Shown here: piece after piece, positions 1 through 64,000 of the stretch
Numbering within the stretch: position 1 is the first letter of the stretch
Layout of the letters: each line of letters opens with the position of its first letter
Source: Spiroplasma clarkii
Lineage (GTDB): Bacteria; Bacillota_I; Bacilli_A; Mycoplasmatales; Mycoplasmataceae
Direction: 5' to 3'
Length of the DNA stretch: 64,000 nucleotides
NCBI RefSeq assembly: GCF_002795265.1
Contig: NZ_CP024870.1
Location: 1,116,001 to 1,180,000, forward strand
The notes under the pieces: model-generated
Told to the model about the DNA's origin: nothing
Databases searched by the model: none
The model's input: the letters and a program-made list of their open reading frames with translations, nothing else
Translations under genes and position numbers: made by a program

Positions 1-1823
1 CTATTTAAAAACTCTGGTCTAAAGAATTTTTTCAAAGTTTCAGTAATAACTGATTCATCAATTAATTCTGGCTCAGTTGATGACAAGTACTCTGCTGCAA
101 TATTTGAAGTCATAATAATAATGGTGTTTTTAAAGTCAATGGTTTTTCCCAAAGAATCTGTAATTCTTCCATCATCTAGAATTTGTAATAATACATTAAA
201 CACATCTGGATGTGCTTTTTCAACCTCATCAAACAAGACAATGGCATAAGGTTGGCGACGAACTGCTTCAGTTAATCTACCACCTTTTTCATAACCAACA
301 TAACCAGGAGGAGAACCAATTAGTTTAGAAACTGATTGACGTTCCATGTATTCGCTCATATCAAAGCGAATCATTTTTTTCTCACTACTGAATAATGCTC
401 TTGCTAAACTACGAGCCACTTCAGTTTTTCCAACCCCTGTTGGTCCTAAGAATAAGAAACTTCCAATTGGTTTAGATGGATCTTTAATTCCACTTCTACT
501 TCTTAAAATTGCATCTGACACTACACTGATAGCTTCAGGTTGACCTTTAACCATTTTTTTCAAGTTTGTGCCTAATCCCATTAGTCGTTCACGATCTGAT
601 TCCATTAGGTTTTCTACTGGAATACCAGTTCATCTACCTATAATTGTTGTGATTTCTTTTTCAGTAACTTCTTCTGACATTAATTTGTTATGACTTTTCT
701 TTTCTTCCTCTTTTAATTTTTTTTCAATAGCAGGTAATAGTGAATACTGAATTTCTCCAGCTCTTTCATACTTACCATTTGATTGAGCAGAATCTAACTC
801 AATTTTTAGTTGATTTAATGATGAACGTAATTTATTTACTTTATCATGTTCATTTTTTTCATTTTCTCAACGGGTATTCAAATCAGATTGTTTCACCTTT
901 AGTTTTGATAGTTCTGCTTCATTTAATTTCAAACGATCTTTTGACTTTTCATCAGTTTCTTTACTCAAAGCAGCACGCTCAATTTCAAGTTGCATAACTT
1001 TTCTATTGATGTGATCTAACTCAGTTGGGACTGAGGCAAGCTCAGTTTTAATAGTAGCACTAGCTTCATCAACTAAATCAATTGCTTTATCTGGTAAAAA
1101 ACGGTCTGAAATGTAACGATCACTTAATTGGGCTGCAGCCACCAAAGCATTATCATGAATTCTCACTCCATGGTAGGCCTCATATTTTTCTTTCAAACCC
1201 CTTAATATTGAAATTGTTTCACTAACTGTTGGTTCAGAAATTAGCACTTTTTGAAAACGTCTTTCTAAAGCAGCATCTTTTTCAATAAATTCTCGATATT
1301 CATTTAGGGTTGTAGCTCCAATTGCTTTTAAACCACCTCGAGCAAGGGCAGGTTTTAATAGATTAGAAACATCCATTCCTCCACCAGCACCAGTTTTACC
1401 AGCACCAACAATCAGGTGTAATTCATCAATAAATAAGATGATTTCACCTTGTTCTTTTTGAATGGCATTGACAATTCCTTTTACCCTACCTTCATACTCT
1501 CCTAAATAACTAGCTCCAGCCATAACACTTCCCATATCTAATTCTAGGATTTTTTTGTTTTTTAAGTTACTTGGAACATCTCCTTTAACAATTCTTTGAG
1601 CTAAACCTTCTGCAATTGCAGTTTTACCAACTCCTGGTTCTCCAATTAAGACAGGATTGTTTTTGGTTTTTCGGCTCAAAATACGAATCACTCTCATAAT
1701 TTCATCATCTCTACCAATAATTGGGTCCATCTTTCCATCTTTGGCTACCTTAGTTAAATCTCTTGTATATTTTGCCAAAATATCTGGATCGTTGCTTGGA
1801 TCTGGTTTTTGATTAAATTCCAT
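1..1823 (-). CDS. clpB: ATP-dependent chaperone ClpB, 3' end outside window
   Basis: Disaggregase that threads aggregated proteins through a hexameric double AAA+ ring, normally with DnaK. The N-terminal substrate domain is absent: the protein starts almost directly at the first AAA+ module, as known for some mycoplasma ClpB. Visible in order: Walker A GEPGVGKT (residues 61-68), Walker B ILFIDELH, the coiled-coil middle domain, second Walker [19 protein letters not shown] pore-loop region and [11 protein letters not shown]. The reading ends at FRPEFLNR at base 1, so roughly the last hundred residues lie outside. An in-frame TGA near 867 encodes Trp. Start ATG at 1823 has an AAAGGGGG ribosome site and lies just downstream of a CIRCE-like operator, so heat-shock control by HrcA is expected. 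Confidence 0.97.
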
Positions 1824-1842
1824 AATTGTACCCCCTTTATAA

Positions 1843-1869
1843 TTAGCACTCTCAATGTTTAATTGCTAA
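1843..1869 (-). promoter_or_regulatory. CIRCE-like HrcA operator of clpB
   Basis: TTAGCACTC, nine spacer bases, AATTGCTAA. The first arm is identical to the CIRCE consensus; the second matches GAGTGCTAA at 7 of 9 positions. It lies between the -10 element and the clpB start, the usual place for HrcA repression. No hrcA gene is in this window. Confidence 0.85.
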
Positions 1870-1876
1870 TAATTTT

Positions 1877-1904
1877 ATTATATAAAAAAAAATAGCAAAG
1901 TCAA
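1877..1904 (-). promoter_or_regulatory. clpB promoter (-35/-10)
   Basis: On the minus strand TTGACT (1904-1899), a 16-base spacer and TATAAT (1882-1877), directly upstream of the CIRCE operator. A near-consensus housekeeping sigma promoter. Confidence 0.75.
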
Positions 1905-1969
1905 CTTTTAAGCGCTAAAAATTAAAAAATCTGACTGAAAATTGGCTTTGAACTCAGGACAGTAGATAA

Positions 1970-1996
1970 TAAAAAAACCAAGTTAAACTTGGTTTT
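1970..1996 (-). terminator. Intrinsic terminator of the 245-aa gene
   Basis: Inverted repeat AAAACCAAGTT / AACTTGGTTTT followed on the minus strand by a T run. The TAA of the upstream gene (1983-1985) is inside the hairpin. Confidence 0.85.
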
Positions 1997-2720
1997 CAAT
2001 AATGTTTTGTCTAATTAACCTAGAAATAATCTGGCTAACAGTGGCTTGTTTAAGTTTTTTAAAATGATATTTTTGGCCGGTTGCTTCAAACTTAATGGTT
2101 TCTTTATAGAGTTTAAACATTGCAATAATGTTTTGAACACTCTTGTAGCTTTCTGGTTCAAAAGCACCCAAGTCAAGATCATCATAAAGTTTAGATTGGG
2201 AAATTTTTATAATTAGCTGTTTTTGTTTATAACTCAGTTTAAATCTATTATCCTCAACATTGATTAAATCTAGATTTAAATGTTTTACTAAGACATTTTC
2301 TTCTGAATTAATAACTTGTCTTTGTTTGTCTGACAAGTTAAATCAGATACTTGCATCAAAACGAATTTGATTCAGAAATAAACCTTGCACAATTTTTAAT
2401 TGATTTTTTTCAAAACAGCTACCAAGGTTTAATTGCTGTAATTTTAAGATTTTTTGAGTCAGATTTTCTAAGACAACTAACTCATATAGTAAAACAGGAT
2501 CTCTGGCAAATTCAAGAGAACATTGTTTTTTGATTTCATAAAAATTTGCTTCTCTAATTGCTGAATTAAGCAATTGTGAATATCTAGTTAAAATACCTGT
2601 CTGTGGCTGCGATTGCTGTTGACTGGCGTTTATTAAACCTAAAATGGGTTTAACCTTTCTTGCTCTGCGGTTCGTTATTAGAGAATGCATAGAATTACTT
2701 ATTTGAAGTTTTGATATCAT
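1983..2720 (-). CDS. Conserved hypothetical protein, 245 aa
   Basis: Open reading of 245 codons with TGA as Trp near residue 126 (ASI-W-FNL). I do not recognise the family. The protein is soluble, rich in Lys, Gln and Leu, without signal peptide or membrane segment. The C-terminal part (VSQIISRLIRQNIIENQV) looks like a helix-turn-helix-type end, but this is weak. It has a ribosome site (AAAGGAG) ahead of the ATG and its own terminator, so it may be monocistronic between clpB and hemW. Confidence 0.75.
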
Positions 2721-2799
2721 TGAGACAACTCCTTTAATTTAATCTACATTTAATTAATCGTAGTCATTTTAAAGAATTCGCCATTAATTTTAAATTTTT

Positions 2800-3906
2800 T
2801 TATAAAAAAGTGATTAAAATCTCATTCATAATGTTAAAACCCCTCTTAGTACACCTTAATCTCTTTGCAGAAATTTCTAAAAAACCCAGTTTGACTTGTT
2901 CAGTGATTTTTGCCTCATAAAAATCAAACATTTTTTTATTATCAGTTTGGGTTAAATCAATCCCATCAACCAATCTTAAGCCCATCATCAAAATTTGAAA
3001 ATAGTAGTCAGCTGTGCTTAATTTTTCAAATTCTTTTTTGTAATTTAAAACATTACCCTTATTTGAAGTTAAATAATACTGTCCATCAAGATACTCAAAT
3101 CCACTGGCTCCAACTCCAACTCCTGCAAACAAAGAGTTATTTCAATATGACAGATTGTGGACTGATTGCTTATTTGCTCTAGCATAATTTGAAATTTCAT
3201 AACGTTGGTAACCTAGTTTTTCTAAACCAGTATTTACTAAATCATCAAAAAGTTCATCATTGCCTGGTAAATTTAGTTTACGTTTTCCCCACACTGAACT
3301 TTCTTTCATAATCAATGAATACCAAGAAATATGATCTGGACATAATTTTTCAATCATTTGTAAATCTACTGCAATATCTGCAGAAGTTTGATCAAATAAG
3401 TTATACATTAAGTCTAGACTAATATTTTTAAAACCTAGACTTCTTGCTAGCAAATACATCTCAATGGCTTGGGTGTTATCATGAACTCGACCAATTTTTT
3501 TAAGCAGAGGATTTGAAAAAGTTTGCACTCCAATACTTAACCTATTGATATGGTATTTTTGGTACAACTCTAATTTTTCTTTGGTAATTGACTCAGGATT
3601 TAGTTCAATTGTAAATTCAAACCCAGTTTTTTTTACATACTGGCTCAACATTTCACATAATCTTGTTGATTGTTTAATATCCAAACAACTTGGAGTTCCT
3701 CCGCCAATGTAAATTGATTCAAGTTCATCCAAGCGCGAACCATAGTTTTGCAATTCTGCTGCTAGTAAATCCAAATACTGATCAATAGATTCTGCTTTTT
3801 TTGGTTTAATAACCTTGACAAAGTCACAATAAAAGCAAATATGTTCACAATATGGAATGTGAACATAAAGACTCTTAATTTGTTTTGTTTCTAAGTTAGA
3901 CTTCAT
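2800..3906 (-). CDS. hemW: HemW-like radical SAM protein
   Basis: 368 aa. Radical SAM motif CxxxCxxC is CEHICFYC (Cys20, Cys24, Cys27), followed by IGGGTPS, ELNPES and RLSIGVQTF, all typical of the HemW/HemN-like family. HemW binds a 4Fe-4S cluster and SAM and is a haem chaperone in some bacteria; an organism with no apparent haem pathway may use it differently, so the role is uncertain. Two in-frame TGA codons encode Trp near NLSY-W. The start ATG at 3906 lies within the last codons of the upstream membrane-protein gene (overlap 3891-3906), implying translational coupling. Confidence 0.93.
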
Positions 3907-5498
3907 GGTCTTAATGGTTTACCTTGTTTCTTCCTAATGATTAGTCAAGGAATAATAATAGCAATCAGAATTAATGCTAAAATCACAAGCATAATAATTA
4001 AACAAGTTCGATTTGCTCTCTTTTTAATTTCTCTGATTTCAGTTGGACTAATTGGTTCATGGTTATAGTACCCTGCAATATTGTTTTTTCTACTTCTTGT
4101 TGAAACAACGTTAAAAATATGGAAACCAAACATTGCAAAGAGAATAATGATATTGATGGTAATGTCTGTTTTGAATGATTTTAATGTTCCAATGGTTCAA
4201 AAGAAGAATTTAACTTCAGGCAGTACTCCTCTATCAATTGAACCTTGATACTGTCCTTGTAAAAAATACAAGATTCCTAAACAAATTGATCCTACAATGT
4301 AGGTTGCAAAAGCAATTCAGTTAACATAAACTTCTCGAGCAATCATGTTTTTGTAGTTTCGGATAATAAAATAGGGAATTGTTTCATAACCAGATTTTTG
4401 TTCATATAAGAATTTTGAAACTCCATTTGTTAGCAATGCCAGATCTGTTGTTGCTCAACCAAAACAAGCAATTGCTAATAGTAAAAAGAAAATTGAGGCA
4501 AATGGATACATTACACTCTCTTTTTTGATGCCCATAAATACTCCAGCTTCATTAGCATTATAATAAACTGCCAACATCAGTGAAGTTGCCACAATACCAA
4601 TAATTCCTGCAAACATTAGAAAAATGTTTCTGAATTTCTCACTTCTAATTTCTCTAACCATTGGTTTTTCAATTACCTTGGCTTTTTTATACTGAGAAGC
4701 ATAGCTATCACCATTATTGTGTTGGTAATTGTTGTATGGATTTGGTGCATAATTAACATTTTCTTCATAACCATAAGCACCATTAACAACATACCCTTGT
4801 GGTTGACCATAATTTTGATAAACTTGGTTTTGGTAAAATTGTTGATATTGGTTGCCTTGATAAGGACTTGCTTGTTGATAATTATTTGCATAAAAACTAT
4901 TATCATAATCAGCTGGCATTGTTGGTGGATTTTCATAAACCACCCCTGCATTCTGGTAATAAAATTCATTACCAGCTGGTTGCTGGTTTTCAACAGGTTG
5001 ATTTTGATAAATATGCGGATTGGGTTGATAATACCCTTGATTTGGTGCATTGTTTGCTAAACCTGGGTTATATAATTGTTGTTGGGGTACATAATTACTT
5101 AAACTTTGTTGTTGCACTTGTTGTTGAGGTTGGTATTGATTTTGATAAACATTTTGCTGTTGACCTCGTTGGGGTGCATAATTTGTTTGATAGGAATTTG
5201 TGGGAACATTATCAAGTCTAGGAGTTTGATTATCTCTATAGATTTCATTTTTTTCTCTTAAAATATCTCTTTGGTAACTTAATCTCTCATCTTGTGCAAA
5301 ATTTATTTGTTGTTGTTGAGGCATTTGTTGTTGAGGTTGAGGTTGATACCCTGGTTGCAAGTTATTGACATGACTTGCTTGCATCATATTATTATTTTGA
5401 TGATTTGGTAAATTCTGAATGTTTTGAACACCAAAATTGTCACCCTGAGGTTGACTGTTTGTCTTATTGTCTTTTCCTAATAATCCAAAAAATGCCAT
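3891..5498 (-). CDS. Membrane protein with long Q/N-rich N-terminal domain
   Basis: 535 aa when TGA is read as Trp. Residues about 10-260 are extremely rich in Gln, Asn, Tyr and Pro. The second half carries about five hydrophobic segments (for example FRNIFLMFAGIIGIVATS, FASIFFLLLAIACFGW and LIIMLVILALILIAIII), with a basic tail. Start chosen at ATG 5498 because AGGGAGG precedes it; an upstream in-frame start at 5525 has no such site. It may belong to the mollicute MSC_0882-type membrane proteins, but that is recall and not provable here. It overlaps hemW by 16 bases and follows a single-span small protein by 36 bases. Function unknown. Confidence 0.85.
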
Positions 5499-5534
5499 AT
5501 TACTTGCCTCCCTTAATAGGGACAAAATAGCTAT

Positions 5535-5798
5535 TTACTTGGTTGATTTCCTAATTTTTTTAATTTGCCCAATTTCAACTTCAAAGTCATTTCTTAGGTC
5601 TTCAAACTTTTCTAACCTTAAAAATTCTTTGCTGTCAACTTCTTGATTATCAAAAATATAATTTTTGCCCTTATTTAAGAAAATCAAAATGTAAATTGTA
5701 AAAGCAATTAGTGCAATAAACATAAATACCAAAAGAATGCTTCATAATGGTATCTCCACATCTAAAACTATGAATTTAAGATCTGAAACTGCAAGCAC
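5535..5798 (-). CDS. Small single-span membrane protein, about 87 aa
   Basis: Hydrophobic N-terminal stretch (ILLVFMFIALIAFTIYILIF) followed by a charged cytoplasmic tail; no recognised domain. One in-frame TGA near residue 19 is read as Trp. Start is uncertain: GTG at 5798 is chosen because AGGTGA lies five bases upstream. Later GTG and TTG starts are possible. It is 36 bases upstream of the Q/N-rich membrane protein on the same strand and probably cotranscribed. Confidence 0.6.
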
Positions 5799-6034
5799 GA
5801 AAATCACCTAACTTTTTGCCCATATGTGAATGTAAATTTTTGCCCCATCTACTATTCAAAGATATAATACCACAAACTCAACTGTAATTTCTACATTTTT
5901 GATTAGAATTCTCCACTTTTATCTAAATAAAAATAACAATAAGTGGTTAAGAAGTAAAAAAATATCTGTTCGAATTCACTGACTTGCTATATTTTACCCT
6001 AATAAGTCAATGATTTTATCTGTTTTTTAAATCA

Positions 6035-6064
6035 ATAAAAAATAACTAGTTTGACTAGTTATTT
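6035..6064 (-). terminator. Intrinsic terminator of the acidic 163-aa gene
   Basis: AATAACTAG / CTAGTTATT hairpin at 6041-6063 followed on the minus strand by TTTTTT, directly after the TAA at 6064. Confidence 0.85.
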
Positions 6065-6555
6065 TACATTCAGTTTGCAACAAGTGCATCAATAATGTCA
6101 TTTTTCCATTCAAGCACATCTAAATCATTTGAAAAGAAGTCAATAAATTGATCTCTAAAAGTAATTATTAATTCTATTGAGAATTCTTTACTGTCAATAT
6201 CTAACTCATTAATTTTTTCCAACAATGGTTGAGGGTAACTTGGATTAAAGGCAATAGATTCAACACAATCTTCTGCAAAATCAATAGCATTGTCTTCACT
6301 TTCTAAAGCACCTAATAAGGTTGTAAAGATTTCTTCTTTACCAATATCAGCTTTTTTAACTATTTGTGCAATTGCTTTTGGTTCCAATTCTTTATTTGCA
6401 GGATTTTCAAATGCTTTTTCAATTTCTTCACCAAATAATAAAACGGCAAAGTAAACACTCATCCCTGAAATTAGTTCCTCAAACATTAGGTCAACAACTT
6501 CATCTGCAGCATTATCAAGGTAATCAGAAATGTCTTTGGCTTGTTTATCTGTCAT
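6064..6555 (-). CDS. Acidic hypothetical protein, 163 aa
   Basis: Very acidic, mostly helical-looking protein without signal peptide. I do not recognise the family. The apparent end at a TGA (6070) is Trp; two codons later TAA closes the gene inside a terminator hairpin. Ribosome site AAAGAGGAGA precedes the ATG. Monocistronic by layout. The 265 bases between it and the small membrane protein at 5,535-5,798 hold only the terminator and AT-rich sequence. Confidence 0.75.
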
Positions 6556-6679
6556 AATTATGTCTCCTCTTTAATTTTTCCTAATATGAGTATACCCCAA
6601 TCTAAATTGATTTCTTAAAAAGATTAATAAATTAAGAATAATTCACATTAATTTTTACAAATATCTTTATTAAATCTAT

Positions 6680-7411
6680 TTAACTTTGATATTTTTTTGG
6701 CATTGGAGCTGATGTTCTTTTGTGCTCAGAAATTTTATGTAAGTGCTCAATTCTAACTTTTACATCAACAGCTACAGCTTTACCACTTAAATAATCATCA
6801 ATTAAATCATAACTAAAACCAATTTCACTTTCATCAGTTTGATCAGACCATAACCCTGCAGTTGGAGCACGGTTAATGATAATTTCAGGAACATTTAATA
6901 GTTTAGCAGCTTCACGAACTTGAGATTTTAACAGATGTACTAGTGGTAATAAATCAACTCCTCCATCTCCAAATTTAGTAAAATACCCAATGTGTCATTC
7001 ATCAGCATTATCTGTACCTAAAACCAAAGCATTATTTGATTGAGCTAAGGCATATAAAGAAGTCATACGTAAACGAGCCTTAGTATTTGCTAATGCAAGT
7101 TGAGTTAGCTTGCTACCACTTGCTTTTAAAGTTGCAACCATAGCTGCAAATGGTGCTTTTAAATCAACCACTAAGTTTTTTAATTGCAGTTGTTCTACTA
7201 ATTGTTCTTTACAAGTATTGTCCAAATCACTTGATTCACAGGGCATTCATACTGTTAAGTAACTATTTGGGAAGGCTTTTTTTGCCAAGGCTGCCACAAC
7301 AGCTGAATCAATTCCACCGCTAACCCCAACAATGACTCCAGTTTGACCACTTTTTTTCACTTCTACTTGTAACCATTCAACTAAATAATCTAAATATTTT
7401 GCTAAACTCAT
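6680..7411 (-). CDS. nadE: NH3-dependent NAD+ synthetase
   Basis: 243 aa. Makes NAD+ from deamido-NAD+, ATP and ammonia. PP-loop SGGIDS at residues 31-36, then ANTKARLRM, LVLGTDNADEW and FTKFGDGGVDLLPLVHLLKSQV, all diagnostic of NadE. Length fits the ammonia-dependent form without a glutaminase domain. Several Trp are TGA-coded. Start ATG 7411 follows a TAAAGGAGAA site. Divergent from ogt across 136 bases. Confidence 0.97.
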
Positions 7412-7517
7412 ACTTATTTCTCCTTTAAAAACTTAAATTAATTATATCTCTAATCAAGAAGCAATCATAAAAAAACTAAAAAAAATGGTAAATCACTCAT
7501 AAAAGTTTATTTTTAGA

Positions 7518-7523
7518 TATAAT
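7518..7523 (+). promoter_or_regulatory. Probable -10 element of ogt
   Basis: TATAAT 25 bases ahead of the ogt start, in the nadE-ogt divergent gap. No convincing -35 is visible. Confidence 0.5.
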
Positions 7524-7547
7524 TGAAGTGAAAGTCGGGTTATTTAA

Positions 7548-8054
7548 ATGCAAACAAAAATTATAAACTACAAATCATTTCAAACTAATAACTTAAATCT
7601 TTGTGTTGGTTATTGTGAAAACAAAGTAATTTACTTAGGAGATCATAGCTCAGATTTAAAGCAACTCTTTGCCAAGAAAAATTATGTTTTTAATGAAGAT
7701 CCCCATCTGGATTTAACTCAGATTTTAAATATTTTAAATCAGTTCTTTCAAGGGCAACCTGTTGATAAGTATGTAACTGAGTTTATGTTAATTGGTACTC
7801 CCTTTCAACAAAAAGTTTGAAGAACTTTAGCAAGATTAAGTTGAGGAAAAACTCAAACTTATGGGGAATTAGCAGCCAGCATCCAAAAACCCAAGGCTGT
7901 GCGAGCAGTTGCTAGTGCAGTTGGTAAAAATCCAATTTTTTTGTTAATTCCTTGCCACAGAATTATTGGGAAACAAAGTCAACTAAAATTTAGGGGTGGT
8001 AGTGCCTTAAAATTACAACTTTTAAATAATGAGGGTGTCTTTCTGTCAAAATAA
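7548..8054 (+). CDS. ogt: Methylated-DNA--protein-cysteine methyltransferase
   Basis: 168 aa. Suicide repair enzyme that moves the alkyl group from O6-alkylguanine to its own cysteine. The C-terminal half shows GTPFQQKVWRTL, YGELAA, RAVASAVGKNP and the active-site PCHRI with Cys136, then the FRGG region. Two Trp are TGA-coded, and the second lies inside the conserved core, which strongly supports code 4. One of the few plus-strand genes here; ends in a terminator shared with the convergent membrane protein. Confidence 0.96.
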
Positions 8055-8055
8055 G

Positions 8056-8083
8056 AAATCTCCAACCATTAAGTTGGAGATTT
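8056..8083. terminator. Bidirectional terminator between ogt and 277-aa membrane protein
   Basis: AAATCTCCAAC / GTTGGAGATTT, 11-bp perfect stem with a six-base loop. The TAA of the minus-strand gene (8069-8071) sits in the loop region. Confidence 0.85.
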
Positions 8084-8902
8084 GCTGTTTTGTTCGATAG
8101 TTTTTTCACCTTGGTTTGCTGCTTTTTTAGAATCAAGTTTTTTGGTTAATAAGCATAATTGTGTAACTCCAATGGCAATCCCATAAATTACAATAATAGC
8201 CACAAATAACAATGATCATGCCAATCCTGGATTTACATAAGGATTTAAAACCTTATATGAATTTCATCAAACTAATGTTCCTGAATCAAAAGCAAAACCA
8301 TGCACTTCAACATAAATTGCTAGACGAATTCAACCATAAATTACTCATGCCATTGGTAAAATTAACACATAATAACTCTTATAAATTAAGTAGTTTTTAA
8401 AATCAATTTTCTCATATTTGGCAAAGAAACCTAATAATACAAAGACAATTGCTGGAGCAATTAGGTGAATATTTACAGTTACTATATTTTTCATTCAAGA
8501 ATTAGTAAAAATAAACCCTTCCCCTTTTACTAGTTGTAAAAAAACATCTGGTCAAAAGACAAGTGCCACCACAACACTGTAAGTAGCTAAGTTAATAATA
8601 TTGAAAAAGTACTTTTCAAATTCAGACTTTTCATTTTTAAATGCAAGTCTCCCCAAAAAGACAATTCCGTAAAGTACGCAATACAATGCATACCAATTAG
8701 TAAACGCCACAAACATTCAAGCAAACAATTGATCTACTGTATATAAACTTGGTCCAGCAGCAGTTGGTTTAAAGTAATCATAGTGCATCAAACGATCAGT
8801 GGCATCAAAAATAATCCCACTAATTGGAAAGAAGATTAATAGTCCCATTAAAACCAATAATGAGATTTTAATACTCTTTTTATAACTTGACAATTTATAC
8901 AT
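8069..8902 (-). CDS. Multi-span membrane protein, possibly Pr6Pr/FAR-17a-like
   Basis: 277 aa with about six to seven hydrophobic segments and a charged Lys/Glu tail. Motif NIVTVNIHLIAPAIVFVLLG followed by YVLILPMAWVIYGWIRLA resembles the pattern of the FAR-17a/AIG1 (Pr6Pr) membrane family; similarity is by eye only. Start ATG 8902 chosen for its AGAAGGGGG site; an in-frame extension upstream lacks one and would run into the obg end. Another protein at 44,526-45,278 carries a similar TVNHYIIPL motif. Confidence 0.75.
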
Positions 8903-8981
8903 TTCATTCCCCCTTCTAAAAATTATATCAAATTTTTGTTTTAACACTAAAATATTGCAAATAATTTTGAGTGAAAATGAC

Positions 8982-10274
8982 TTAGTCCATTCATTCCAAT
9001 TCAATATCAAAGATACGCACATAATCACCTTTTTGTGCACCTTTTTCACGTAAGGTATCATAGACACCAAGTTTTTTTAACTTTTCATTAAACAATAGCA
9101 AATTGTCATCAGTTGAAATTGGTGTTTTTTGATAAACTTTTAAAACATCAGCTCCACTAACACTTCAACGACCATTACCCAAGTTTTTAACCTGGACATC
9201 TTTAGTATCACCTTCAAATTTGTAAACTTTATAACCAATTGCCACATCATCATTAATTAGTCATAAAGGTTCATCTTTAACTTGTTCTAAAGCATCACCA
9301 ATGGTTAACAATAATTTTTCAATATTTTGTTTTTTTAAACCAGAGATTTCTACAATCAATTTGTTTGGATACTTTTCTTTAAAATAAAGCACATTGATTT
9401 GAGCTTCATCTAAGTCAATTTTATTAGCCACAATTATTTCAAATCTTTTGTCTAAGTTTAAATTATATTCTTTTAATTCATGTTTAATTAATTCATAATT
9501 TTGGACCACATCTTCAGTTCCATAATTTCCTGACATATCAATAACATGACAAATAATGCGACACCTTTCAATATGTCTTAAAAACTCATGCCCTAACCCT
9601 TTCCCTAAACTTGCCCCAGCAATCAATCCAGGTAAATCTGCCACAGTAAAAGTTCGCCCACTTTTATCACGACTGACACCTAATTGTGGGTTAATTGTTG
9701 TAAATGGATAATCTGCCACTTCTGGTTTTGAATTTGAAATAGCTCTCAGAAGTGTTGATTTTCCAGCATTTGGTAAACCAACAAACCCAACATCTGCTAA
9801 GACTTTTAACTCAGCTTTTATGTTAATTTCAATTGCTGGATCACCTGCTTCAAAAATTGTTGGAGCCTTATTTCTTGAATTAGCAAAGCGAGCATTCCCT
9901 CTGCCCCCTCTACCACCAATTGCTAACACTTGGGTTTGATCATTTTCAATAAAATCTGCTAGTAATTTATTAGACTGAGCATCATACAAAACTGTTCCAA
10001 CAGGAACTTTAATGATGACATCTTTACCATTTTTCCCATGCATATTTTTAATATCACCTTTAAAACCATCTTGAGCTGCATAAAATTTTTGCAACTTTAA
10101 ATCCAAAAGTGATGATTTACCTTCATCAGCTACAAAAATGACATCGCCGCCTTTGCCGCCATCTCCTCCATTCGGACCTCCATCTGGAACATAAAGTTCA
10201 TGACGAAATGAGACAGCTCCATCGCCGCCTTTGCCTGATTTGATATTAAAATAAGCTAAATCTACAAATTTCAT
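8982..10274 (-). CDS. obg: GTPase Obg/CgtA
   Basis: 430 aa. Ribosome-assembly and stress GTPase. Glycine-rich Obg fold at residues 1-158 (GGDGGKGGDV, GGRGGRGNARF), G domain with GLPNAGKS, DLPG and NKID, and a C-terminal OCT domain ending VRIFDIELEWMD. TGA codons at PL-W-LI and LE-W-M encode Trp; reading TGA as stop would cut off the OCT domain. Upstream neighbour is a small double-CxxC protein 20 bases away, so the two are likely one transcript. Confidence 0.97.
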
Positions 10275-10294
10275 TTTACTTCCTCATCTCTGTG

Positions 10295-10642
10295 TTATTG
10301 CTCTGCAACTGTTGAAATTTGAATCTCTCCATCAATTAATTGCTGATAACAATTATCACAAGCAAATGTTGGTACACCAATTGAAGCATTATAATCATCA
10401 AACTCTTGTCAAGCATCAATTAATGGTGTTAAACTTGCTTCTAAATCATCATCTTCAATGTTGGGTTGCGATGCCAATATCTCTTGTGCTAAGGTTCCTA
10501 CAGTTTTTGGAGCATTGGTAACAACATAACCAATTTCATCAATACCACAAACTGAACAGGCAATCCCAAATAATTGAATCATAATATTTCTAGGATCTTC
10601 AAATTTTTTAAAGTCCTCTTGTTTGAATTCTGTTTTTTTCAT
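10295..10642 (-). CDS. Small double-CxxC protein, 115 aa
   Basis: Two CxxC pairs (CSVC near residue 30 and CDNC near residue 96) suggest a structural zinc site. No other recognised motif. One TGA-coded Trp near residue 78. Start ATG 10642 follows an AAAGGAAA site, and the gene precedes obg by 20 bases on the same strand, suggesting coexpression. Function unknown. Confidence 0.75.
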
Positions 10643-10705
10643 ACTATTTTCCTTTACACTAAACTCTTATAATATTAACATAGTTAGTTATAAATACACT
10701 AATTA

Positions 10706-10733
10706 AAAAGAATAACCTAGTTAGTTATTCTTT
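10706..10733 (-). terminator. Intrinsic terminator of the 204-aa membrane/coiled-coil gene
   Basis: AAAGAATAAC / GTTATTCTTT around a seven-base loop, followed on the minus strand by TTTTTAATT. Overlaps the TAA of the gene. Confidence 0.8.
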
Positions 10734-11339
10734 GATGGCTTTTAATTCATATAAATAATCTTTAAAGTGAACCATTTTTTCTCGCAGATTTGTTAGTATA
10801 GTAACAATCTTATCAATATAATTAGTGTCAATAGCTTTAACACCATTATCAATTATTTCACTTAATTGGTGATCAAACTGATTGCACAAAGCATTAAACT
10901 GTTTCACATATTTTGCTACTGCTTCTGCTTGTTCTTTTCAATAAGTGAACTCTTTTTCAAATTCACTGTCAATATCTTCAAGTTGCAAGGCACTGTAACG
11001 AAAGATTTCATTAATAATGTTAGAGCATTTAATTGCTGATACTTTTGAACGACTAATGTATTTTTGTAATCCACCAATTGCTTTAGTATTTAATTGCTCA
11101 ACTTTTGAAATTTCATCACTACTTGGTTCATCACCAAGTAGATCATCAATTTTATTTAAACAACTATCTAAATCAATATTTAAATTATAAAGTTCTCTAT
11201 CTTTGTGCTTTTTGACAAAAAACTTTGAATCTGAACGATAAATGTATCAAGCAAATAAAATAGATATAATGGCTGCAATTGCTCCAAGCAAACCTCCAAT
11301 TACATTTATGTACTCTGTTCAATGCACTGCTAACATCAT
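10725..11339 (-). CDS. N-terminally anchored helical protein, about 204 aa
   Basis: One N-terminal membrane span (VIGGLLGAIAAIISILFAW) followed by a long helical, charged cytoplasmic part without recognised domain. Tandem ATG codons (11339 and 11336) both lie behind CCAGGAGGTAA; either may be used. Trp at residues near 7, 30 and 133 are TGA-coded. Stands alone between two terminator-bounded units. Function unknown. Confidence 0.75.
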
Positions 11340-11400
11340 TTTACCTCCTGGACTTGTAATTTATTATACCAAAAAGCCAAATAATCTCTAAATGTTGTAG

Positions 11401-12156
11401 TTAAAAGCTAGCTTGATATTTTTCCAAAAGCATCAAGGCTTTATCATGATTGTATGTTAATAAATTTGTTAATGGTTTTTCTCACTCTAACCCCAAAGCT
11501 TTTTTTGAGTGCATAATAATAAAAGCTAAAACATCATTAAGTTCAAATTGATCAAGTCTGAAAATTGGAAAAACATTGTAAAAGTAGGCACTTGCATAGT
11601 TTTTACAAACAGTATATAGACTAGGGTTTTTTGAATTTACTAACAGTTCTAATTGCATTTCTAAATCTGCTAAAAATTTTTGTGATTCAGAAACATCAAA
11701 AGTTGCTGGATTAAAAATAATCTCAATTTTATTATCATTTTTATATACTAAAAAATCTTCATCAACTTTCTGCTCAATTAAAATCATCATTAAAAAAGTT
11801 TTGTATTCATTTTTAATTGCCTTATCTTGTAAGTAGGTTTTAATCAGTGGGATGATTTGGCGAGCATTTAACCCTCTTAATGCTTCAAATGCTAACAAAT
11901 GCATTTCTTGATTTAAACTTTGTTGCATTATTTGGGCCACCTTGTCGACATTTCAAGTTAACATTGAATCATCTAAATCATTCACTAAATGTTGATTAAT
12001 GATTTGGTTATACTCATAGAGTTTAACCTCAATGTCACCTGGAATGTAGGGAGCTGCCAATTCATTGGTAATAAGTTTTGCAGCATTATTGTATTCTTGG
12101 TTGTCAATGAAAATTTGGATATCTTTTAGTAATGTTTCATAATAATTATCTGCCAT
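11401..12156 (-). CDS. Hypothetical helical-repeat-like protein, 251 aa
   Basis: Starts with ADNYYETLLKDIQIFIDNQE and continues as regularly spaced amphipathic helices, reminiscent of TPR/HEAT-like mollicute proteins (DUF3196-type is possible, not established). ATG 12156 preferred over ATG 12162 because GAGG is at a proper distance only from the former. TGA-coded Trp at LT-W-NV and LE-W-EK join what would otherwise look like separate frames. It follows the aminotransferase gene by 22 bases, so it is probably in the same operon. Confidence 0.75.
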
Positions 12157-12178
12157 TGTCATTACCTCAATTCATAAT

Positions 12179-13243
12179 TTATTTTAAACTAATTTTTTTA
12201 AAATCTTTAATAAGTTTTATTAAAAAATCAACTTCAGCAATTGTGTTGTAAGAATTAAAGCAAACCCTTATTGAGTTTTGACCCATTAAATCTCGGCCAA
12301 CAAATAAATTTTGAGCCTCAGTAAATTTCATAAACTCATCAGAAACCATGTAATCAGGTAATTTTAATGCCATTAAATTAGTAACAGCATCATGTTCTTG
12401 ATTTAAATAAATAATTTCTTTGTCATTTAATTTCTGCAATAGATGTTCTCGCAAATTTTTAATTTTAGCTTTAATTTGGGGAATATTAAAGATTGTGTAT
12501 TCAAAACATTTTTTAAAATCCATAAATAATAATGTGTTGATAGTGTTTGGAAATTGATTTTTCTTCAAAAAATCTGCATATAACTTTAGTGATGAGTAAC
12601 TGGCATTACTAAATAATGGTTCAGTTGCTACATCAATATCTGTAACAATGAAATTAAATCCAGGCATAGCATGAAAAGTTTTAGCAGAACTATAAATTGT
12701 AAAATCTGCATCAAAATTATATTTATCATTACCTTCAAAATAAAAAACTGGCAAGCTAATTGCATCCATAAATAAATATTTACCTGTTTTTTTCAATGCC
12801 TTGTAGATGTTTTTATAATTAAAAAACTCACCTGTACTGGTTTCTGAAGCAATTGCATAAAAAACTGTTGCTGGTTCTTGACTAAAAATTTCTACTAATT
12901 CAGCCTCTGATTTATTAAAAATATCACGAGCATATTCATTAACTTTGATGTTGTTACCTTCCAAAACATTTGCAATGTTATGTGCTCAATAACCTGTGTT
13001 GATCAATCCTGCACATTTTTGTTGCTTTTTATCAACACTTCTTATAAAGAGGTCAATTACATCTGTTCCTGGAATTGGATACAAGTAAGCATGTTGCTTT
13101 TTAAAATATGTTTTCATTTCTGCAACCAATTCTGCAATTAGGTTTTGCATTTCATATGAACGGTGAAAAACTGCTCTTTCTTTATCTAAAATTCCTTCAA
13201 CCTTTTGTGGTCCAGGTGTAAAAATCACTGATTTGGTATTCAT
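12179..13243 (-). CDS. PLP-dependent class V aminotransferase
   Basis: 354 aa. N-terminal FTPGPQKV and HRSYEMQNLIAE, a central SETSTGEFFN, and YSSAKTFHAMPGFN with the presumed PLP lysine place it in the class V family nearest to alanine-glyoxylate/serine-pyruvate aminotransferases, not the NifS/SufS desulfurases: the desulfurase active-site cysteine loop is not evident. Substrate cannot be told from sequence. Start ATG 13243 follows a GGAGGCAAG site. First gene of a unit with the helical-repeat-like gene. Confidence 0.88.
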
Positions 13244-13265
13244 GACTTGCCTCCATTTTTAAAAT

Positions 13266-13271
13266 ATTATA
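13266..13271 (-). promoter_or_regulatory. Probable -10 of the aminotransferase operon
   Basis: TATAAT on the minus strand, 22 bases ahead of the start and downstream of the dprA terminator. No clear -35. Confidence 0.5.
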
Positions 13272-13325
13272 CTCTATTATTTAGTGTAATTTTTAAGAAA
13301 TATTTATTTTGCACACTCTGGGAAA

Positions 13326-13351
13326 TAAAATCTCTAACCTTGGTTAGAGAT
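13326..13351 (-). terminator. Intrinsic terminator after dprA
   Basis: ATCTCTAAC / GTTAGAGAT, nine-bp perfect stem around CTTG, directly behind the last dprA codon and followed by T-rich sequence. Confidence 0.85.
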
Positions 13352-13356
13352 AAAAA

Positions 13357-14103
13357 TTACAGTTCGTGGATAATATCTTTGGCAGTATTTACAATTTTTG
13401 CTCCATTTTTTAACCATAATTCAGTGCTATCAGAAACTTTTTCATTAAAAGTTGTGACAAAAATTTCTTTACCTTGATTTAAGCAAAAGTTTAATAGATT
13501 TTCATACCTATCATCTAAAACAAATTGGGTAAATAAAACTCCAGCACACATTGAACTAACTAAGCGATCAGTTAAATCCCGATTAGCACAGACATTAAAA
13601 TTGTAGATCTCACTAATAACCAATGCTTGGTCTGACACTTCAAGTTCATTAGTTTGTACTATAAAACTATTTATACTTTGTTTTAGAATATCAATATAGG
13701 GGATTTGTTTTTGACGACAATAGTTAATAATTTCATTATTTAAGCCTTCGTTTTCAAATGTAGCTATGACCATATCTTCTTGATGAAGTTAGCTTATAAG
13801 TTTTACAACTTTTTCTTGTGTGGCTAAATCAACATTTTTACCCCCAACAATACCAATAATTTGTTTGTTTGAATTTAACAAGCTAATTTCACCTTGGTAA
13901 AAGATCACAAATGGCGGTTTATTGGTACTTTTAAAGCAATTTGGGTAATATGGACTTAAGATTGTAATGTAATTACAAGTAACTTTGGTAATTGCTCGAT
14001 GCAATTCACTAACTGTGACACGTTCTTTGTTTAGTAAGGCTTGATAAATATCATCTCATTGACCTTCATATTTTAATGTCAAATACAATAAAATTGATTC
14101 CAT
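13357..14103 (-). pseudogene. dprA: DprA/Smf-like DNA-processing protein, interrupted by in-frame TAA
   Basis: Two parts in the same frame form a short DprA-like Rossmann protein: first part with LSPYYPNCF, PPFVIFYQGEISLL and IIGIVGGKN; second part with FENEGLNNEIINYCRQKQIPY and the end of the fold. They are separated by TAA at 13789-13791, which is a stop also in code 4. Apart from that codon the frame is intact from ATG 14103 to TAA 13357 (248 sense positions). DprA loads RecA on single-stranded DNA in transformation. An ATG at 13773 follows the stop, but its ribosome site is poor. Most likely a recent nonsense mutation or a sequence error. Confidence 0.75.
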
Positions 14104-14104
14104 T

Positions 14105-14410
14105 TTAATTTAGTTGCATAATTTTATTTGCAACTAACTCATTTCCATAGTTTTGTGAGTCAGTAATTCCAAATGAGACTAATCTGCCTTCAATTGCAAT
14201 GTAAGCTTGATCAAAATAATCATCCTCATCACCTAACACGCTATTTCAAATTTTGACATTGATATAATCATTTACAACTGTATTTTCTTTGGCCTTAGAT
14301 CATCTAGGCACTCTTAAGACAAATTTATATAATTTTTTATTTCCATCTTTTGAACTATAAATCAATTGTGGGGCACCTTCAATTTGTCCGATTATTGTTA
14401 CATTATTCAT
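14105..14410 (-). CDS. SSB-like single-stranded DNA-binding OB-fold protein
   Basis: 101 aa. Opens with MNNVTIIGQIEG, continues YKFVLRVPRW, NDYINVKIWNSV and YIAIEGRLVSFG, the strand order of a bacterial SSB OB fold. It lacks the acidic C-terminal tip of SSB and is shorter than the usual protein, so it may be a paralogue of the main SSB or a PriB-like protein. Trp are TGA-coded. Strong site GGAGGTAAAAAA before ATG 14410. Its TAA is one base from the dprA start, so the two are translationally coupled. Confidence 0.8.
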
Positions 14411-14556
14411 TTTTTTACCTCCAATAATACTATCGCTATTTTTGAGGCAATTTCGCCAAAAATAATGAACTTTTTTTTATTTTATTTTTTAATTTAATCA
14501 AACAATTTGGAGTTTGTTATTAATATCATTTAGTAAAATGGCAGCTAAAATTAATT

Positions 14557-14586
14557 ATAAAAAAATGAACGCTTATGTTCATTTTT
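14557..14586 (-). terminator. Intrinsic terminator of the symporter gene
   Basis: AAAAATGAAC / GTTCATTTTT around GCTTAT, followed by TTTTTTTAT on the minus strand. The rest of 14411-14556 is AT-rich sequence that presumably carries the promoter of the SSB-like gene. Confidence 0.85.
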
Positions 14587-14596
14587 AAATAGCCTT

Positions 14597-16330
14597 CTAC
14601 TTTTTAGTAGTTTTTGTTGGCATTTTACTTAATTGTTCACTAAAATTTTGTTTAATTTGTTCTTTTTGACTTAAATATTGCTCTTTGAAACCAGATTTTT
14701 GTTCAACAAATTTCTGTTTTAAGTCTTTTTTATCAGTTGCTGACAGTTCATTATTTCTGCTAGCTTTTTCAAAAGTCTTAGTAACATTGGCAAGTTCATC
14801 TAAATATTGATATTTATTTTCTTTAAGTTGTAAAATCTGATTTTGTTTAATTATGGCACGATCATTTAATAAAGGGGAACCCTCTTCAATCATACCTTCA
14901 GATTTTGCCACAATTGGGGCGGCTGCAACAGCCGCTAAAACGTTGTTTCCCGTTCTTCCCATATCAAATAACCCATCAAGTGGAGCTATAACTGCTAAAA
15001 CTGCATCAACATAACCTACAAAACCAAGTCCACCAAGAACCCCAACAGTTACAACTGTTGCAGTTCCAGGAATCCCAGCAATTCCTAGTGAGGCAATTAA
15101 AGTAACTACTAGCCCCATAATAAAGAACACTCAAATGTTTAAATCATGCACTATAGTACCTGGACCAGTTCCAGTTCAAAGGATGCTTGTAACTAATCCT
15201 GATTGAACTCCAGCACAAGCCATTAATCCCATTGTAGTTGATAGTGGAGCTACTGTACTAGTAACTGCATCACTAATCTTTAAATCATTGCGGATTGTGT
15301 CGATTGTTGTTGGTAAAGTTGCATTTGATGATTGCGTTGCAAAACCTTGTAATAATGGTCTTCAAGCTTTTTTTCATCAAGCTCCAATTTTTAATCCTGA
15401 AATTCTAACCAATAAAGTTAATCATAAAATTGAAATAAATATTCCTAAATAACCAATTCCAATTATTTTTCCTAAAGTTGCTAGGGCACCAATTGGACGA
15501 GAAGTTATTGACACTGTAATCATTGACATAACTGCTAAAGGCATAAATTTCATAAATGTCATCAAAATTGACATTGAAACATCTCAACCTGTATCCATGG
15601 CATTTCTGATTGCTTGCATTTGCACAGCTTTTCTTTTACTTAAAATTTTTACTGAACTTCCAGCTAAAGCACTAATTACCATTACTGGAATAATTGATGA
15701 CCCTGCTAAGGTTGCAAAAATGTTGGTTGGAAAATAACCTGAAATTAGGTTAGGAATTACTACTGCTTGGTAACGTTCATTATTTGCAATAGCACCATCA
15801 AGGTTTGGTTGTAGGTTCAACCCTCCCCCAGCATTTAAAAAGTATCCTAAAATAAAAGTTACTGTAAAAGCAAAAGCCACATTTGATAACAATAGGGCAA
15901 TCCCTTTAATACTAATACGTCCAACACCTTTTTCACCAGGTTTTGAAGTTACTTTAAAAATAGCTATAAAAACAATTGGAATTGTTAATAAAGTGATTCC
16001 ATTAATAAAGATACGTTTGAAGAATTGAGCTCAGTTATTTAATTCATAAACTCAATAAAGTTTACTATCTGGATCACTAAACTTTAATATTCCCAGTTCT
16101 TCACTACCATTGAAATATTCAGTGGGTAAAAAACCAATAATGGCTTGGATGATGATTCCGTAAACCAATCCGATTCCAAAACCAATAATAACACGATACA
16201 TGAATTGTAATTTAATCTTCTTTAAAAAGAATCAAAAACCAATCTGAGTTGCAATAAACAACGTGATTGCAACTAGTGATTGCCATTGACTTATCCCAAC
16301 AAAGTCACGTAGCATTGTGTTTGCTAACAT
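14597..16330 (-). CDS. Dicarboxylate/amino acid:cation symporter with long charged tail
   Basis: 577 aa, DAACS (SLC1-type) fold. About eight membrane spans plus re-entrant loops; diagnostic parts are ATQSSNATLPTTI (serine-rich hairpin), MGLMACAGVQSG and DGLFDMGRTGNNVLAA near the end of the core. Likely Na+- or H+-coupled uptake of glutamate/aspartate or related substrates. After the core an about 110-residue hydrophilic, Lys/Gln/Glu-rich helical tail follows, not part of the usual family. Start ATG 16330 with GAGGGA site. Many Trp are TGA-coded. Confidence 0.92.
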
Positions 16331-16346
16331 TAGATTCCCTCATTTC

Positions 16347-17672
16347 TTATTTATTTAATTTAGCTAATGCAATATGCAAGATATCTGTTGTTCGAGCAAA
16401 TGGAGGTGCATAAATTAAGTCAATTTGCTCTAAAGCTTCATCAACTGGAACTTTGCTTCAAATTAAAGCTGCTAAAGTATTAATTCTTTGCATAGCTTTA
16501 ACAGCACCACTCATTTGGGCTCCTAAAATCTGACGTGATTTTATATCCATAATAATTTTTAAATAAAGATCTGTTTGCCCATTAACATAATTGGTTTGAT
16601 CTTTGTCTTTAATTAATACTGTTCTAATTTGATAACCTTGCTTTTTGGCTTCAAATTCCCCCAATCCTGTCCTTGCATAACCTAAATCAAAAACTCTAAC
16701 AACTGCACTACGGATTGAACCAACAAATTTTGCTGGCTTATTTGCAATATTATCTGCAATTACTCTTGCAATTTTACTTGCTACAGTTGCTAGTGGTGAG
16801 TAAATTAACTCACCAGTAATATAGTTTGATGATGTTGCAGCATCACCCCCAGAATAGACATGATCAATATTTGTATGTCCAGTTTCATCAATAATGATGG
16901 CACCATTTTCTGCCAATGCTAGTTTTGTGTTTCTTAAAATTTCAGTATTTGGTCTAAAACCAAGTGCTAAAACCACTGCATCAACTTCAATAAGCGAATT
17001 ATCTGCTAAAACTACTGCCTGAACTTGGTCAGTACCCTTAATTTCAGTAACTTTTGTGCTCAAATGAACATTAATCTTGTTTTTTTCTAGATTTTCTTTA
17101 ATAAACTGTGAAAACTCTGGGTCAAAAGCATTGGGAGAGATACGTTCTTCAAGTTCAAATAAATGAACATTTTTGTTTAATTCACTAAGAGTTTCACTCA
17201 TTTCCAAACCAATAAATCCTGCTCCAATTACAGCAACGTTTTTTATGTTTGGGTTTTGCATTGCTTTTTTTAACTCAATTCCATCTTCAAGGGTTGTTAA
17301 AGTATAAACATTTTTTAACTCTACCCCTACTAGTGGAGGAATATATGGTGTTGCACCTGTAGCAATTACCAAGTTATCATAACTATCTGTTTTATTATCA
17401 AAATAGACTAATTTATTTTCAAAATCTATTTTAAAAACTTGTGTATTTGGAACAATGATGATACCATTTTCTTCAAATGCTGTGATTGAACGAGCAATTA
17501 AATTATTTGGGTCACTAAAGTTTCCAGCCACAAAGTATGGCAAACCACAAGCTCCTAATGAAACATAACTTTTTTCTTGATAAACCACAATAGTGGCATT
17601 GGGATCATTTCTCTTAAGTCTAGCAGCCACTCCCATTCCAGTAGCACTACCACCAACAATGATTGTTTTCAC
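16347..17672 (-). CDS. CoA-disulfide reductase/NADH oxidase-like flavoprotein
   Basis: 441 aa. FAD-binding TIIVGGSATGMGVA, active-site cysteine Cys42 in SLGACGLPYF, second dinucleotide-binding IGAGFIGLEMSE and FAD-contact VYSGGDAA. The CGLPYF surrounding is nearer to CoA-disulfide reductases than to water-forming NADH oxidases. Probably handles thiol or peroxide redox stress. Start: GTG 17672 (MKTIIVGG) is chosen since GAGGA is correctly placed before it; ATG 17687 in the same frame (five residues longer) is the alternative, and its own ATGAGG forms that ribosome site. It precedes the symporter by 16 bases, so the two probably share a transcript. Confidence 0.88.
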
Positions 17673-17861
17673 ATTAAAGATCCTCATATTTCTATTCCAA
17701 AAATATTATACGCTAATATAAATTGATAAGTTAACAAATAATTTTCATTTTTTAATAATTTTTTGACTTACTTGAAACCAATAACAAAGGATTTATTAAA
17801 AAAATAGTTTATTTAATTGGTGTTTTAAAAAGTAAATTTTTACTAATAGAATAAATAATTT

Positions 17862-17893
17862 ATAAAAAATACACTTCCCTATAGAAGTGTATT
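17862..17893 (-). terminator. Terminator of surface-protein cluster 1
   Basis: AATACACTTC / GAAGTGTATT with a T run on the minus strand, just past the last lipoprotein gene. Its core (CACTTC...GAAGTG) resembles the terminator of cluster 2 at 27,415-27,442. Confidence 0.85.
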
Positions 17894-17919
17894 AAATGGT
17901 CTATAACTATCTAAAAGCT

Positions 17920-18693
17920 TTAAGAACTTTGATTAGGTTTAGGGATTTCTTTTCTATCAAATCAAATGGAATAACCATTTGCATTTAAAACTCCTTTTTC
18001 AGTAATAAAGAAACTTTCATATTTGTTTTCATTAGGATTAAGGTCTCAAAAGATTGATGATTCAAGTACTTTTACTTCAACATAACCATATTGAATAAAT
18101 GTATCATATGCACTTTTAATTTCATCAATCACTAGTCCATTAAATTCTGAAAAGCTATGATCTTCTAAGGTTCATTCATCATATCCATTTTTAGATTCAT
18201 ATCTCATTTTTGGAAAAATAAGTTTATACATTTCAAATATGCCTGATGGGGCATTATTTGGGAATTTATAATCTAAATATGAGTATGTTTCATCTCCATC
18301 TTTGTCTTTAAAAACTCAGTCATTTATTGTTTTATTTTCACTATAATCTCTTTCAAACTTAGACACTGCATATCTAAGAGGGCTGGCAATTCTGTTTCTC
18401 ATAGAATATTCTATTTTTGCTCAAAATTGCCACATGTTTTCATCTTGATTATGGCCCGACCAGTTTTTTCTAGATGATATTTGATACAGATCCTTTAAGT
18501 CATAGAATATTTCACTTTTTTCCATTTGCATTTTCAAAAACTCTTTAAAACTATCAAATTTAACAAGTTCTTTAACTTTAGGGATTTCTTCCTCTTCTTC
18601 GGGGATATATCTTCTTGGAGTACATGAAACCACATTTATTACACCAATGGCACTAACTGAGATTGCTCCTAATATTGATAATATTTTTCTCAT
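17920..18693 (-). CDS. Small lipoprotein, type 1, copy 1a
   Basis: 257 aa. Signal peptide MRKILSILGAISVS with lipobox ending at Cys24 (VINVVSC), so acylated and surface-anchored. A Glu-rich stretch (EEEEEIP) follows. Type 1 has the middle segment beginning EIFYDLKDLYQI; the C-terminal part (VEVKVLESSIFW, ENKYESFFITEKG) is shared with type 2. Last codons differ from the other copies (KPNQSS instead of PEDNQDD). Ribosome site AAGGAG overlaps the stop of the partial gene upstream. Function unknown. Confidence 0.88.
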
Positions 18694-18707
18694 TTTCTTT
18701 TTTCTCC

Positions 18708-19034
18708 TTAATATATTAATTGATAAATTTCTCGAACAACTTGTTCAAGATCTTGATCATTTGATCAATAGAAGTTTTTTGTAATGTTGTTGTCTTTATA
18801 AACATAAACAAGTTCTTTTTTATAAATTGTTGTTACTGATGCTATTAAATTTATATTTGTTTTGTATGATAGAATTGCATTTTCATAACTGTTAAAGTAT
18901 AAATTTTGTCCACTGGTTTTATATGTGTAAACATTGTATTTTCCGTTTGAAATTAAATCTGTAAATGAATTTTTAATATTCTTAATTTCAGCTTTGTGAA
19001 CATAACTTGTTTTAATATTTAAAATTGATTTTAA
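18708..19034 (-). pseudogene. 3' fragment of the 742-aa gene (fragment 1)
   Basis: In-frame copy of roughly the last 100 codons of the gene at 21,969-24,197, from NIKTSYVHKA to EIYQLIY and TAA. It begins within a few bases of the upstream lipoprotein stop and has no start codon or ribosome site. Lacks nine bases (TDF) at a short direct repeat. Its TAAGGAG supplies the ribosome site of copy 1a. Confidence 0.85.
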
Positions 19035-19036
19035 CT

Positions 19037-19774
19037 TTAATCATCTTGATTATCTTCTGGGGTTGGGATTTCTTCTCTATCAAATCAAATGGGATAACCA
19101 TCATTATTTACAACATCTTTCTTGGTGATAAAGAAACTTTCATAACCGTTCTCATTGGGTTTGAGGTTTCAAAAAATTGATGATTCAAGCACTTTTATTT
19201 CAACATAACCAAACCTTTGATAAGTTAAAAATGTATCAGTGTTTAGATCAATTACAAGAGCTTTTGACTTTGTATAATCGTCAGGTACAATTGTCCAATC
19301 TGCTTCATTTTCATCAGATTGAACTCTAATCTGAGGATAAATAATGCCATAATAGTCAATAAATATCTCTTCCATTTCTTTTCCTAAAGTTTTATTTAAA
19401 TAAGTATATGTTTCATCTCCATCTTTATCCATGAAAACTTCAGTATTAACTTTACCACTGTCTCTCCAAAGACTTCAACGTGAAATATTTATTGATTTTT
19501 TAACACCATCTCGCATTAAATCAAGTTTCTCTAAAAATGACTTCTCTGTGCCATCATTTGATCGAAAACTATATGTATCAAATCAAACTATGTCACTTTT
19601 TTCCATTTGCATTTTTAAAAAGTCTACAAAGCTATCAAATTTAGCAAGTTCTTTAACTTCAGGAATTTCTTCCTCTTCTTCAGGGATATATCTTCTTGGA
19701 GTACATGACACCACATTCACTATACCAATCGTACTAACTGAGATAGCTCCTAATATTGATAATATTTTTCTCAT
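19037..19774 (-). CDS. Small lipoprotein, type 2, copy 1b
   Basis: 245 aa with the same signal peptide and lipobox (Cys24, VNVVSC) as the type 1 copies. The middle differs: DIVWFDTYSF, then MDKDGDETYTYLNKTL and IIYPQIRVQSDENEADW. The C-terminal segment VEIKVLESSIFW...NGYESFFITKK and the tail PEDNQDD are shared. Several Trp are TGA-coded. Surface-anchored; function unknown. Nearly identical to the cluster 2 copy at 28,693-29,430. Confidence 0.88.
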
Positions 19775-19787
19775 TTTCTTTTTCTCC

Positions 19788-19980
19788 TTAATATATTAAT
19801 TGATAAATTTCTCGAACAACTTGTTCAAGCTCTTGATCATTTGATCAATAGAAGTTTTTTGTAATGTTGTTGTCTTTATAAACATAAACAAACTCTTTTT
19901 TATAGATTGTTGTTACTGATGCTATTAAATTTATATTGTTTTTATATGTGTAAACATTGTATTTTCCATTTGAAATTATT
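19788..19980 (-). pseudogene. 3' fragment of the 742-aa gene (fragment 2)
   Basis: Shortest fragment. KYNVYTYK is joined directly to NNINLIAS: 57-60 bases between two YK codon pairs are deleted in frame relative to the full gene, removing one repeat module. Upstream of KYNV the similarity stops and about 100 bases of unrelated AT-rich sequence (19,980-20,084) lead to the end of copy 1c. Confidence 0.8.
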
Positions 19981-20084
19981 TATAGTTTACCAACATTATT
20001 CTTATCAAATTAATAATCTCTGAAGCAAGATTATAACCCCTTATTGTTATTTATTGTTTTAATTATCATCTAGTATTTAACTTC

Positions 20085-20822
20085 CTAATCATTTTTTCGT
20101 GGTGGAATATCATTTGTATCAAACCAAATTCGAAAACCATCATCATTCACTAACCCATATTCAGAAACATAAAAACTTTCATAACCATTTTCATTTGGTT
20201 TGAGATTTCAAAAAATTGATGACTCAAGTACTTTTATTTCAACATAACCAGACCTTTGATAAGTTCGAAATGTATCATAGTTTTGATCAATTACAAGAGC
20301 TTTTGACTTTGTATAATTGTCAGGCACAATTGTCCAATCTGCTCCATTTTCACCAGATTGAACTCTAATCTGAGGATAAATAATGCCATAATAGTCAATA
20401 AATATCTCTTCCATTTCTTTTCCTAAAGTTTTATTTAAATAAGTATATGTTTCATCTCCATCTTTATCCATGAAGACATCATTATTAACTTTACCACTGC
20501 TATTGTAATTTCTCCAAAGACTTCAATGTGAAGTATTTATTGAATTTTTAACGCCATCTCGCATTAATTCGAGTCTCTCTAAAAATGACTTCTCTGTGCC
20601 ATCATTTGATCAAAAATTATATGTGTTAAATCGAACTACATCACTTTTTTCCATTTGCATTTTTAAAAAATCTATAAAACTATCGAATTTAGCAAATTCT
20701 TTAACTTCGGGGATTTCTTCCTCTTCTTTGGGGATATATCTTCTTGGAGTACATGAAACTGCATTTATTACACCAATAGTGCTAACTGAGACTGCTCCTA
20801 ATATTGATAATATTTTTCTCAT
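20085..20822 (-). CDS. Small lipoprotein, type 2, copy 1c
   Basis: 245 aa, lipobox VINAVSC with Cys24. Same type 2 middle (VVRFNTYNFW, MDKDGDETYTYLNKTL). The end differs from its sister copies: IWFDTNDIPPRKND, and its stop is TAG instead of TAA. Because fragment 2 downstream is also the most altered fragment, this 3' region looks like an older or independently recombined junction. Confidence 0.87.
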
Positions 20823-20836
20823 TTTCTTTTTTCTCC

Positions 20837-21174
20837 TTAATATATTAATTGATAAATTTCTCGAACGACTTGTTCAAGATCTTGGTCATTTGATCAATAG
20901 AAGTTTTTTGTAATGTTGTTGTCTTTATAAACATAAACAAATTCCTTTTTATAGATTGTTGTCACTGAGGCTATTAAATTTATATTGTTTTTATATGATA
21001 AAATTGCGTTTTCATAACTATTAAAATATAAATTTTGTCCATTAGTTTTGTATGTGTAAACATTGTATTTTCCATTTGAAATTAAATCTGTAAAATCTGT
21101 AAATGAATTTTCAATATTTTTAATTTCAGCCTTATGAACATAACTTGTTTTAATATTTAAAATTGATTTTAACT
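20837..21174 (-). pseudogene. 3' fragment of the 742-aa gene (fragment 3)
   Basis: In-frame copy of about the last 110 codons (NIKTSYVHKA to EIYQLIY), closest of all fragments to the intact gene, starting right behind the stop of copy 1d and ending in the TAAGGAG that serves copy 1c. No start codon. Confidence 0.85.
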
Positions 21175-21954
21175 TTAATCATCTTGATTATCTTCTGGGG
21201 TTGGGATTTCTTTTCTGTCAAATCAAATGGGATAACCATTTTCATTTAGAACTCCTTGTTCAGTAAAAAAGAAACTTTCATAACCATTTTCATTAGGTTT
21301 AAGATCTCAAAAGATAGATGATTCAAATACTTTTACTTCAATATAACCTTTTTGAGTAAATGTATCATATGCACTATTGATTTCATCAATTACCATCCCT
21401 TTGAATTCTGAAAAACTATGATCTTCTATGATTCATTCACCATTTCCGTCTTTAGATTCATATCTCATTTTTGGATAAATAAGCCTATACATTTCAAATA
21501 TGCCTGATGGGGTAGTATTTGGGAATTTATAATCTAAATATGAGTATGTTTCATTACCATCTTTGTCTTTAAAAACTCAGTCATTTATTCTGTTATTTTC
21601 TTTATAATCATTTTCAAACATAGACCTTGCATATTCAATGGTGTCAGCAATTCTACTTCGCATATAATAACTTACCCTAGTTCAAAACTTCCCTATATTT
21701 TCATCTCTATCACTTCCTAACCATCCTTTTCTAGGAGATATTTGGTACAGGTCCTTCAAGTCATAAAATATTTCACTTTTTTCCATTTGCATTTTTAAAA
21801 AATCTGTAAAGCTATCGAATTTAGCAAATTCTTTAACTTCAGGTATTTCTTCCTCTTCTTTGGGGATATATCTTCTTGGATTACATGAAACAACATTTAC
21901 TACACCAATGGTGCTAACTGAGACTGCTCCTAATATTGATAATATTTTTCTCAT
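21175..21954 (-). CDS. Small lipoprotein, type 1, copy 1d
   Basis: 259 aa, lipobox VVNVVSC with Cys24, followed by NPRRYIPKEEEEIP. Type 1 middle (EIFYDLKDLYQISPRKGW) and shared C-terminal region. First small lipoprotein after the intact 742-aa gene: its ribosome site AAGGAG overlaps that gene's TAA at 21,969, so translation is likely coupled. Confidence 0.88.
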
Positions 21955-21968
21955 TTTCTTTTTTCTCC

Positions 21969-24197
21969 TTAATATATTAATTGATAAATTTCTTGAACAA
22001 CTTGTTCAAGATCTTGATCATTTGATCAATAGAAGTTTTTTGTAATGTTGTTATCTTTATAAACATAAACAAACTCTTTTTTATAGATTGTTGTTACTGA
22101 TGCTATTAAATTTATATTGTTTTTATATGATAAAATTGCATTTTCATAACTGTTAAAATATAAATTTTGTCCATTAGTTTTGTATGTGTAAACATTGTAT
22201 TTTCCGTTTGAAATTAAATCTGTAAAATCTGTAAATGAATTTTCAATGTTTTTAATTTCAGCTTTGTGAACATAGCTTGTTTTAATATTTAAAATTGATT
22301 TTAAATAATTAACTGCATCATTTTCATTGTAGTCCTCAGCAATCAATTCTCCATTTGGATTATATAAAAATACTTTTTTATATAATATTGGGTTTTGTTT
22401 GTCAAACTGAATTTGCTTTGCACCCTCAATAGTATTTGACAAATTGTATCCTTGTAAATCACTAAAATCTTCAAGGGTTGTTTTTGTATCACTTACAAAT
22501 CATTTTTCTTGTAAGTTGACACTTCCATTATTTGTATCGTCTAGTAAATAAAAATTGTTTTTTCATTCATCATAAGTCATACTGATATTATACCCATCAA
22601 GTAAAACAAATTTTTCATTTGGATCAATGCTTTTATATTCATTTAATAGTTCTTCTTGTATTAACTTACTAGTATAAACTGAAAAGTTGCTTATATTGCT
22701 ATTGCTGTAAATTCAATCTTCAACTAAAACTTTACTGTCAAAAATAGCAGTTGGGTTATCAGAAAGATATTTTTTAATTTCATCTTTAAGTCTCAATTTT
22801 ACTTCATAACTCATTGCTATATATGACTTAAATATTAATTGATCTTTAAAATTGTCAATCAATTTTTTTCCAGCATTGTAAATATATTTATTTAAAACAT
22901 AACCAACACTTTTAGGTATGCTACTGTTTAATCTAAATTGAACATTATTGGCTAATTCACTCTTTTTGAAAGTGCTATCTTTTAAATTTGTTTTTGCATA
23001 TTCTTCTCCTCATTTTTCATAAGTGGCAGATTTTATTGTGAAACTTTTACCACAAATTGTAAATGTTTTCTGATATCAATCAAATAAATCATCATCACCC
23101 CATCATCAATGTTTACCTTGTTCTATACCTTTTTTTCATGTTGCATAACTTGTAAAATCATTGTAAAATGCAGCTGGATCAAATTTTTTCATTAATTTAT
23201 TTCCAGATATTTCAATAGTTAAAACATCTTTTCTATTATTAACTGATTTACCATTTGTTGCTGATGAGATTTTAATAGTACCTTCATTTGTTGTGTATAT
23301 GTCTGAACCTTTACCATTTACTGTAAAATAATCCATATCCTCACCAATTTCAATTTTAATTGTGTAAACACTTTGATTTACATTTTCAACAATATTTTCA
23401 ACTTGTTTGCCTGAAAAGATTTCATTAAGATCTGCTTCAAGTTTGTTTACATAAACATCAGCAAAATTTTCTCGACTTACAGCAAATGATTTGTTTAGAT
23501 TTAATTTTTTATTGCCATTATCTAAGCTACTTGCATCATAATAATATGCTTTTGTCATTGATGCTTTCATTCTTTCAAAATCATTTTTGTTAAATGCGTT
23601 ATAGTAGCGACCATTGTAATAGTACATTAGAGCTTTTTGAGGTTGATTAAAACTTGTATTTTTATAAGCAATTTTTGCTTCTTCAGTTGAATCATAAAAT
23701 AATGAGTTATCATAACTATATTTAACTCTTGTTAGTCCAGGATTTATGTAACTCTCTAAGACTCTCTCATAAGCTGTTTTATTACTTTGAATGCAGCCTC
23801 CAACTCCATCACTTTCCATACAATTTGGTAAAATTGTTTTACCATAAAAATTTCGAGCAACTTGGGTAAAATCTTTTTGATTAGTTCCATAAATTCTATC
23901 TCCATCAATTTTTCCGGTTGCATAATCTAATGATATTTTTTGTGGATCACTTGATGTGGTAATTTCACTAATGGGATTTTGTGCTAAAAGTTCTTTTAAA
24001 ATTTCATTTTCACTTTTATATTCTTTTCCATTATATTCATAAGTACTTCCTTCTCTTAAAAATTGAGAATTATATTTAACTTCTTCATATATGGCTTTAA
24101 TTTTTTCATTATAATTAATTCCCACTGGTATTGCTGCTGCAGTTGGTACTGCAAAACTAGTAAAACACAGTGATGCTAATAATTTTGTTTTAAGCAT
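21969..24197 (-). CDS. Secreted modular surface protein, 742 aa, cluster 1
   Basis: Signal peptide MLKTKLLASLCFTSFAVPTAAA without lipobox cysteine, so secreted or N-terminally anchored. The body contains at least six degenerate copies of a module of pattern Y-x-Y-x-G-x-x-Y-x-S-x-x-E-A, for example YNGKEYKSENEILKELL, YYYNGRYYNAFNKNDFERM and YTYKTNGQNLYFNSYENAI. No enzyme motif recognised. Four or more TGA codons encode Trp (for example KGIEQGKHWW). Start ATG 24197 lies directly behind the stop of the 846-aa gene (AAGGAGGTGGCTTAA site). Exact length match with its paralogue at 29,445-31,673. Confidence 0.9.
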
Positions 24198-26738
24198 TTA
24201 AGCCACCTCCTTCACATTATTTAATAAGTAATCAGTTAATTGGTTAATATTGTAAAATATAATGCCATTTAACTCATAAGTTGATGCATTAATTTGAATC
24301 AATGAGTTTCTAAAGTCATTTAGTTGCATATATTTGACAATTGCACCATTGTAGTCGTCAAAATAATAGTTTTTACCATTGAAGAAGAATTTATATAAGT
24401 CATAACCATCGTTGTCAACATTTTCTAATTTTTCAAAATTATTGGTTGATAAGTAATCTGTAAACTCAACTGCTTTACCTTGTAGATCAACAGTTTCAAC
24501 AACTCTATCATAAACTTCATTGTAATCATAGCCATAGATATAATTACCTTGAAAATCGTATTTAAATACTGCAATATATTTTTGACTTGCAATTTTTCTA
24601 ATTGCACTATTTACAGCTTCACTTTGGTTTGAAAAAGTTTCTCCAAAACCATCACTATATGCATTTTTTTTATCAGTTTGTTGCATCAATAAACTGATTA
24701 ATTTATTTTTATCTATGTTATACATGTGTTCAAAATATTTTGAAACATATCTTACTTTACTTGGATCTGCAAAAAGATCATCAATAATGTCTCTTTTTAA
24801 TCTGTATAAAGCATCATTATAACTTGTAAAGTATTTTTCATTGTATAAATATGTAATTGTATCTTTTGGTTTTGAAATTTCTAATGTCTGAACAATATTT
24901 TTAGGATTGAACTCTTTAACATCTCAAAATCATGAAGATCTTTGATAAGTTACTTTATTTTTAGTATCCGGAATAACAAATTCTCAATTTTCTGTTGTTT
25001 TTCCAGGAATCATATTAATTAAATTAATTGCAAGGTCAACTCATACCAATGCTTTCTTTAGTTTTTTAGTCAATTTTTTAAAATTTTCTGATACATCATT
25101 CATAGTGTCTCTTATATCATGTATCTTTTTTGCTCAATATTGAACATCTTTTAATGAAATAACTGCATCTTTTAAATAATTATTATAAGTTTGAGCCAAG
25201 CCCTTGCTTTTTACAGAAGATAAATTGTTTGGATTCATCAACAAATCTAGTACTTCATAGATTTTACCACTAGCTTTTGCTGTCTCTATAACTTCAACTC
25301 ACTTATCACTAAGTTCAATTTCTCCATGATTTGTTCTTTTTGAATCTGAACCAAAGAAATTTATATTTAAAGATAATAAACTATTATACATAAACTCTTC
25401 CATTATTTTTGCATCAGGTTTTGAAATATCTACACTTCTCAATAGCTCTCTTATGTTGTACAAAACTACAATTACTTTTTTGTTTTGTTCCATTTCTTTC
25501 ATTGGAGCCAATCCATTTCAAAGTGCATCAATTTCTTGATCTAATTGGTACTTTTCAAGTACACCTTTAAAACCTGAACTTGATTTTTTTAAACTACTGC
25601 TATTTTTTAAATAATTAGTCATTCCATAAGTTACAACACTATCATTTTTTGAAACTTCAAGAAACTTAGCCAGTTTATCAAAATAAACTTCTACTGTTGA
25701 AGCAAAATTATTCAAGAGAGAACCACCTGAACTACTAAGCATATTGTCATAATAACTCATAGATCCTAGTGCTGATACCAAATTATTTGAAACTGTGTTA
25801 AACACCTCATCAGCCAAGCCTGATGTAGACTTAGATATCAACGTTCAATTGTTTTTATCTTTAATTAATTCTGAAACATTGTTGGTAGTTTTTTGGTAAT
25901 TACCACCTTCAATTTGCAATGTACCATCATCATTAGGATCTGCCTCTAAATAATACATTCCAGGTTTTTTCTCAAGTTTTAAAATCTTGTCAAGATCACT
26001 GTCTTTTACCTTAAAACCTGATAAATTAAATTTATTTTCTTCACTAATAACCTGGTTATTGTATTCGACTGATTTTACAATACTTTTCTCTAGACTTTTT
26101 TCAAATACTCCTTTTTCATATCAAAAATTACCAAGTTTATGGTATTGTTTTTTGCTTAATTTAATTTTTTCTCCTTCAAATTTATTTTGATAGTATGCAA
26201 CTAGTTGCTCTTTGCTTTGAAAGAATTTACCATCTGCTTCAAAACCATTTTGAATTTTGTTTGTATATGAATTAAGTACATCAATTTTACTTTTTTCATC
26301 ACTTCCAGAATAAACTGCATTACCGTTTGAATCCTTGTAGGCATTTACAATATCTTCTTTATTTACAACTCCATCTGCTGAAATTGAACCCAAAGAATCT
26401 GTCAAATACATTTTTGGGTCTTTGTAGGTTTTTACCTTTGTAATACTGGACTCACTCTCAATGTGATTTAACATTCCTGAAATTGATGTAAAATCCTTAT
26501 TTCCTAATATTATTTCGTTTTTGTAATTTTCACTTTTGTTTACTGTAGTCTTTTTTGATACAAAGTATTCCACAGCCGCTATTTTTGAATCAAATGTTTC
26601 ACCAAATAATTCATATTTAATATTATCGTCTTCTCAGTTTTCTAAAGTTGGAACATTTTTTGTTCCACAAGAAACCACAGATACACTAGTTGATGTGATA
26701 AGCATAACACTTGCAAGTGTTAGCAGTAATTTTTTCAT
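24198..26738 (-). CDS. Large modular lipoprotein, 846 aa, cluster 1
   Basis: Lipoprotein signal MKKLLLTLASVMLITSTSVS with lipobox Cys24 (SVVSC). Residues about 30-240 contain repeat modules (YELFGETFDSKIAAVEYF, FFQSKEQLVAYYQNKF); the middle (about 270-560) is long helical sequence; the C-terminal third has further modules (YLYNEKYFTSYNDALYRL, FFNGKNYYFDDYNGAIVKY). No catalytic motif recognised. In-frame TGA Trp codons occur throughout. Strong GGAGGTGATTTT site before ATG 26738. First gene of the cluster 1 operon; the next start follows its TAA without a gap. Confidence 0.9.
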
Positions 26739-26760
26739 AAAATCACCTCCAAATCAACCC

Positions 26761-26770
26761 TAACGCTTTT
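26761..26770 (-). promoter_or_regulatory. Conserved AAAAGCGTTA element ahead of the 846-aa gene
   Basis: AAAAGCGTTA 23 bases before the start codon. The same ten bases stand at the same distance before the paralogous gene (34,259-34,268), in otherwise diverged sequence. Role unknown. Confidence 0.4.
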
Positions 26771-26866
26771 TTTCCAAAAAGGCAAATTTTTTTTGAAAAA
26801 AATTTCATTAGTTAATTTGGCAGGTAACTTTTTACAAAATTAGTTTTACAATTAAATTCTTATCTA

Positions 26867-26896
26867 GTTGTAAAAGTTTTAGCATGATTTTACAAC
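26867..26896. repeat. Inverted repeat GTTGTAAAA / TTTTACAAC
   Basis: Perfect nine-base arms (26867-26875 and 26888-26896) around 12 bases, between the orphan IS gene and the cluster 1 promoter region. Could be an operator or an IS scar; no T run follows, so not a terminator. Confidence 0.5.
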
Positions 26897-26991
26897 TTGT
26901 GGTGCTTATAAATTATTTTCACTTACTTAACTCATTCATAATATATGCTTTTAAAAAATTAAATATTTAATCATCTAAAGTTCTAATTTGA

Positions 26992-27288
26992 TTATTTTTT
27001 CTTGCTTATCAGTAACTCAATTTTCTTTCAAACTTCATCTCTTAGTTCTAACTTAGCATTCTTTTTCTTTAACTCCTTATTCTCATTTCTTAAGTTTATT
27101 AATTCTTCTTTATTGGCTGAATCTTGCAAACCTAAACCATCAATTCCAAATTGATCATATTTTTTGCACCAATTTAATAGAGTTTGACCTGTTATGCCAT
27201 AACTCTTAACAAATCACTTAACACTCACTTTATCTTGTCTAAATTTTAAAATTATTTTTTCTTTTTGTTTTGGTGAATAATTTCCCAT
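26992..27288 (-). CDS. Orphan IS3-type transposase OrfA
   Basis: 98 aa. N-terminal helix-turn-helix (PKQKEKIILKFRQDKVSVK, FVKSYGITGQTLLNWCKKYD) and a C-terminal leucine-zipper-like helix (EELINLRNENKELKKK), the standard IS3/IS150 OrfA layout. TGA-coded Trp are present. Ribosome site AAGGAG. The catalytic OrfB (DDE) is missing: fewer than 260 bases separate its stop from the next gene, and no DDE motif is visible. IS outer end may be the TTTTTGTCTAGAAAAAGTGG region near 27,345-27,365. A remnant, not an active element. Confidence 0.85.
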
Positions 27289-27414
27289 AAACAGTCTCCT
27301 TCCTGACAATATTATTTTACATTTAATATAAATATAATTAAATTTTTTGTCTAGAAAAAGTGGCTTTTATATAATTTAATAGCTAATCTGATGCAATTAC
27401 AAAATAGTTTTAAT

Positions 27415-27442
27415 AAAAAATGCACTTCTTATGAAAGTGCAT
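27415..27442 (-). terminator. Terminator of surface-protein cluster 2
   Basis: ATGCACTT / AAGTGCAT hairpin with TTTTTTATT on the minus strand, at the downstream end of cluster 2 and equivalent to the one at 17,862-17,893. Confidence 0.85.
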
Positions 27443-27445
27443 CAA

Positions 27446-27562
27446 AATATTTTACTAGTAGTTTTATGTCTGATTTAATTAAATCTTTAAATGAATTTTC
27501 AATGTTCTTAATTTCAGCTTTATGAACATAACTTTTTTTAATATTTAAAACTGATTTTAACT
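27446..27562 (-). pseudogene. Truncated 3' fragment of the 742-aa gene (fragment 5)
   Basis: Behind the stop of copy 2a the sequence again reads LKSVLNIKKSYVHKAEIKN, but after about 25 codons it leaves the gene and runs into the cluster terminator. It shows that the array once continued downstream and was cut. Confidence 0.75.
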
Positions 27563-28342
27563 CTAATCATCTTGACCAATTTCTGAGGTTGGTATTTTTT
27601 CTCTATCAAGTCAGATGGAGTAGCCGTTTTCATTTAAAACTCCTTTTTCAGTAATAAAGAAACTTTCATAACCATTTTCATTTGGTTTGAGATTTCAAAA
27701 GATTGATGATTCAAGTACTTTTATTTCAACATAACCTTTTTGAATAAATATATCATATGTTCTTTGAGTTTCATCAACTACCATTCCATTGAATTTTGTA
27801 TTATCATTATCTTCCAAAATTCATTCATCATCTTCACCCTTAGATTCATATCTTATTTTTGGATAAATAAGTGTATAATTTTCAAAAATACTTGATACAG
27901 AAGAAGTAGGAAACTGAGATTTTAAATATGAGAATGTTTCATCACCGTCTTTGTCTTTAAAAATTCAGTCATTTACTGTTTTATCTTCATTATAATCTCT
28001 TTCAAACATAGATCTTGCATAACTAAGGGTGCTAGCAGTTCTATATTGCATATTGTAACTTATACCTTTTCAAAAGTTGCTTATATTTTCATCTTTATCA
28101 CTTTCTAGCCATCCTTTTCTGGAAGGTAACTGGTACAGGTCCTTTAAGTCATAAAATATTTCACTTTTTTCCATCTGCATTTTTAAAAAGTCTGTAAAGC
28201 TATCGAATTTAGCAAGTTCTTTAACTTCAGGGATTTCTTCCTCTTCTTTGGGGATATATCCTCTTGGAGTACATGACACCACATTTACTACACCAATGGT
28301 GCTAACTGAGATAGCTCCTAATATTGATAATATTTTTCTCAT
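27563..28342 (-). CDS. Small lipoprotein, type 1, copy 2a
   Basis: 259 aa, signal peptide and lipobox VVNVVSC (Cys24). Type 1 middle (EIFYDLKDLYQLPSRKGW), variable central region (YNMQYRTASTLSYARSMF) and shared C-terminal segment; tail SEIGQDD with TAG stop. Last gene of cluster 2. Surface-anchored; function unknown. Confidence 0.88.
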
Positions 28343-28355
28343 TTTCTTTTTCTCC

Positions 28356-28690
28356 TTAATATATTAATTGATAAATTTCTTGAACAACTTGTTCAAGGTC
28401 TTGATCATTTGATCAATAGAAGTTTTTTATAATGTTGTTATCTTTATAGACATAAACAAACACTTTTTATAAATTGTTGTTACTGATGCTATTAAATTTA
28501 TATTGTTTTTATATGATAAAATTGCATTTTCATAACTATTAAAATATAAATTTTGCCCATTGGTTTTGTATGTGTAAACATCGTATTTTCCATTTGAAAT
28601 TAAATCTGTAAAATCTGTAAATGAATTTTCAATGTTTTTAATTTCAGCTTTATGAACATAACTTGTTTTAATATTTAAAACTGATTTTAA
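28356..28690 (-). pseudogene. 3' fragment of the 742-aa gene (fragment 4), frameshifted
   Basis: Copy of about the last 110 codons, from NIKTSYVHKA to EIYQLIY. One A is missing in the KKEF codons near 28,466, so the frame is lost there. No start codon. TAAGGAG at its end forms the ribosome site of copy 2a. Confidence 0.82.
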
Positions 28691-28692
28691 CT

Positions 28693-29430
28693 TTAATCAT
28701 CTTGATTATCTTCTGGGGTTGGGATTTCATCTCTATCAAATCAAATGGGATAACCATCATTATTTACAACATCTTTCTTGGTGATAAAGAAACTTTCATA
28801 ACCATTCTCATTGGGTTTGAGATTTCAAAAAATTGATGACTCAAGTACTTTTATTTCAACATAACCAAAACTTTGATAAGTTAGAAATGTATCATGGTTT
28901 AGATCAATTACAAGAGCTTTAGACTTTGTATAATCATCAGGTACAATTGTCCAATCTGCTTCATTTTCATCAGATTGAACTCTAATCTGAGGATAAATAA
29001 TGCCATAATAGTCAATAAATATTTCTTCCATTTTTTTTCCTAAGGTTTTACTTAAATAAGTATATGTTTCATCTCCATCTTTGTCCATGAAAGCTTCAGT
29101 ATTAACTTTACTACTGTCTCCCCAAAGACTTCAATATGAAATATTTATTGATTTTTTAACACCATCTCGCATTAATTCAAGATTTTCTAAAAATGATTCC
29201 TCTGTGCCATCATTTGATCAAAAACTATATGTATCAAATCAAACTATATCGCTTTTTTCCATTTGCATTTTTAAAAAATCTACAAAGCTATCGAATTTAG
29301 CAAGTTCTTTAACTTCAGTGATTTCCTCCTCTTCTTTGGGGATATATCTTCTTGGAGTACATGACACCACATTTACTACACCAATGGAGCTAACTGAGAT
29401 AGCTCCTAATATTGATAATACTTTTCTCAT
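28693..29430 (-). CDS. Small lipoprotein, type 2, copy 2b
   Basis: 245 aa, lipobox VVNVVSC (Cys24). Differs from copy 1b (19,037-19,774) at only scattered residues across its whole length, including the type 2 middle and the tail PEDNQDD. Follows the intact 742-aa gene of cluster 2, whose TAA overlaps the AAGGAG ribosome site. Confidence 0.88.
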
Positions 29431-29444
29431 TTTCTTTTTTCTCC

Positions 29445-31673
29445 TTAATATATTAATTGATAAATTTCTTGAACAACTTGTTCAAGATCTTGGTCATTTG
29501 ATCAATAGAAGTTTTTTGTAATGTTGTTGTCTTTATAAACATAAACAAATTCTTTTTTATAGATTGTTGTTACTGATGCTATTAAATTTATATTGTTTTT
29601 ATATGATAAAATTGCATTTTCATAACTATTAAAATATAAATTTTGCCCATTGGTTTTGTATGTGTAAACATTGTATTTTCCATTTGAAATTAAATCTGTA
29701 AAATCTGTAAATGAATTTTCAATGTTTTTAATTTCAGCTTTATGAACATAACTTTTTTTAATATTTAAAACTGATTTTAAATAATTAACTGCATCATTTT
29801 CATTGTAGTCTTCAGCAATCAACTCTCCATTTGGATTATATAAAAATACTTTTTTATATAATACTGGGTTTTGTTTGTCAAACTGAATTTGTTTTGCACC
29901 TTCAATAGTATTTGATAAATTGTATCCTTGTAAATCACTAAAATCTTCAAGAGTTGTTTTTGTATCACTTACAAATCATTTTTCTTGCAAGTTGACACTT
30001 CCATTATTTGTATCATCTAGTAGATAAAAATTATTTTTTCATTCATCATAAGTCATACTGATGTTATACCCATCAAGTAAAACAAATTTTTCATTTGGAT
30101 CGATGCTTTTGTATTCACTTAATAGTTCTTCTTGTATTAACTTACTAGTATAAACTGAAAAGTTGCTTATATTGCTATTGCTGTAAATTCAATCTTCAAC
30201 TAAGACTTTACTATCAAATGTATCAAATGGATTATCAGTGAGATATTTTTTGATTTCATCTTTAAGTCTTAATTTTACTTCATAATTCATTGCTATATAT
30301 GACTTAAATATTAATTGATCTTTAAAGTTATCAATTAAATCTTTTCCAGTATTGTTAATGTATTTATTTAAAACATAACCAACACTTTTAGGTATATTGC
30401 TGTTTAATCTAAATTGAACATTATTGGCTAATTCGTTTTTTTTAAAAGTGCTATCTTTTAAATTTGTTCTTGCATAGCCTGGTCTTCATTTTTCATAAGT
30501 GGCAGCTTTCAATGTGAAGCTTTCACCACAAATTGAAAATGTTTTTTTATATCAATCAAATAACTTATCATCACCTCAGTCTGGATCATAACCATATTCA
30601 ATACCTTTTTCTCATGTTGCATAACTTGTAAAATCACTGTAAAATGCAGCTGGATCAAATTTTTTCATTAATTTATTTCCAGATATTTCAATAGTTAAAA
30701 CATCTTTTCTCTTATCAATTGATTTACCATTTGTTGCTGATGAGATTTTAATGGTACCTTCATCTATTGTGTATATGTCTGAACCTTTACCATTTACTGT
30801 AAAATAATCTTTATCCTCACCAATTTCAATTTCAATTGTGTAAACACTTTGATTTGCATTTTCAACAATATTTTCACCTTTCTTGGTTGAAAAAACTTCA
30901 TTCAGATCTGCTTCAAGTTTATTTGCATAAACTTCAGCGAAATCTTCTCGACTTACTGCAAATGATTTGTTTAAATTTAATTTTTCATTGCCATTATCTA
31001 AGCTACTTGCATCATAATAATAAGCTTTTGTCATTGAAGCTTTCATTTTTTCAAAATCATTTTTGTTAAATGCGTTATAGTAGCGACCATTGTAATAGTA
31101 CATTAAGGCTTTTTGAGGTTGATTAAAACTTGTATTTTTATAAGCAATTTTTGCTTCTTCAGTTGAATCATAAAATAATGAGTTATCATAACTATATTTA
31201 AATCTTGTTAATCCAGGATTTATATAACTATCCAAAGCTCTTTCATAAGCTGTTTTCTCACTTTGAATACAACCTCCAACTCCATCGCTTTCAACGCAAT
31301 TTGGTAAAATTGTTTTCCCATAAAAGTTTCGAGCAACTTGAATAAAGTCTTTTTGATTAGTGCCATAAATTCTATCTCCATCAATTTTTCCAGTTGCATA
31401 ATCTAATAATATTTTTTGTGGATCACTTGATGTGGTAATTTCACTAATGGGATTTTGTGCTAAAAGTTCTTTTAAAATTTCATTTTCACTTTTGTATTCT
31501 TTTCCATTATATTTATAAGTACTTCCTTCTCTTAAAAATTGAGAATTATATTTAACTTCTTCATATATGGCTTGAATTTTTTCATTATAATTAATTCCCA
31601 CCGGAACTGCTGCTGCAGTTGGTACTGCAAAACTAGTAAAACACAGTGATGCTAATAATTTTGTTTTAAGCAT
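29445..31673 (-). CDS. Secreted modular surface protein, 742 aa, cluster 2
   Basis: Same length as the cluster 1 paralogue; the N-terminal 350 residues differ at only scattered positions. Signal peptide MLKTKLLASLCFTSFAVPTAAA without lipobox. Contains the same Y/F-rich modules; the last two (YTYKTNGQNLYFNSYENAI and YVYKDNNITKNFYWSNDQD) are those found again in the array fragments. Trp mostly TGA-coded. ATG 31673 lies one base behind the TAA of the 853-aa gene. No catalytic motif seen. Confidence 0.9.
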
Positions 31674-31674
31674 T

Positions 31675-34236
31675 TTAAGCCACCTCCTTCACATTGTTTA
31701 ACAAGTAATCAGTTAACTGATTAATGTTGTAAAATACAATGCCGTTTAACTCATAAGTTGATGTGTCAATTTGAATTAATGAGTTTCTAAAGTCATTTAG
31801 TTGCATATATTTGACTATTGCACCATTGTAGTTGTCAAAATAATAGTTTTTACCATTAAAGAAGAATTTATATAAGTCATAACCATCGTTGTCAACATTT
31901 TCTAATTTTTCAAAATTGTTGGTTGACAAGTAATCTGTAAATTCAACTGCTTTGCCTTGTAGATCAACAGTTTCAACAACTCTAGTGTAAACTTCATCAT
32001 AATCATAACCATAAATATAATTACCTTGGAAATTGTATATAAATGCTGCAATATATTCTTGACTTGCAATTTTTCTAATTGCACTATTTACAGCTTCACT
32101 TTGGTTTGAAAAAGTTTCTCCAAAACCATCACTGTATGCATCTTTTTTATCAGTTTGTTGTATTAATAAACTGATTAATTTATTTTTATCTGTATCATAA
32201 ATATAATCAAAATATTTTGAAACATATCTTACTTTACTTGGATCTGCAAAAAGATCATCAATAATGTCTCTTTTTAATCTGTATAAAGCATCATTATAAC
32301 TTGTAAAGTATTTTTCATTATATAAATATGTTATAGTATCTTTTGGTTTTGAAATTTCTAGTGTCTGAATAATATTTTTAGGATTGAATTCTTTAACATC
32401 TCAAAATCATGAAGATCTTTGGTAAGTTACTTTATTTTTAGTATCTGGAATAACAAATTCTCAATTTTCAGTTGTTTTTCCAGGAATCAGATTAATTAAT
32501 GTAACTGCTATATCAACCCATATTAAGACTTTGTTTAGTTTTTTTGTTAATTCTTCAAAAGCCTCTGTTACATTTTCTAATGAGTCTCTTATGTCATAAA
32601 TTTTTTCTGCTCAGTACTGGACTTCTTCCAAAGAAGTAGCAGCATAGACAAGGTAATCACTATAAATTTTATAAATATCACCTAAAAAATTTCTGTTAGT
32701 AGAAGATAAGTAATTTGGATCCATAAGTAAATCTAATATTTCATAAACTTGGCCATTACTTTTTGCAGTTTCTACAACTTCAATTCATTTATCACTAAGT
32801 TCAATTTCCCCATGATTTGTATCTTTTGAGTCTGAACCAAAGTAGTTTATGTTTAGTGATAATAAACTATTATACATAAACTCTTCCATTACTTGAGCAT
32901 CATCACTTGCAACATCAACACTTCTCAATAGTTCTCTTATGTTATATAAAGCCACAATTACTTTTTTGTTTTGTTCCATTTCTTGTAATGGTGTCAAACC
33001 ATTTCAAAGGGCTTCAATTTCTTGATCTAGTTGATATTTTTTAAGGACCTCTTTAAAGTCTAAACTTGATTTTTTTAAATCACTTCTAGTTTTTGAAACA
33101 ACTTTTGCATAACTTTGTTTTCCGTATTTTGATGCTCCAAGATTTTGTTGGTTTTCAAAGAATTTAACTAGTTTGTCAAAATAAATTTCAATTGTTTCCA
33201 TAAAATCATTAAAGAGTGATGCCCCTGCAGTTAAAGTTACACCATCATAGTAGCTCATAGAACCTAGAGCAGACACCAAGTTGCTTGAAACTGTGTTAAA
33301 CACTTCATCTGCTAAACCTGATGAAGATTTTGAGACCAAGCTTCAATTGTTTTTATCTAAAATTAGTTCTGAAACATTTTGGGTGGTTTTTTGATAATTA
33401 CCACCTTCAATTTGCAATGTTCCACCATCACTGGCATTTGCTTCTAAATAATACATTCCAGGTTTTTTCTCAAGTTCTAAGATTTTATCAAGATCACTGT
33501 CTTTTACTTTAAAACCTGATAGGTTAAATTTATTTTCTTCACTAATAACCTGGTTATTGTATTCAACTGATTTTACAATACTTTTTTCTAAGTTTTCTTC
33601 AAAAGTTACTTTGTCATACCAAAGATTACCAAGTTTGTGATACTCTTTTTGATCTAACTTAATTTCATCTCCTTCAAATTTATTTTGATAATATGCAGTT
33701 AGCTGCTCTTTGCTTTGAAAGAGCAAACCATCTGCTTCAAAACCACTTTGAATTTTGTTGGTGTATGAATTAAGTACTTCAGTTTTACTTTTTTCATCAC
33801 TTCCAGAGTAAACTGCATTACCATTTGAATCTTTATAGACATTTACAATGTCTTCTTTATTTACAACTCCATCTGCTGAAATTGAACCCAAAGAATCTGT
33901 TAAATACATTTGGGGGTTCTTGTAGGTTTTTACCTTTGTAATGCTAGCTTTACTTTCAATATGATTTAACATTTCTGAAATTGATGTAAAATCTTGATTT
34001 CCTAATGTTATTTCATTTTTGTAACTTTCATTTTTGTTTACCACAGTCTTTTGAGACACAAAGTAATCAACAGCTTCTGCTTTTGAGTTAAATGTTTCTC
34101 CAAATAACTCATATTTTGTACTATCATCATTTCAGTTATCCAAGTTTGGAATATTTTTTGTTCCACATGCAACTACAGATATACTAGATGATGTAATCAT
34201 CATAACACTTGCAAGTGTTAGTAGTAATTTTTTCAC
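31675..34236 (-). CDS. Large modular lipoprotein, 853 aa, cluster 2, GTG start
   Basis: Paralogue of the 846-aa lipoprotein. Starts at GTG 34236 (reads KKLLLTLASVMMITSSSIS with lipobox Cys24, SVVAC); GGAGGTGATTTA precedes it, and the first gene's ATG is at the equivalent position. N-terminal modules (YELFGETFNSKAEAVDYF, FQSKEQLTAYYQNKF), helical centre with extra residues relative to cluster 1, and C-terminal modules. In-frame TGA Trp codons. Lies 74 bases downstream of a large membrane protein gene without an obvious terminator between, so read-through from it is possible. Confidence 0.9.
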
Positions 34237-34258
34237 TAAATCACCTCCGCCTCTACAA

Positions 34259-34268
34259 TAACGCTTTT
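34259..34268 (-). promoter_or_regulatory. Conserved AAAAGCGTTA element ahead of the 853-aa gene
   Basis: Same ten bases and same distance to the start codon as upstream of the 846-aa paralogue (26,761-26,770). Confidence 0.4.
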
Positions 34269-34310
34269 CCTCCAAAAAAGCAACTTTTTTTTAAAAAAAA
34301 TACTATTTTT

Positions 34311-36080
34311 TTAAAATTTAATGGTTTTTTTAAATAAGTCCTCTAATAGGTCATCTAGTGTATAGATATTTGAAACGTCAGCTACAAATTTATTTTTAAT
34401 AATAATTAAGACAAAATTTGTAATGATCATCAGACAACTTAGTGTTAGTGACACCAGTAAAACATAATTTTCTTGGTAACTTTCTAATTTATCAAGACTG
34501 ATTTCATTATTAATTTTTCTAAAACCAATGTTTGTCACCCCATCAAAAAGATATAGGGTTTCAATATTTTGGAGTTTCACATCAAGATTTGATCTATCCT
34601 GGTTTTGGTTTTGATAAATGTAAAATAACTTATTAAAATAATCTAAAACATTTAAGGAGTTGTATAGTTTATTGTTTTCTTCATTGACTCTTAATTTCAA
34701 AACCTCTGCTTCAGTAATTTTTGCTGTAGACATTAGATTAACTTTTAATATATTTGAAAATGGGATATTAATAAATTGATTAAGACTTTGATAACCATAT
34801 CTTTTTTTAAAATCACTTAATAACTTATTATCAGACAAGTTAAAGACTGAGTCAAAGTAATTTAAATTTGCCTTTTTTATACTCTCACCTTGGAAAAACA
34901 ATAATACATACTCTTGGTATGTTTGTAAAAATTCTTCATCAGTTCATGATTTATAAATGGTACAAACAAATACTTCTTTTAACAATTGTTTTGATAGTGC
35001 TAAAATATAAACACCTCTGATTTCATCAACTTTTACCATAAAGCCATCCATATTTATTGACCAATAATCAAATAAATTAACTGGGATTTTATCAAATTCT
35101 AATTCTGTAAATTGTTGAAAATCTTTTTGTAAATCATAAAGTAGATCAGATCCTTTAACTCAAGTTATTAGTTTATCTAAATTAACAAAATTATCTTTGT
35201 TATATAACATATTGTTAACTAGTTTGTCTAATTTTTGATCTTGTAAAATATTTGCTATATTATTTGGATTGATTTTTTCAAAAGCCAATAATTGTTCATT
35301 GTGATTATTAAGTAATTTATAGTCAATATTAAAATTACTTAAAATTTTTGTCAAGATTGCTAATGAATCATTATTAACTGATAATGTTGAAAAGTTATCT
35401 TTATAGATTTTTGAGTTTTTAATGCTAAGTAGATTTTTAACTTCTTTATAATCATATGAATCATCATTAATCTGAAAGTAAATTTGGTCCTTATTTAATG
35501 AAAAATTTGACAATGAAACTGAAGTCATTATTAAATTTGTTACAAATAAAACAAAAATTACAAACATTGGTGTAAATGATAAAAATTTTTGTTTTCTAAA
35601 TAAATAAACTACTAAACATAATATTGGCAAGTAAATCAAAATTACTATAACTGCAATGGCAATTGTTGTTAAATAATAAATGAAATTATTTAGACCATTT
35701 GTTGTAATACTAAATTGTAACAAGAAATTAAAAAATCCTAGTATTGCTATAATGGCCACTATAAAAACAATTGAAAAAAGATAGTCATATAATGTGGTGA
35801 GAAATCTTGTTCAACCACTTTTTAATTCATCATAATATTTTGCTTTGTAATTTTTAAAGATATACTCTCTGGCTTCATCAAATGTTAATCATGGGATTAA
35901 GAATAAAAACAAAAAGGGACTATAAATTCTTAAATTAGCTGCAACTAAATTCAAAAATTCACTGCTGTCATTTCTATGCAAATTTATAAGACAATTTGCT
36001 ATAGCAAATGCTATAAAAATTATTGTAATTATGGTGTATCTTTTTCATTTCTTTAATCTTAATTTAAAGTTAACAAGCAT
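34311..36080 (-). CDS. Large ABC-permease-like membrane protein, 589 aa
   Basis: About six membrane spans in the first 190 residues, a large hydrophilic, presumably outer domain (about 190-540) and one C-terminal span (LLVSLTLSCLMIITNFVLII). The same architecture is seen in the two permeases at 51,872-55,436, which lie next to an ATPase; here no ATPase gene is adjacent. Start ATG 36080 behind GGGTGA. Trp codons are TGA. Substrate unknown; position directly ahead of cluster 2 suggests a link to surface-protein export, which is inference only. Confidence 0.75.
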
Positions 36081-36173
36081 TTTATTCACCCATCTTTCAA
36101 TCTTGAAGTTTGATATTTAATGCATAATTTAATTTTAAAAATAATTTTTGCTTTGCTTTTTAATAACATTTCT

Positions 36174-36182
36174 ATTATAACA
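36174..36182 (-). promoter_or_regulatory. Extended -10 promoter of the 589-aa membrane protein
   Basis: TGTTATAAT on the minus strand, a full extended -10 element, 94 bases ahead of ATG 36080. No good -35 is visible. The rest of 36,081-36,300 is AT-rich with nothing else recognised. Confidence 0.5.
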
Positions 36183-36304
36183 AAATTTCTGAAAATAAAT
36201 TTTTTTCAAGATTATTTTTTAAATAACTCCTAAATCCAACAAATTCTTGAGGTTAATTATTTTTCCTAAAATAAATCAATGGTTGGTAATTTTAAATAGA
36301 AATT

Positions 36305-36329
36305 AAAAAACCTCTCTTAGAGAGGTTTT
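36305..36329 (-). terminator. Terminator of the HAD phosphatase gene
   Basis: AAAACCTCT / AGAGGTTTT hairpin with T-rich continuation on the minus strand, ten bases behind the stop. Confidence 0.8.
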
Positions 36330-36338
36330 GTTGTAGTT

Positions 36339-37169
36339 TTACTTGCTTAAATTAAATATTTCAATTAAAATTTCACCAACACAATCTGCTTCTGCTGAAC
36401 CAATAATGTTCTTGGCTTCTGCTTGAACACATTTAGGAGCACTATTTGGTACATAAGCTTGATTGTAATATTTTTGGATCATAGTTAAGTCATTTACTCC
36501 ATCTCCAAAAATATAAACATCATTATCCTTAATTGCCAACTTTTGATTTAATGCTGCAATTGCAGATGCCTTAGAAACATTTGCAGCTGTTAACATAAAC
36601 AGTGGTTTGTCTCGATAAATTGCAGCAGAGTAAATTGCTTCAATTTTAAAATCATTTTGTTGAAAGTAACTTTGAAAATAATCAACTTCACTTCTTAAAC
36701 ATTCAAAAGTAATCATGGCAACGGTTTCCCAGTCAAAATCCTGGTCAATTGGTTTAATTTTAACTCCAACTGTTTTGGTTGCATCAAACTCAATATTTAA
36801 AGTATGATGGTTTGTAAAATAAAAACCTTGATTCAAGTAACTACTGATGTAAATTGGTATTTGCTTTGCTGTTAAAAGCTCATAAACTTTTTTTGCAGCA
36901 AAGACTGTAATTAAATTTAAATTAAAAGGATTGAAAACATCAGTGGTTGTTATGTAAGCTCCATTGCTACAAATTGCATAGTTTAAATTTTTATCTAGTT
37001 CTAATATTTTGGCAAAGGTTTTAATTTCTTCAAAGTTTCTTCCTGTAGCAAAAGCAACTTTAATACCTTGCTTTTGAATCTCAATAATTGCTTGTTTGGT
37101 TACTGGCCCTATTTCTTTACGACTATTTAAAATAGTTCCATCCAAATCTAGATAAACAATTTTTCCCAT
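36339..37169 (-). CDS. HAD-superfamily phosphatase, Cof type
   Basis: 276 aa. N-terminal DLDGTILNS with nucleophile Asp8, GIKVAFATGRNFEE (motif II region), conserved Lys, and YIFGDGVNDLTMI (motif III acidic pair) are diagnostic for the Cof/C2B-cap HAD family. These dephosphorylate sugar phosphates, FMN or similar; the substrate is not predictable. Start ATG 37169 follows AAGGAGAAG. Single gene between terminators. Confidence 0.93.
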   Translation of the reverse strand: MGKIVYLDLDGTILNSRKEIGPVTKQAIIEIQKQGIKVAFATGRNFEEIKTFAKILELDKNLNYAICSNGAYITTTDVFNPFNLNLITVFAAKKVYELLTAKQIPIYISSYLNQGFYFTNHHTLNIEFDATKTVGVKIKPIDQDFDWETVAMITFECLRSEVDYFQSYFQQNDFKIEAIYSAAIYRDKPLFMLTAANVSKASAIAALNQKLAIKDNDVYIFGDGVNDLTMIQKYYNQAYVPNSAPKCVQAEAKNIIGSAEADCVGEILIEIFNLSK

Positions 37170-37313
37170 AAACTTCTCCTTTTAACCTTGCACTCTTACA
37201 TTATTTAAAGTGCTGGTAGTTCTTTAAATTCACTTACATTACTGCTTTAAATTATTTTTAACTATTTATATTTTACCTTGATTTAAAGGTATTGTTGAAG
37301 AATATCTAGATTA

Positions 37314-37339
37314 AAAAACCCCAATAATTATTGGGGGTT
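37314..37339 (-). terminator. Terminator of the pgm-rnhB-rbgA operon
   Basis: CCCCAATAATTATTGGGG stem preceded by an A run (T run on the minus strand), 18 bases behind the phosphoglucomutase stop. Confidence 0.85.
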
Positions 37340-37356
37340 AGTTTGTCGACATCTTT

Positions 37357-39036
37357 TTATAATCCTAAGAATTCTTTTAGTTCTGCAAACAAAGTATCAC
37401 ACTTAGCTTTGGCAGTTTTTTCATCTTTACCAACAGTTACAAAGTAAATTTTTATCTTTGGTTCAGTTCCACTTGGACGGACAGCAAATCAACTACCATC
37501 TGTAAAATAAAATTTCATTAAATTTTGTCCTGGCATGTTGTAAAGCCCATCAATGTAATCTTCTGCATATTTCAATTCTAAGTCACCAAATCTTGAAAAA
37601 CTATCATCTCTTAATTTTTCCATAATTGGTTCTACTTTTGACTTAATCTCTTCAGGTTTGAAGTTTAAGTTTTCTGTATAAGTATAGTAATAACCATATT
37701 TTGCAAAAATTTCATTCAACACATCAATTAAAGTCTTACCTTGTTGAGCATAATATCAAGCAGCTTCCACTAACATTGTGGTTGCTTGGATTCCATCTTT
37801 GTCTTTTGTGGAAGCATCAATAACATAACCATAACTTTCTTCATATGCAAAAACAAAGTTTAAACCTCTTTGGGGTTCTTTTAAAATTTCTGAACCCATT
37901 CACTTAAATCCAGTTAAAGTTTTAATTACTTTAACTCCATAAGTTTCACTAGCAATTCGATCTCCTAAATCACTAGTTACAAAACTTGAATAAAGTGCTG
38001 GATTTTCAGGAATTGAATCTGTTTTTTTCATTTGACTTAGTTTTCACTCAATTAAAATTGGTCCTGTTTGGTTACCGTCAAGGCGAATTCATTTTCCTTT
38101 GTGGTTTATTGCACAACCAATTCGGTCTGCATCTGGATCTTGTAAAATCATAATTGCAGCATCTGGATGTTTTTTACCATACTCAAATGGTATTTTTCAA
38201 GCTGGATCAAACTCTGGATTAGGATTAACAACATTTTTAAAGGTTGCATCCTCAAAAGCATGTTCTTCAACTTCAATAACTTCATAACCAAATTTTCTTA
38301 ATAATGGTGGTGTGAACTCTGTTCCTGTACCATTAACTGCTGAATAAATCATTTTAAAACCATCTCGAGATTGATCTGGATAAAACTGTAAATTAGCAAT
38401 CATAGTTTTATAGTTATCAAGTGTTTTTTTACCAACTGTTGCTAGTAAAGTTTCATCAATCTTATACTCTCAGTTTAAGATATCTTCAGTTGCAGCAATA
38501 GTTTCAGCAATGACACTGGTGTCTTCATCGGTTAATTGACAACCAAATTCATCATAAATTTTATAACCATTATAATTTGCAGGGTTATGACTGGCAGTAA
38601 TTACAATTCCCCCAATGGCATTTAAATCTTTTGTTGCAAATGAAACCACTGGTGTTGGTTTCATTTTATTGCCTTTAAATAAATAGGCTTTGATACCAAA
38701 ACTTGTTAAAATTTCTGCTGCTAGTTGAGCAAACTTAGTTGAGTTGTGACGATTGTCATGTCCAATCACAACTCCTCTATTTAAACTATCTGGGTATTTT
38801 GAAATCAACAATTTAGCATAACTAATTGTGACTTTTTTAATAGTATAGACATTAAACCTTCCTGGTCCTGGTCCTAAAATACCTCTAATTCCTGCAGTTC
38901 CAAATTCTAATTGTAAACCAAATGCTGCAGTTAGTTCCTCATCACTTGCAGAAGCTAACAATGTACTTAATTCACTATCCAATGTTTTGGCATTAACTCA
39001 TTCTAAATATTTTTCATTTAATTTATCAAACTTCAT
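37357..39036 (-). CDS. Phosphoglucomutase/phosphomannomutase
   Basis: 559 aa. Interconverts hexose 1- and 6-phosphates (or pentose phosphates; phosphomannomutase and deoxyribomutase relatives are alike). Motifs: FGTAGIRG, active serine in ITASHNP (about Ser149), metal loop DPDADRIG, sugar-binding EESYG and phosphate-binding RPSGTEPK. Usual length for the family. Four or more TGA-coded Trp, including one within RLDGNQ...EW. The start ATG 39036 is one base behind the rnhB stop. Confidence 0.94.
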
Positions 39037-39037
39037 C

Positions 39038-39658
39038 TTATTTCTCCTGTAACTTGGCTATTGGTTTGTAACTCAATCGGTGTACATCTAAAATACCCAA
39101 GCTTTCAACTAATTTAATATGTTCTTTTGTACAATAACCCTTGTGTTGGGAAAACTTATACCCCTTATATTTTACATCATAATTTATCATAATTTTATCT
39201 CGATAAACTTTTGCCAAGATACTAGCTGCTGCAATGCTTTGACTTTTAAAGTCACCTTTAATTACCTGCAAGGTCTGATAACCTTGGAGATTTACTTTTT
39301 CTCCATCAGTTAAACAAAGCTGGGGTTTTTCTTGTAAGTCTTGAATTGATTCACACATTCCCAAAACACTTGTAGCTTTGGGGTTTAATTTGTCAACAAT
39401 TAGAGCACTGTACTCTTTAATTGAATAAGCAACTGTGTTTGCAATTATTTCAGTATACAATTGCTCTCTTTTGGCTGCAGTCAATAACTTTGAATCTTTA
39501 ATCTGGGGGTTACAGTAATCGGGTTTTAAAATAACTGTTGCTACCACAATTGGTCCTGCCATAGCTCCTCGACCAACTTCATCACTTCCTGAAATGACTT
39601 TTACTTGATATTGCTTTTTGAGGTTTTGATCAAAATCATATCTGCTAGTATCTACCAT
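39038..39658 (-). CDS. rnhB: Ribonuclease HII
   Basis: 206 aa. Cleaves RNA in RNA-DNA hybrids and single ribonucleotides. Catalytic acidic residues in GSDEVGRGAMAGP (Asp26, Glu27), SKLLTAAKRE, ALIVDKLNP, and AAASILAKVYRD. No Trp. Its start overlaps the end of rbgA by seven bases (ATGGTAG), a pairing also common in Firmicutes. Confidence 0.97.
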   Translation of the reverse strand: MVDTSRYDFDQNLKKQYQVKVISGSDEVGRGAMAGPIVVATVILKPDYCNPQIKDSKLLTAAKREQLYTEIIANTVAYSIKEYSALIVDKLNPKATSVLGMCESIQDLQEKPQLCLTDGEKVNLQGYQTLQVIKGDFKSQSIAAASILAKVYRDKIMINYDVKYKGYKFSQHKGYCTKEHIKLVESLGILDVHRLSYKPIAKLQEK

Positions 39659-40608
39659 TCTACTGTTAAATCACTTTCAATAATTTTGTCAATATCTTTC
39701 TTATCAATTGAAAAAGAACTGGTTTTGTCAATTTCAATTGGCTTTTCAAAAGAAACTGGACCAAAATTGTGGGCCATTAAATCTGTGATAAATAAGTTAA
39801 TTGCTTTGTCAAAGTCTAAAACTTCATCAAAAACAGTAAACTTACGAACCTTGGCAATTTCTTCAAAGATTTTAAAAGTATCATCATAGTCAATTGGTCT
39901 GAGTATTTTATGGCTAATTTTGTACTTATTTTCAATTAAATTTGGATAACTGTTGTAAAGATAGCGCATTAACTTTGTAGCAAAGCGCTCCTTTGGAACC
40001 ACATCTAAACGAATGGAATTCACTGCTGCACAATTACAAGCAGTGGTTTCATTCTCAAATTTTGTTGGCAAAATTCCTGGAGAATCAATCAAGGTGATTT
40101 GATCCGTCATCTTGATACGATGTAACCCAACAGTAACCCCTGGACGATTGGCAATTTTAAGTTGCTTACCTTTACACAATTTACCAATTACAGTTGACTT
40201 CCCCACATTGGGGATCCCCACCACTAAAATGTTTAACTGTGGTTTTTCAATCCCTTTTTGCTTTTGTTTTTCTTGTTTTGGCTTTGTCATTTGATTAATT
40301 AGTTTTAAAATGTCATTGTAAATATCATGTTGTTTGTTTTTTATTAAATATGGATTATCGCCTTGCTTTTTAAAATAATCAATTCAAATACTAGTCACTG
40401 CTGAATCTGCTAGATCCCCTTTTGACAACAAAACTAATTTTGGACTTTTTGTTAAAAGCTTTTTGAAGATGGGATTTTGAGTTGAAAATGGTGCTCGAGC
40501 ATCAACAATTTCAATCACCAAATCAACAATTGAAATCATTTCCTCAATTGCTTTTATGCTTTTATTCATATGGCCGGGGAACCAATTGAATGTTGACTTA
40601 TCTGCCAT
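39652..40608 (-). CDS. rbgA: Ribosome biogenesis GTPase RbgA/YlqF
   Basis: 318 aa. Circularly permuted GTPase that helps mature the 50S subunit. N-terminal FPGHMNKSIKAI, VIEIVDARAPFS, G4-like LSKGDLAD, then G1 GIPNVGKSTVIG, G2/G3 RPGVTVG and DSPGILPTK. C-terminal region is basic and helical. The last residue Trp is TGG while internal Trp are TGA, showing that both codons are used. Site GAGGTGAATTT before ATG 40608. First gene of rbgA-rnhB-pgm. Confidence 0.96.
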
Positions 40609-40698
40609 AAATTCACCTCTAAAACATCTTAATTAATTTTATAGATATTTTAACCAAATTCCTAGACTTATTACAAGATTTGCAAATCTTTTTTGCCT

Positions 40699-41163
40699 TT
40701 ATTTATGATAAGGTTCTTGACGATTAATTTTAATTGCTCGATAAATTTGTTCTAATAAGATTAAGCGAACCAAATTATAAGGAAAAGTGACCAAGCCAAA
40801 ACTGATTTGATTGGGGTATTTTTTTACAAATTGTTCACTAAAACCATCACTTGGACCAATTAAAAACAAAATTTTACCCCCTTTATAATCTTGATTGGCT
40901 TGTAATGCTTGGGCAAATTCCAGACTTGCCCACTGTTTACCCTGAATTTCAAGTAAAAATACTTCAAAATCCTTAAATTCTTCAAGTTTTTTTGCCAATA
41001 GTTCTTCATTGCGCACCTGATTTGATTTTAAATCTCTACTCACAAATTCAGGAATTTCAAGCACCTCAAGGGTTTGAAATTTTTTAATTTTTGCAACATA
41101 ATGGTTGCAAACAGCAATAAATTCTTGTTGCAGTTTATTAAAACAAATTATTTTTATTTTCAT
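40699..41163 (-). CDS. rlmH: 23S rRNA pseudouridine-1915 N3-methyltransferase RlmH
   Basis: 154 aa SPOUT (knotted) methyltransferase that modifies the tip of helix 69 on the 70S ribosome. Motif FLIGPSDGFSEQF replaces the more common IGGPDG, followed by SFGLVTFPYNLVRLILLEQIYRA and RQEPYHK, the typical C-terminus. Start ATG 41163 chosen for AGAGGT; an in-frame start at 41220 lacks such a site. No TGA codons. Confidence 0.95.
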   Translation of the reverse strand: MKIKIICFNKLQQEFIAVCNHYVAKIKKFQTLEVLEIPEFVSRDLKSNQVRNEELLAKKLEEFKDFEVFLLEIQGKQWASLEFAQALQANQDYKGGKILFLIGPSDGFSEQFVKKYPNQISFGLVTFPYNLVRLILLEQIYRAIKINRQEPYHK

Positions 41164-41247
41164 AATTTTTACCTCTGATTTAAGTTTAAAAGAATTTATC
41201 AATAACTTAAACCCTTTCACCAGTTTTTCTTAATTTAGTTCACGCCA

Positions 41248-41267
41248 TTGACACCTGTAAATGTCAA
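41248..41267. repeat. Inverted repeat TTGACA / TGTCAA
   Basis: TTGACA, eight bases, TGTCAA in the gap between the divergent rlmH and 41,336 gene. Each arm equals a -35 hexamer, but no matching -10 lies at 16-18 bases on either strand. Candidate operator. Confidence 0.35.
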
Positions 41268-41335
41268 GTGCGGATTTATCTACAAAAGTGTGTTAAATTG
41301 TGATAAAATATATTTAGTTTTTGGAGGAAATAACA

Positions 41336-42211
41336 ATGTCAAATAAAATTCAGTTCAAATCAATTTTAGATTATAAGTTACAAGTTAAAAATGTTCTTGA
41401 TGCTTTAGTACCTGATATTCAGTTTTCATACTATGCCATTATGAACAACTCATCTATTCAAACCTACTTTAATATGATCTCAATGGAATTATATGGTTAT
41501 GAATATTACCAAATCTTAAGATTAAATGGCTTGGAATTTAAAGTTGATGAAAAAACCATCAATTTAACAGTTTTAGAAATAGTTTATAATGTACTTAAAC
41601 AAATTGTTGATCGTAAACTAAGATACTCAGAGTACATTGCCTATGATATCTATATTTTACCAATTAGAATTGACAAGTATATTCATGCCTTAGGGTATAA
41701 GTTTGAAGAAATTACCACTCCACAACAAAAACGAGTATTAAAATTAGTTAGTGAAAAAAGTCGTTCATTGGCTGAAGAAATTTCAGAAATTCACCATGAA
41801 GATAAATTTGATGCACTCTATACTCATTTTAGAAAAACACCAGAAGAAGAAGTTGGTGTGAGGTTGGCATTATTTAACCAATTATATGTTTTCTTAAAAG
41901 AAGGAGAACCCATTGTTTATCAAAAATTTGATAAGAAATTTGGGGACAATTTCTTTGCAGAGATTGAAAAATTAAAAGCACTTAACCCTGATAAAATGTC
42001 AGAAAAAGAAAAAGCTTATGTTAAAGGATCAATTGCAGAAACTTTCAGCATTGGAATGATTATCTTGTTAATGCTTTCAGATTCTAAACTTGCAGGAGTT
42101 TGAAAGAAAATTCAAGATGAAGAAAACCGCAAGCGTGAAATTGCCAAAGCCAAAGCAACTATTGCTGAAGCAGAGAAGAAAATCTTATTAATTGAAAGCA
42201 AAGAAAATTAA
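41336..42211 (+). CDS. Hypothetical protein with C-terminal coiled coil, 291 aa
   Basis: Soluble, helical protein without signal peptide; contains one short hydrophobic stretch near residue 245 (IGMIILLMLSDS). Ends in a charged heptad-like helix (EENRKREIAKAKATIAEAEK). I do not recognise a family. Start ATG 41338-side codon at 41336 chosen because TTGGAGGAAATAAC lies before it. One TGA-coded Trp near residue 257. Lone plus-strand gene ending in a strong bidirectional terminator. Confidence 0.8.
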
Positions 42212-42221
42212 AATTCAGGCT

Positions 42222-42249
42222 AAAAAACCGCTAGTATTAGCGGTTTTTT
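42222..42249. terminator. Bidirectional terminator
   Basis: AAAAAACCGCTA / TAGCGGTTTTTT, 12-bp perfect stem with GTAT loop, serving the plus-strand 291-aa gene and the minus-strand SDR gene, whose TAA (42,248-42,250) is at its edge. Confidence 0.92.
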
Positions 42250-42970
42250 AAATTGGTTGTTTAGTAGCAGCAATTACAATTTCTTTTAAAGCAACATTTT
42301 GAGGTAATGTGAAAGCATAATAAATTACTTCTGCCACTTCTTTTGCTGATAAACCCCCTGCCAAGTTTTCTTTTCAAACACCATAATTTTTAATAACTTC
42401 AGAGTTTGTGGTTGTTGAAATTAAGTCTGTATCCACTAAACCTGGTGCCACAGTTAAGACTCTGACATTAAATGGTGCAAGTTCTCGACGAGTTTGCTCA
42501 CTAATTGCATGAACTGCAAACTTAGTTCCATTATAAACTGCTCGATTTTCCCCAGTTCAGCGCCCAGCAACACTACTAATGTTGATTATTGTTCCAGTTT
42601 GAGCTGCTTTCATTTGGTTCATAACAGTTTTCATACCATTTAAAACACCTTTGATATTAATGTCCACCATGTCATTTTGTACATCTAAGTCTAAATTATA
42701 AATTTTATCAAGTGGCATAATTCCAGCATTATTTATTAAACATTGAGTTGGTCCATATTTTGCCTCAGCTTCAGAAACAAATTTTTGAAAACTTGCATAA
42801 TCTCTGACATCAAGAGCACGGCACATTGAATTTGGTAAATTTAATTCTTCTAATAAGTTTACTCGACGAGCTAATAACAATAATGCATAACCATGTTGCG
42901 AAAATGTGATAGCTAATTCTTTTCCAATTCCTGAGCTAGCCCCAGTAATGACTACTAATTTATTTTTCAT
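42248..42970 (-). CDS. Short-chain dehydrogenase/reductase
   Basis: 240 aa. Classical SDR: VVITGASSGIGKEL cofactor loop, NNAGIM, INISSVAGR with catalytic Ser, and YNGTKFAVHA with the YxxxK pair, then VAPGLVDTDL. Arg residues following strand 2 (LLARRVN) suggest NADP(H). Nearest by pattern to the YdfG-type 3-hydroxy-acid dehydrogenases; substrate unknown. Start ATG shares one base with the stop of ffh (TAATG), so the two are translationally coupled. Confidence 0.93.
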
Positions 42971-44313
42971 TATAGTTTCAGTCCTCCAAGATTTGGCATT
43001 CTTCCTTGTTTTAGTTGTTTAGTCATTTCTGCAACTTGTTTTTTACCTTTATCGAATTGGTTTAATAAATCATTATACTCTTTTTCTGTTCTGCCTGAAC
43101 CTTTGATAATTCTTTCTTTTCGCTTAATTGCTTTTAAAACCCTGGGATCTCTTCGCTCTTTTAAAGTCATTGAGTCCATTAAGACATTTGCTACAAATAA
43201 CCTTTGTTGAGCTTGTTCAATTTGGGCATCACTTACTTTATTACCTAATCCTGGCATCATTTTCATAAGACCACCAAGATTACCCATTTTTGCAACTTGC
43301 CCTAACTGGTTACGTAAGTCTTCTAAATCAAATTGACCAGCAAACATTCTTTTCATGGTTTTTTCCATAGTTCTTTGGTCAACAACACTGGCTGCTTTTT
43401 CAAATAAAGTATCAACATCTCCCATTCCCAAAATTCTGTCTGCCATACGTTTTGGGTGGAATTCTGCCAAGGCACCAATTCCTTCACCTTCACCAATGAA
43501 TTTAATTGGAAGTTTTGTAATATCTGTAATTGATAGAGTGGCCCCCCCACGAGCATCTCCATCTAACTTTGTAACAATTACTCCAGAAAGTTTTAATAAT
43601 TTATCAAATTCTTGAGTAACATTGATAATATCTTGCCCTGTCATTCCATCAACAGTTAAAATAATTTCTTGAGGTGATACAGCTTTTCTGATGTTATTTA
43701 ACTCTTTCATTAAATCTTTATCAATTTGTAAACGACCAGCAGTATCTAAAATTACTACATCATAACCATTTTGGTCTGCAAAATCAACTGCTTGTTTTGA
43801 AGTTTTAACAGGATCTTGTTTTCCTTTTTCAAAGCTAGACAAACCATTTTTTTCACCAAGTTCTACTAATTGGTCAATGGCTCCTGGACGATAAATATCT
43901 AACCCAACCATTAATGGTTTTTTCTTATACTTATTTGTTAACAAGTGGGCAAGTTTCCCAACTGTAGTAGTTTTACCAGCTCCTTGTAATCCAACCATCA
44001 TAATAATTGATGGTTTTTTATTGATTTCAAGAGGTTGATTAACTTTTCCAAGTATTTCAACCAGCTCTTGGTGCACGATTTTAACCATTTGTTGGTCTGC
44101 TCTTACCCCTTGTTCAATGAACTCTCCAAGTGCTTTTTCTTCTATTTTTTTAATGAATTTTTTTACAACATCAACATTGACGTCAGCTTCAAGTAAAGCA
44201 AGTCTTATTTCACGTAAGACCTCATTAATATTATCCTCAGTTAGGGTACTTTTCTTTAGGTTTTTTTCAATAGATTTCTTCATTCTATTGGCTAAAAAAT
44301 CTCCAAATCCCAT
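42970..44313 (-). CDS. ffh: Signal recognition particle protein Ffh
   Basis: 447 aa. SRP GTPase that brings membrane and secreted proteins to FtsY/SecYEG; central for the many lipoproteins here. N domain, G domain with GLQGAGKTTTVGKLA, DTAGRLQID and TKLDGDARGGA, then methionine-rich M domain (MMPGLGNK, GSGRTEKEYNDLL) ending LGGLKL. Start ATG 44313 (MGFGDFLANRM) chosen for GGAGTTGACA; a TTG five codons upstream is less likely. No TGA Trp needed. Confidence 0.97.
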   Translation of the reverse strand: MGFGDFLANRMKKSIEKNLKKSTLTEDNINEVLREIRLALLEADVNVDVVKKFIKKIEEKALGEFIEQGVRADQQMVKIVHQELVEILGKVNQPLEINKKPSIIMMVGLQGAGKTTTVGKLAHLLTNKYKKKPLMVGLDIYRPGAIDQLVELGEKNGLSSFEKGKQDPVKTSKQAVDFADQNGYDVVILDTAGRLQIDKDLMKELNNIRKAVSPQEIILTVDGMTGQDIINVTQEFDKLLKLSGVIVTKLDGDARGGATLSITDITKLPIKFIGEGEGIGALAEFHPKRMADRILGMGDVDTLFEKAASVVDQRTMEKTMKRMFAGQFDLEDLRNQLGQVAKMGNLGGLMKMMPGLGNKVSDAQIEQAQQRLFVANVLMDSMTLKERRDPRVLKAIKRKERIIKGSGRTEKEYNDLLNQFDKGKKQVAEMTKQLKQGRMPNLGGLKL

Positions 44314-44525
44314 AGTTGTCAACTCCAATCATCATTTCCATTATAACATATTTTAAATTTTTCAAATTTGAGAATTAGTTATTATTAATCTAAATTTTCA
44401 ATTATTGACCCCTATTTTAAAGTTTAATTTTATTAAAAACAACCAGAACTATGTGCAACACTAGTGTCAACATAATTTACTGGTTGGGTTAGTTTTTAAC
44501 TAAATTTTAGATCAAGACCAAATTT

Positions 44526-45278
44526 TTAGTCATAGTTTTCATAATTCAAGAAAATATTTTGTTTGAAGTATAGATATCCATACTTTTGGTTGTGAAATTT
44601 TCAAATTATTAAATTATTAAGTCCTAATGCAAGACTTGTAGTAAATCCAAAAATAAAGATACTTAAAATATTTAAAGAAATATACACTACAAGGCCAATT
44701 GAACGAACATCCATACCTTTATATGGGAAGGGAATATGTTCATTTCTGATAATTCTATCTGAAAAAACATAACTTATTCAAAGAATATAACCTGTCACAA
44801 TCAACATGTTTGGTATACTTGATAATAAAATTTCTTTTAAACTGTATAGATAGTTGATTTGAAAAACACATAAGTAAAGCAATAAACCAAGTGGGATGAT
44901 ATAGTGATTTACAGTCATTCTGTACTTTGATATTCCTGATGGAAATGGTGGAGTTATTTTTAAAATAAATCCTGCAGTTGTCACAATCATTGTCACAACT
45001 GCAAAAGTACAAACAGATATTTCAATATATTTAAAATATATTGGGGTTTTTCTTGTTATTGTTAAGAACAACTTGACAATAAAATAAATTAAAGCAAAGG
45101 TTGTACATCAAACTGATAAAAAAGTGACATCTTCAAAAATTCTAGCTTCGATACTTACCACAACTTTTTCACCCATTATACCCATTGTTGTTGAGATATA
45201 AGATAGCATGTAAGCGGTTGCAATAAAAAAAATCATAACTGAACAGAAAGTGATGTCAATTCAAACTTTTCTTTTCAT
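44526..45278 (-). CDS. Six-span membrane protein, 250 aa
   Basis: About six hydrophobic segments; central motif MTVNHYIIPLGLLLYLCVF resembles the TVNIHLIAP segment of the protein at 8,069-8,902, so both may belong to one Pr6Pr/FAR-17a-like membrane family. TGA-coded Trp at residues near 6, 58, 164 and 215 join the frame. Site CAGGAGAAAAAA before ATG 45278. No hairpin is visible behind its TAA. Function unknown. Confidence 0.75.
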
Positions 45279-45663
45279 TTTTTTCTCCTGACTATTGAAT
45301 TGATTATTCCACTTTAAAAAGGTTCAAGCAAAAAACGGTTACGTATTTTGTCAAAACTGTAGAACCAATAATATCTGCTAAGCTCTGAAATTGAATCAAT
45401 TCTTTCAACAATATATTTATTATATCTTATGTGCACTGCATTTTTAAAAATTTAATAAAATTTACAAAAAAACATTAAATGTTTGTTTAAACCCTCATTT
45501 TAGTGTGAAAAAGGTTTATTTAATGACAGTTTTATAATTAACTGTCAATGACAAACTGAAATTATAAAAATTTTTTTAAATTTTAAAAGTTGTTTTAAAT
45601 TAAAGAATTTAATCACTAACTGCCAAAAAACCTATATACTAATCAATATGGAGGGAAGAATTT
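45279..45663. other. Divergent intergenic region, 385 bases
   Basis: AT-rich gap between the minus-strand six-span membrane gene and plus-strand degV. A TATACT (45,635-45,640) and GGAGGGAAG site lie ahead of degV. I see no RNA gene or conserved small ORF in it. Confidence 0.5.
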
Positions 45664-46497
45664 ATGAAAACAGCAATAATTATTGATTCATCAACTGGGA
45701 TTAAAGACTTATCAGGTTACCCTAATGTATTTTTAGCACCATTAATGATCATCAATTCTGAAGGTGATGCCTTTAAAGATGATCTACTTTTAACAAGTGA
45801 TGAATTTTATAGTTTAAATGATAAAGATTTATTAAAAACATCTCAAACAGTTGTTGGTGACATGTATGCACTTTGAGATGATATTTTAAAAGAATATGAT
45901 AATGTAATTTGTCTTTTACTTTCAAAAGGACTAAGTGGTCAATATGCCACATACAAAATGCTTGCAAATGAAGAGCAATATATGGATAGGGTTTTTGTTG
46001 TTGATACTAATGGAGTGGCAGTTGTTGGAAAAAGACAACTTGATTTAGCAATCAAGTTATTAAATGAAGGCAAAACACCTCAAGAAGTTATGCAAACTAT
46101 TGAAACTTTATATGCAAATAAAGTTGGCTACATTATTCCAAAATCACTTACTCAATTAGTTCGTGGAGGTAGAATCAGTCGTGCTGCTGCTGGGTTAGCA
46201 AAAATTTTAAAAATAACACCAGTGTTAAAGTATAATGGAATTATTGACAAAGAAGATAAAACTAGAACCTTTAAAAAGGCCATTAATTTAGCAATTACAA
46301 AAATAAAAGAGCAATATACAGGTGATTATGTAATTGATGTGGCTTATTCAAGAAGTCCGCAAGAAGTTTTGGATGAAGTTTTACAACTAGTTAAGGATGC
46401 TGGATTTAAAATTGGGTTAATCTATGATATGCCCAATGTTATAGTTTGTCATACTGGAAGAGAAACTTTTGCCCTTATACCTCATTTTGAAAATTAA
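45664..46497 (+). CDS. DegV-family fatty-acid-binding protein
   Basis: 277 aa. DegV (FakB-like) proteins hold a fatty acid for the kinase FakA in the uptake of exogenous fatty acids, suiting an organism that scavenges lipids. Typical parts: IIDSSTGI, TSQTVVGDMYALW, LLLSKGLSGQY with lipid-contact Ser, VDTNGVAV, and LVRGGRISRAAAGLAKIL with KPVL-type ITPVLKYNG. One TGA-coded Trp at residue 72. Site GGAGGGAAG before the ATG. Monocistronic, with a shared terminator. Confidence 0.95.
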
Positions 46498-46528
46498 AAA
46501 CCTCCACTTGATTTGAGTGGAGGTTTTT
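46497..46528. terminator. Bidirectional terminator between degV and rny
   Basis: AAAACCTCCACT / AGTGGAGGTTTT around a seven-base loop; A/T runs on both sides. Confidence 0.92.
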
Positions 46529-48065
46529 AGATTCTTTCATATTCACGCTTTTCACGAATTAAGGTGATAACAATTTCCCCTGGGGTTTTGTTGATTGCTT
46601 GAATTTTTTGTTTGATTTCAAAAATAAGTTTCTTCATTTCGTAATCATTAACAACTTCTGGGTCTAAAATTACTCGAATTTGACGGCCTGATTGTAGTGC
46701 ATAAGCACTCATAACTCCATCAAAACCAAGACAAACTTCTTCAATTTCCTTCATTCTTGATAGGAATTCTTCTGCATTTTGGTTTCTAGCACCTCTTCTT
46801 GAAGCGCTAATTGCATCTGCAATCGCTACAATTGCTGCATAGACACTGTTTTTTTGTGTATCACCATGGTGAGCTTCAATTGCATTGACCACAATTGCGT
46901 CCAAACCACAAGCCAGAGCAATTTTTTTACCTAAAGTAACATGACTTCCAGAATTTTCAAAGTCTGATGCCTTACCAATGTCATGGAGTAAACCACAAAC
47001 CAAAGCAGTTTTTTCATCTAACTTTAAAATTTGAGCTATTGATCTTGAAAGTTTGGCAACTTCAATTGAATGTTGTAAAACATTTTGACCATAACTGTGT
47101 CTAAATTGCAATTTCCCAAGGTTTGAAATAATTTCATCAGGGAAATCAAAAATTTCAAGTTCACTAACAACATCAGCACCAATTTTGTAGAATCTTTCTT
47201 CCATTTTGGTTTGTTCAATCAAAAGTGATTCTTCAATTAGAGCTGGTTGCAATCTTCCAGATTGCAATAAAGAACTTAATGTATTATAAGCAATTTCTCT
47301 TCTAATTGGATTAAAAGAAGAAATTAATGCACGGTTAGGTACTTCATCAATGATAATGTCTACTCCACCATACTGTTGAAAGGCTTTTATATTTCTACCT
47401 TCCCTTCCAATGATTTTTCCTTTTAAAGAATCATCATCAAATTTAAATATGGTTGTATTTTTATCATTTGCAACCTCAACATGACATCTTTCCATAGCAT
47501 CAATTAATATTTGCTTTGCTAAATCATCTGATTTTAACCTTAGTTTCTCCTCATGTTCATTTAATTCTTTACTTAATTGATCCATATAGGTGTTTTCTAC
47601 AAACATAATTAGTTTTTCTTTGGCTTCCTCACTGCTCATTTCTGAGATTTTCTCAAGAACTTCTACAGCTTGGTCAATTTCACGATTTAGTTTATTTTTT
47701 AATTTGTTGTTTTCTAATTTTGCATTTAGGTTTTTTTCCTCTTTAATACTTAATTCCTCTAGGTCTATTAAGTATTTTTTTCTTTTATCTTCAAGAACTT
47801 TAACTTCTGTTTCCAGTTCTTGTTTCTTCAGTTTTATTTCATTGTCAACAGTACTTTTTAGTACTGCGATTTCAGTTTTAGCATCAGCTGTAGCTTGCAT
47901 TAGTATTTTTTTAGCATCATTTTTAGCTTTTTTAATTACTAATTTTCTTCTACCACTGAAAAATAGATATAAACTTGTCAACAATAGCATAATTGAAACG
48001 ACAGTTAATACTGCAATTGCAACTACCAAACTATAATGGCTATTGTTTTCTGAGAATTCTTTCAT
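46527..48065 (-). CDS. rny: Ribonuclease Y
   Basis: 512 aa. Membrane-anchored endoribonuclease that starts mRNA decay. One N-terminal span (SLVVAIAVLTVVSIMLLLTS), a long coiled coil to about residue 200, KH domain with IIGREGRNIKAF, and the HD phosphodiesterase domain (CGLLHDIGKA, EAHHGD). Start ATG 48065 with GGGAAC upstream; a GTG four codons earlier is possible. No Trp-TGA codons. Neighbour of recA, as in Firmicutes. Confidence 0.97.
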   Translation of the reverse strand: MKEFSENNSHYSLVVAIAVLTVVSIMLLLTSLYLFFSGRRKLVIKKAKNDAKKILMQATADAKTEIAVLKSTVDNEIKLKKQELETEVKVLEDKRKKYLIDLEELSIKEEKNLNAKLENNKLKNKLNREIDQAVEVLEKISEMSSEEAKEKLIMFVENTYMDQLSKELNEHEEKLRLKSDDLAKQILIDAMERCHVEVANDKNTTIFKFDDDSLKGKIIGREGRNIKAFQQYGGVDIIIDEVPNRALISSFNPIRREIAYNTLSSLLQSGRLQPALIEESLLIEQTKMEERFYKIGADVVSELEIFDFPDEIISNLGKLQFRHSYGQNVLQHSIEVAKLSRSIAQILKLDEKTALVCGLLHDIGKASDFENSGSHVTLGKKIALACGLDAIVVNAIEAHHGDTQKNSVYAAIVAIADAISASRRGARNQNAEEFLSRMKEIEEVCLGFDGVMSAYALQSGRQIRVILDPEVVNDYEMKKLIFEIKQKIQAINKTPGEIVITLIREKREYERI

Positions 48066-48113
48066 AAATGTTCCCACTTTCTAAGTGGCTATGGTGTTGC
48101 TTACAACATACTT

Positions 48114-48122
48114 ATTATACCA
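48114..48122 (-). promoter_or_regulatory. Extended -10 promoter of rny
   Basis: TGGTATAAT on the minus strand, 49 bases before the start codon. No good -35. Confidence 0.55.
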
Positions 48123-48209
48123 CCTTTCTAGAATAAGACACTAGGAAAATGTTAACCATTTTAAAGCAAAAAAATGGAATTTCCTTTTACTAGATTCAAA
48201 ATACTAAAC

Positions 48210-48240
48210 AAAAAAAATCCTTAAATTATTTAAGGATTTT
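48210..48240 (-). terminator. Terminator of recA
   Basis: AAAATCCTTAAA / TTTAAGGATTTT with a T run on the minus strand, directly behind the recA stop. Confidence 0.9.
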
Positions 48241-48244
48241 GTCT

Positions 48245-49282
48245 TTATTTCATAATTTCAATTAGTTTTGTTTGGATTTCATTGTATTTTTCAGGGTTTG
48301 TTAAAAATCACTCTTTAACAGCTTCTTTACCTTGACCAATTTTTTCATCTAAATATGAATATCAGACTCCTGCTTTGGTTAAGATATTATACAGTGATGC
48401 TAACTCAATGATTTCTTGTTCTTTATCAATACCTTTATTGTAGGCAATGGTAATTTGACAAGTTTTAAATGGTGGTGATACTTTGTTTTTAACAACCTTA
48501 ATTTTAATTTTATTAGCACTGGCTTCACCATTACTAGTTATGGTTTCACCTTTTCTAACTTCTAAACGCACTGATGAGTAAAAGCGCAAGGCTCTACCCC
48601 CAGGGGTGATTTCTGGGTTTCCAAAAACTACTCCTACTTTTTCACGTAATTGGTTAATAAAAATTACAGTTGTGTTGGTTTTTGAAATTATCCCATTTAA
48701 TTTTCTTAATGCTTTTGACATTAATCGGGCCTGTAAACCAATATTTTGGTCACCCATTTCACCATCCAATTCAGTTTGTGGTACTAATGCTGCCACTGAA
48801 TCCACAACAACTAGTGAAATAGTTTTTGATTTAACTAGCATTTCTAAAATATCTAGTGCTTGCTCACCTGAATCAGGTTGGGCCACCACCAAGTTTTCAA
48901 TATCAACTCCAAGATTTTTTGCATATTTGGGATCTAGTGCATGTTCTGCATCAATAAATGCAGCTCTGCCCCCAAACTTTTGAGTTTCTGCAACTGCATG
49001 TAATGATAAAGTAGTTTTACCACTTGATTCAGGTCCAAAAATTTCAATAATTCTACCTTTAGGGTAACCACCAATTCCGATGGCTCTATCAATTAAAAAA
49101 CTTCCTGATGGGATTGCTTCAATTAAAGCATTGGCTTTATCACCAAGACGCATAATTGAACCTTTACCAAAGGTTTTTTCAATTTCTTTAATGACATTTA
49201 AAAACTCTGGGTCTTCATAAATATTTTCTGCCAAATTAATCACCATCCCTGTGTTAGTTTCTGATTTTTTTTCTTTTAACAT
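48245..49282 (-). CDS. recA: Recombinase RecA
   Basis: 345 aa, full length. Walker [19 protein letters not shown], Walker [11 protein letters not shown]1/L2 loops ([20 protein letters not shown]) and a normal C-terminal domain. Start ATG 49282 behind GGAGGCAAATA. TGA-coded Trp near residues 311 and 328. An intact recA matters because some spiroplasmas have a truncated one; it could drive recombination among the repeats at 17.9-34.3 kb. Confidence 0.98.
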
Positions 49283-49319
49283 ATTATTTGCCTCCAATTA
49301 TATAATCGTATGACAAATC

Positions 49320-49784
49320 CTATTTTCGCACAATATTTTCAAATTTTTTTAAAATAAATTTGAGGGCAAGTTTTTTGTATTTTAGTCTTGCAATATTTTT
49401 GGTACAGTAAAACTCATAAATGTATTGCTGTTGACCAATCTTAAACCCTAAATAACTTAACCCACTAGCTTTATTGCTTTTATCAATTGGAGGAGCAAAT
49501 CCTGTAAAAGCAAAGCAAACATCAGCTTGTAATTTACTTTGAGTCTGTTCTAACATTGCCCCCAGAGCTTCTTTGCTAACCTCACTAAAATTTTTAATTA
49601 CTTGTTCAGGTACTCCAACTTGCTTGATTTTAAAGGCGTTAGTGTAGCACACAAAGCCACCAACAAAAACACTACTACTTCCTGGAATGTTTGTAAATTC
49701 ACTGGCAAAAAAACCACCAGTAAATGATTCACAGGTTGCTAAAGTGTAATTGTTTGTTTTTAAAAAATCAAATAACTTTTTCAT
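49320..49784 (-). CDS. CinA C-terminal family amidase (PncC-like)
   Basis: 154 aa. Stand-alone CinA C-domain, which in relatives hydrolyses nicotinamide mononucleotide to nicotinate mononucleotide. Motifs LATCESFTGGFF and IPGSSSVFVGGFVCYTNAFK match; the usual TGIAGP loop reads FTGFAPP. The molybdopterin-type N-terminal domain is missing, as in other single-domain forms. Ends 37 bases before recA; the gene order cinA-recA-rny is the same as in Firmicutes. Confidence 0.9.
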   Translation of the reverse strand: MKKLFDFLKTNNYTLATCESFTGGFFASEFTNIPGSSSVFVGGFVCYTNAFKIKQVGVPEQVIKNFSEVSKEALGAMLEQTQSKLQADVCFAFTGFAPPIDKSNKASGLSYLGFKIGQQQYIYEFYCTKNIARLKYKKLALKFILKKFENIVRK

Positions 49785-49805
49785 CTGTCAAGTCCTTAAA
49801 AAAAA

Positions 49806-50169
49806 TAGTGAGATAATTTATCATAACCCATGTTCTGTTTACCGAAGCACATCAATCATCTATCTATTGCAAATGCAATCCAAAAAATCAGTTCTTGATT
49901 CCTAACTTTCTAGTTCCTCTACCAAAATTTGAGTTTCATACTTGTGGAGTTTACCCGTTCCATTTCACTTTTTCAAGCTAATCGTCCCTGTGGCACTTTA
50001 TGAGTTTCACCTTATGCAAGCACTTAGGTTACCACTCTGTCGTCACTATTGCTAATGCCTAGAGTTATCTTTTCCTCTAGCACAAACACTACATCCATCA
50101 CAGGATGTGTATGCATGGAGTTTCCTCTATATCATTTTTCAGATACAGCGATTGATTCAAAATTATCCC
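49806..50169 (-). ncRNA. rnpB: RNase P RNA, bacillus type (B)
   Basis: About 360 nt catalytic RNA that removes tRNA 5' leaders. Seen on the minus strand: GATAATTT at the 5' end pairs with AAATTATC at the 3' end (P1), then GAGGAAACTCCATGC (P4 and CR I region), GTGCCACAGGGACGA-like core, GGGTAAACTCCACAAG, GAAACTCAAATTTTGGTAG, and the conserved 3' part ACAGAACATGGGTTATGA. Followed by TTTTTTTT. A TACAAT -10 lies six bases upstream of the start. Ends are estimated to a few bases. It sits directly behind a gpsB/divIVA-like gene, as in Bacillus. Confidence 0.95.
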
Positions 50170-50190
50170 ATATTTATTGTATACTAATAT

Positions 50191-50520
50191 TTACTTTTTA
50201 AATGTCTTTTTTTCTACTTCAGAAAGTCTTTCATGAAGTTTTACATAAGGTCCACTTGATGAAGAAAGTTCCCTAACTTTTTCATCTTTTTCAGTAATTG
50301 CACTTTCAACCACTGATAATTTTTCATTTGTGGCTTTTAATTCTGCATTTAAACGTTCATTTTCTTTTTGTAAAACTTTTAACTTATCTTCAAAAAGTTT
50401 ATAATCTTCTGCAATTCCATCTAAGAAATTGTCAACCTCTTCACATTTATACCCTTTATATTCAATCTCAAAGTCTTCTTCTAAAATATGTTTTGAAGTA
50501 TATCTAATATATCCAGCCAT
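50191..50520 (-). CDS. GpsB/DivIVA-like cell-division protein
   Basis: 109 aa. N-terminal DivIVA-type motif (HILEEDFEIEYKGYKCEEVDNFLDGIAEDY) followed by coiled coil. Such proteins bind curved membrane and coordinate division; in a wall-less cell the partner set must differ. Start ATG 50520 (MAGYIRYTSKH) selected for ATGGAGGTAGGG upstream. The gpsB-rnpB adjacency supports GpsB rather than DivIVA. Confidence 0.85.
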   Translation of the reverse strand: MAGYIRYTSKHILEEDFEIEYKGYKCEEVDNFLDGIAEDYKLFEDKLKVLQKENERLNAELKATNEKLSVVESAITEKDEKVRELSSSSGPYVKLHERLSEVEKKTFKK

Positions 50521-50569
50521 TTGCCCTACCTCCATGATATTATTTTATAGTTTTTTTAGACAAAAATGT

Positions 50570-50597
50570 TTAAAAAAACCAAATGATTTTGGTTTTG
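50570..50597 (-). terminator. Terminator behind the AAA+ ATPase unit
   Basis: AAACCAAAATCATTTGGTTT hairpin with TTTTTTT on the minus strand, just after the 25-codon ORF. Confidence 0.85.
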
Positions 50598-50606
50598 TTT
50601 GTTATA

Positions 50607-50684
50607 TTAAAAGTTTAAAGTAATTGAAGCTGCAATTCTTTTAGAACCCCTATTTTCAAAATTATTAACTTTATACAAATCCAT
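50607..50684 (-). CDS. 25-codon ORF behind the AAA+ ATPase, possibly a gene remnant
   Basis: Begins MDLYKVNNFENRGSKRI and ends ITLNF-TAA. GGAGAAAC at the end of the ATPase gene is placed as a ribosome site, and the ATG is only four bases from the ATPase stop, as for a second operon gene. Too short for a domain. It may be the N-terminal leftover of a deleted partner gene (bacterial AAA ATPases are often paired with a subtilase) or a real micropeptide. Confidence 0.4.
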   Translation of the reverse strand: MDLYKVNNFENRGSKRIAASITLNF

Positions 50685-50687
50685 ACT

Positions 50688-51743
50688 TTATTGTTTCTCC
50701 ATTTCAATTATTTTTTTAACAGTTCTTTGATCTTTATCAATTATCTTACCGATTTCAGAATAATTAAATCCATTATCATATAATTGAATTGCACTTATTT
50801 CACTATTAATTTTTTCAAATAAACATTGATATATGTTTTTATTGAAAAAGATATTATTATCAACTAAACTGTCAACTAGTGACAAAGTTAAAAAATTACC
50901 TTCAATTTCATCTTTACTTAAATTTGAGCTTTTAAAAATTTTCTCAATTAATTTAACATCAATGTCTATATTATTAAGTTCACATTTTTTTCTAAGAAGA
51001 TTGATAAAATGCTCAATTTTTACAGTATCAAGTCTTATTGTTAGATTAAATCTTCTTAAAATTGCTGAATCTAACTGATCCACCTTATTTGTAATTGCAA
51101 ATACTATTGCTCCATTTGGAATATCATCAAGCATCAAGTTAAATGTTCCAATCATTCTTTTGTACTCATCATTGGTACTATTTTCACGATTACCTACAAT
51201 TGAGTCAAATTCATCAATAATGATTATTGAATGACCATTTGTAGCTTTTATATCTGATAATAAGTAATCAATATTTTTTTGAGTGTCCCCCAAAAAAGAT
51301 GACACTAAACTAGATGCCATAACACTAAATGTATTTGTCTTAAGTTTTAATGATAAATATTGTACAAATGTTGTTTTTCCAGTTCCAGGTCTACCTTCAA
51401 CTAGAATTTTTATGGGTCTTAGTCTTTCTCTCATGTTTCTTTTTAAACCAGAAATTAGGTTTTGAACTTCTTTTTCTGTAAATTGATTTTCAAAATTTTT
51501 TAATAAGTTTTTATCAATTTCTTTATATTCATTTAAAATTTTTAGGTTAAATGTTTTTTTGGAATTGGAGTATGTAATTTTGTTTTTATTAACACCAATT
51601 AAGTTAAAAATATTTGCTGCTTCAAAAGCATCACCACTGTCTGAGAGTTCTCTTGCATACTCTTCTATAAATTTATAAATTTTTTTATCATCCTCTTTGT
51701 TAACATATGCTTCAATTATCCTATATACTTTTTGATTGTGCAT
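50688..51743 (-). CDS. AAA+ ATPase with C-terminal helix-turn-helix
   Basis: 351 aa. N-terminal helical region (1-90), Walker A GRPGTGKTT (about 117-125), pore-like SSLVSSFLGDTQKN, Walker B IIIIDEFDS, sensor FAITNKVDQLD and arginine finger region AILRRFN: a classical (FtsH/spastin-type) AAA core. The last 35 residues (GFNYSEIGKIIDKDQRTVKKI) look like a resolvase-type helix-turn-helix. No Trp. Site AAGGAGAATAG. Role unknown; it could unfold substrates for a lost protease or control a mobile element. Confidence 0.85.
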   Translation of the reverse strand: MHNQKVYRIIEAYVNKEDDKKIYKFIEEYARELSDSGDAFEAANIFNLIGVNKNKITYSNSKKTFNLKILNEYKEIDKNLLKNFENQFTEKEVQNLISGLKRNMRERLRPIKILVEGRPGTGKTTFVQYLSLKLKTNTFSVMASSLVSSFLGDTQKNIDYLLSDIKATNGHSIIIIDEFDSIVGNRENSTNDEYKRMIGTFNLMLDDIPNGAIVFAITNKVDQLDSAILRRFNLTIRLDTVKIEHFINLLRKKCELNNIDIDVKLIEKIFKSSNLSKDEIEGNFLTLSLVDSLVDNNIFFNKNIYQCLFEKINSEISAIQLYDNGFNYSEIGKIIDKDQRTVKKIIEMEKQ

Positions 51744-51871
51744 AATCTATTCTCCTTTTGTAATTCAATCTTACCATAATGTAATTAAAAAGATATAAAA
51801 TGTCATTGGAAATGTAAAAAATGTAATTAAAAAGATAAAGTGTGTAATTGCAATGTTTAAGAACTCAAATC

Positions 51872-53646
51872 TTAATCTTTAACTCTAACTTGATAGATTC
51901 TGGCAATTACAAGTGTATTTAAAGCAAATAAAGTTAAATAGACACAAACTGCCAAATAATGATTGAAACTATAATTTTCATTAAACTCAAAATCTTTTCA
52001 AAGGATCTCAGTATTCTTAGGATTTGTAAATTTGCTTACATCAATATCACCAAGAACCAAATTTTTTGTTGGACCAAAACTAGGGACTGTATTAATTCCT
52101 TCGTTAGTAGTTAATTTATTTTGGTTAAGGTTATTTTGATAAAGTAAGGCAAAATGATTTAAAATATTAAATTTATTCATTGTGGCTAATTTTTTTTCAT
52201 TATTAATATAACTTGTGACTTCATCGGGTTCACCAAGATAAAATTGTCAACGAAACAAGTTAATTAAGATATTATTTACAATTGCAACTCCTGGTGCTTT
52301 TATATATAAGGTTTTTAATTTTTCATTAAATTGATCGGCATATTCACTGCCACTTGTATTAAAACGAACGTTTAAAAATGGTTCGAAATCCTGAATTCAA
52401 TTAATAGTAAAATCTCGATAGAGACCCTGGCTATCATCAACTGTAGCTCTAGCTACTAATAAATATTCATCATAGATTTTTTTTATAGTACTAAAGATAT
52501 TTTTTTCTTCACCCTCATAAAAACTTGTCACCAAATCAATAAATGCATCAAAATCATATTCTGTAGCAATATTCTTTTCTGATGGTCTTCTGTGGTCAAA
52601 ATCAAAGTAAGCAACTTTTAAACTTTTTGCATCTTTTGTCAGGTTTTCAATTGCCTCTGCATTGGTTAGGCATTTGTTAATAAAGTTTTCAATAATATCG
52701 CCAAGAACTGAACAATGATAAAAGGTTTGTAGATCAGTTGATGATTTGCCAAACTGATAAATTAGTCCCAAAACATTAAATGATCCAACCCCTTTTGAAT
52801 AAGCAGCCATACTAATGTCTTTATCAAAAAAAATTCACTAGTAAAATCAATTTTTGTTGGTTGCTGATTTGTTTGATTCAAAAAATCATTAAATTTGGCA
52901 AAATTTTGATTTAAGCTTGTTAACACATCTGTTTTAGGTGTAAAATCCTTAAAAATTTCAAAACCTGCTTGTGCCAAATGCAATTTGTTATTAAAGCTAG
53001 CAACCTGGATGTTTTCAATTAAAATTTGATTTTTATTTTTCCCTAAAATTTGAGTTTTGTTAACTATTGGCCCTAAAATGACTAAGATTCCAATTAAACA
53101 AATGCCTAATGTGCCAATTATTTCTTTAAACAAAATTGCCATTAGTGGACAAGTGGTGGCAAAGAAGGTGGCAAAAAAATATAAACTTAGTGTTGGTAAA
53201 ATTAAATAATTCAAACGAATAATACTTGAAGTAGTTCCAAGTGAAAGCAGGCTAGTAAAAACTAGAACAATTGTTACAAACAAATAACTTACAATTAATA
53301 AAATTATTAAACGAAGGTAAAATGTTGTTTGGGAATTAACCCCTTTTCTTTGTTCAATATTATGATAACCAAGTTTTTTTTGGTCATAAAATAAATAGTT
53401 AATGACTATAATTTGAAATCCTAATAACCCTATAATTTGACAGATAAAAACAAAAGCTATCATTAAACTTAATATTATCCTACTACCTGGTTGCAAATCA
53501 TTGATAAAATAAGCAATATTTAATAAACTAATTAAAACTACAAAAGTTAATCCTAAAACGATAACTTTTCAATCCCTAAGTGTAAACTTTAAATTAAGTA
53601 AAAGTAAGTTTTTAGCAGTTACTATTTTTTTTGATGTGAACACCAT
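51872..53646 (-). pseudogene. ABC transporter permease-like protein, frameshifted at an A8 run
   Basis: Intact layout except one frameshift: ATG 53646 opens a frame with six spans and an EQRKG loop (to about residue 270), after which the continuation lies in another frame, running to TAA 51872 with a C-terminal span (FNHYLAVCVYLTLFALNTLV). The switch falls at eight A at 52,826-52,833; nine would restore FTSEFFFDKDIS. The encoded about 591 residues would match the 587-aa neighbour. Could be a pseudogene, slippage-controlled expression or a sequence error. Confidence 0.8.
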
Positions 53647-53672
53647 AAATCTTCCTTTCTTTACAATAAATC

Positions 53673-55436
53673 TTATTGTCTATTTTTTCTTGTAAAAATA
53701 TATTGACCCAGTAATAAAAAACCAGTTGCGATTATTAGATAAACAGTTATTGCAACATAATGATTATAGTTTTGTGTTATTTTTAGCTTATGTTTGGTTC
53801 AATAAACTGTTTGATTTGTAGGAGTTACCAATAAATTAGCATCTGTTGCAGATATTTTGGGTACATCTATCGGTAATATGCTTCCTGCGACAATTTTGTT
53901 TCACTTAATTTTTTGATTATTATTTAAATTATTTATGTAAATCTCTAATCCGTGATTTAGTAGATTAATTTTGTTTAAAATGTTACTAGTTTTGGCATCT
54001 TTCAAAAAGCCGCTTAAATTTGCATTTTCACCTGTATAAACATTATCAATGTAATATACACTTCTCATTCCACTCATTAACATACTGTTGACCATTACAA
54101 CTCCAGGAACTTTTAAATAAAGATCATAAACTGCTTTATTTTTTTGATCTACTTTTAAGTTTAATCCTTCTTCTCAAATGGGGTTCTCAATTGCTTCTTG
54201 TCAGCTTGAACCACTCAATTTTCCTCGAAAAATTACATCCTCAGTTTCTATGCCATTAGTTTCTAAATCAAGCACATATTTTTGATAAGTATTTTTTAAA
54301 TAATCAAACAATTCAGGTTGTTGATTTTTAAATAATGGTTTAATTGCTTTTAAAAACCCTTGAAAGTCATACTCAATAGTACTGCCTGATAAAAATGTAC
54401 TTCTATCATAATACTGAATATTAATTGATGTTTCAGGACTTACTTTAGGTAAATCAGCTTGATTTTTCAAACACTGTTCAATAAATCAATCAAGTTTAGT
54501 TCCAAGTTCTGTATTTGCAAAAATGTTTTGCAATTCACCTTGTTCATTTTCAAAGTAAGAGATTATTCCTATATCAAGATTATTAACATAAGCTTTTGAA
54601 TGATTATTTTGTTGATTTTTCAAGGGATTATAAAAGCTTAGGTCTTCAAAATTAACTTCAGGAACTGTTTCACTAACATTTAAGAATTTATTTAAAGTAT
54701 TTAAGTTTTGATTTAGTTTTGTCAGAAGATTATCATCTTCTTGAATGCCTCCAAAAGCTTGGTAACTTTGTCCTGAATAAATTAATTTTTCACTTGTCTT
54801 GTAAAATTCACCAACTCTATCTTGATTGTAAATTGACTTTTTATTAATCTCTCCTGAAAGTGGAGAAATTATTGGACTAACTACTGTGGTTAAAGTTATC
54901 AATAACAAAATAAGAATTGCTGGAGCACCTTTAAAGAGCACAACCACAAATGTTGTTGTGACACAAATCACAAAACCAAAAAAGTACAGTGACAGCACTG
55001 GAAAGTAAATTAAATTTACAGTGTATTTGCCAAGGTTTGGAGTTAATCAATAAAAGCTTGCAAAAATTAATACTACTGTTATGCAAATATAATTGATTGT
55101 TAGTGATACTAAAAATCTTAGATAATATGATGTAGCTAAAGGAATTCCTTTTCTTTGTTCGGTTTTAATGAAACCACTTTTTTTATGATTTTGAAAAATT
55201 GCATTAAACAATATTATATTAAAAACTGACAATGCTGAAATTGAAAGGCAAAATGTTGTTACCATTCCTTTTGAAAACTGTAATAAGTTTTCAGCACCTG
55301 AGTTAAGATAAAGTTTTTGAATTAATAACATAAAAAGACAAAATACTAAGGCAGAGATTCAAACACTTTTGTTAAAAATGCTTGCAATTAAATTAATTCT
55401 AAATAGGTATCACCCTTGTTGTCATCTAGATTTCAT
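53673..55436 (-). CDS. ABC transporter permease-like protein, 587 aa
   Basis: Six N-terminal spans, cytoplasmic KTEQRKGIPLATSYYLR loop shared with the frameshifted neighbour, a large hydrophilic domain (about 210-540) and a last span (YVAITVYLIIATGFLLLGQY). TGA codons at seven or more positions are Trp. ATG 55436 overlaps the region of the ATPase stop (TAGATAATATG). With the ATPase at 55,438 and the second permease it forms an ABC-2-like exporter; substrate unknown. Confidence 0.85.
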
Positions 55437-55437
55437 A

Positions 55438-56178
55438 TTATCTAGGTCTTAAAACATCTTCTAATTTGATGTTTCCTTCTTTTTTGGTGTGATGTTTTAA
55501 GTAAATTTGTAAAATATCATCTTTACTTTTATCAATTTCTTGACTAAAAACTATTTTACCTTGATCTATTAAAACTAATTTGTTTGCAACTTGTTGAAGC
55601 TCTTCAAGTACATGACTTGCAATTAGTATTCCAATTCCTGCTTGGTGAATCTCTTCAATTGTTTTCATAAACTCAATTTTACTTTCTACATCTAGATTTG
55701 CTGTTGGTTCATCAAAAAAGATGTATTGTGGTTTTTGAATCAAAACACTTGCTAAAATTATCTGCTTTTTTTGCCCAGCTGAAAGATTTATTATTTTATT
55801 ATTTAAAAGATTTTCGATATTTAAAGATTTTGCAATCTGATTTAATCTTTCTTGGATATCATTTTTTTTCATGCACATAACATAACCATGATAAAAAATA
55901 TAATCTTTAGCCTTAACACTTAAACCTATGTTATTGCTATCTGGAAAGAAAGCAACTTTTTTTAAATTTTCATTTTCAAAGATGCTTTCTCCATCAAATA
56001 AAACTTCACCTTCAGATATCTTTAATTCATTAAAGATAGCTTTAATTGTTGTGGTTTTCCCAGCTCCATTGTTTCCAACAAAAGCAACCACATCACTAGG
56101 TTTAATGGTAAAATTAATTTTTGTGATGCCAAATGTGCTATTTTTGTATGTTTTTGAGAGATTTATTACTTCAATCAT
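55438..56178 (-). CDS. ABC transporter ATP-binding protein
   Basis: 246 aa. Walker A GNNGAGKTTT, Q-loop region FFPDSNNIG, signature LSAGQKKQ, Walker B YIFFDEPTANLD and H-loop IASHVLEEL. Matches ATPases of ABC-2 type exporters. First gene of the three-gene exporter unit; the ribosome site AAAGGATAATAA precedes ATG 56178. Confidence 0.95.
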   Translation of the reverse strand: MIEVINLSKTYKNSTFGITKINFTIKPSDVVAFVGNNGAGKTTTIKAIFNELKISEGEVLFDGESIFENENLKKVAFFPDSNNIGLSVKAKDYIFYHGYVMCMKKNDIQERLNQIAKSLNIENLLNNKIINLSAGQKKQIILASVLIQKPQYIFFDEPTANLDVESKIEFMKTIEEIHQAGIGILIASHVLEELQQVANKLVLIDQGKIVFSQEIDKSKDDILQIYLKHHTKKEGNIKLEDVLRPR

Positions 56179-56241
56179 AATTTATTATCCTTTCCTTTTG
56201 GTTAATGAACCTTGTTCACTTTTCTGTTTTTGCATAATAAC

Positions 56242-56285
56242 AAAAAATAGCAACTAAAGAACTTGACTCTTTAGTGCTATTTAAT
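56242..56285 (-). terminator. Terminator behind the 202-aa secreted protein
   Basis: AAATAGCACTAAAGA / TCTTTAGTTGCTATTT with one bulged base and TTTTTTG on the minus strand. Separates this gene from the ABC unit. Confidence 0.8.
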
Positions 56286-56319
56286 TTAAAATTTTTGTAA
56301 TTCTGCAAAGAACTTGTTT

Positions 56320-56928
56320 TTACATATCAAAAGCAATTTTTGCTGAATTAAACATTAACCTATTTGTACCTTTACCTGCAGTGTTTATAGCTCCATTCCC
56401 ACCATTAACAGCATATGAGTCCATAACAATATGGAAATTTAGCTGTTTGTTGTATGCAGTATACATATACTTGACACTATATGTTGCTTCAACAAAGTCT
56501 CCATCAACCTGAGATCTTGCATATCCTATAGTTTTTGCAACTTCCTTACCTTCATCACGATAACCAAATTCACTATAGCTTATAGATACAATCGATCCAC
56601 TTGGTATTAATTTTTTGTAATATATATCCACCATTGAGCCTGAAATGTCAAATTCTACAACCATATTTTGAAAGATACTTGGATATTCTTCTTGTTCTTT
56701 TTGAAAATCAATTGTATAATTATTAGTAAATATTGTATGTGCCTGAGATGTTTTATTTCAAGCCCAGTCACCAGTACCTGCATCTACTCTATCGGTTTCA
56801 TCATAATTATAATTCTTGGTAAGGACTATTCTAACATAGTCTTTCTCTTTTCAGCTTTCAGTTGAAAGTTGAGTGATTGGTGTGATTCCAAATGCAGTTA
56901 TTGCAATCGGTAACAATAATTTTTTCAT
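56320..56928 (-). CDS. Secreted protein, 202 aa, paralogue A
   Basis: Signal peptide MKKLLLPIAITAFGITPITQ without lipobox. Body alternates strands; conserved parts FDISGSMVDIYYKKL, TIGYARSQVDGDF and the terminal GKGTNRLMFNSAKI recur in the neighbouring gene at 57,208. No enzyme motif seen. Site GGGGGAAGAAAA before ATG 56928. A gap of 279 bases to the next gene holds AT-rich sequence and one AGCGTTA. Confidence 0.82.
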
Positions 56929-57207
56929 TTTTCTTCCCCCTTTTAAACTAAATTTGTGAAATAGGTTGAAAAAGCATGCTTTATAAAACTATATCTTATT
57001 CAACTCCACTCGCAAATATTCTAACGCTATTTTTACGTAGTTATTGTAAATAAAACAATTTTTATAATTTAAAAGTTTTTTTATTGCTCTTACTTTAAGT
57101 TTGCAAACTCAAAGTAACTAAAAAATACTTACATGTAGACTTATTTGTTTATAATTTTAAAAGTTAGCAAAAAGTTTGAGTAAATATTTTTAATTGCAAA
57201 CTAAATT

Positions 57208-57819
57208 TTACTTATAAGAGCCACAATAAATATTTACACACTTTAACACTAAACGATTTGTACCTTTACCTGCAGTTACTAAATTTTTATTACCATTATT
57301 AAATGCTTTGGACTCTAACATCACATTAAAAACTAATCTTTGGTTATAAGCAAAATATTTATATCTTAAACTATATTTACCTTCAATAAAATCTTCATTT
57401 ACTTGTGAACGAACTGTACCAATAGTTATTGTAGATCATTCCCCTGGATCTTGATGTTCAAAATCGCTATAAGTCACCAGAACAACTGGTTGATCCAAAT
57501 CTAATTTATTGTGATAAATATCTACTAGTGAACCTGTTAAATCAAAGGCCACTGTCATTCTTTCAAAAACATAAGGATATTTAACTGCTATTTTTTTAAA
57601 ATCAATTATTAATTCAGGAGTCATGTAAATTCGGTGGTTTGAATAATCAATTTCTTCAAAACCAACCCTTGACTCTACTCTCATTTCTTTTACTAAATTA
57701 AATTTTTTTGTAATCACAAATTGGTCACTAAAATTGCTAGGTGTTGAGTTTTTTAACGTAGTAGTTTGGTCTACAAACTCAAGTGTGTCTTCAGCATCTT
57801 GAATAACTGCTTTTTTCAT
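57208..57819 (-). CDS. Paralogue B of the 202-aa protein, without signal peptide, 203 aa
   Basis: Aligns over the C-terminal two thirds with the secreted neighbour: FDLTGSLVDIYHNKL, GTVRSQVNEDF, YNQRLVFNVMLES and GKGTNRLVLK. The N-terminus (MKKAVIQDAEDTLEF) is hydrophilic, so the product is expected in the cytoplasm or leaves by another route. One TGA-coded Trp. Site GAGAAGGC. Function unknown. Confidence 0.82.
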
Positions 57820-58129
57820 ATTTTAGCCTTCTCTCTTTGATTTAATTTTAGCACTATTTCAACCTTGCTTTCAAAAAATGGTTATTTTTTGAATTGAATA
57901 AACTAGAAAAAGACTAAAATTGTTCACTAAATTAAAGCAAAAATAACATATTTGATAAATTTAATTAGTTAAATGATTAATTTTAAGAAATTTAAATTTA
58001 TCTTTCCCCTACCCCTATTTGCTTTAAAATAGGGTGTTTTACTAATCATTTAGTTTACTTTAAACAACCGAAAAGTTTGCATAATACGAAACGGTTTTAT
58101 ATAATTAATTAGTAAGGGAAATTGATAAT
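57820..58129. other. Divergent regulatory region, 310 bases
   Basis: Between paralogue B (minus) and the GH18-like lipoprotein (plus). Holds a perfect ten-base inverted repeat TAAATGATTA (57,970-57,979) / TAATCATTTA (58,043-58,052); inside it lies a second hairpin CCCTATTT/AAATAGGG (58,013-58,034). A plus-strand promoter follows. Confidence 0.6.
58077..58105 (+). promoter_or_regulatory. Promoter of the GH18-like lipoprotein
   Basis: TTGCAT (58,077-58,082), 17 bases, TATAAT (58,100-58,105). The start codon is 24 bases further on with AAGGGAAA as ribosome site. Confidence 0.65.
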
Positions 58130-61096
58130 ATGAAGAAAATACTAACTATGTTATCAGTGCTAACAGTTGCAGCTCCTTTAGCTGCAACTGTTCAAGCATG
58201 TGACCTTGGTCGCTTTGGTGGAATGAAAGTTCCCAAACCAAATTATGACAAGGATGGAGCTGACAATGTTGAAGCAGAAACAGATCAGTTCTCAATGAAA
58301 CAAAATCAACAAAAAAACAGATTAGTAATTGATCAGGCATTAACTACTGATTATTCAAAACCATCAACAAGAAATTTTGGATTAAATATTGAATCAAAAA
58401 TCCAAATTACTGGACCAAGTAATCCAAAATCAACTCTTGCTGGTAAAGATATATTTAGTCAAAATGTAAGTGAAGAAACTAAATTCACTCCATATGCAGA
58501 TGCAGGAATTGTTGAAGATACTGCTGAATACATGATGAAACAAAAAGGTGTTGGAGGTTCACACAGAGGTGAAGCAGAAGCACAATTAGGAGAAAAAAAC
58601 ATTGATTACAGCATCAAAGGATATGCAAAACATGCAGGTAATGACTACAAAGGTGTAAAACTTGGATTTATGCAAAATGCTTCAGATACTGGTGAATTGA
58701 TGCCGATGTGAAATGCGACTCCTGCTCAAGTTGGAACTACCATTGATTCTAATGGTATCTTAGCAGAAACTGGAAAAGGTGCTGAATATGCTGACTGATT
58801 CAATGAAAGAATTGATGGTTGACTAAATGAAGAAAATGCAAAAGAAAAAGATGTAACTATTTCATTTGGACCATTTGCAAATTCATTTTGACATGTAGCA
58901 TGACAAAATAACCGTACTCCTGAGCAATTAGCTGAATCAATTCAAAAAATTGGTGAAAGATACAAGACTCAAAAATTTGAATTCTACTTTGCAGCACCTT
59001 ATTTAAGTGCAAGAGATGGAGATTACTTTGATTCTCAAATCTTATTAGCAAGTGCTTTAAAAATCTTAATGGAGAGAGATAAACATTTTGATTTCACTCT
59101 AGCATTAGTGGTATCCACAAAAGATGGAGTTGCAGCAGTTGGAGATGCCAATGCAATGAATATTGGTGATGAAGCAAGTGCATTGTATTCATTTACAAAA
59201 TATCTAGGAATGAACTTTAGATTAAACTTAGTTCCCTACTTAACAATATCTGATTACAATATTGCAAAACCTGAAACAGATTGAGAACTACCAGCAATCA
59301 CAAAAGCAATTGAAACTACAAATGCAACTTGAAGATCAATCCAAACCAGACTTAATGGTAGTGAAACTGTAAATGAACAAAACACTTATAAAAGAATGGG
59401 TGTTACACCTTGAATTGGAAGAAGAGCAGAAGCAGCAACATATAGTTTTACTCCACAAGATGCATTAAAATTAAGACAATTTGCAAAAGATAAAAAACTG
59501 GGAAACATTTCAATGTTTTATATTTCAAGAGATGTCCCAAGTTTATTTGAATCAAATGGTGGAACAGTTGATAGTCTAGCAGATCAAAATGCACTAGACC
59601 AAAACATCAGAAGTGGTGCAGGATATAAACAGTACACATATGCAGATGTTTTAAGTGGAAAAACAACTAATGTTGATGACATTAGTGAGAAAACAACATT
59701 AACAGACATTAAAGCTATTGGTGGAATTGACTACCATGAAACTTTAAACTCAATTAACTTTACACCTGATGAAGGTGATTGAGATTGAACTATTCCAGGT
59801 GAATCAACACCTAACCCAGGTGGTGGAGCTGGAAATAACGGAGATGGTGCTATTACAAACCCATCACTTCCAGATAAAATCCCTACAGGATTTGGAAAAA
59901 GTTTATTTACTTCATGAGCTGATGCAAACCCAAACAGAACAAACAAAATTTCAAAACAAGCAAATGCAAACAGCAATGTTTACTTCTCTCCATATTTGGA
60001 TGCAGGACTATACAGTGGAAATGATATAAAATCAATTAATGATAAATCAGGATTAGACCATTTAACATTAGCCTTTGTTCAACAAGCAAATGCAAACAAT
60101 GATACAATGGAACTATCAATTGCTGGAACAAGTAGAGGTGGAGAAGCTTATACTTGATGAGAAGACAGTCAATTATGAGGACAAATGTTAAAACCTCTTG
60201 CTGAATCTGGAAACTTCAAAAATATTAAAACTGCATATGGAGGAGCAATTACAGGTGGTTTTGTTGATAAAAACCCATGAGACTTTGCTCAAACAAGAAC
60301 TAACAATGATGCAGAAGCTGTGGCAATGCTTGAAAAAGGTCTTGTTGACTTCCAACAAGACTTAGTCAACCTTGCAAAAAGAAAAGGTGCTACCAATGTC
60401 ACAATGCCAAAAGCAATTGACTTTGATATTGAAGGACATGCCCAAGATAGAGATGATGCTAACCGAGTTTTAGCAAAAACTCTTGCAAAAATGAAAAAAG
60501 CAGATTCAAGTTGAGACTTCTCAGTAACATTACCTGTTTTACCTACTGGTTTAACAAGTACAGGTTACAAAGTTATGGATATTTTTGTCAAAGAATACCA
60601 AGCAGCTGGTTTAAGTATCAATGACTTACCAGTAGTTAACTTAATGTTAATGGACTATGGAGACCCAATTTACCAAACTGCTATGGCTAATGGTAAAACA
60701 AACTTTGATCTTGCTTATGATGCCATTGTTAATACCAGAGACAACTTAGCAACTTCAATTTTCAACAACTATGGTCAAAAAGTTACTGGTGATAATGCCC
60801 TATTAAACAAAATTGGAGCAACTCCAATGATTGGGGTTAATGATACAGTTTATGGAGTCTTTACATTAGAAGATGCTAAAGAATTATATAACTTTGGTCA
60901 TGAAGTTGGTTTAGCCTACTTATCAATGTGATCAATGAATGATGACCGTGGAAATGACTTCTACACAGGTAAACCTGGAAACAAATCATTATTATCACAT
61001 GGACTAGCTTACTTAAATGAATATGACTTTGCCAAAGCATTATATGGTAAATGAGATGCTGGAGTTACAAATCCAAAAGACAGTGTTAGTCAATAA
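58130..61096 (+). CDS. Two-domain GH18 chitinase-like lipoprotein, 988 aa
   Basis: Lipobox Cys24 (MKKILTMLSVLTVAAPLAAT, then VQAC). Two homologous GH18-type domains: one about residues 100-520, the other about 610-980, joined by a Gly/Pro/Asn linker (STPNPGGGAGNNG). Domain 2 keeps the chitinase signature AIDFDIEG with Asp764, Asp766 and catalytic Glu768, and the end strand YLSMWSMNDDRG. Domain 1 has the parallel segments (FTPYADAG, TISFGPF, ISMFYISRD) but reads KFEFYFAAP in place of the signature. More than ten TGA-coded Trp, including near the active site. Likely binds or cuts chitin or another GlcNAc polymer on the outside of the cell, for instance in an arthropod host. Confidence 0.88.
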
Positions 61097-61104
61097 ATTA
61101 TTTT

Positions 61105-61134
61105 AAATACAAGTAAAATTACTTGTATTTTTTT
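61105..61134 (+). terminator. Terminator of the GH18-like gene
   Basis: AAATACAAGTAA / TTACTTGTATTT stem followed by TTTTTTT. Confidence 0.92.
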
Positions 61135-61208
61135 ATCAAAAATTTTAAAATTAGTGGCGAACTTAGCTTTTAAATTACGATTATATCTTTGAAAGGAAGT
61201 CTTAAACA

Positions 61209-61697
61209 ATGATTTTAAAAAACAAAGGCATGTATTTAGAGACAATTATTAATAATAGTATCTCTGTAAATGCCAGTAAACATCTCTTGATTCAAAAAAT
61301 GCCACTCAGTGGATCAATTTTTGAGGTTAATAACAGTGTTATTAAGGCAAGATTAACCAAACACACATTTTGTGATTATGTAGGTCTTTTCCATGGTCAT
61401 TACTTAGAATTTGATGCTAAGGAAACTGAACTTAACTATTTTTCACTAAGTAATATCAAAACAAAGCAATTAGAAAAACTAAAGACTGTTGCTGAACTAT
61501 CTGGTTTAGCTTTTATAGTAGTTTATTTTCATAAAATTGATAAGTACTTTGGATTGACTTACAAAGAAATTACCCAATTTCAAACAAAAAAAATACCACT
61601 TGAATGGTTTGTTCAATATGGTACTGAAATTCACTTTGCAAACTTAACCTTGCAATTATGTGATTACCTTAATCATTTAATCAATTATACTTTGTAA
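61209..61697 (+). CDS. recU: Holliday junction resolvase RecU
   Basis: 162 aa. NKGMYLETIINNS, LIQKMPLSGSIFEV, FCDYVGLFHGHYLEFDAKET (catalytic Asp, Glu and Lys) and TKQLEKLKTVAELSGLAFIVVYF follow the RecU/PD-(D/E)xK pattern. Shorter than Bacillus RecU at the N-terminus, as in other Mollicutes. Site AAAGGAAG before the ATG. Converges with dnaD and overlaps its 3' end by 29 bases; works downstream of RecA in recombination. Confidence 0.93.
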   Translation: MILKNKGMYLETIINNSISVNASKHLLIQKMPLSGSIFEVNNSVIKARLTKHTFCDYVGLFHGHYLEFDAKETELNYFSLSNIKTKQLEKLKTVAELSGLAFIVVYFHKIDKYFGLTYKEITQFQTKKIPLEWFVQYGTEIHFANLTLQLCDYLNHLINYTL

Positions 61698-62223
61698 TTT
61701 TTAATGGCTTATTAGTTTTTAATAATAAATTAAGTTCTTTAATTAAATCTGGATAGTTTTTAATTTGTTTTTCAATAATTAAAGCTTTAACTTTTTGTTG
61801 AGAAATCCCCTTATCAAGAAACTCATTTAACTCATCAACTTGAGCTGTAGTCAATTTTTGAGCTACAATTTTGCTAATGTAATCAAAATTGTCCTGAGTT
61901 GAGTTCTTGCTAAGTTCTTCTTCTAAAGCAATTAAAATTCTTGTAAAAAGTGGGGTAAAATTCAGAACACTGCGTCGGTTTTTTTGTTCAATACTTACCA
62001 AATTTTTATTAACTAAATATGACATTTCTTTTTCAATGGCATCTCGATCCATTGTCATATACTCAGATAATTGTGATGGGGTGAAACTTTTAGCTTCATC
62101 ATTAGACAGTTCTAAAATTAGCAAGATTATGGCAAGCTGCTTTTCAGTAATGTTTAGTTTTGCATAATTTAAGATTAAAAGTGATTTTTTATTAATCAAT
62201 CCTTTATTAAAAAGTTCAAACAT
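61669..62223 (-). CDS. dnaD: DnaD-like primosomal protein
   Basis: 184 aa. N-terminal winged helix (NITEKQLAIILLILELS, FTPSQLSEYMTMDRDAIEKEM) and a C-terminal helical segment about the size of a DnaD-B domain, but without a clear YxxxIG motif, hence some doubt. DnaD loads the replicative helicase with DnaB/DnaI. The TGA at 61,681 is Trp and the gene ends four codons later at TAA 61,669, inside recU. Site GAGGAG. Sits behind the hup terminator. Confidence 0.82.
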
Positions 62224-62235
62224 TTTTTTACTCCT

Positions 62236-62271
62236 CGAAAAAAATAAAAGTTGCTAGGGCAACTTTTATTT
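62236..62271 (-). terminator. Terminator of the der-gpsA-hup operon
   Basis: AAATAAAAGTTGC / GCAACTTTTATTT, 13-bp stem with TAGG loop, then TTTTTTT on the minus strand. Confidence 0.93.
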
Positions 62272-62280
62272 CAAATAGAA

Positions 62281-62556
62281 CTATTTAGCAACAGCTTCTT
62301 TTAATTGTTTAGCTGGTTTGAATTTTGCAACAGTAGTTGCTGCTATTTGAATTTTTTCTTTTGTTTTAGGATTAATTCCTTCACGTGCTGCTCTTGGTGC
62401 TGCCACAAATTTACCAAATCCTGCAATTGAAACTTCTTCGTTTGCAACTAAACATCCTGTGATTTCATCAAAAAGGAAGTTTACGTATGATTCAGCATCT
62501 GTTTTTGAAAAATCACCTTTAATAGCTAATTTATCTGCTAGATCTTTTTTTGTCAT
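62281..62556 (-). CDS. hup: HU-type DNA-binding protein
   Basis: 91 aa. Histone-like dimer that bends DNA. TKKDLADKLA, EVSIAGFGKFVAAPRAAREGINPKT (beta arm) and TVAKFKPAKQLK are standard. Ends TAG. Site GAGGGG overlaps the gpsA end 17 bases upstream. Confidence 0.97.
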   Translation of the reverse strand: MTKKDLADKLAIKGDFSKTDAESYVNFLFDEITGCLVANEEVSIAGFGKFVAAPRAAREGINPKTKEKIQIAATTVAKFKPAKQLKEAVAK

Positions 62557-62573
62557 GGTTAATTACCCCTCGT

Positions 62574-63578
62574 CTATACCACCTCAGCGTTTTTAAATAA
62601 ATCATTTATTAATGCGCTAGGTCTACCCTTATTGTATAATATTTTGTGCATTATTTCAAAAAAAGGTGAAGAAATTTCAAGTTTTTTACATATTTTGTAT
62701 GCTAATTTGCAAGCATAAACCCCTTCAACAGTATTTTTATGAGATTTTAGCACTATTTTTGCATCATCTCGCTCAGCAATTTGCAATCCAAGACCATAAT
62801 TTCTCGATTTATTGCTTGATGCAGTCAAGATTAAATCACCTAATGCTGCAAAATTCATAAAAGTTTCAATTTTTGCCCCAAATCTCTGAGCAATTTTATA
62901 AATTTCAGAGTTTCCAATGGTTATTAATGAAGCTTTAGCATTATCAGCTCCACCAAATCCTGCTAGAATCCCACTAGCAATAGCTACTGTGTTTTTTAGT
63001 GAGGCTGCAATTTCACAACCCACTAAATCAGTAGTTGGTTTAACAATAAAATACTCATTTGTAAAAATTTGAGCAATTTCTTGGGCAATTTGCAGGTTTT
63101 CATTACAACTCATAACACAAGTTGGCTTTCTCATTACAACTTCAATAGCTACTGAGGGACCATAAATTGCTCCAAATGACTTCATTACTTGATGATTTGC
63201 TAGTTTTTTAATGATTTTTTTACTTAACACGTCGAGGTTTTCCTCATCTAAACCTTTTGCTGTGTTAATAATGTGCATTTCTCGCTTACCATATTTTAAA
63301 ATACCATCTAAAACATTGTCAACTGCAAAAGTTGGCACTGATAAAATTACTATTTCTGCTTTTTCTAAAGCCACTGCTAACTCAGTTGTGGCTTGAATAT
63401 TTTCATTTAATAATAAATCTTGAAAAAAGGCTTGGTTTAAATGATTTTCATTAATGTCATTAACCTGTTTTTCTTCAATACCATACATCAACACTTTATG
63501 TCCATTATCTGTCAAAACATTTGCCAGGGCTGTTCCATAAGCACCTGTTCCAATAATTGCTATTCTTCTTGTATTCAT
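62574..63578 (-). CDS. gpsA: NAD(P)H-dependent glycerol-3-phosphate dehydrogenase
   Basis: 334 aa. Makes glycerol-3-phosphate for phospholipids. NAD-binding IAIIGTGAYGTALA, VPTFAVD, INTAKGLD, the catalytic lysine in SLKNTVAIASGI, and C-terminal AALGDLILTASSNKSRN with EGVYAC. Start ATG 63578 (MNTRRIAIIG) selected for AAAGGAAGT; a longer in-frame form from 63635 would overlap der by 50 bases. Ends TAG. Confidence 0.97.
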   Translation of the reverse strand: MNTRRIAIIGTGAYGTALANVLTDNGHKVLMYGIEEKQVNDINENHLNQAFFQDLLLNENIQATTELAVALEKAEIVILSVPTFAVDNVLDGILKYGKREMHIINTAKGLDEENLDVLSKKIIKKLANHQVMKSFGAIYGPSVAIEVVMRKPTCVMSCNENLQIAQEIAQIFTNEYFIVKPTTDLVGCEIAASLKNTVAIASGILAGFGGADNAKASLITIGNSEIYKIAQRFGAKIETFMNFAALGDLILTASSNKSRNYGLGLQIAERDDAKIVLKSHKNTVEGVYACKLAYKICKKLEISSPFFEIMHKILYNKGRPSALINDLFKNAEVV

Positions 63579-63585
63579 ACTTTTT

Positions 63586-64000
63586 TTACTTCCTTTCTCT
63601 GAAAATAATTGTAATTGGTACTCCACTAAAATCAAAATGTGAACGAATTTGATTTTCTAAGAACCTCTTATATGAAAAATGGACATAGTTTGGATTATTA
63701 ACAAACAACACAAAAGTTGGTAAGTAAGCCTCTACTTGTGAACCATAATATATTTTTAATCTACCCCCATTATGATTTGGAGCTGGATTGATTAATTGTG
63801 CTTTGTTAAAAATTTCATTTAAAAGACTTGTTCTAATTCTTTTTTTAATGTTTGTTTTCACAAGTTCCACTGCTTCAAAGATTTTTTGAACCCTTTGGTT
63901 TTCTTTGGCAGAAATAAACAAAACACTTGCATAATTTAGATACTTAAAATAAGTGCGAATTTCTTCAGTTTTTTTAACCATTGTATTTGTTTCTTTATTG
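63586..64000 (-). CDS. der: GTPase Der (EngA), C-terminal part; 5' end outside window
   Basis: The last 137 codons: end of the second GTPase domain (FKYLNYASVLFISAKENQRV, the SAK motif) and the KH-like domain (NEIFNKAQLINPAPNHNGGRLKIYYGSQ, FVLFVNNPNYVHFSYKRFLENQIR, GVPITIIFRERK), all typical of Der. Der assists 50S assembly. Followed by gpsA seven bases downstream, the same order as in Firmicutes. Confidence 0.96.
   Translation of the reverse strand, partial: NKETNTMVKKTEEIRTYFKYLNYASVLFISAKENQRVQKIFEAVELVKTNIKKRIRTSLLNEIFNKAQLINPAPNHNGGRLKIYYGSQVEAYLPTFVLFVNNPNYVHFSYKRFLENQIRSHFDFSGVPITIIFRERK

Follow-up and report, generated by a model that had tools for sequence, protein, structure and literature searches.

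In Mycoplasma genitalium the MgPar copies, which are dispersed, match MG192 in its variable middle but not at the conserved ends, and their recombination into the expressed gene has been seen (PMC2169797). In Borrelia hermsii silent vmp genes move into one active site, and in this expression site a variable lipoprotein core lies between conserved flanks that are the places of exchange (PMC6011951). In the genus Spiroplasma ordinary head-to-tail arrays of lipoprotein paralogues are found, such as L130 and L131 (genomes G001 and G010), which hold tandem MOLPALP-like lipoproteins of ~610 aa, six in L130 and three plus one in L131, some of the copies being nearly identical. The locus described here belongs to Spiroplasma clarkii, a beetle gut symbiont with one 1.56-Mb chromosome (PMC6007557); the assembly used is a single contig of 1,560,007 bp, read with genetic code 4 (TGA = Trp), and the window, i.e. 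the whole stretch of DNA analysed, is 64,000 nt long. As in MgPa/MgPar, a Mollicute surface operon is accompanied by partial, promoterless copies of an intact gene and by recombining repeats, but unlike MgPar the copies match the conserved 3' end, lie in tandem inside the operon and have a complete lipoprotein gene after each (the truncated last fragment of operon 1 excepted, see below). The vmp expression site is resembled in the variable lipoprotein core with conserved flanks, with the differences that each lipoprotein gene of the present locus is served by a ribosome site of its own and that no separate silent store was seen. The head-to-tail paralogues are shared with L130 and L131, but the copies in those arrays have their own spacers of 280–430 nt, and no upstream-gene fragment was found in the arrays.

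Two surface-protein operons lie in tandem in the window, both on the minus strand. They are built from the genes for a large lipoprotein (A), an exported protein of 742 aa (B) and a lipoprotein of 245–259 aa (C), and from F, which repeats the final part of B. The gene order is A1-B1-C1-F12-C2-F2' in operon 1 (34239 to 27480) and A2-B2-C3-F34-C4-F45-C5-F56-C6 in operon 2 (26738 to 17920) (Table 1). Minus-strand terminators were found behind F2' and behind C6 only, so that each array, judged from the sequence, is probably one transcript. The operon is present a third time at 617 kb, there with a single A, B and C and zero fragments, and this copy is presumed to represent the un-duplicated state. 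The 578-aa protein located before A-B-C at that locus (L054:2923-4659) has an N-terminus similar to that of the 592-aa membrane-type protein in the window, and the two are perhaps a fourth operon member. Short repeated motifs of the type YxxNGxxYxSxxxA, shared by A and B, could be seen by eye near the ends of the two (window 21969-26738) and perhaps form a common module.

Table 1. Features of the two operons and their surroundings, in window positions.
Feature	Position	Strand	Basis
592-aa membrane-type protein, upstream of operon 1	34311..36089	-	
A1, lipoprotein of ~854 aa at the head of operon 1, start codon uncertain	31675..34239	-	lipoprotein signal by sequence
B1, intact 742-aa exported protein	29445..31673	-	
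C1, 245-aa lipoprotein, core type II	28693..29430	-	
F12, B 3'-end fragment, ~111 codons, 1-base loss (frameshift), ends in C2 ribosome site	28343..28692	-	
C2, 259-aa lipoprotein, core type I	27563..28342	-	
F2', truncated B fragment, ~28 codons, common 5' junction	27480..27562	-	
Intrinsic terminator, end of operon 1	27419..27443	-	
IS3-type transposase OrfA remnant, separating the two operons	26992..27309	-	
A2, lipoprotein of 846 aa at the head of operon 2	24198..26738	-	
B2, intact 742-aa exported protein	21969..24197	-	
C3, 259-aa lipoprotein, core type I	21175..21954	-	
F34, B 3'-end fragment, open frame of 112 codons lacking a start codon with ribosome site	20823..21174	-	
C4, 245-aa lipoprotein, core type II	20085..20822	-	
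F45, B 3'-end fragment, single-copy unrelated DNA upstream, 57-nt in-frame internal loss	19775..20084	-	
C5, 245-aa lipoprotein, core type II	19037..19774	-	
F56, B 3'-end fragment, 9-base loss	18694..19036	-	
C6, 257-aa lipoprotein, core type I	17920..18693	-	
Intrinsic terminator, end of operon 2	17868..17893	-	

All six C genes are intact, and each opens with a lipobox and has its own TAAGGAG ribosome site, making C a tandemly duplicated lipoprotein family of head-to-tail paralogues with two core types, type I (C2, C3 and C6) and type II (C1, C4 and C5). Searches of Pfam and NCBIfam gave zero matches for B, and for A and C lipoprotein signal models alone matched above chance level. Membership of MOLPALP (TIGR04547) was not supported, the match being confined to the signal peptide and reaching 21 bits where 65 are required. 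For the structure model of C (pLDDT 79) the best PDB match was no better than E 0.38, and that of B (pLDDT 60, pTM 0.29) was too poor for a structure search.

An earlier note on this DNA had described startless copies of the 3' end of B between the small lipoproteins, and five such fragments could be identified with scores far above those of shuffled windows. F34 matches the other copies with 281–580 bits over 193–350 nt, the F2' remnant reaches 115 bits and a 39-nt piece of F45 68 bits, the chance level (the best match in shuffled windows) being 39.9 bits. The losses and the truncation that the note listed were all recovered (F12, F2', F45 and F56 in Table 1), and its description of the fragments as lacking start codon and promoter agrees with our searches, in which no start codon with a ribosome site was found in any fragment and promoter-like matches amounted to 140 where 118 were expected (sd 11.6), at most ~2 sd above shuffles, a count too close to chance to speak for an internal promoter in each fragment. 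A search of Rfam for known RNA elements gave no match. When analysing the 5' ends a common junction appeared in F12, F34, F56 and F2', where the stop codon of C (TAA or TAG) is followed by AG and TTAAAATC, and this same starting base, two bases past the C stop, points to one founding junction. F45 is the one exception among the five, and the notion of fragments placed directly behind a lipoprotein stop therefore applies to the other four; F45 begins with ~105–120 nt of non-B DNA, followed by the 39-nt piece, the 57-nt in-frame loss and the last 193 nt of B. This upstream DNA (window 19965-20084) was found to be single copy when searched for in the whole genome, and it holds GGTTATAAT, a possible promoter hexamer. 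At the 3' end the stop codon of B overlaps the ribosome site of C (TAAGGAG), and the same motif, proposed earlier to end every fragment, ends four of the five and serves the next lipoprotein, but not F2', which has no lipoprotein behind it and is followed by the intrinsic terminator (27443-27419).

With a probability of about 0.7 we interpret the locus as a recombining lipoprotein array, in which C was multiplied, the 3' ends of B were carried along as leaders and the arms, i.e. the B 3' piece together with the beginning of C, have been exchanged. C, the last gene of the operon, would have multiplied in two tandem A-B-C operons and, since its ribosome site is fused to the B stop, a translatable copy of C must drag the 3' end of B along, so that every duplication yielding such a copy would start inside B and carry a B 3' piece as leader. 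A duplicated unit of the B 3' end plus one lipoprotein, the simpler view put forward in the earlier note, is well supported by the junction, the intact C genes, the TAAGGAG overlap and the recurrence of the layout in relatives with other breakpoints. The B 3' pieces would be untranslated spacers within one long transcript. Unequal crossing-over and conversion between arms would add and remove C units, recA being intact as previously noted (window 48425-49195, E 3.8e-131), and recombination in the arms would both swap arms between the C types and, time and again, overwrite F with sequence of coding B genes. This leaves a lipoprotein repertoire whose flanks are homogenised and whose cores are old and divergent, and its diversity may be of benefit.

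In other genomes of the family, L059, L091 and L090 also have a B gene with a lipoprotein behind it and then a B 3' piece with a second lipoprotein; in L090 a transposase gene is inserted in the B 3' piece. L058 contains four units of a B 3' end with a 344-aa lipoprotein, with one of the B genes intact, and dispersed B 3' pieces with C occur in L055, L056 and L057. Each tandem array has breakpoints of its own in B (nt 1894/2243 in the window, 1442/2329 in L058, 1980/2305 in L059, 2080/2317 in L091 and 1632/2358 in L090), and the lipoproteins belong to unrelated families, except for those of L059 and L091 and the L090/L092 pair (with a weak likeness to L058), so that most of these events look independent. 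Ten of the 11 full-length C homologues stand behind a B 3' end. The sole one without is L111:1501-2271 (G008), with transposase pieces upstream. In L092 a lipoprotein is duplicated without F between the copies, and the carry-over of the B end is thus not universal. A terminator-like hairpin is present behind the first lipoprotein of L059 (L059:8856-10082, G030), and the second lipoprotein, behind the B fragment, therefore probably needs its own promoter.

To compare arms and cores, the 5' arm of C was taken as 61 codons and the core as codons about 64–220. The whole arm (~540 nt), in which a B 3' piece is joined to the first ~61 C codons, stands before every C with 92–98% identity. Synonymous divergence per site in the C arm is 0.18 between core types and 0.21 within them, while in the C core it is 0.58 between types and 0.22 within; expressed as dS, the core differs by about 1.1 between types and the arm (F with the first ~61 C codons) by about 0.2 whatever the type. 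For eight of the nine pairs of different type the contrast between arm and core gave Fisher p values from 1e-3 to 1.5e-6, and for the ninth pair 0.008. The two core types are old, and flank divergence in the C array is independent of them. Within types arm and core agree, which argues that the arm is not simply slow-mutating, and on these divergences the arm must have been exchanged between the C types. In tree tests the core data reject the tree of neighbour pairs (p 8e-41), but the arm holds too few changes for the core grouping to be rejected (AU p 0.14 and 0.62), and the argument for exchange thus rests on divergence and not on topology. In L058 the arm is closer than the rest in every pair of lipoproteins, and between the dispersed L055 and L056 of G003 most of F is 92–100% alike, the core 40–60% and the tail 90–100%. 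These two loci (L055:8156-10189 and L056:7813-11379) lie ~1 Mb apart; the DNA upstream, the B 3' fragment and the 5' end of the lipoprotein gene are nearly identical in the two, and the lipoprotein cores are divergent. Fragment-free tandem lipoprotein arrays are common in the genus, and an old tandem duplication followed by independent drift, with no later recombination, would be a plain account of the array; it is contradicted by arms that are equally close within and between core types when the cores are not, selection on the RNA as a cause of low arm dS is disfavoured by the within-type pairs, and the drift of the fragments was not neutral (see below), all of which makes this account very unlikely.

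One of the two readings offered in the earlier note is silent cassettes. The fragments would then be promoterless archives that vary the 3' end of B by gene conversion as in antigenic variation, a reading in line with homologous in-frame 3' pieces without start codon adjoining an expressed gene and with the intact recA. At two sites near the junction, moreover, F12 and F2' have the variants of B1, and F34 and F56 those of B2, which suggests exchange between B and F within each array. The copied part of the gene does not bear this out, as B1 and B2 are 95–98% identical over their last 740 nt and 81–91% in the middle, the last third of B thus being among its least variable parts, and the fragments themselves show few amino-acid differences. 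The variation sits instead in the lipoprotein, complete, behind each fragment, and the breakpoints vary between genomes where archives would keep a defined variable region. Cassettes for B are accordingly very unlikely; of the recombination idea it can be retained that recombination acted, but its product is exchanged lipoprotein flanks and no mosaic B.

The fragments have diverged in a coding-like manner. Between F34 and F56 there are ~17.5 synonymous and ~4.5 replacement changes (dS 0.36, dN 0.017), the L058 fragments have a similar pattern, and when neutral drift was simulated with the substitution spectrum held fixed about three times the replacements seen were predicted for F34-F56 and for the L058 fragment pairs (P below 5e-5). 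The synonymous excess between fragments relative to this model has P <= 0.002 in the window and below 5e-5 at L058, which rules out independent neutral drift of the fragments, although F12 looks more neutral and the L055-L056 pair is not significant (P 0.06). The fragments are therefore either translated or have mostly a history as functional B, having moved lately into the F position. Translation, as short C-terminal proteins made by reinitiation after the lipoprotein stop or by a change of frame, or another function in such a form, would explain why the bias is strong between fragments none of which has a full gene, why the private changes are 6 synonymous and 0 replacement in F34 and 13 and 5 in L058 Fb, why long open frames are kept in F34, L058 Fb and the dispersed fragments of G003, and why two of the three indels in the window fragments are multiples of three. 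It is at odds with the absence from the fragments of a start codon with ribosome site and of a signal peptide, with a frame unlike that of the preceding C, for which a slip within the last four codons of C would be needed, with the frameshifts in F12, L058 Fc and the L092 fragment and the truncation of F2', with the neutral look of the private changes of F12 (2 synonymous, 3 replacement) and with the L055-L056 fragments, which are not clearly constrained; we regard it as improbable. Late refilling from B is preferred because start and ribosome site are missing, several fragments are broken and some frameshifted ones retain the synonymous bias. As dS between fragments (0.29–0.36) exceeds that between B1 and B2 (0.16), such refilling would have to draw on B alleles of greater diversity than this genome shows.

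A further reading, possible but rather doubtful, is that the B 3' pieces are kept for use as recombination arms, and that crossing-over with the 3' end of B itself would swap the lipoprotein core behind B. The C directly behind B is of type II in operon 1 and of type I in operon 2.

Lipoprotein families in tandem are already known in kind, and so are exchanged flanks. New, as far as our searches of the literature went, are a flank that consists of the dead tail of the neighbouring gene and the recurrence of this arrangement, for which no earlier report was found. It is easy to mistake startless fragments that lie in tandem with surface genes for silent cassettes; scars and archives can be told apart by shared junctions, by the spread of breakpoints in relatives and by the divergence of arm versus core. 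Where a ribosome site overlaps the preceding stop codon, duplication of the second gene leaves fragments, which then supply homology for rearrangement. The likely beetle host has no antibodies, which raises the question of what purpose lipoprotein diversity serves, and, if the arms are indeed maintained, cells of an invertebrate symbiont would reshuffle a surface lipoprotein by way of the tail of its neighbour gene.
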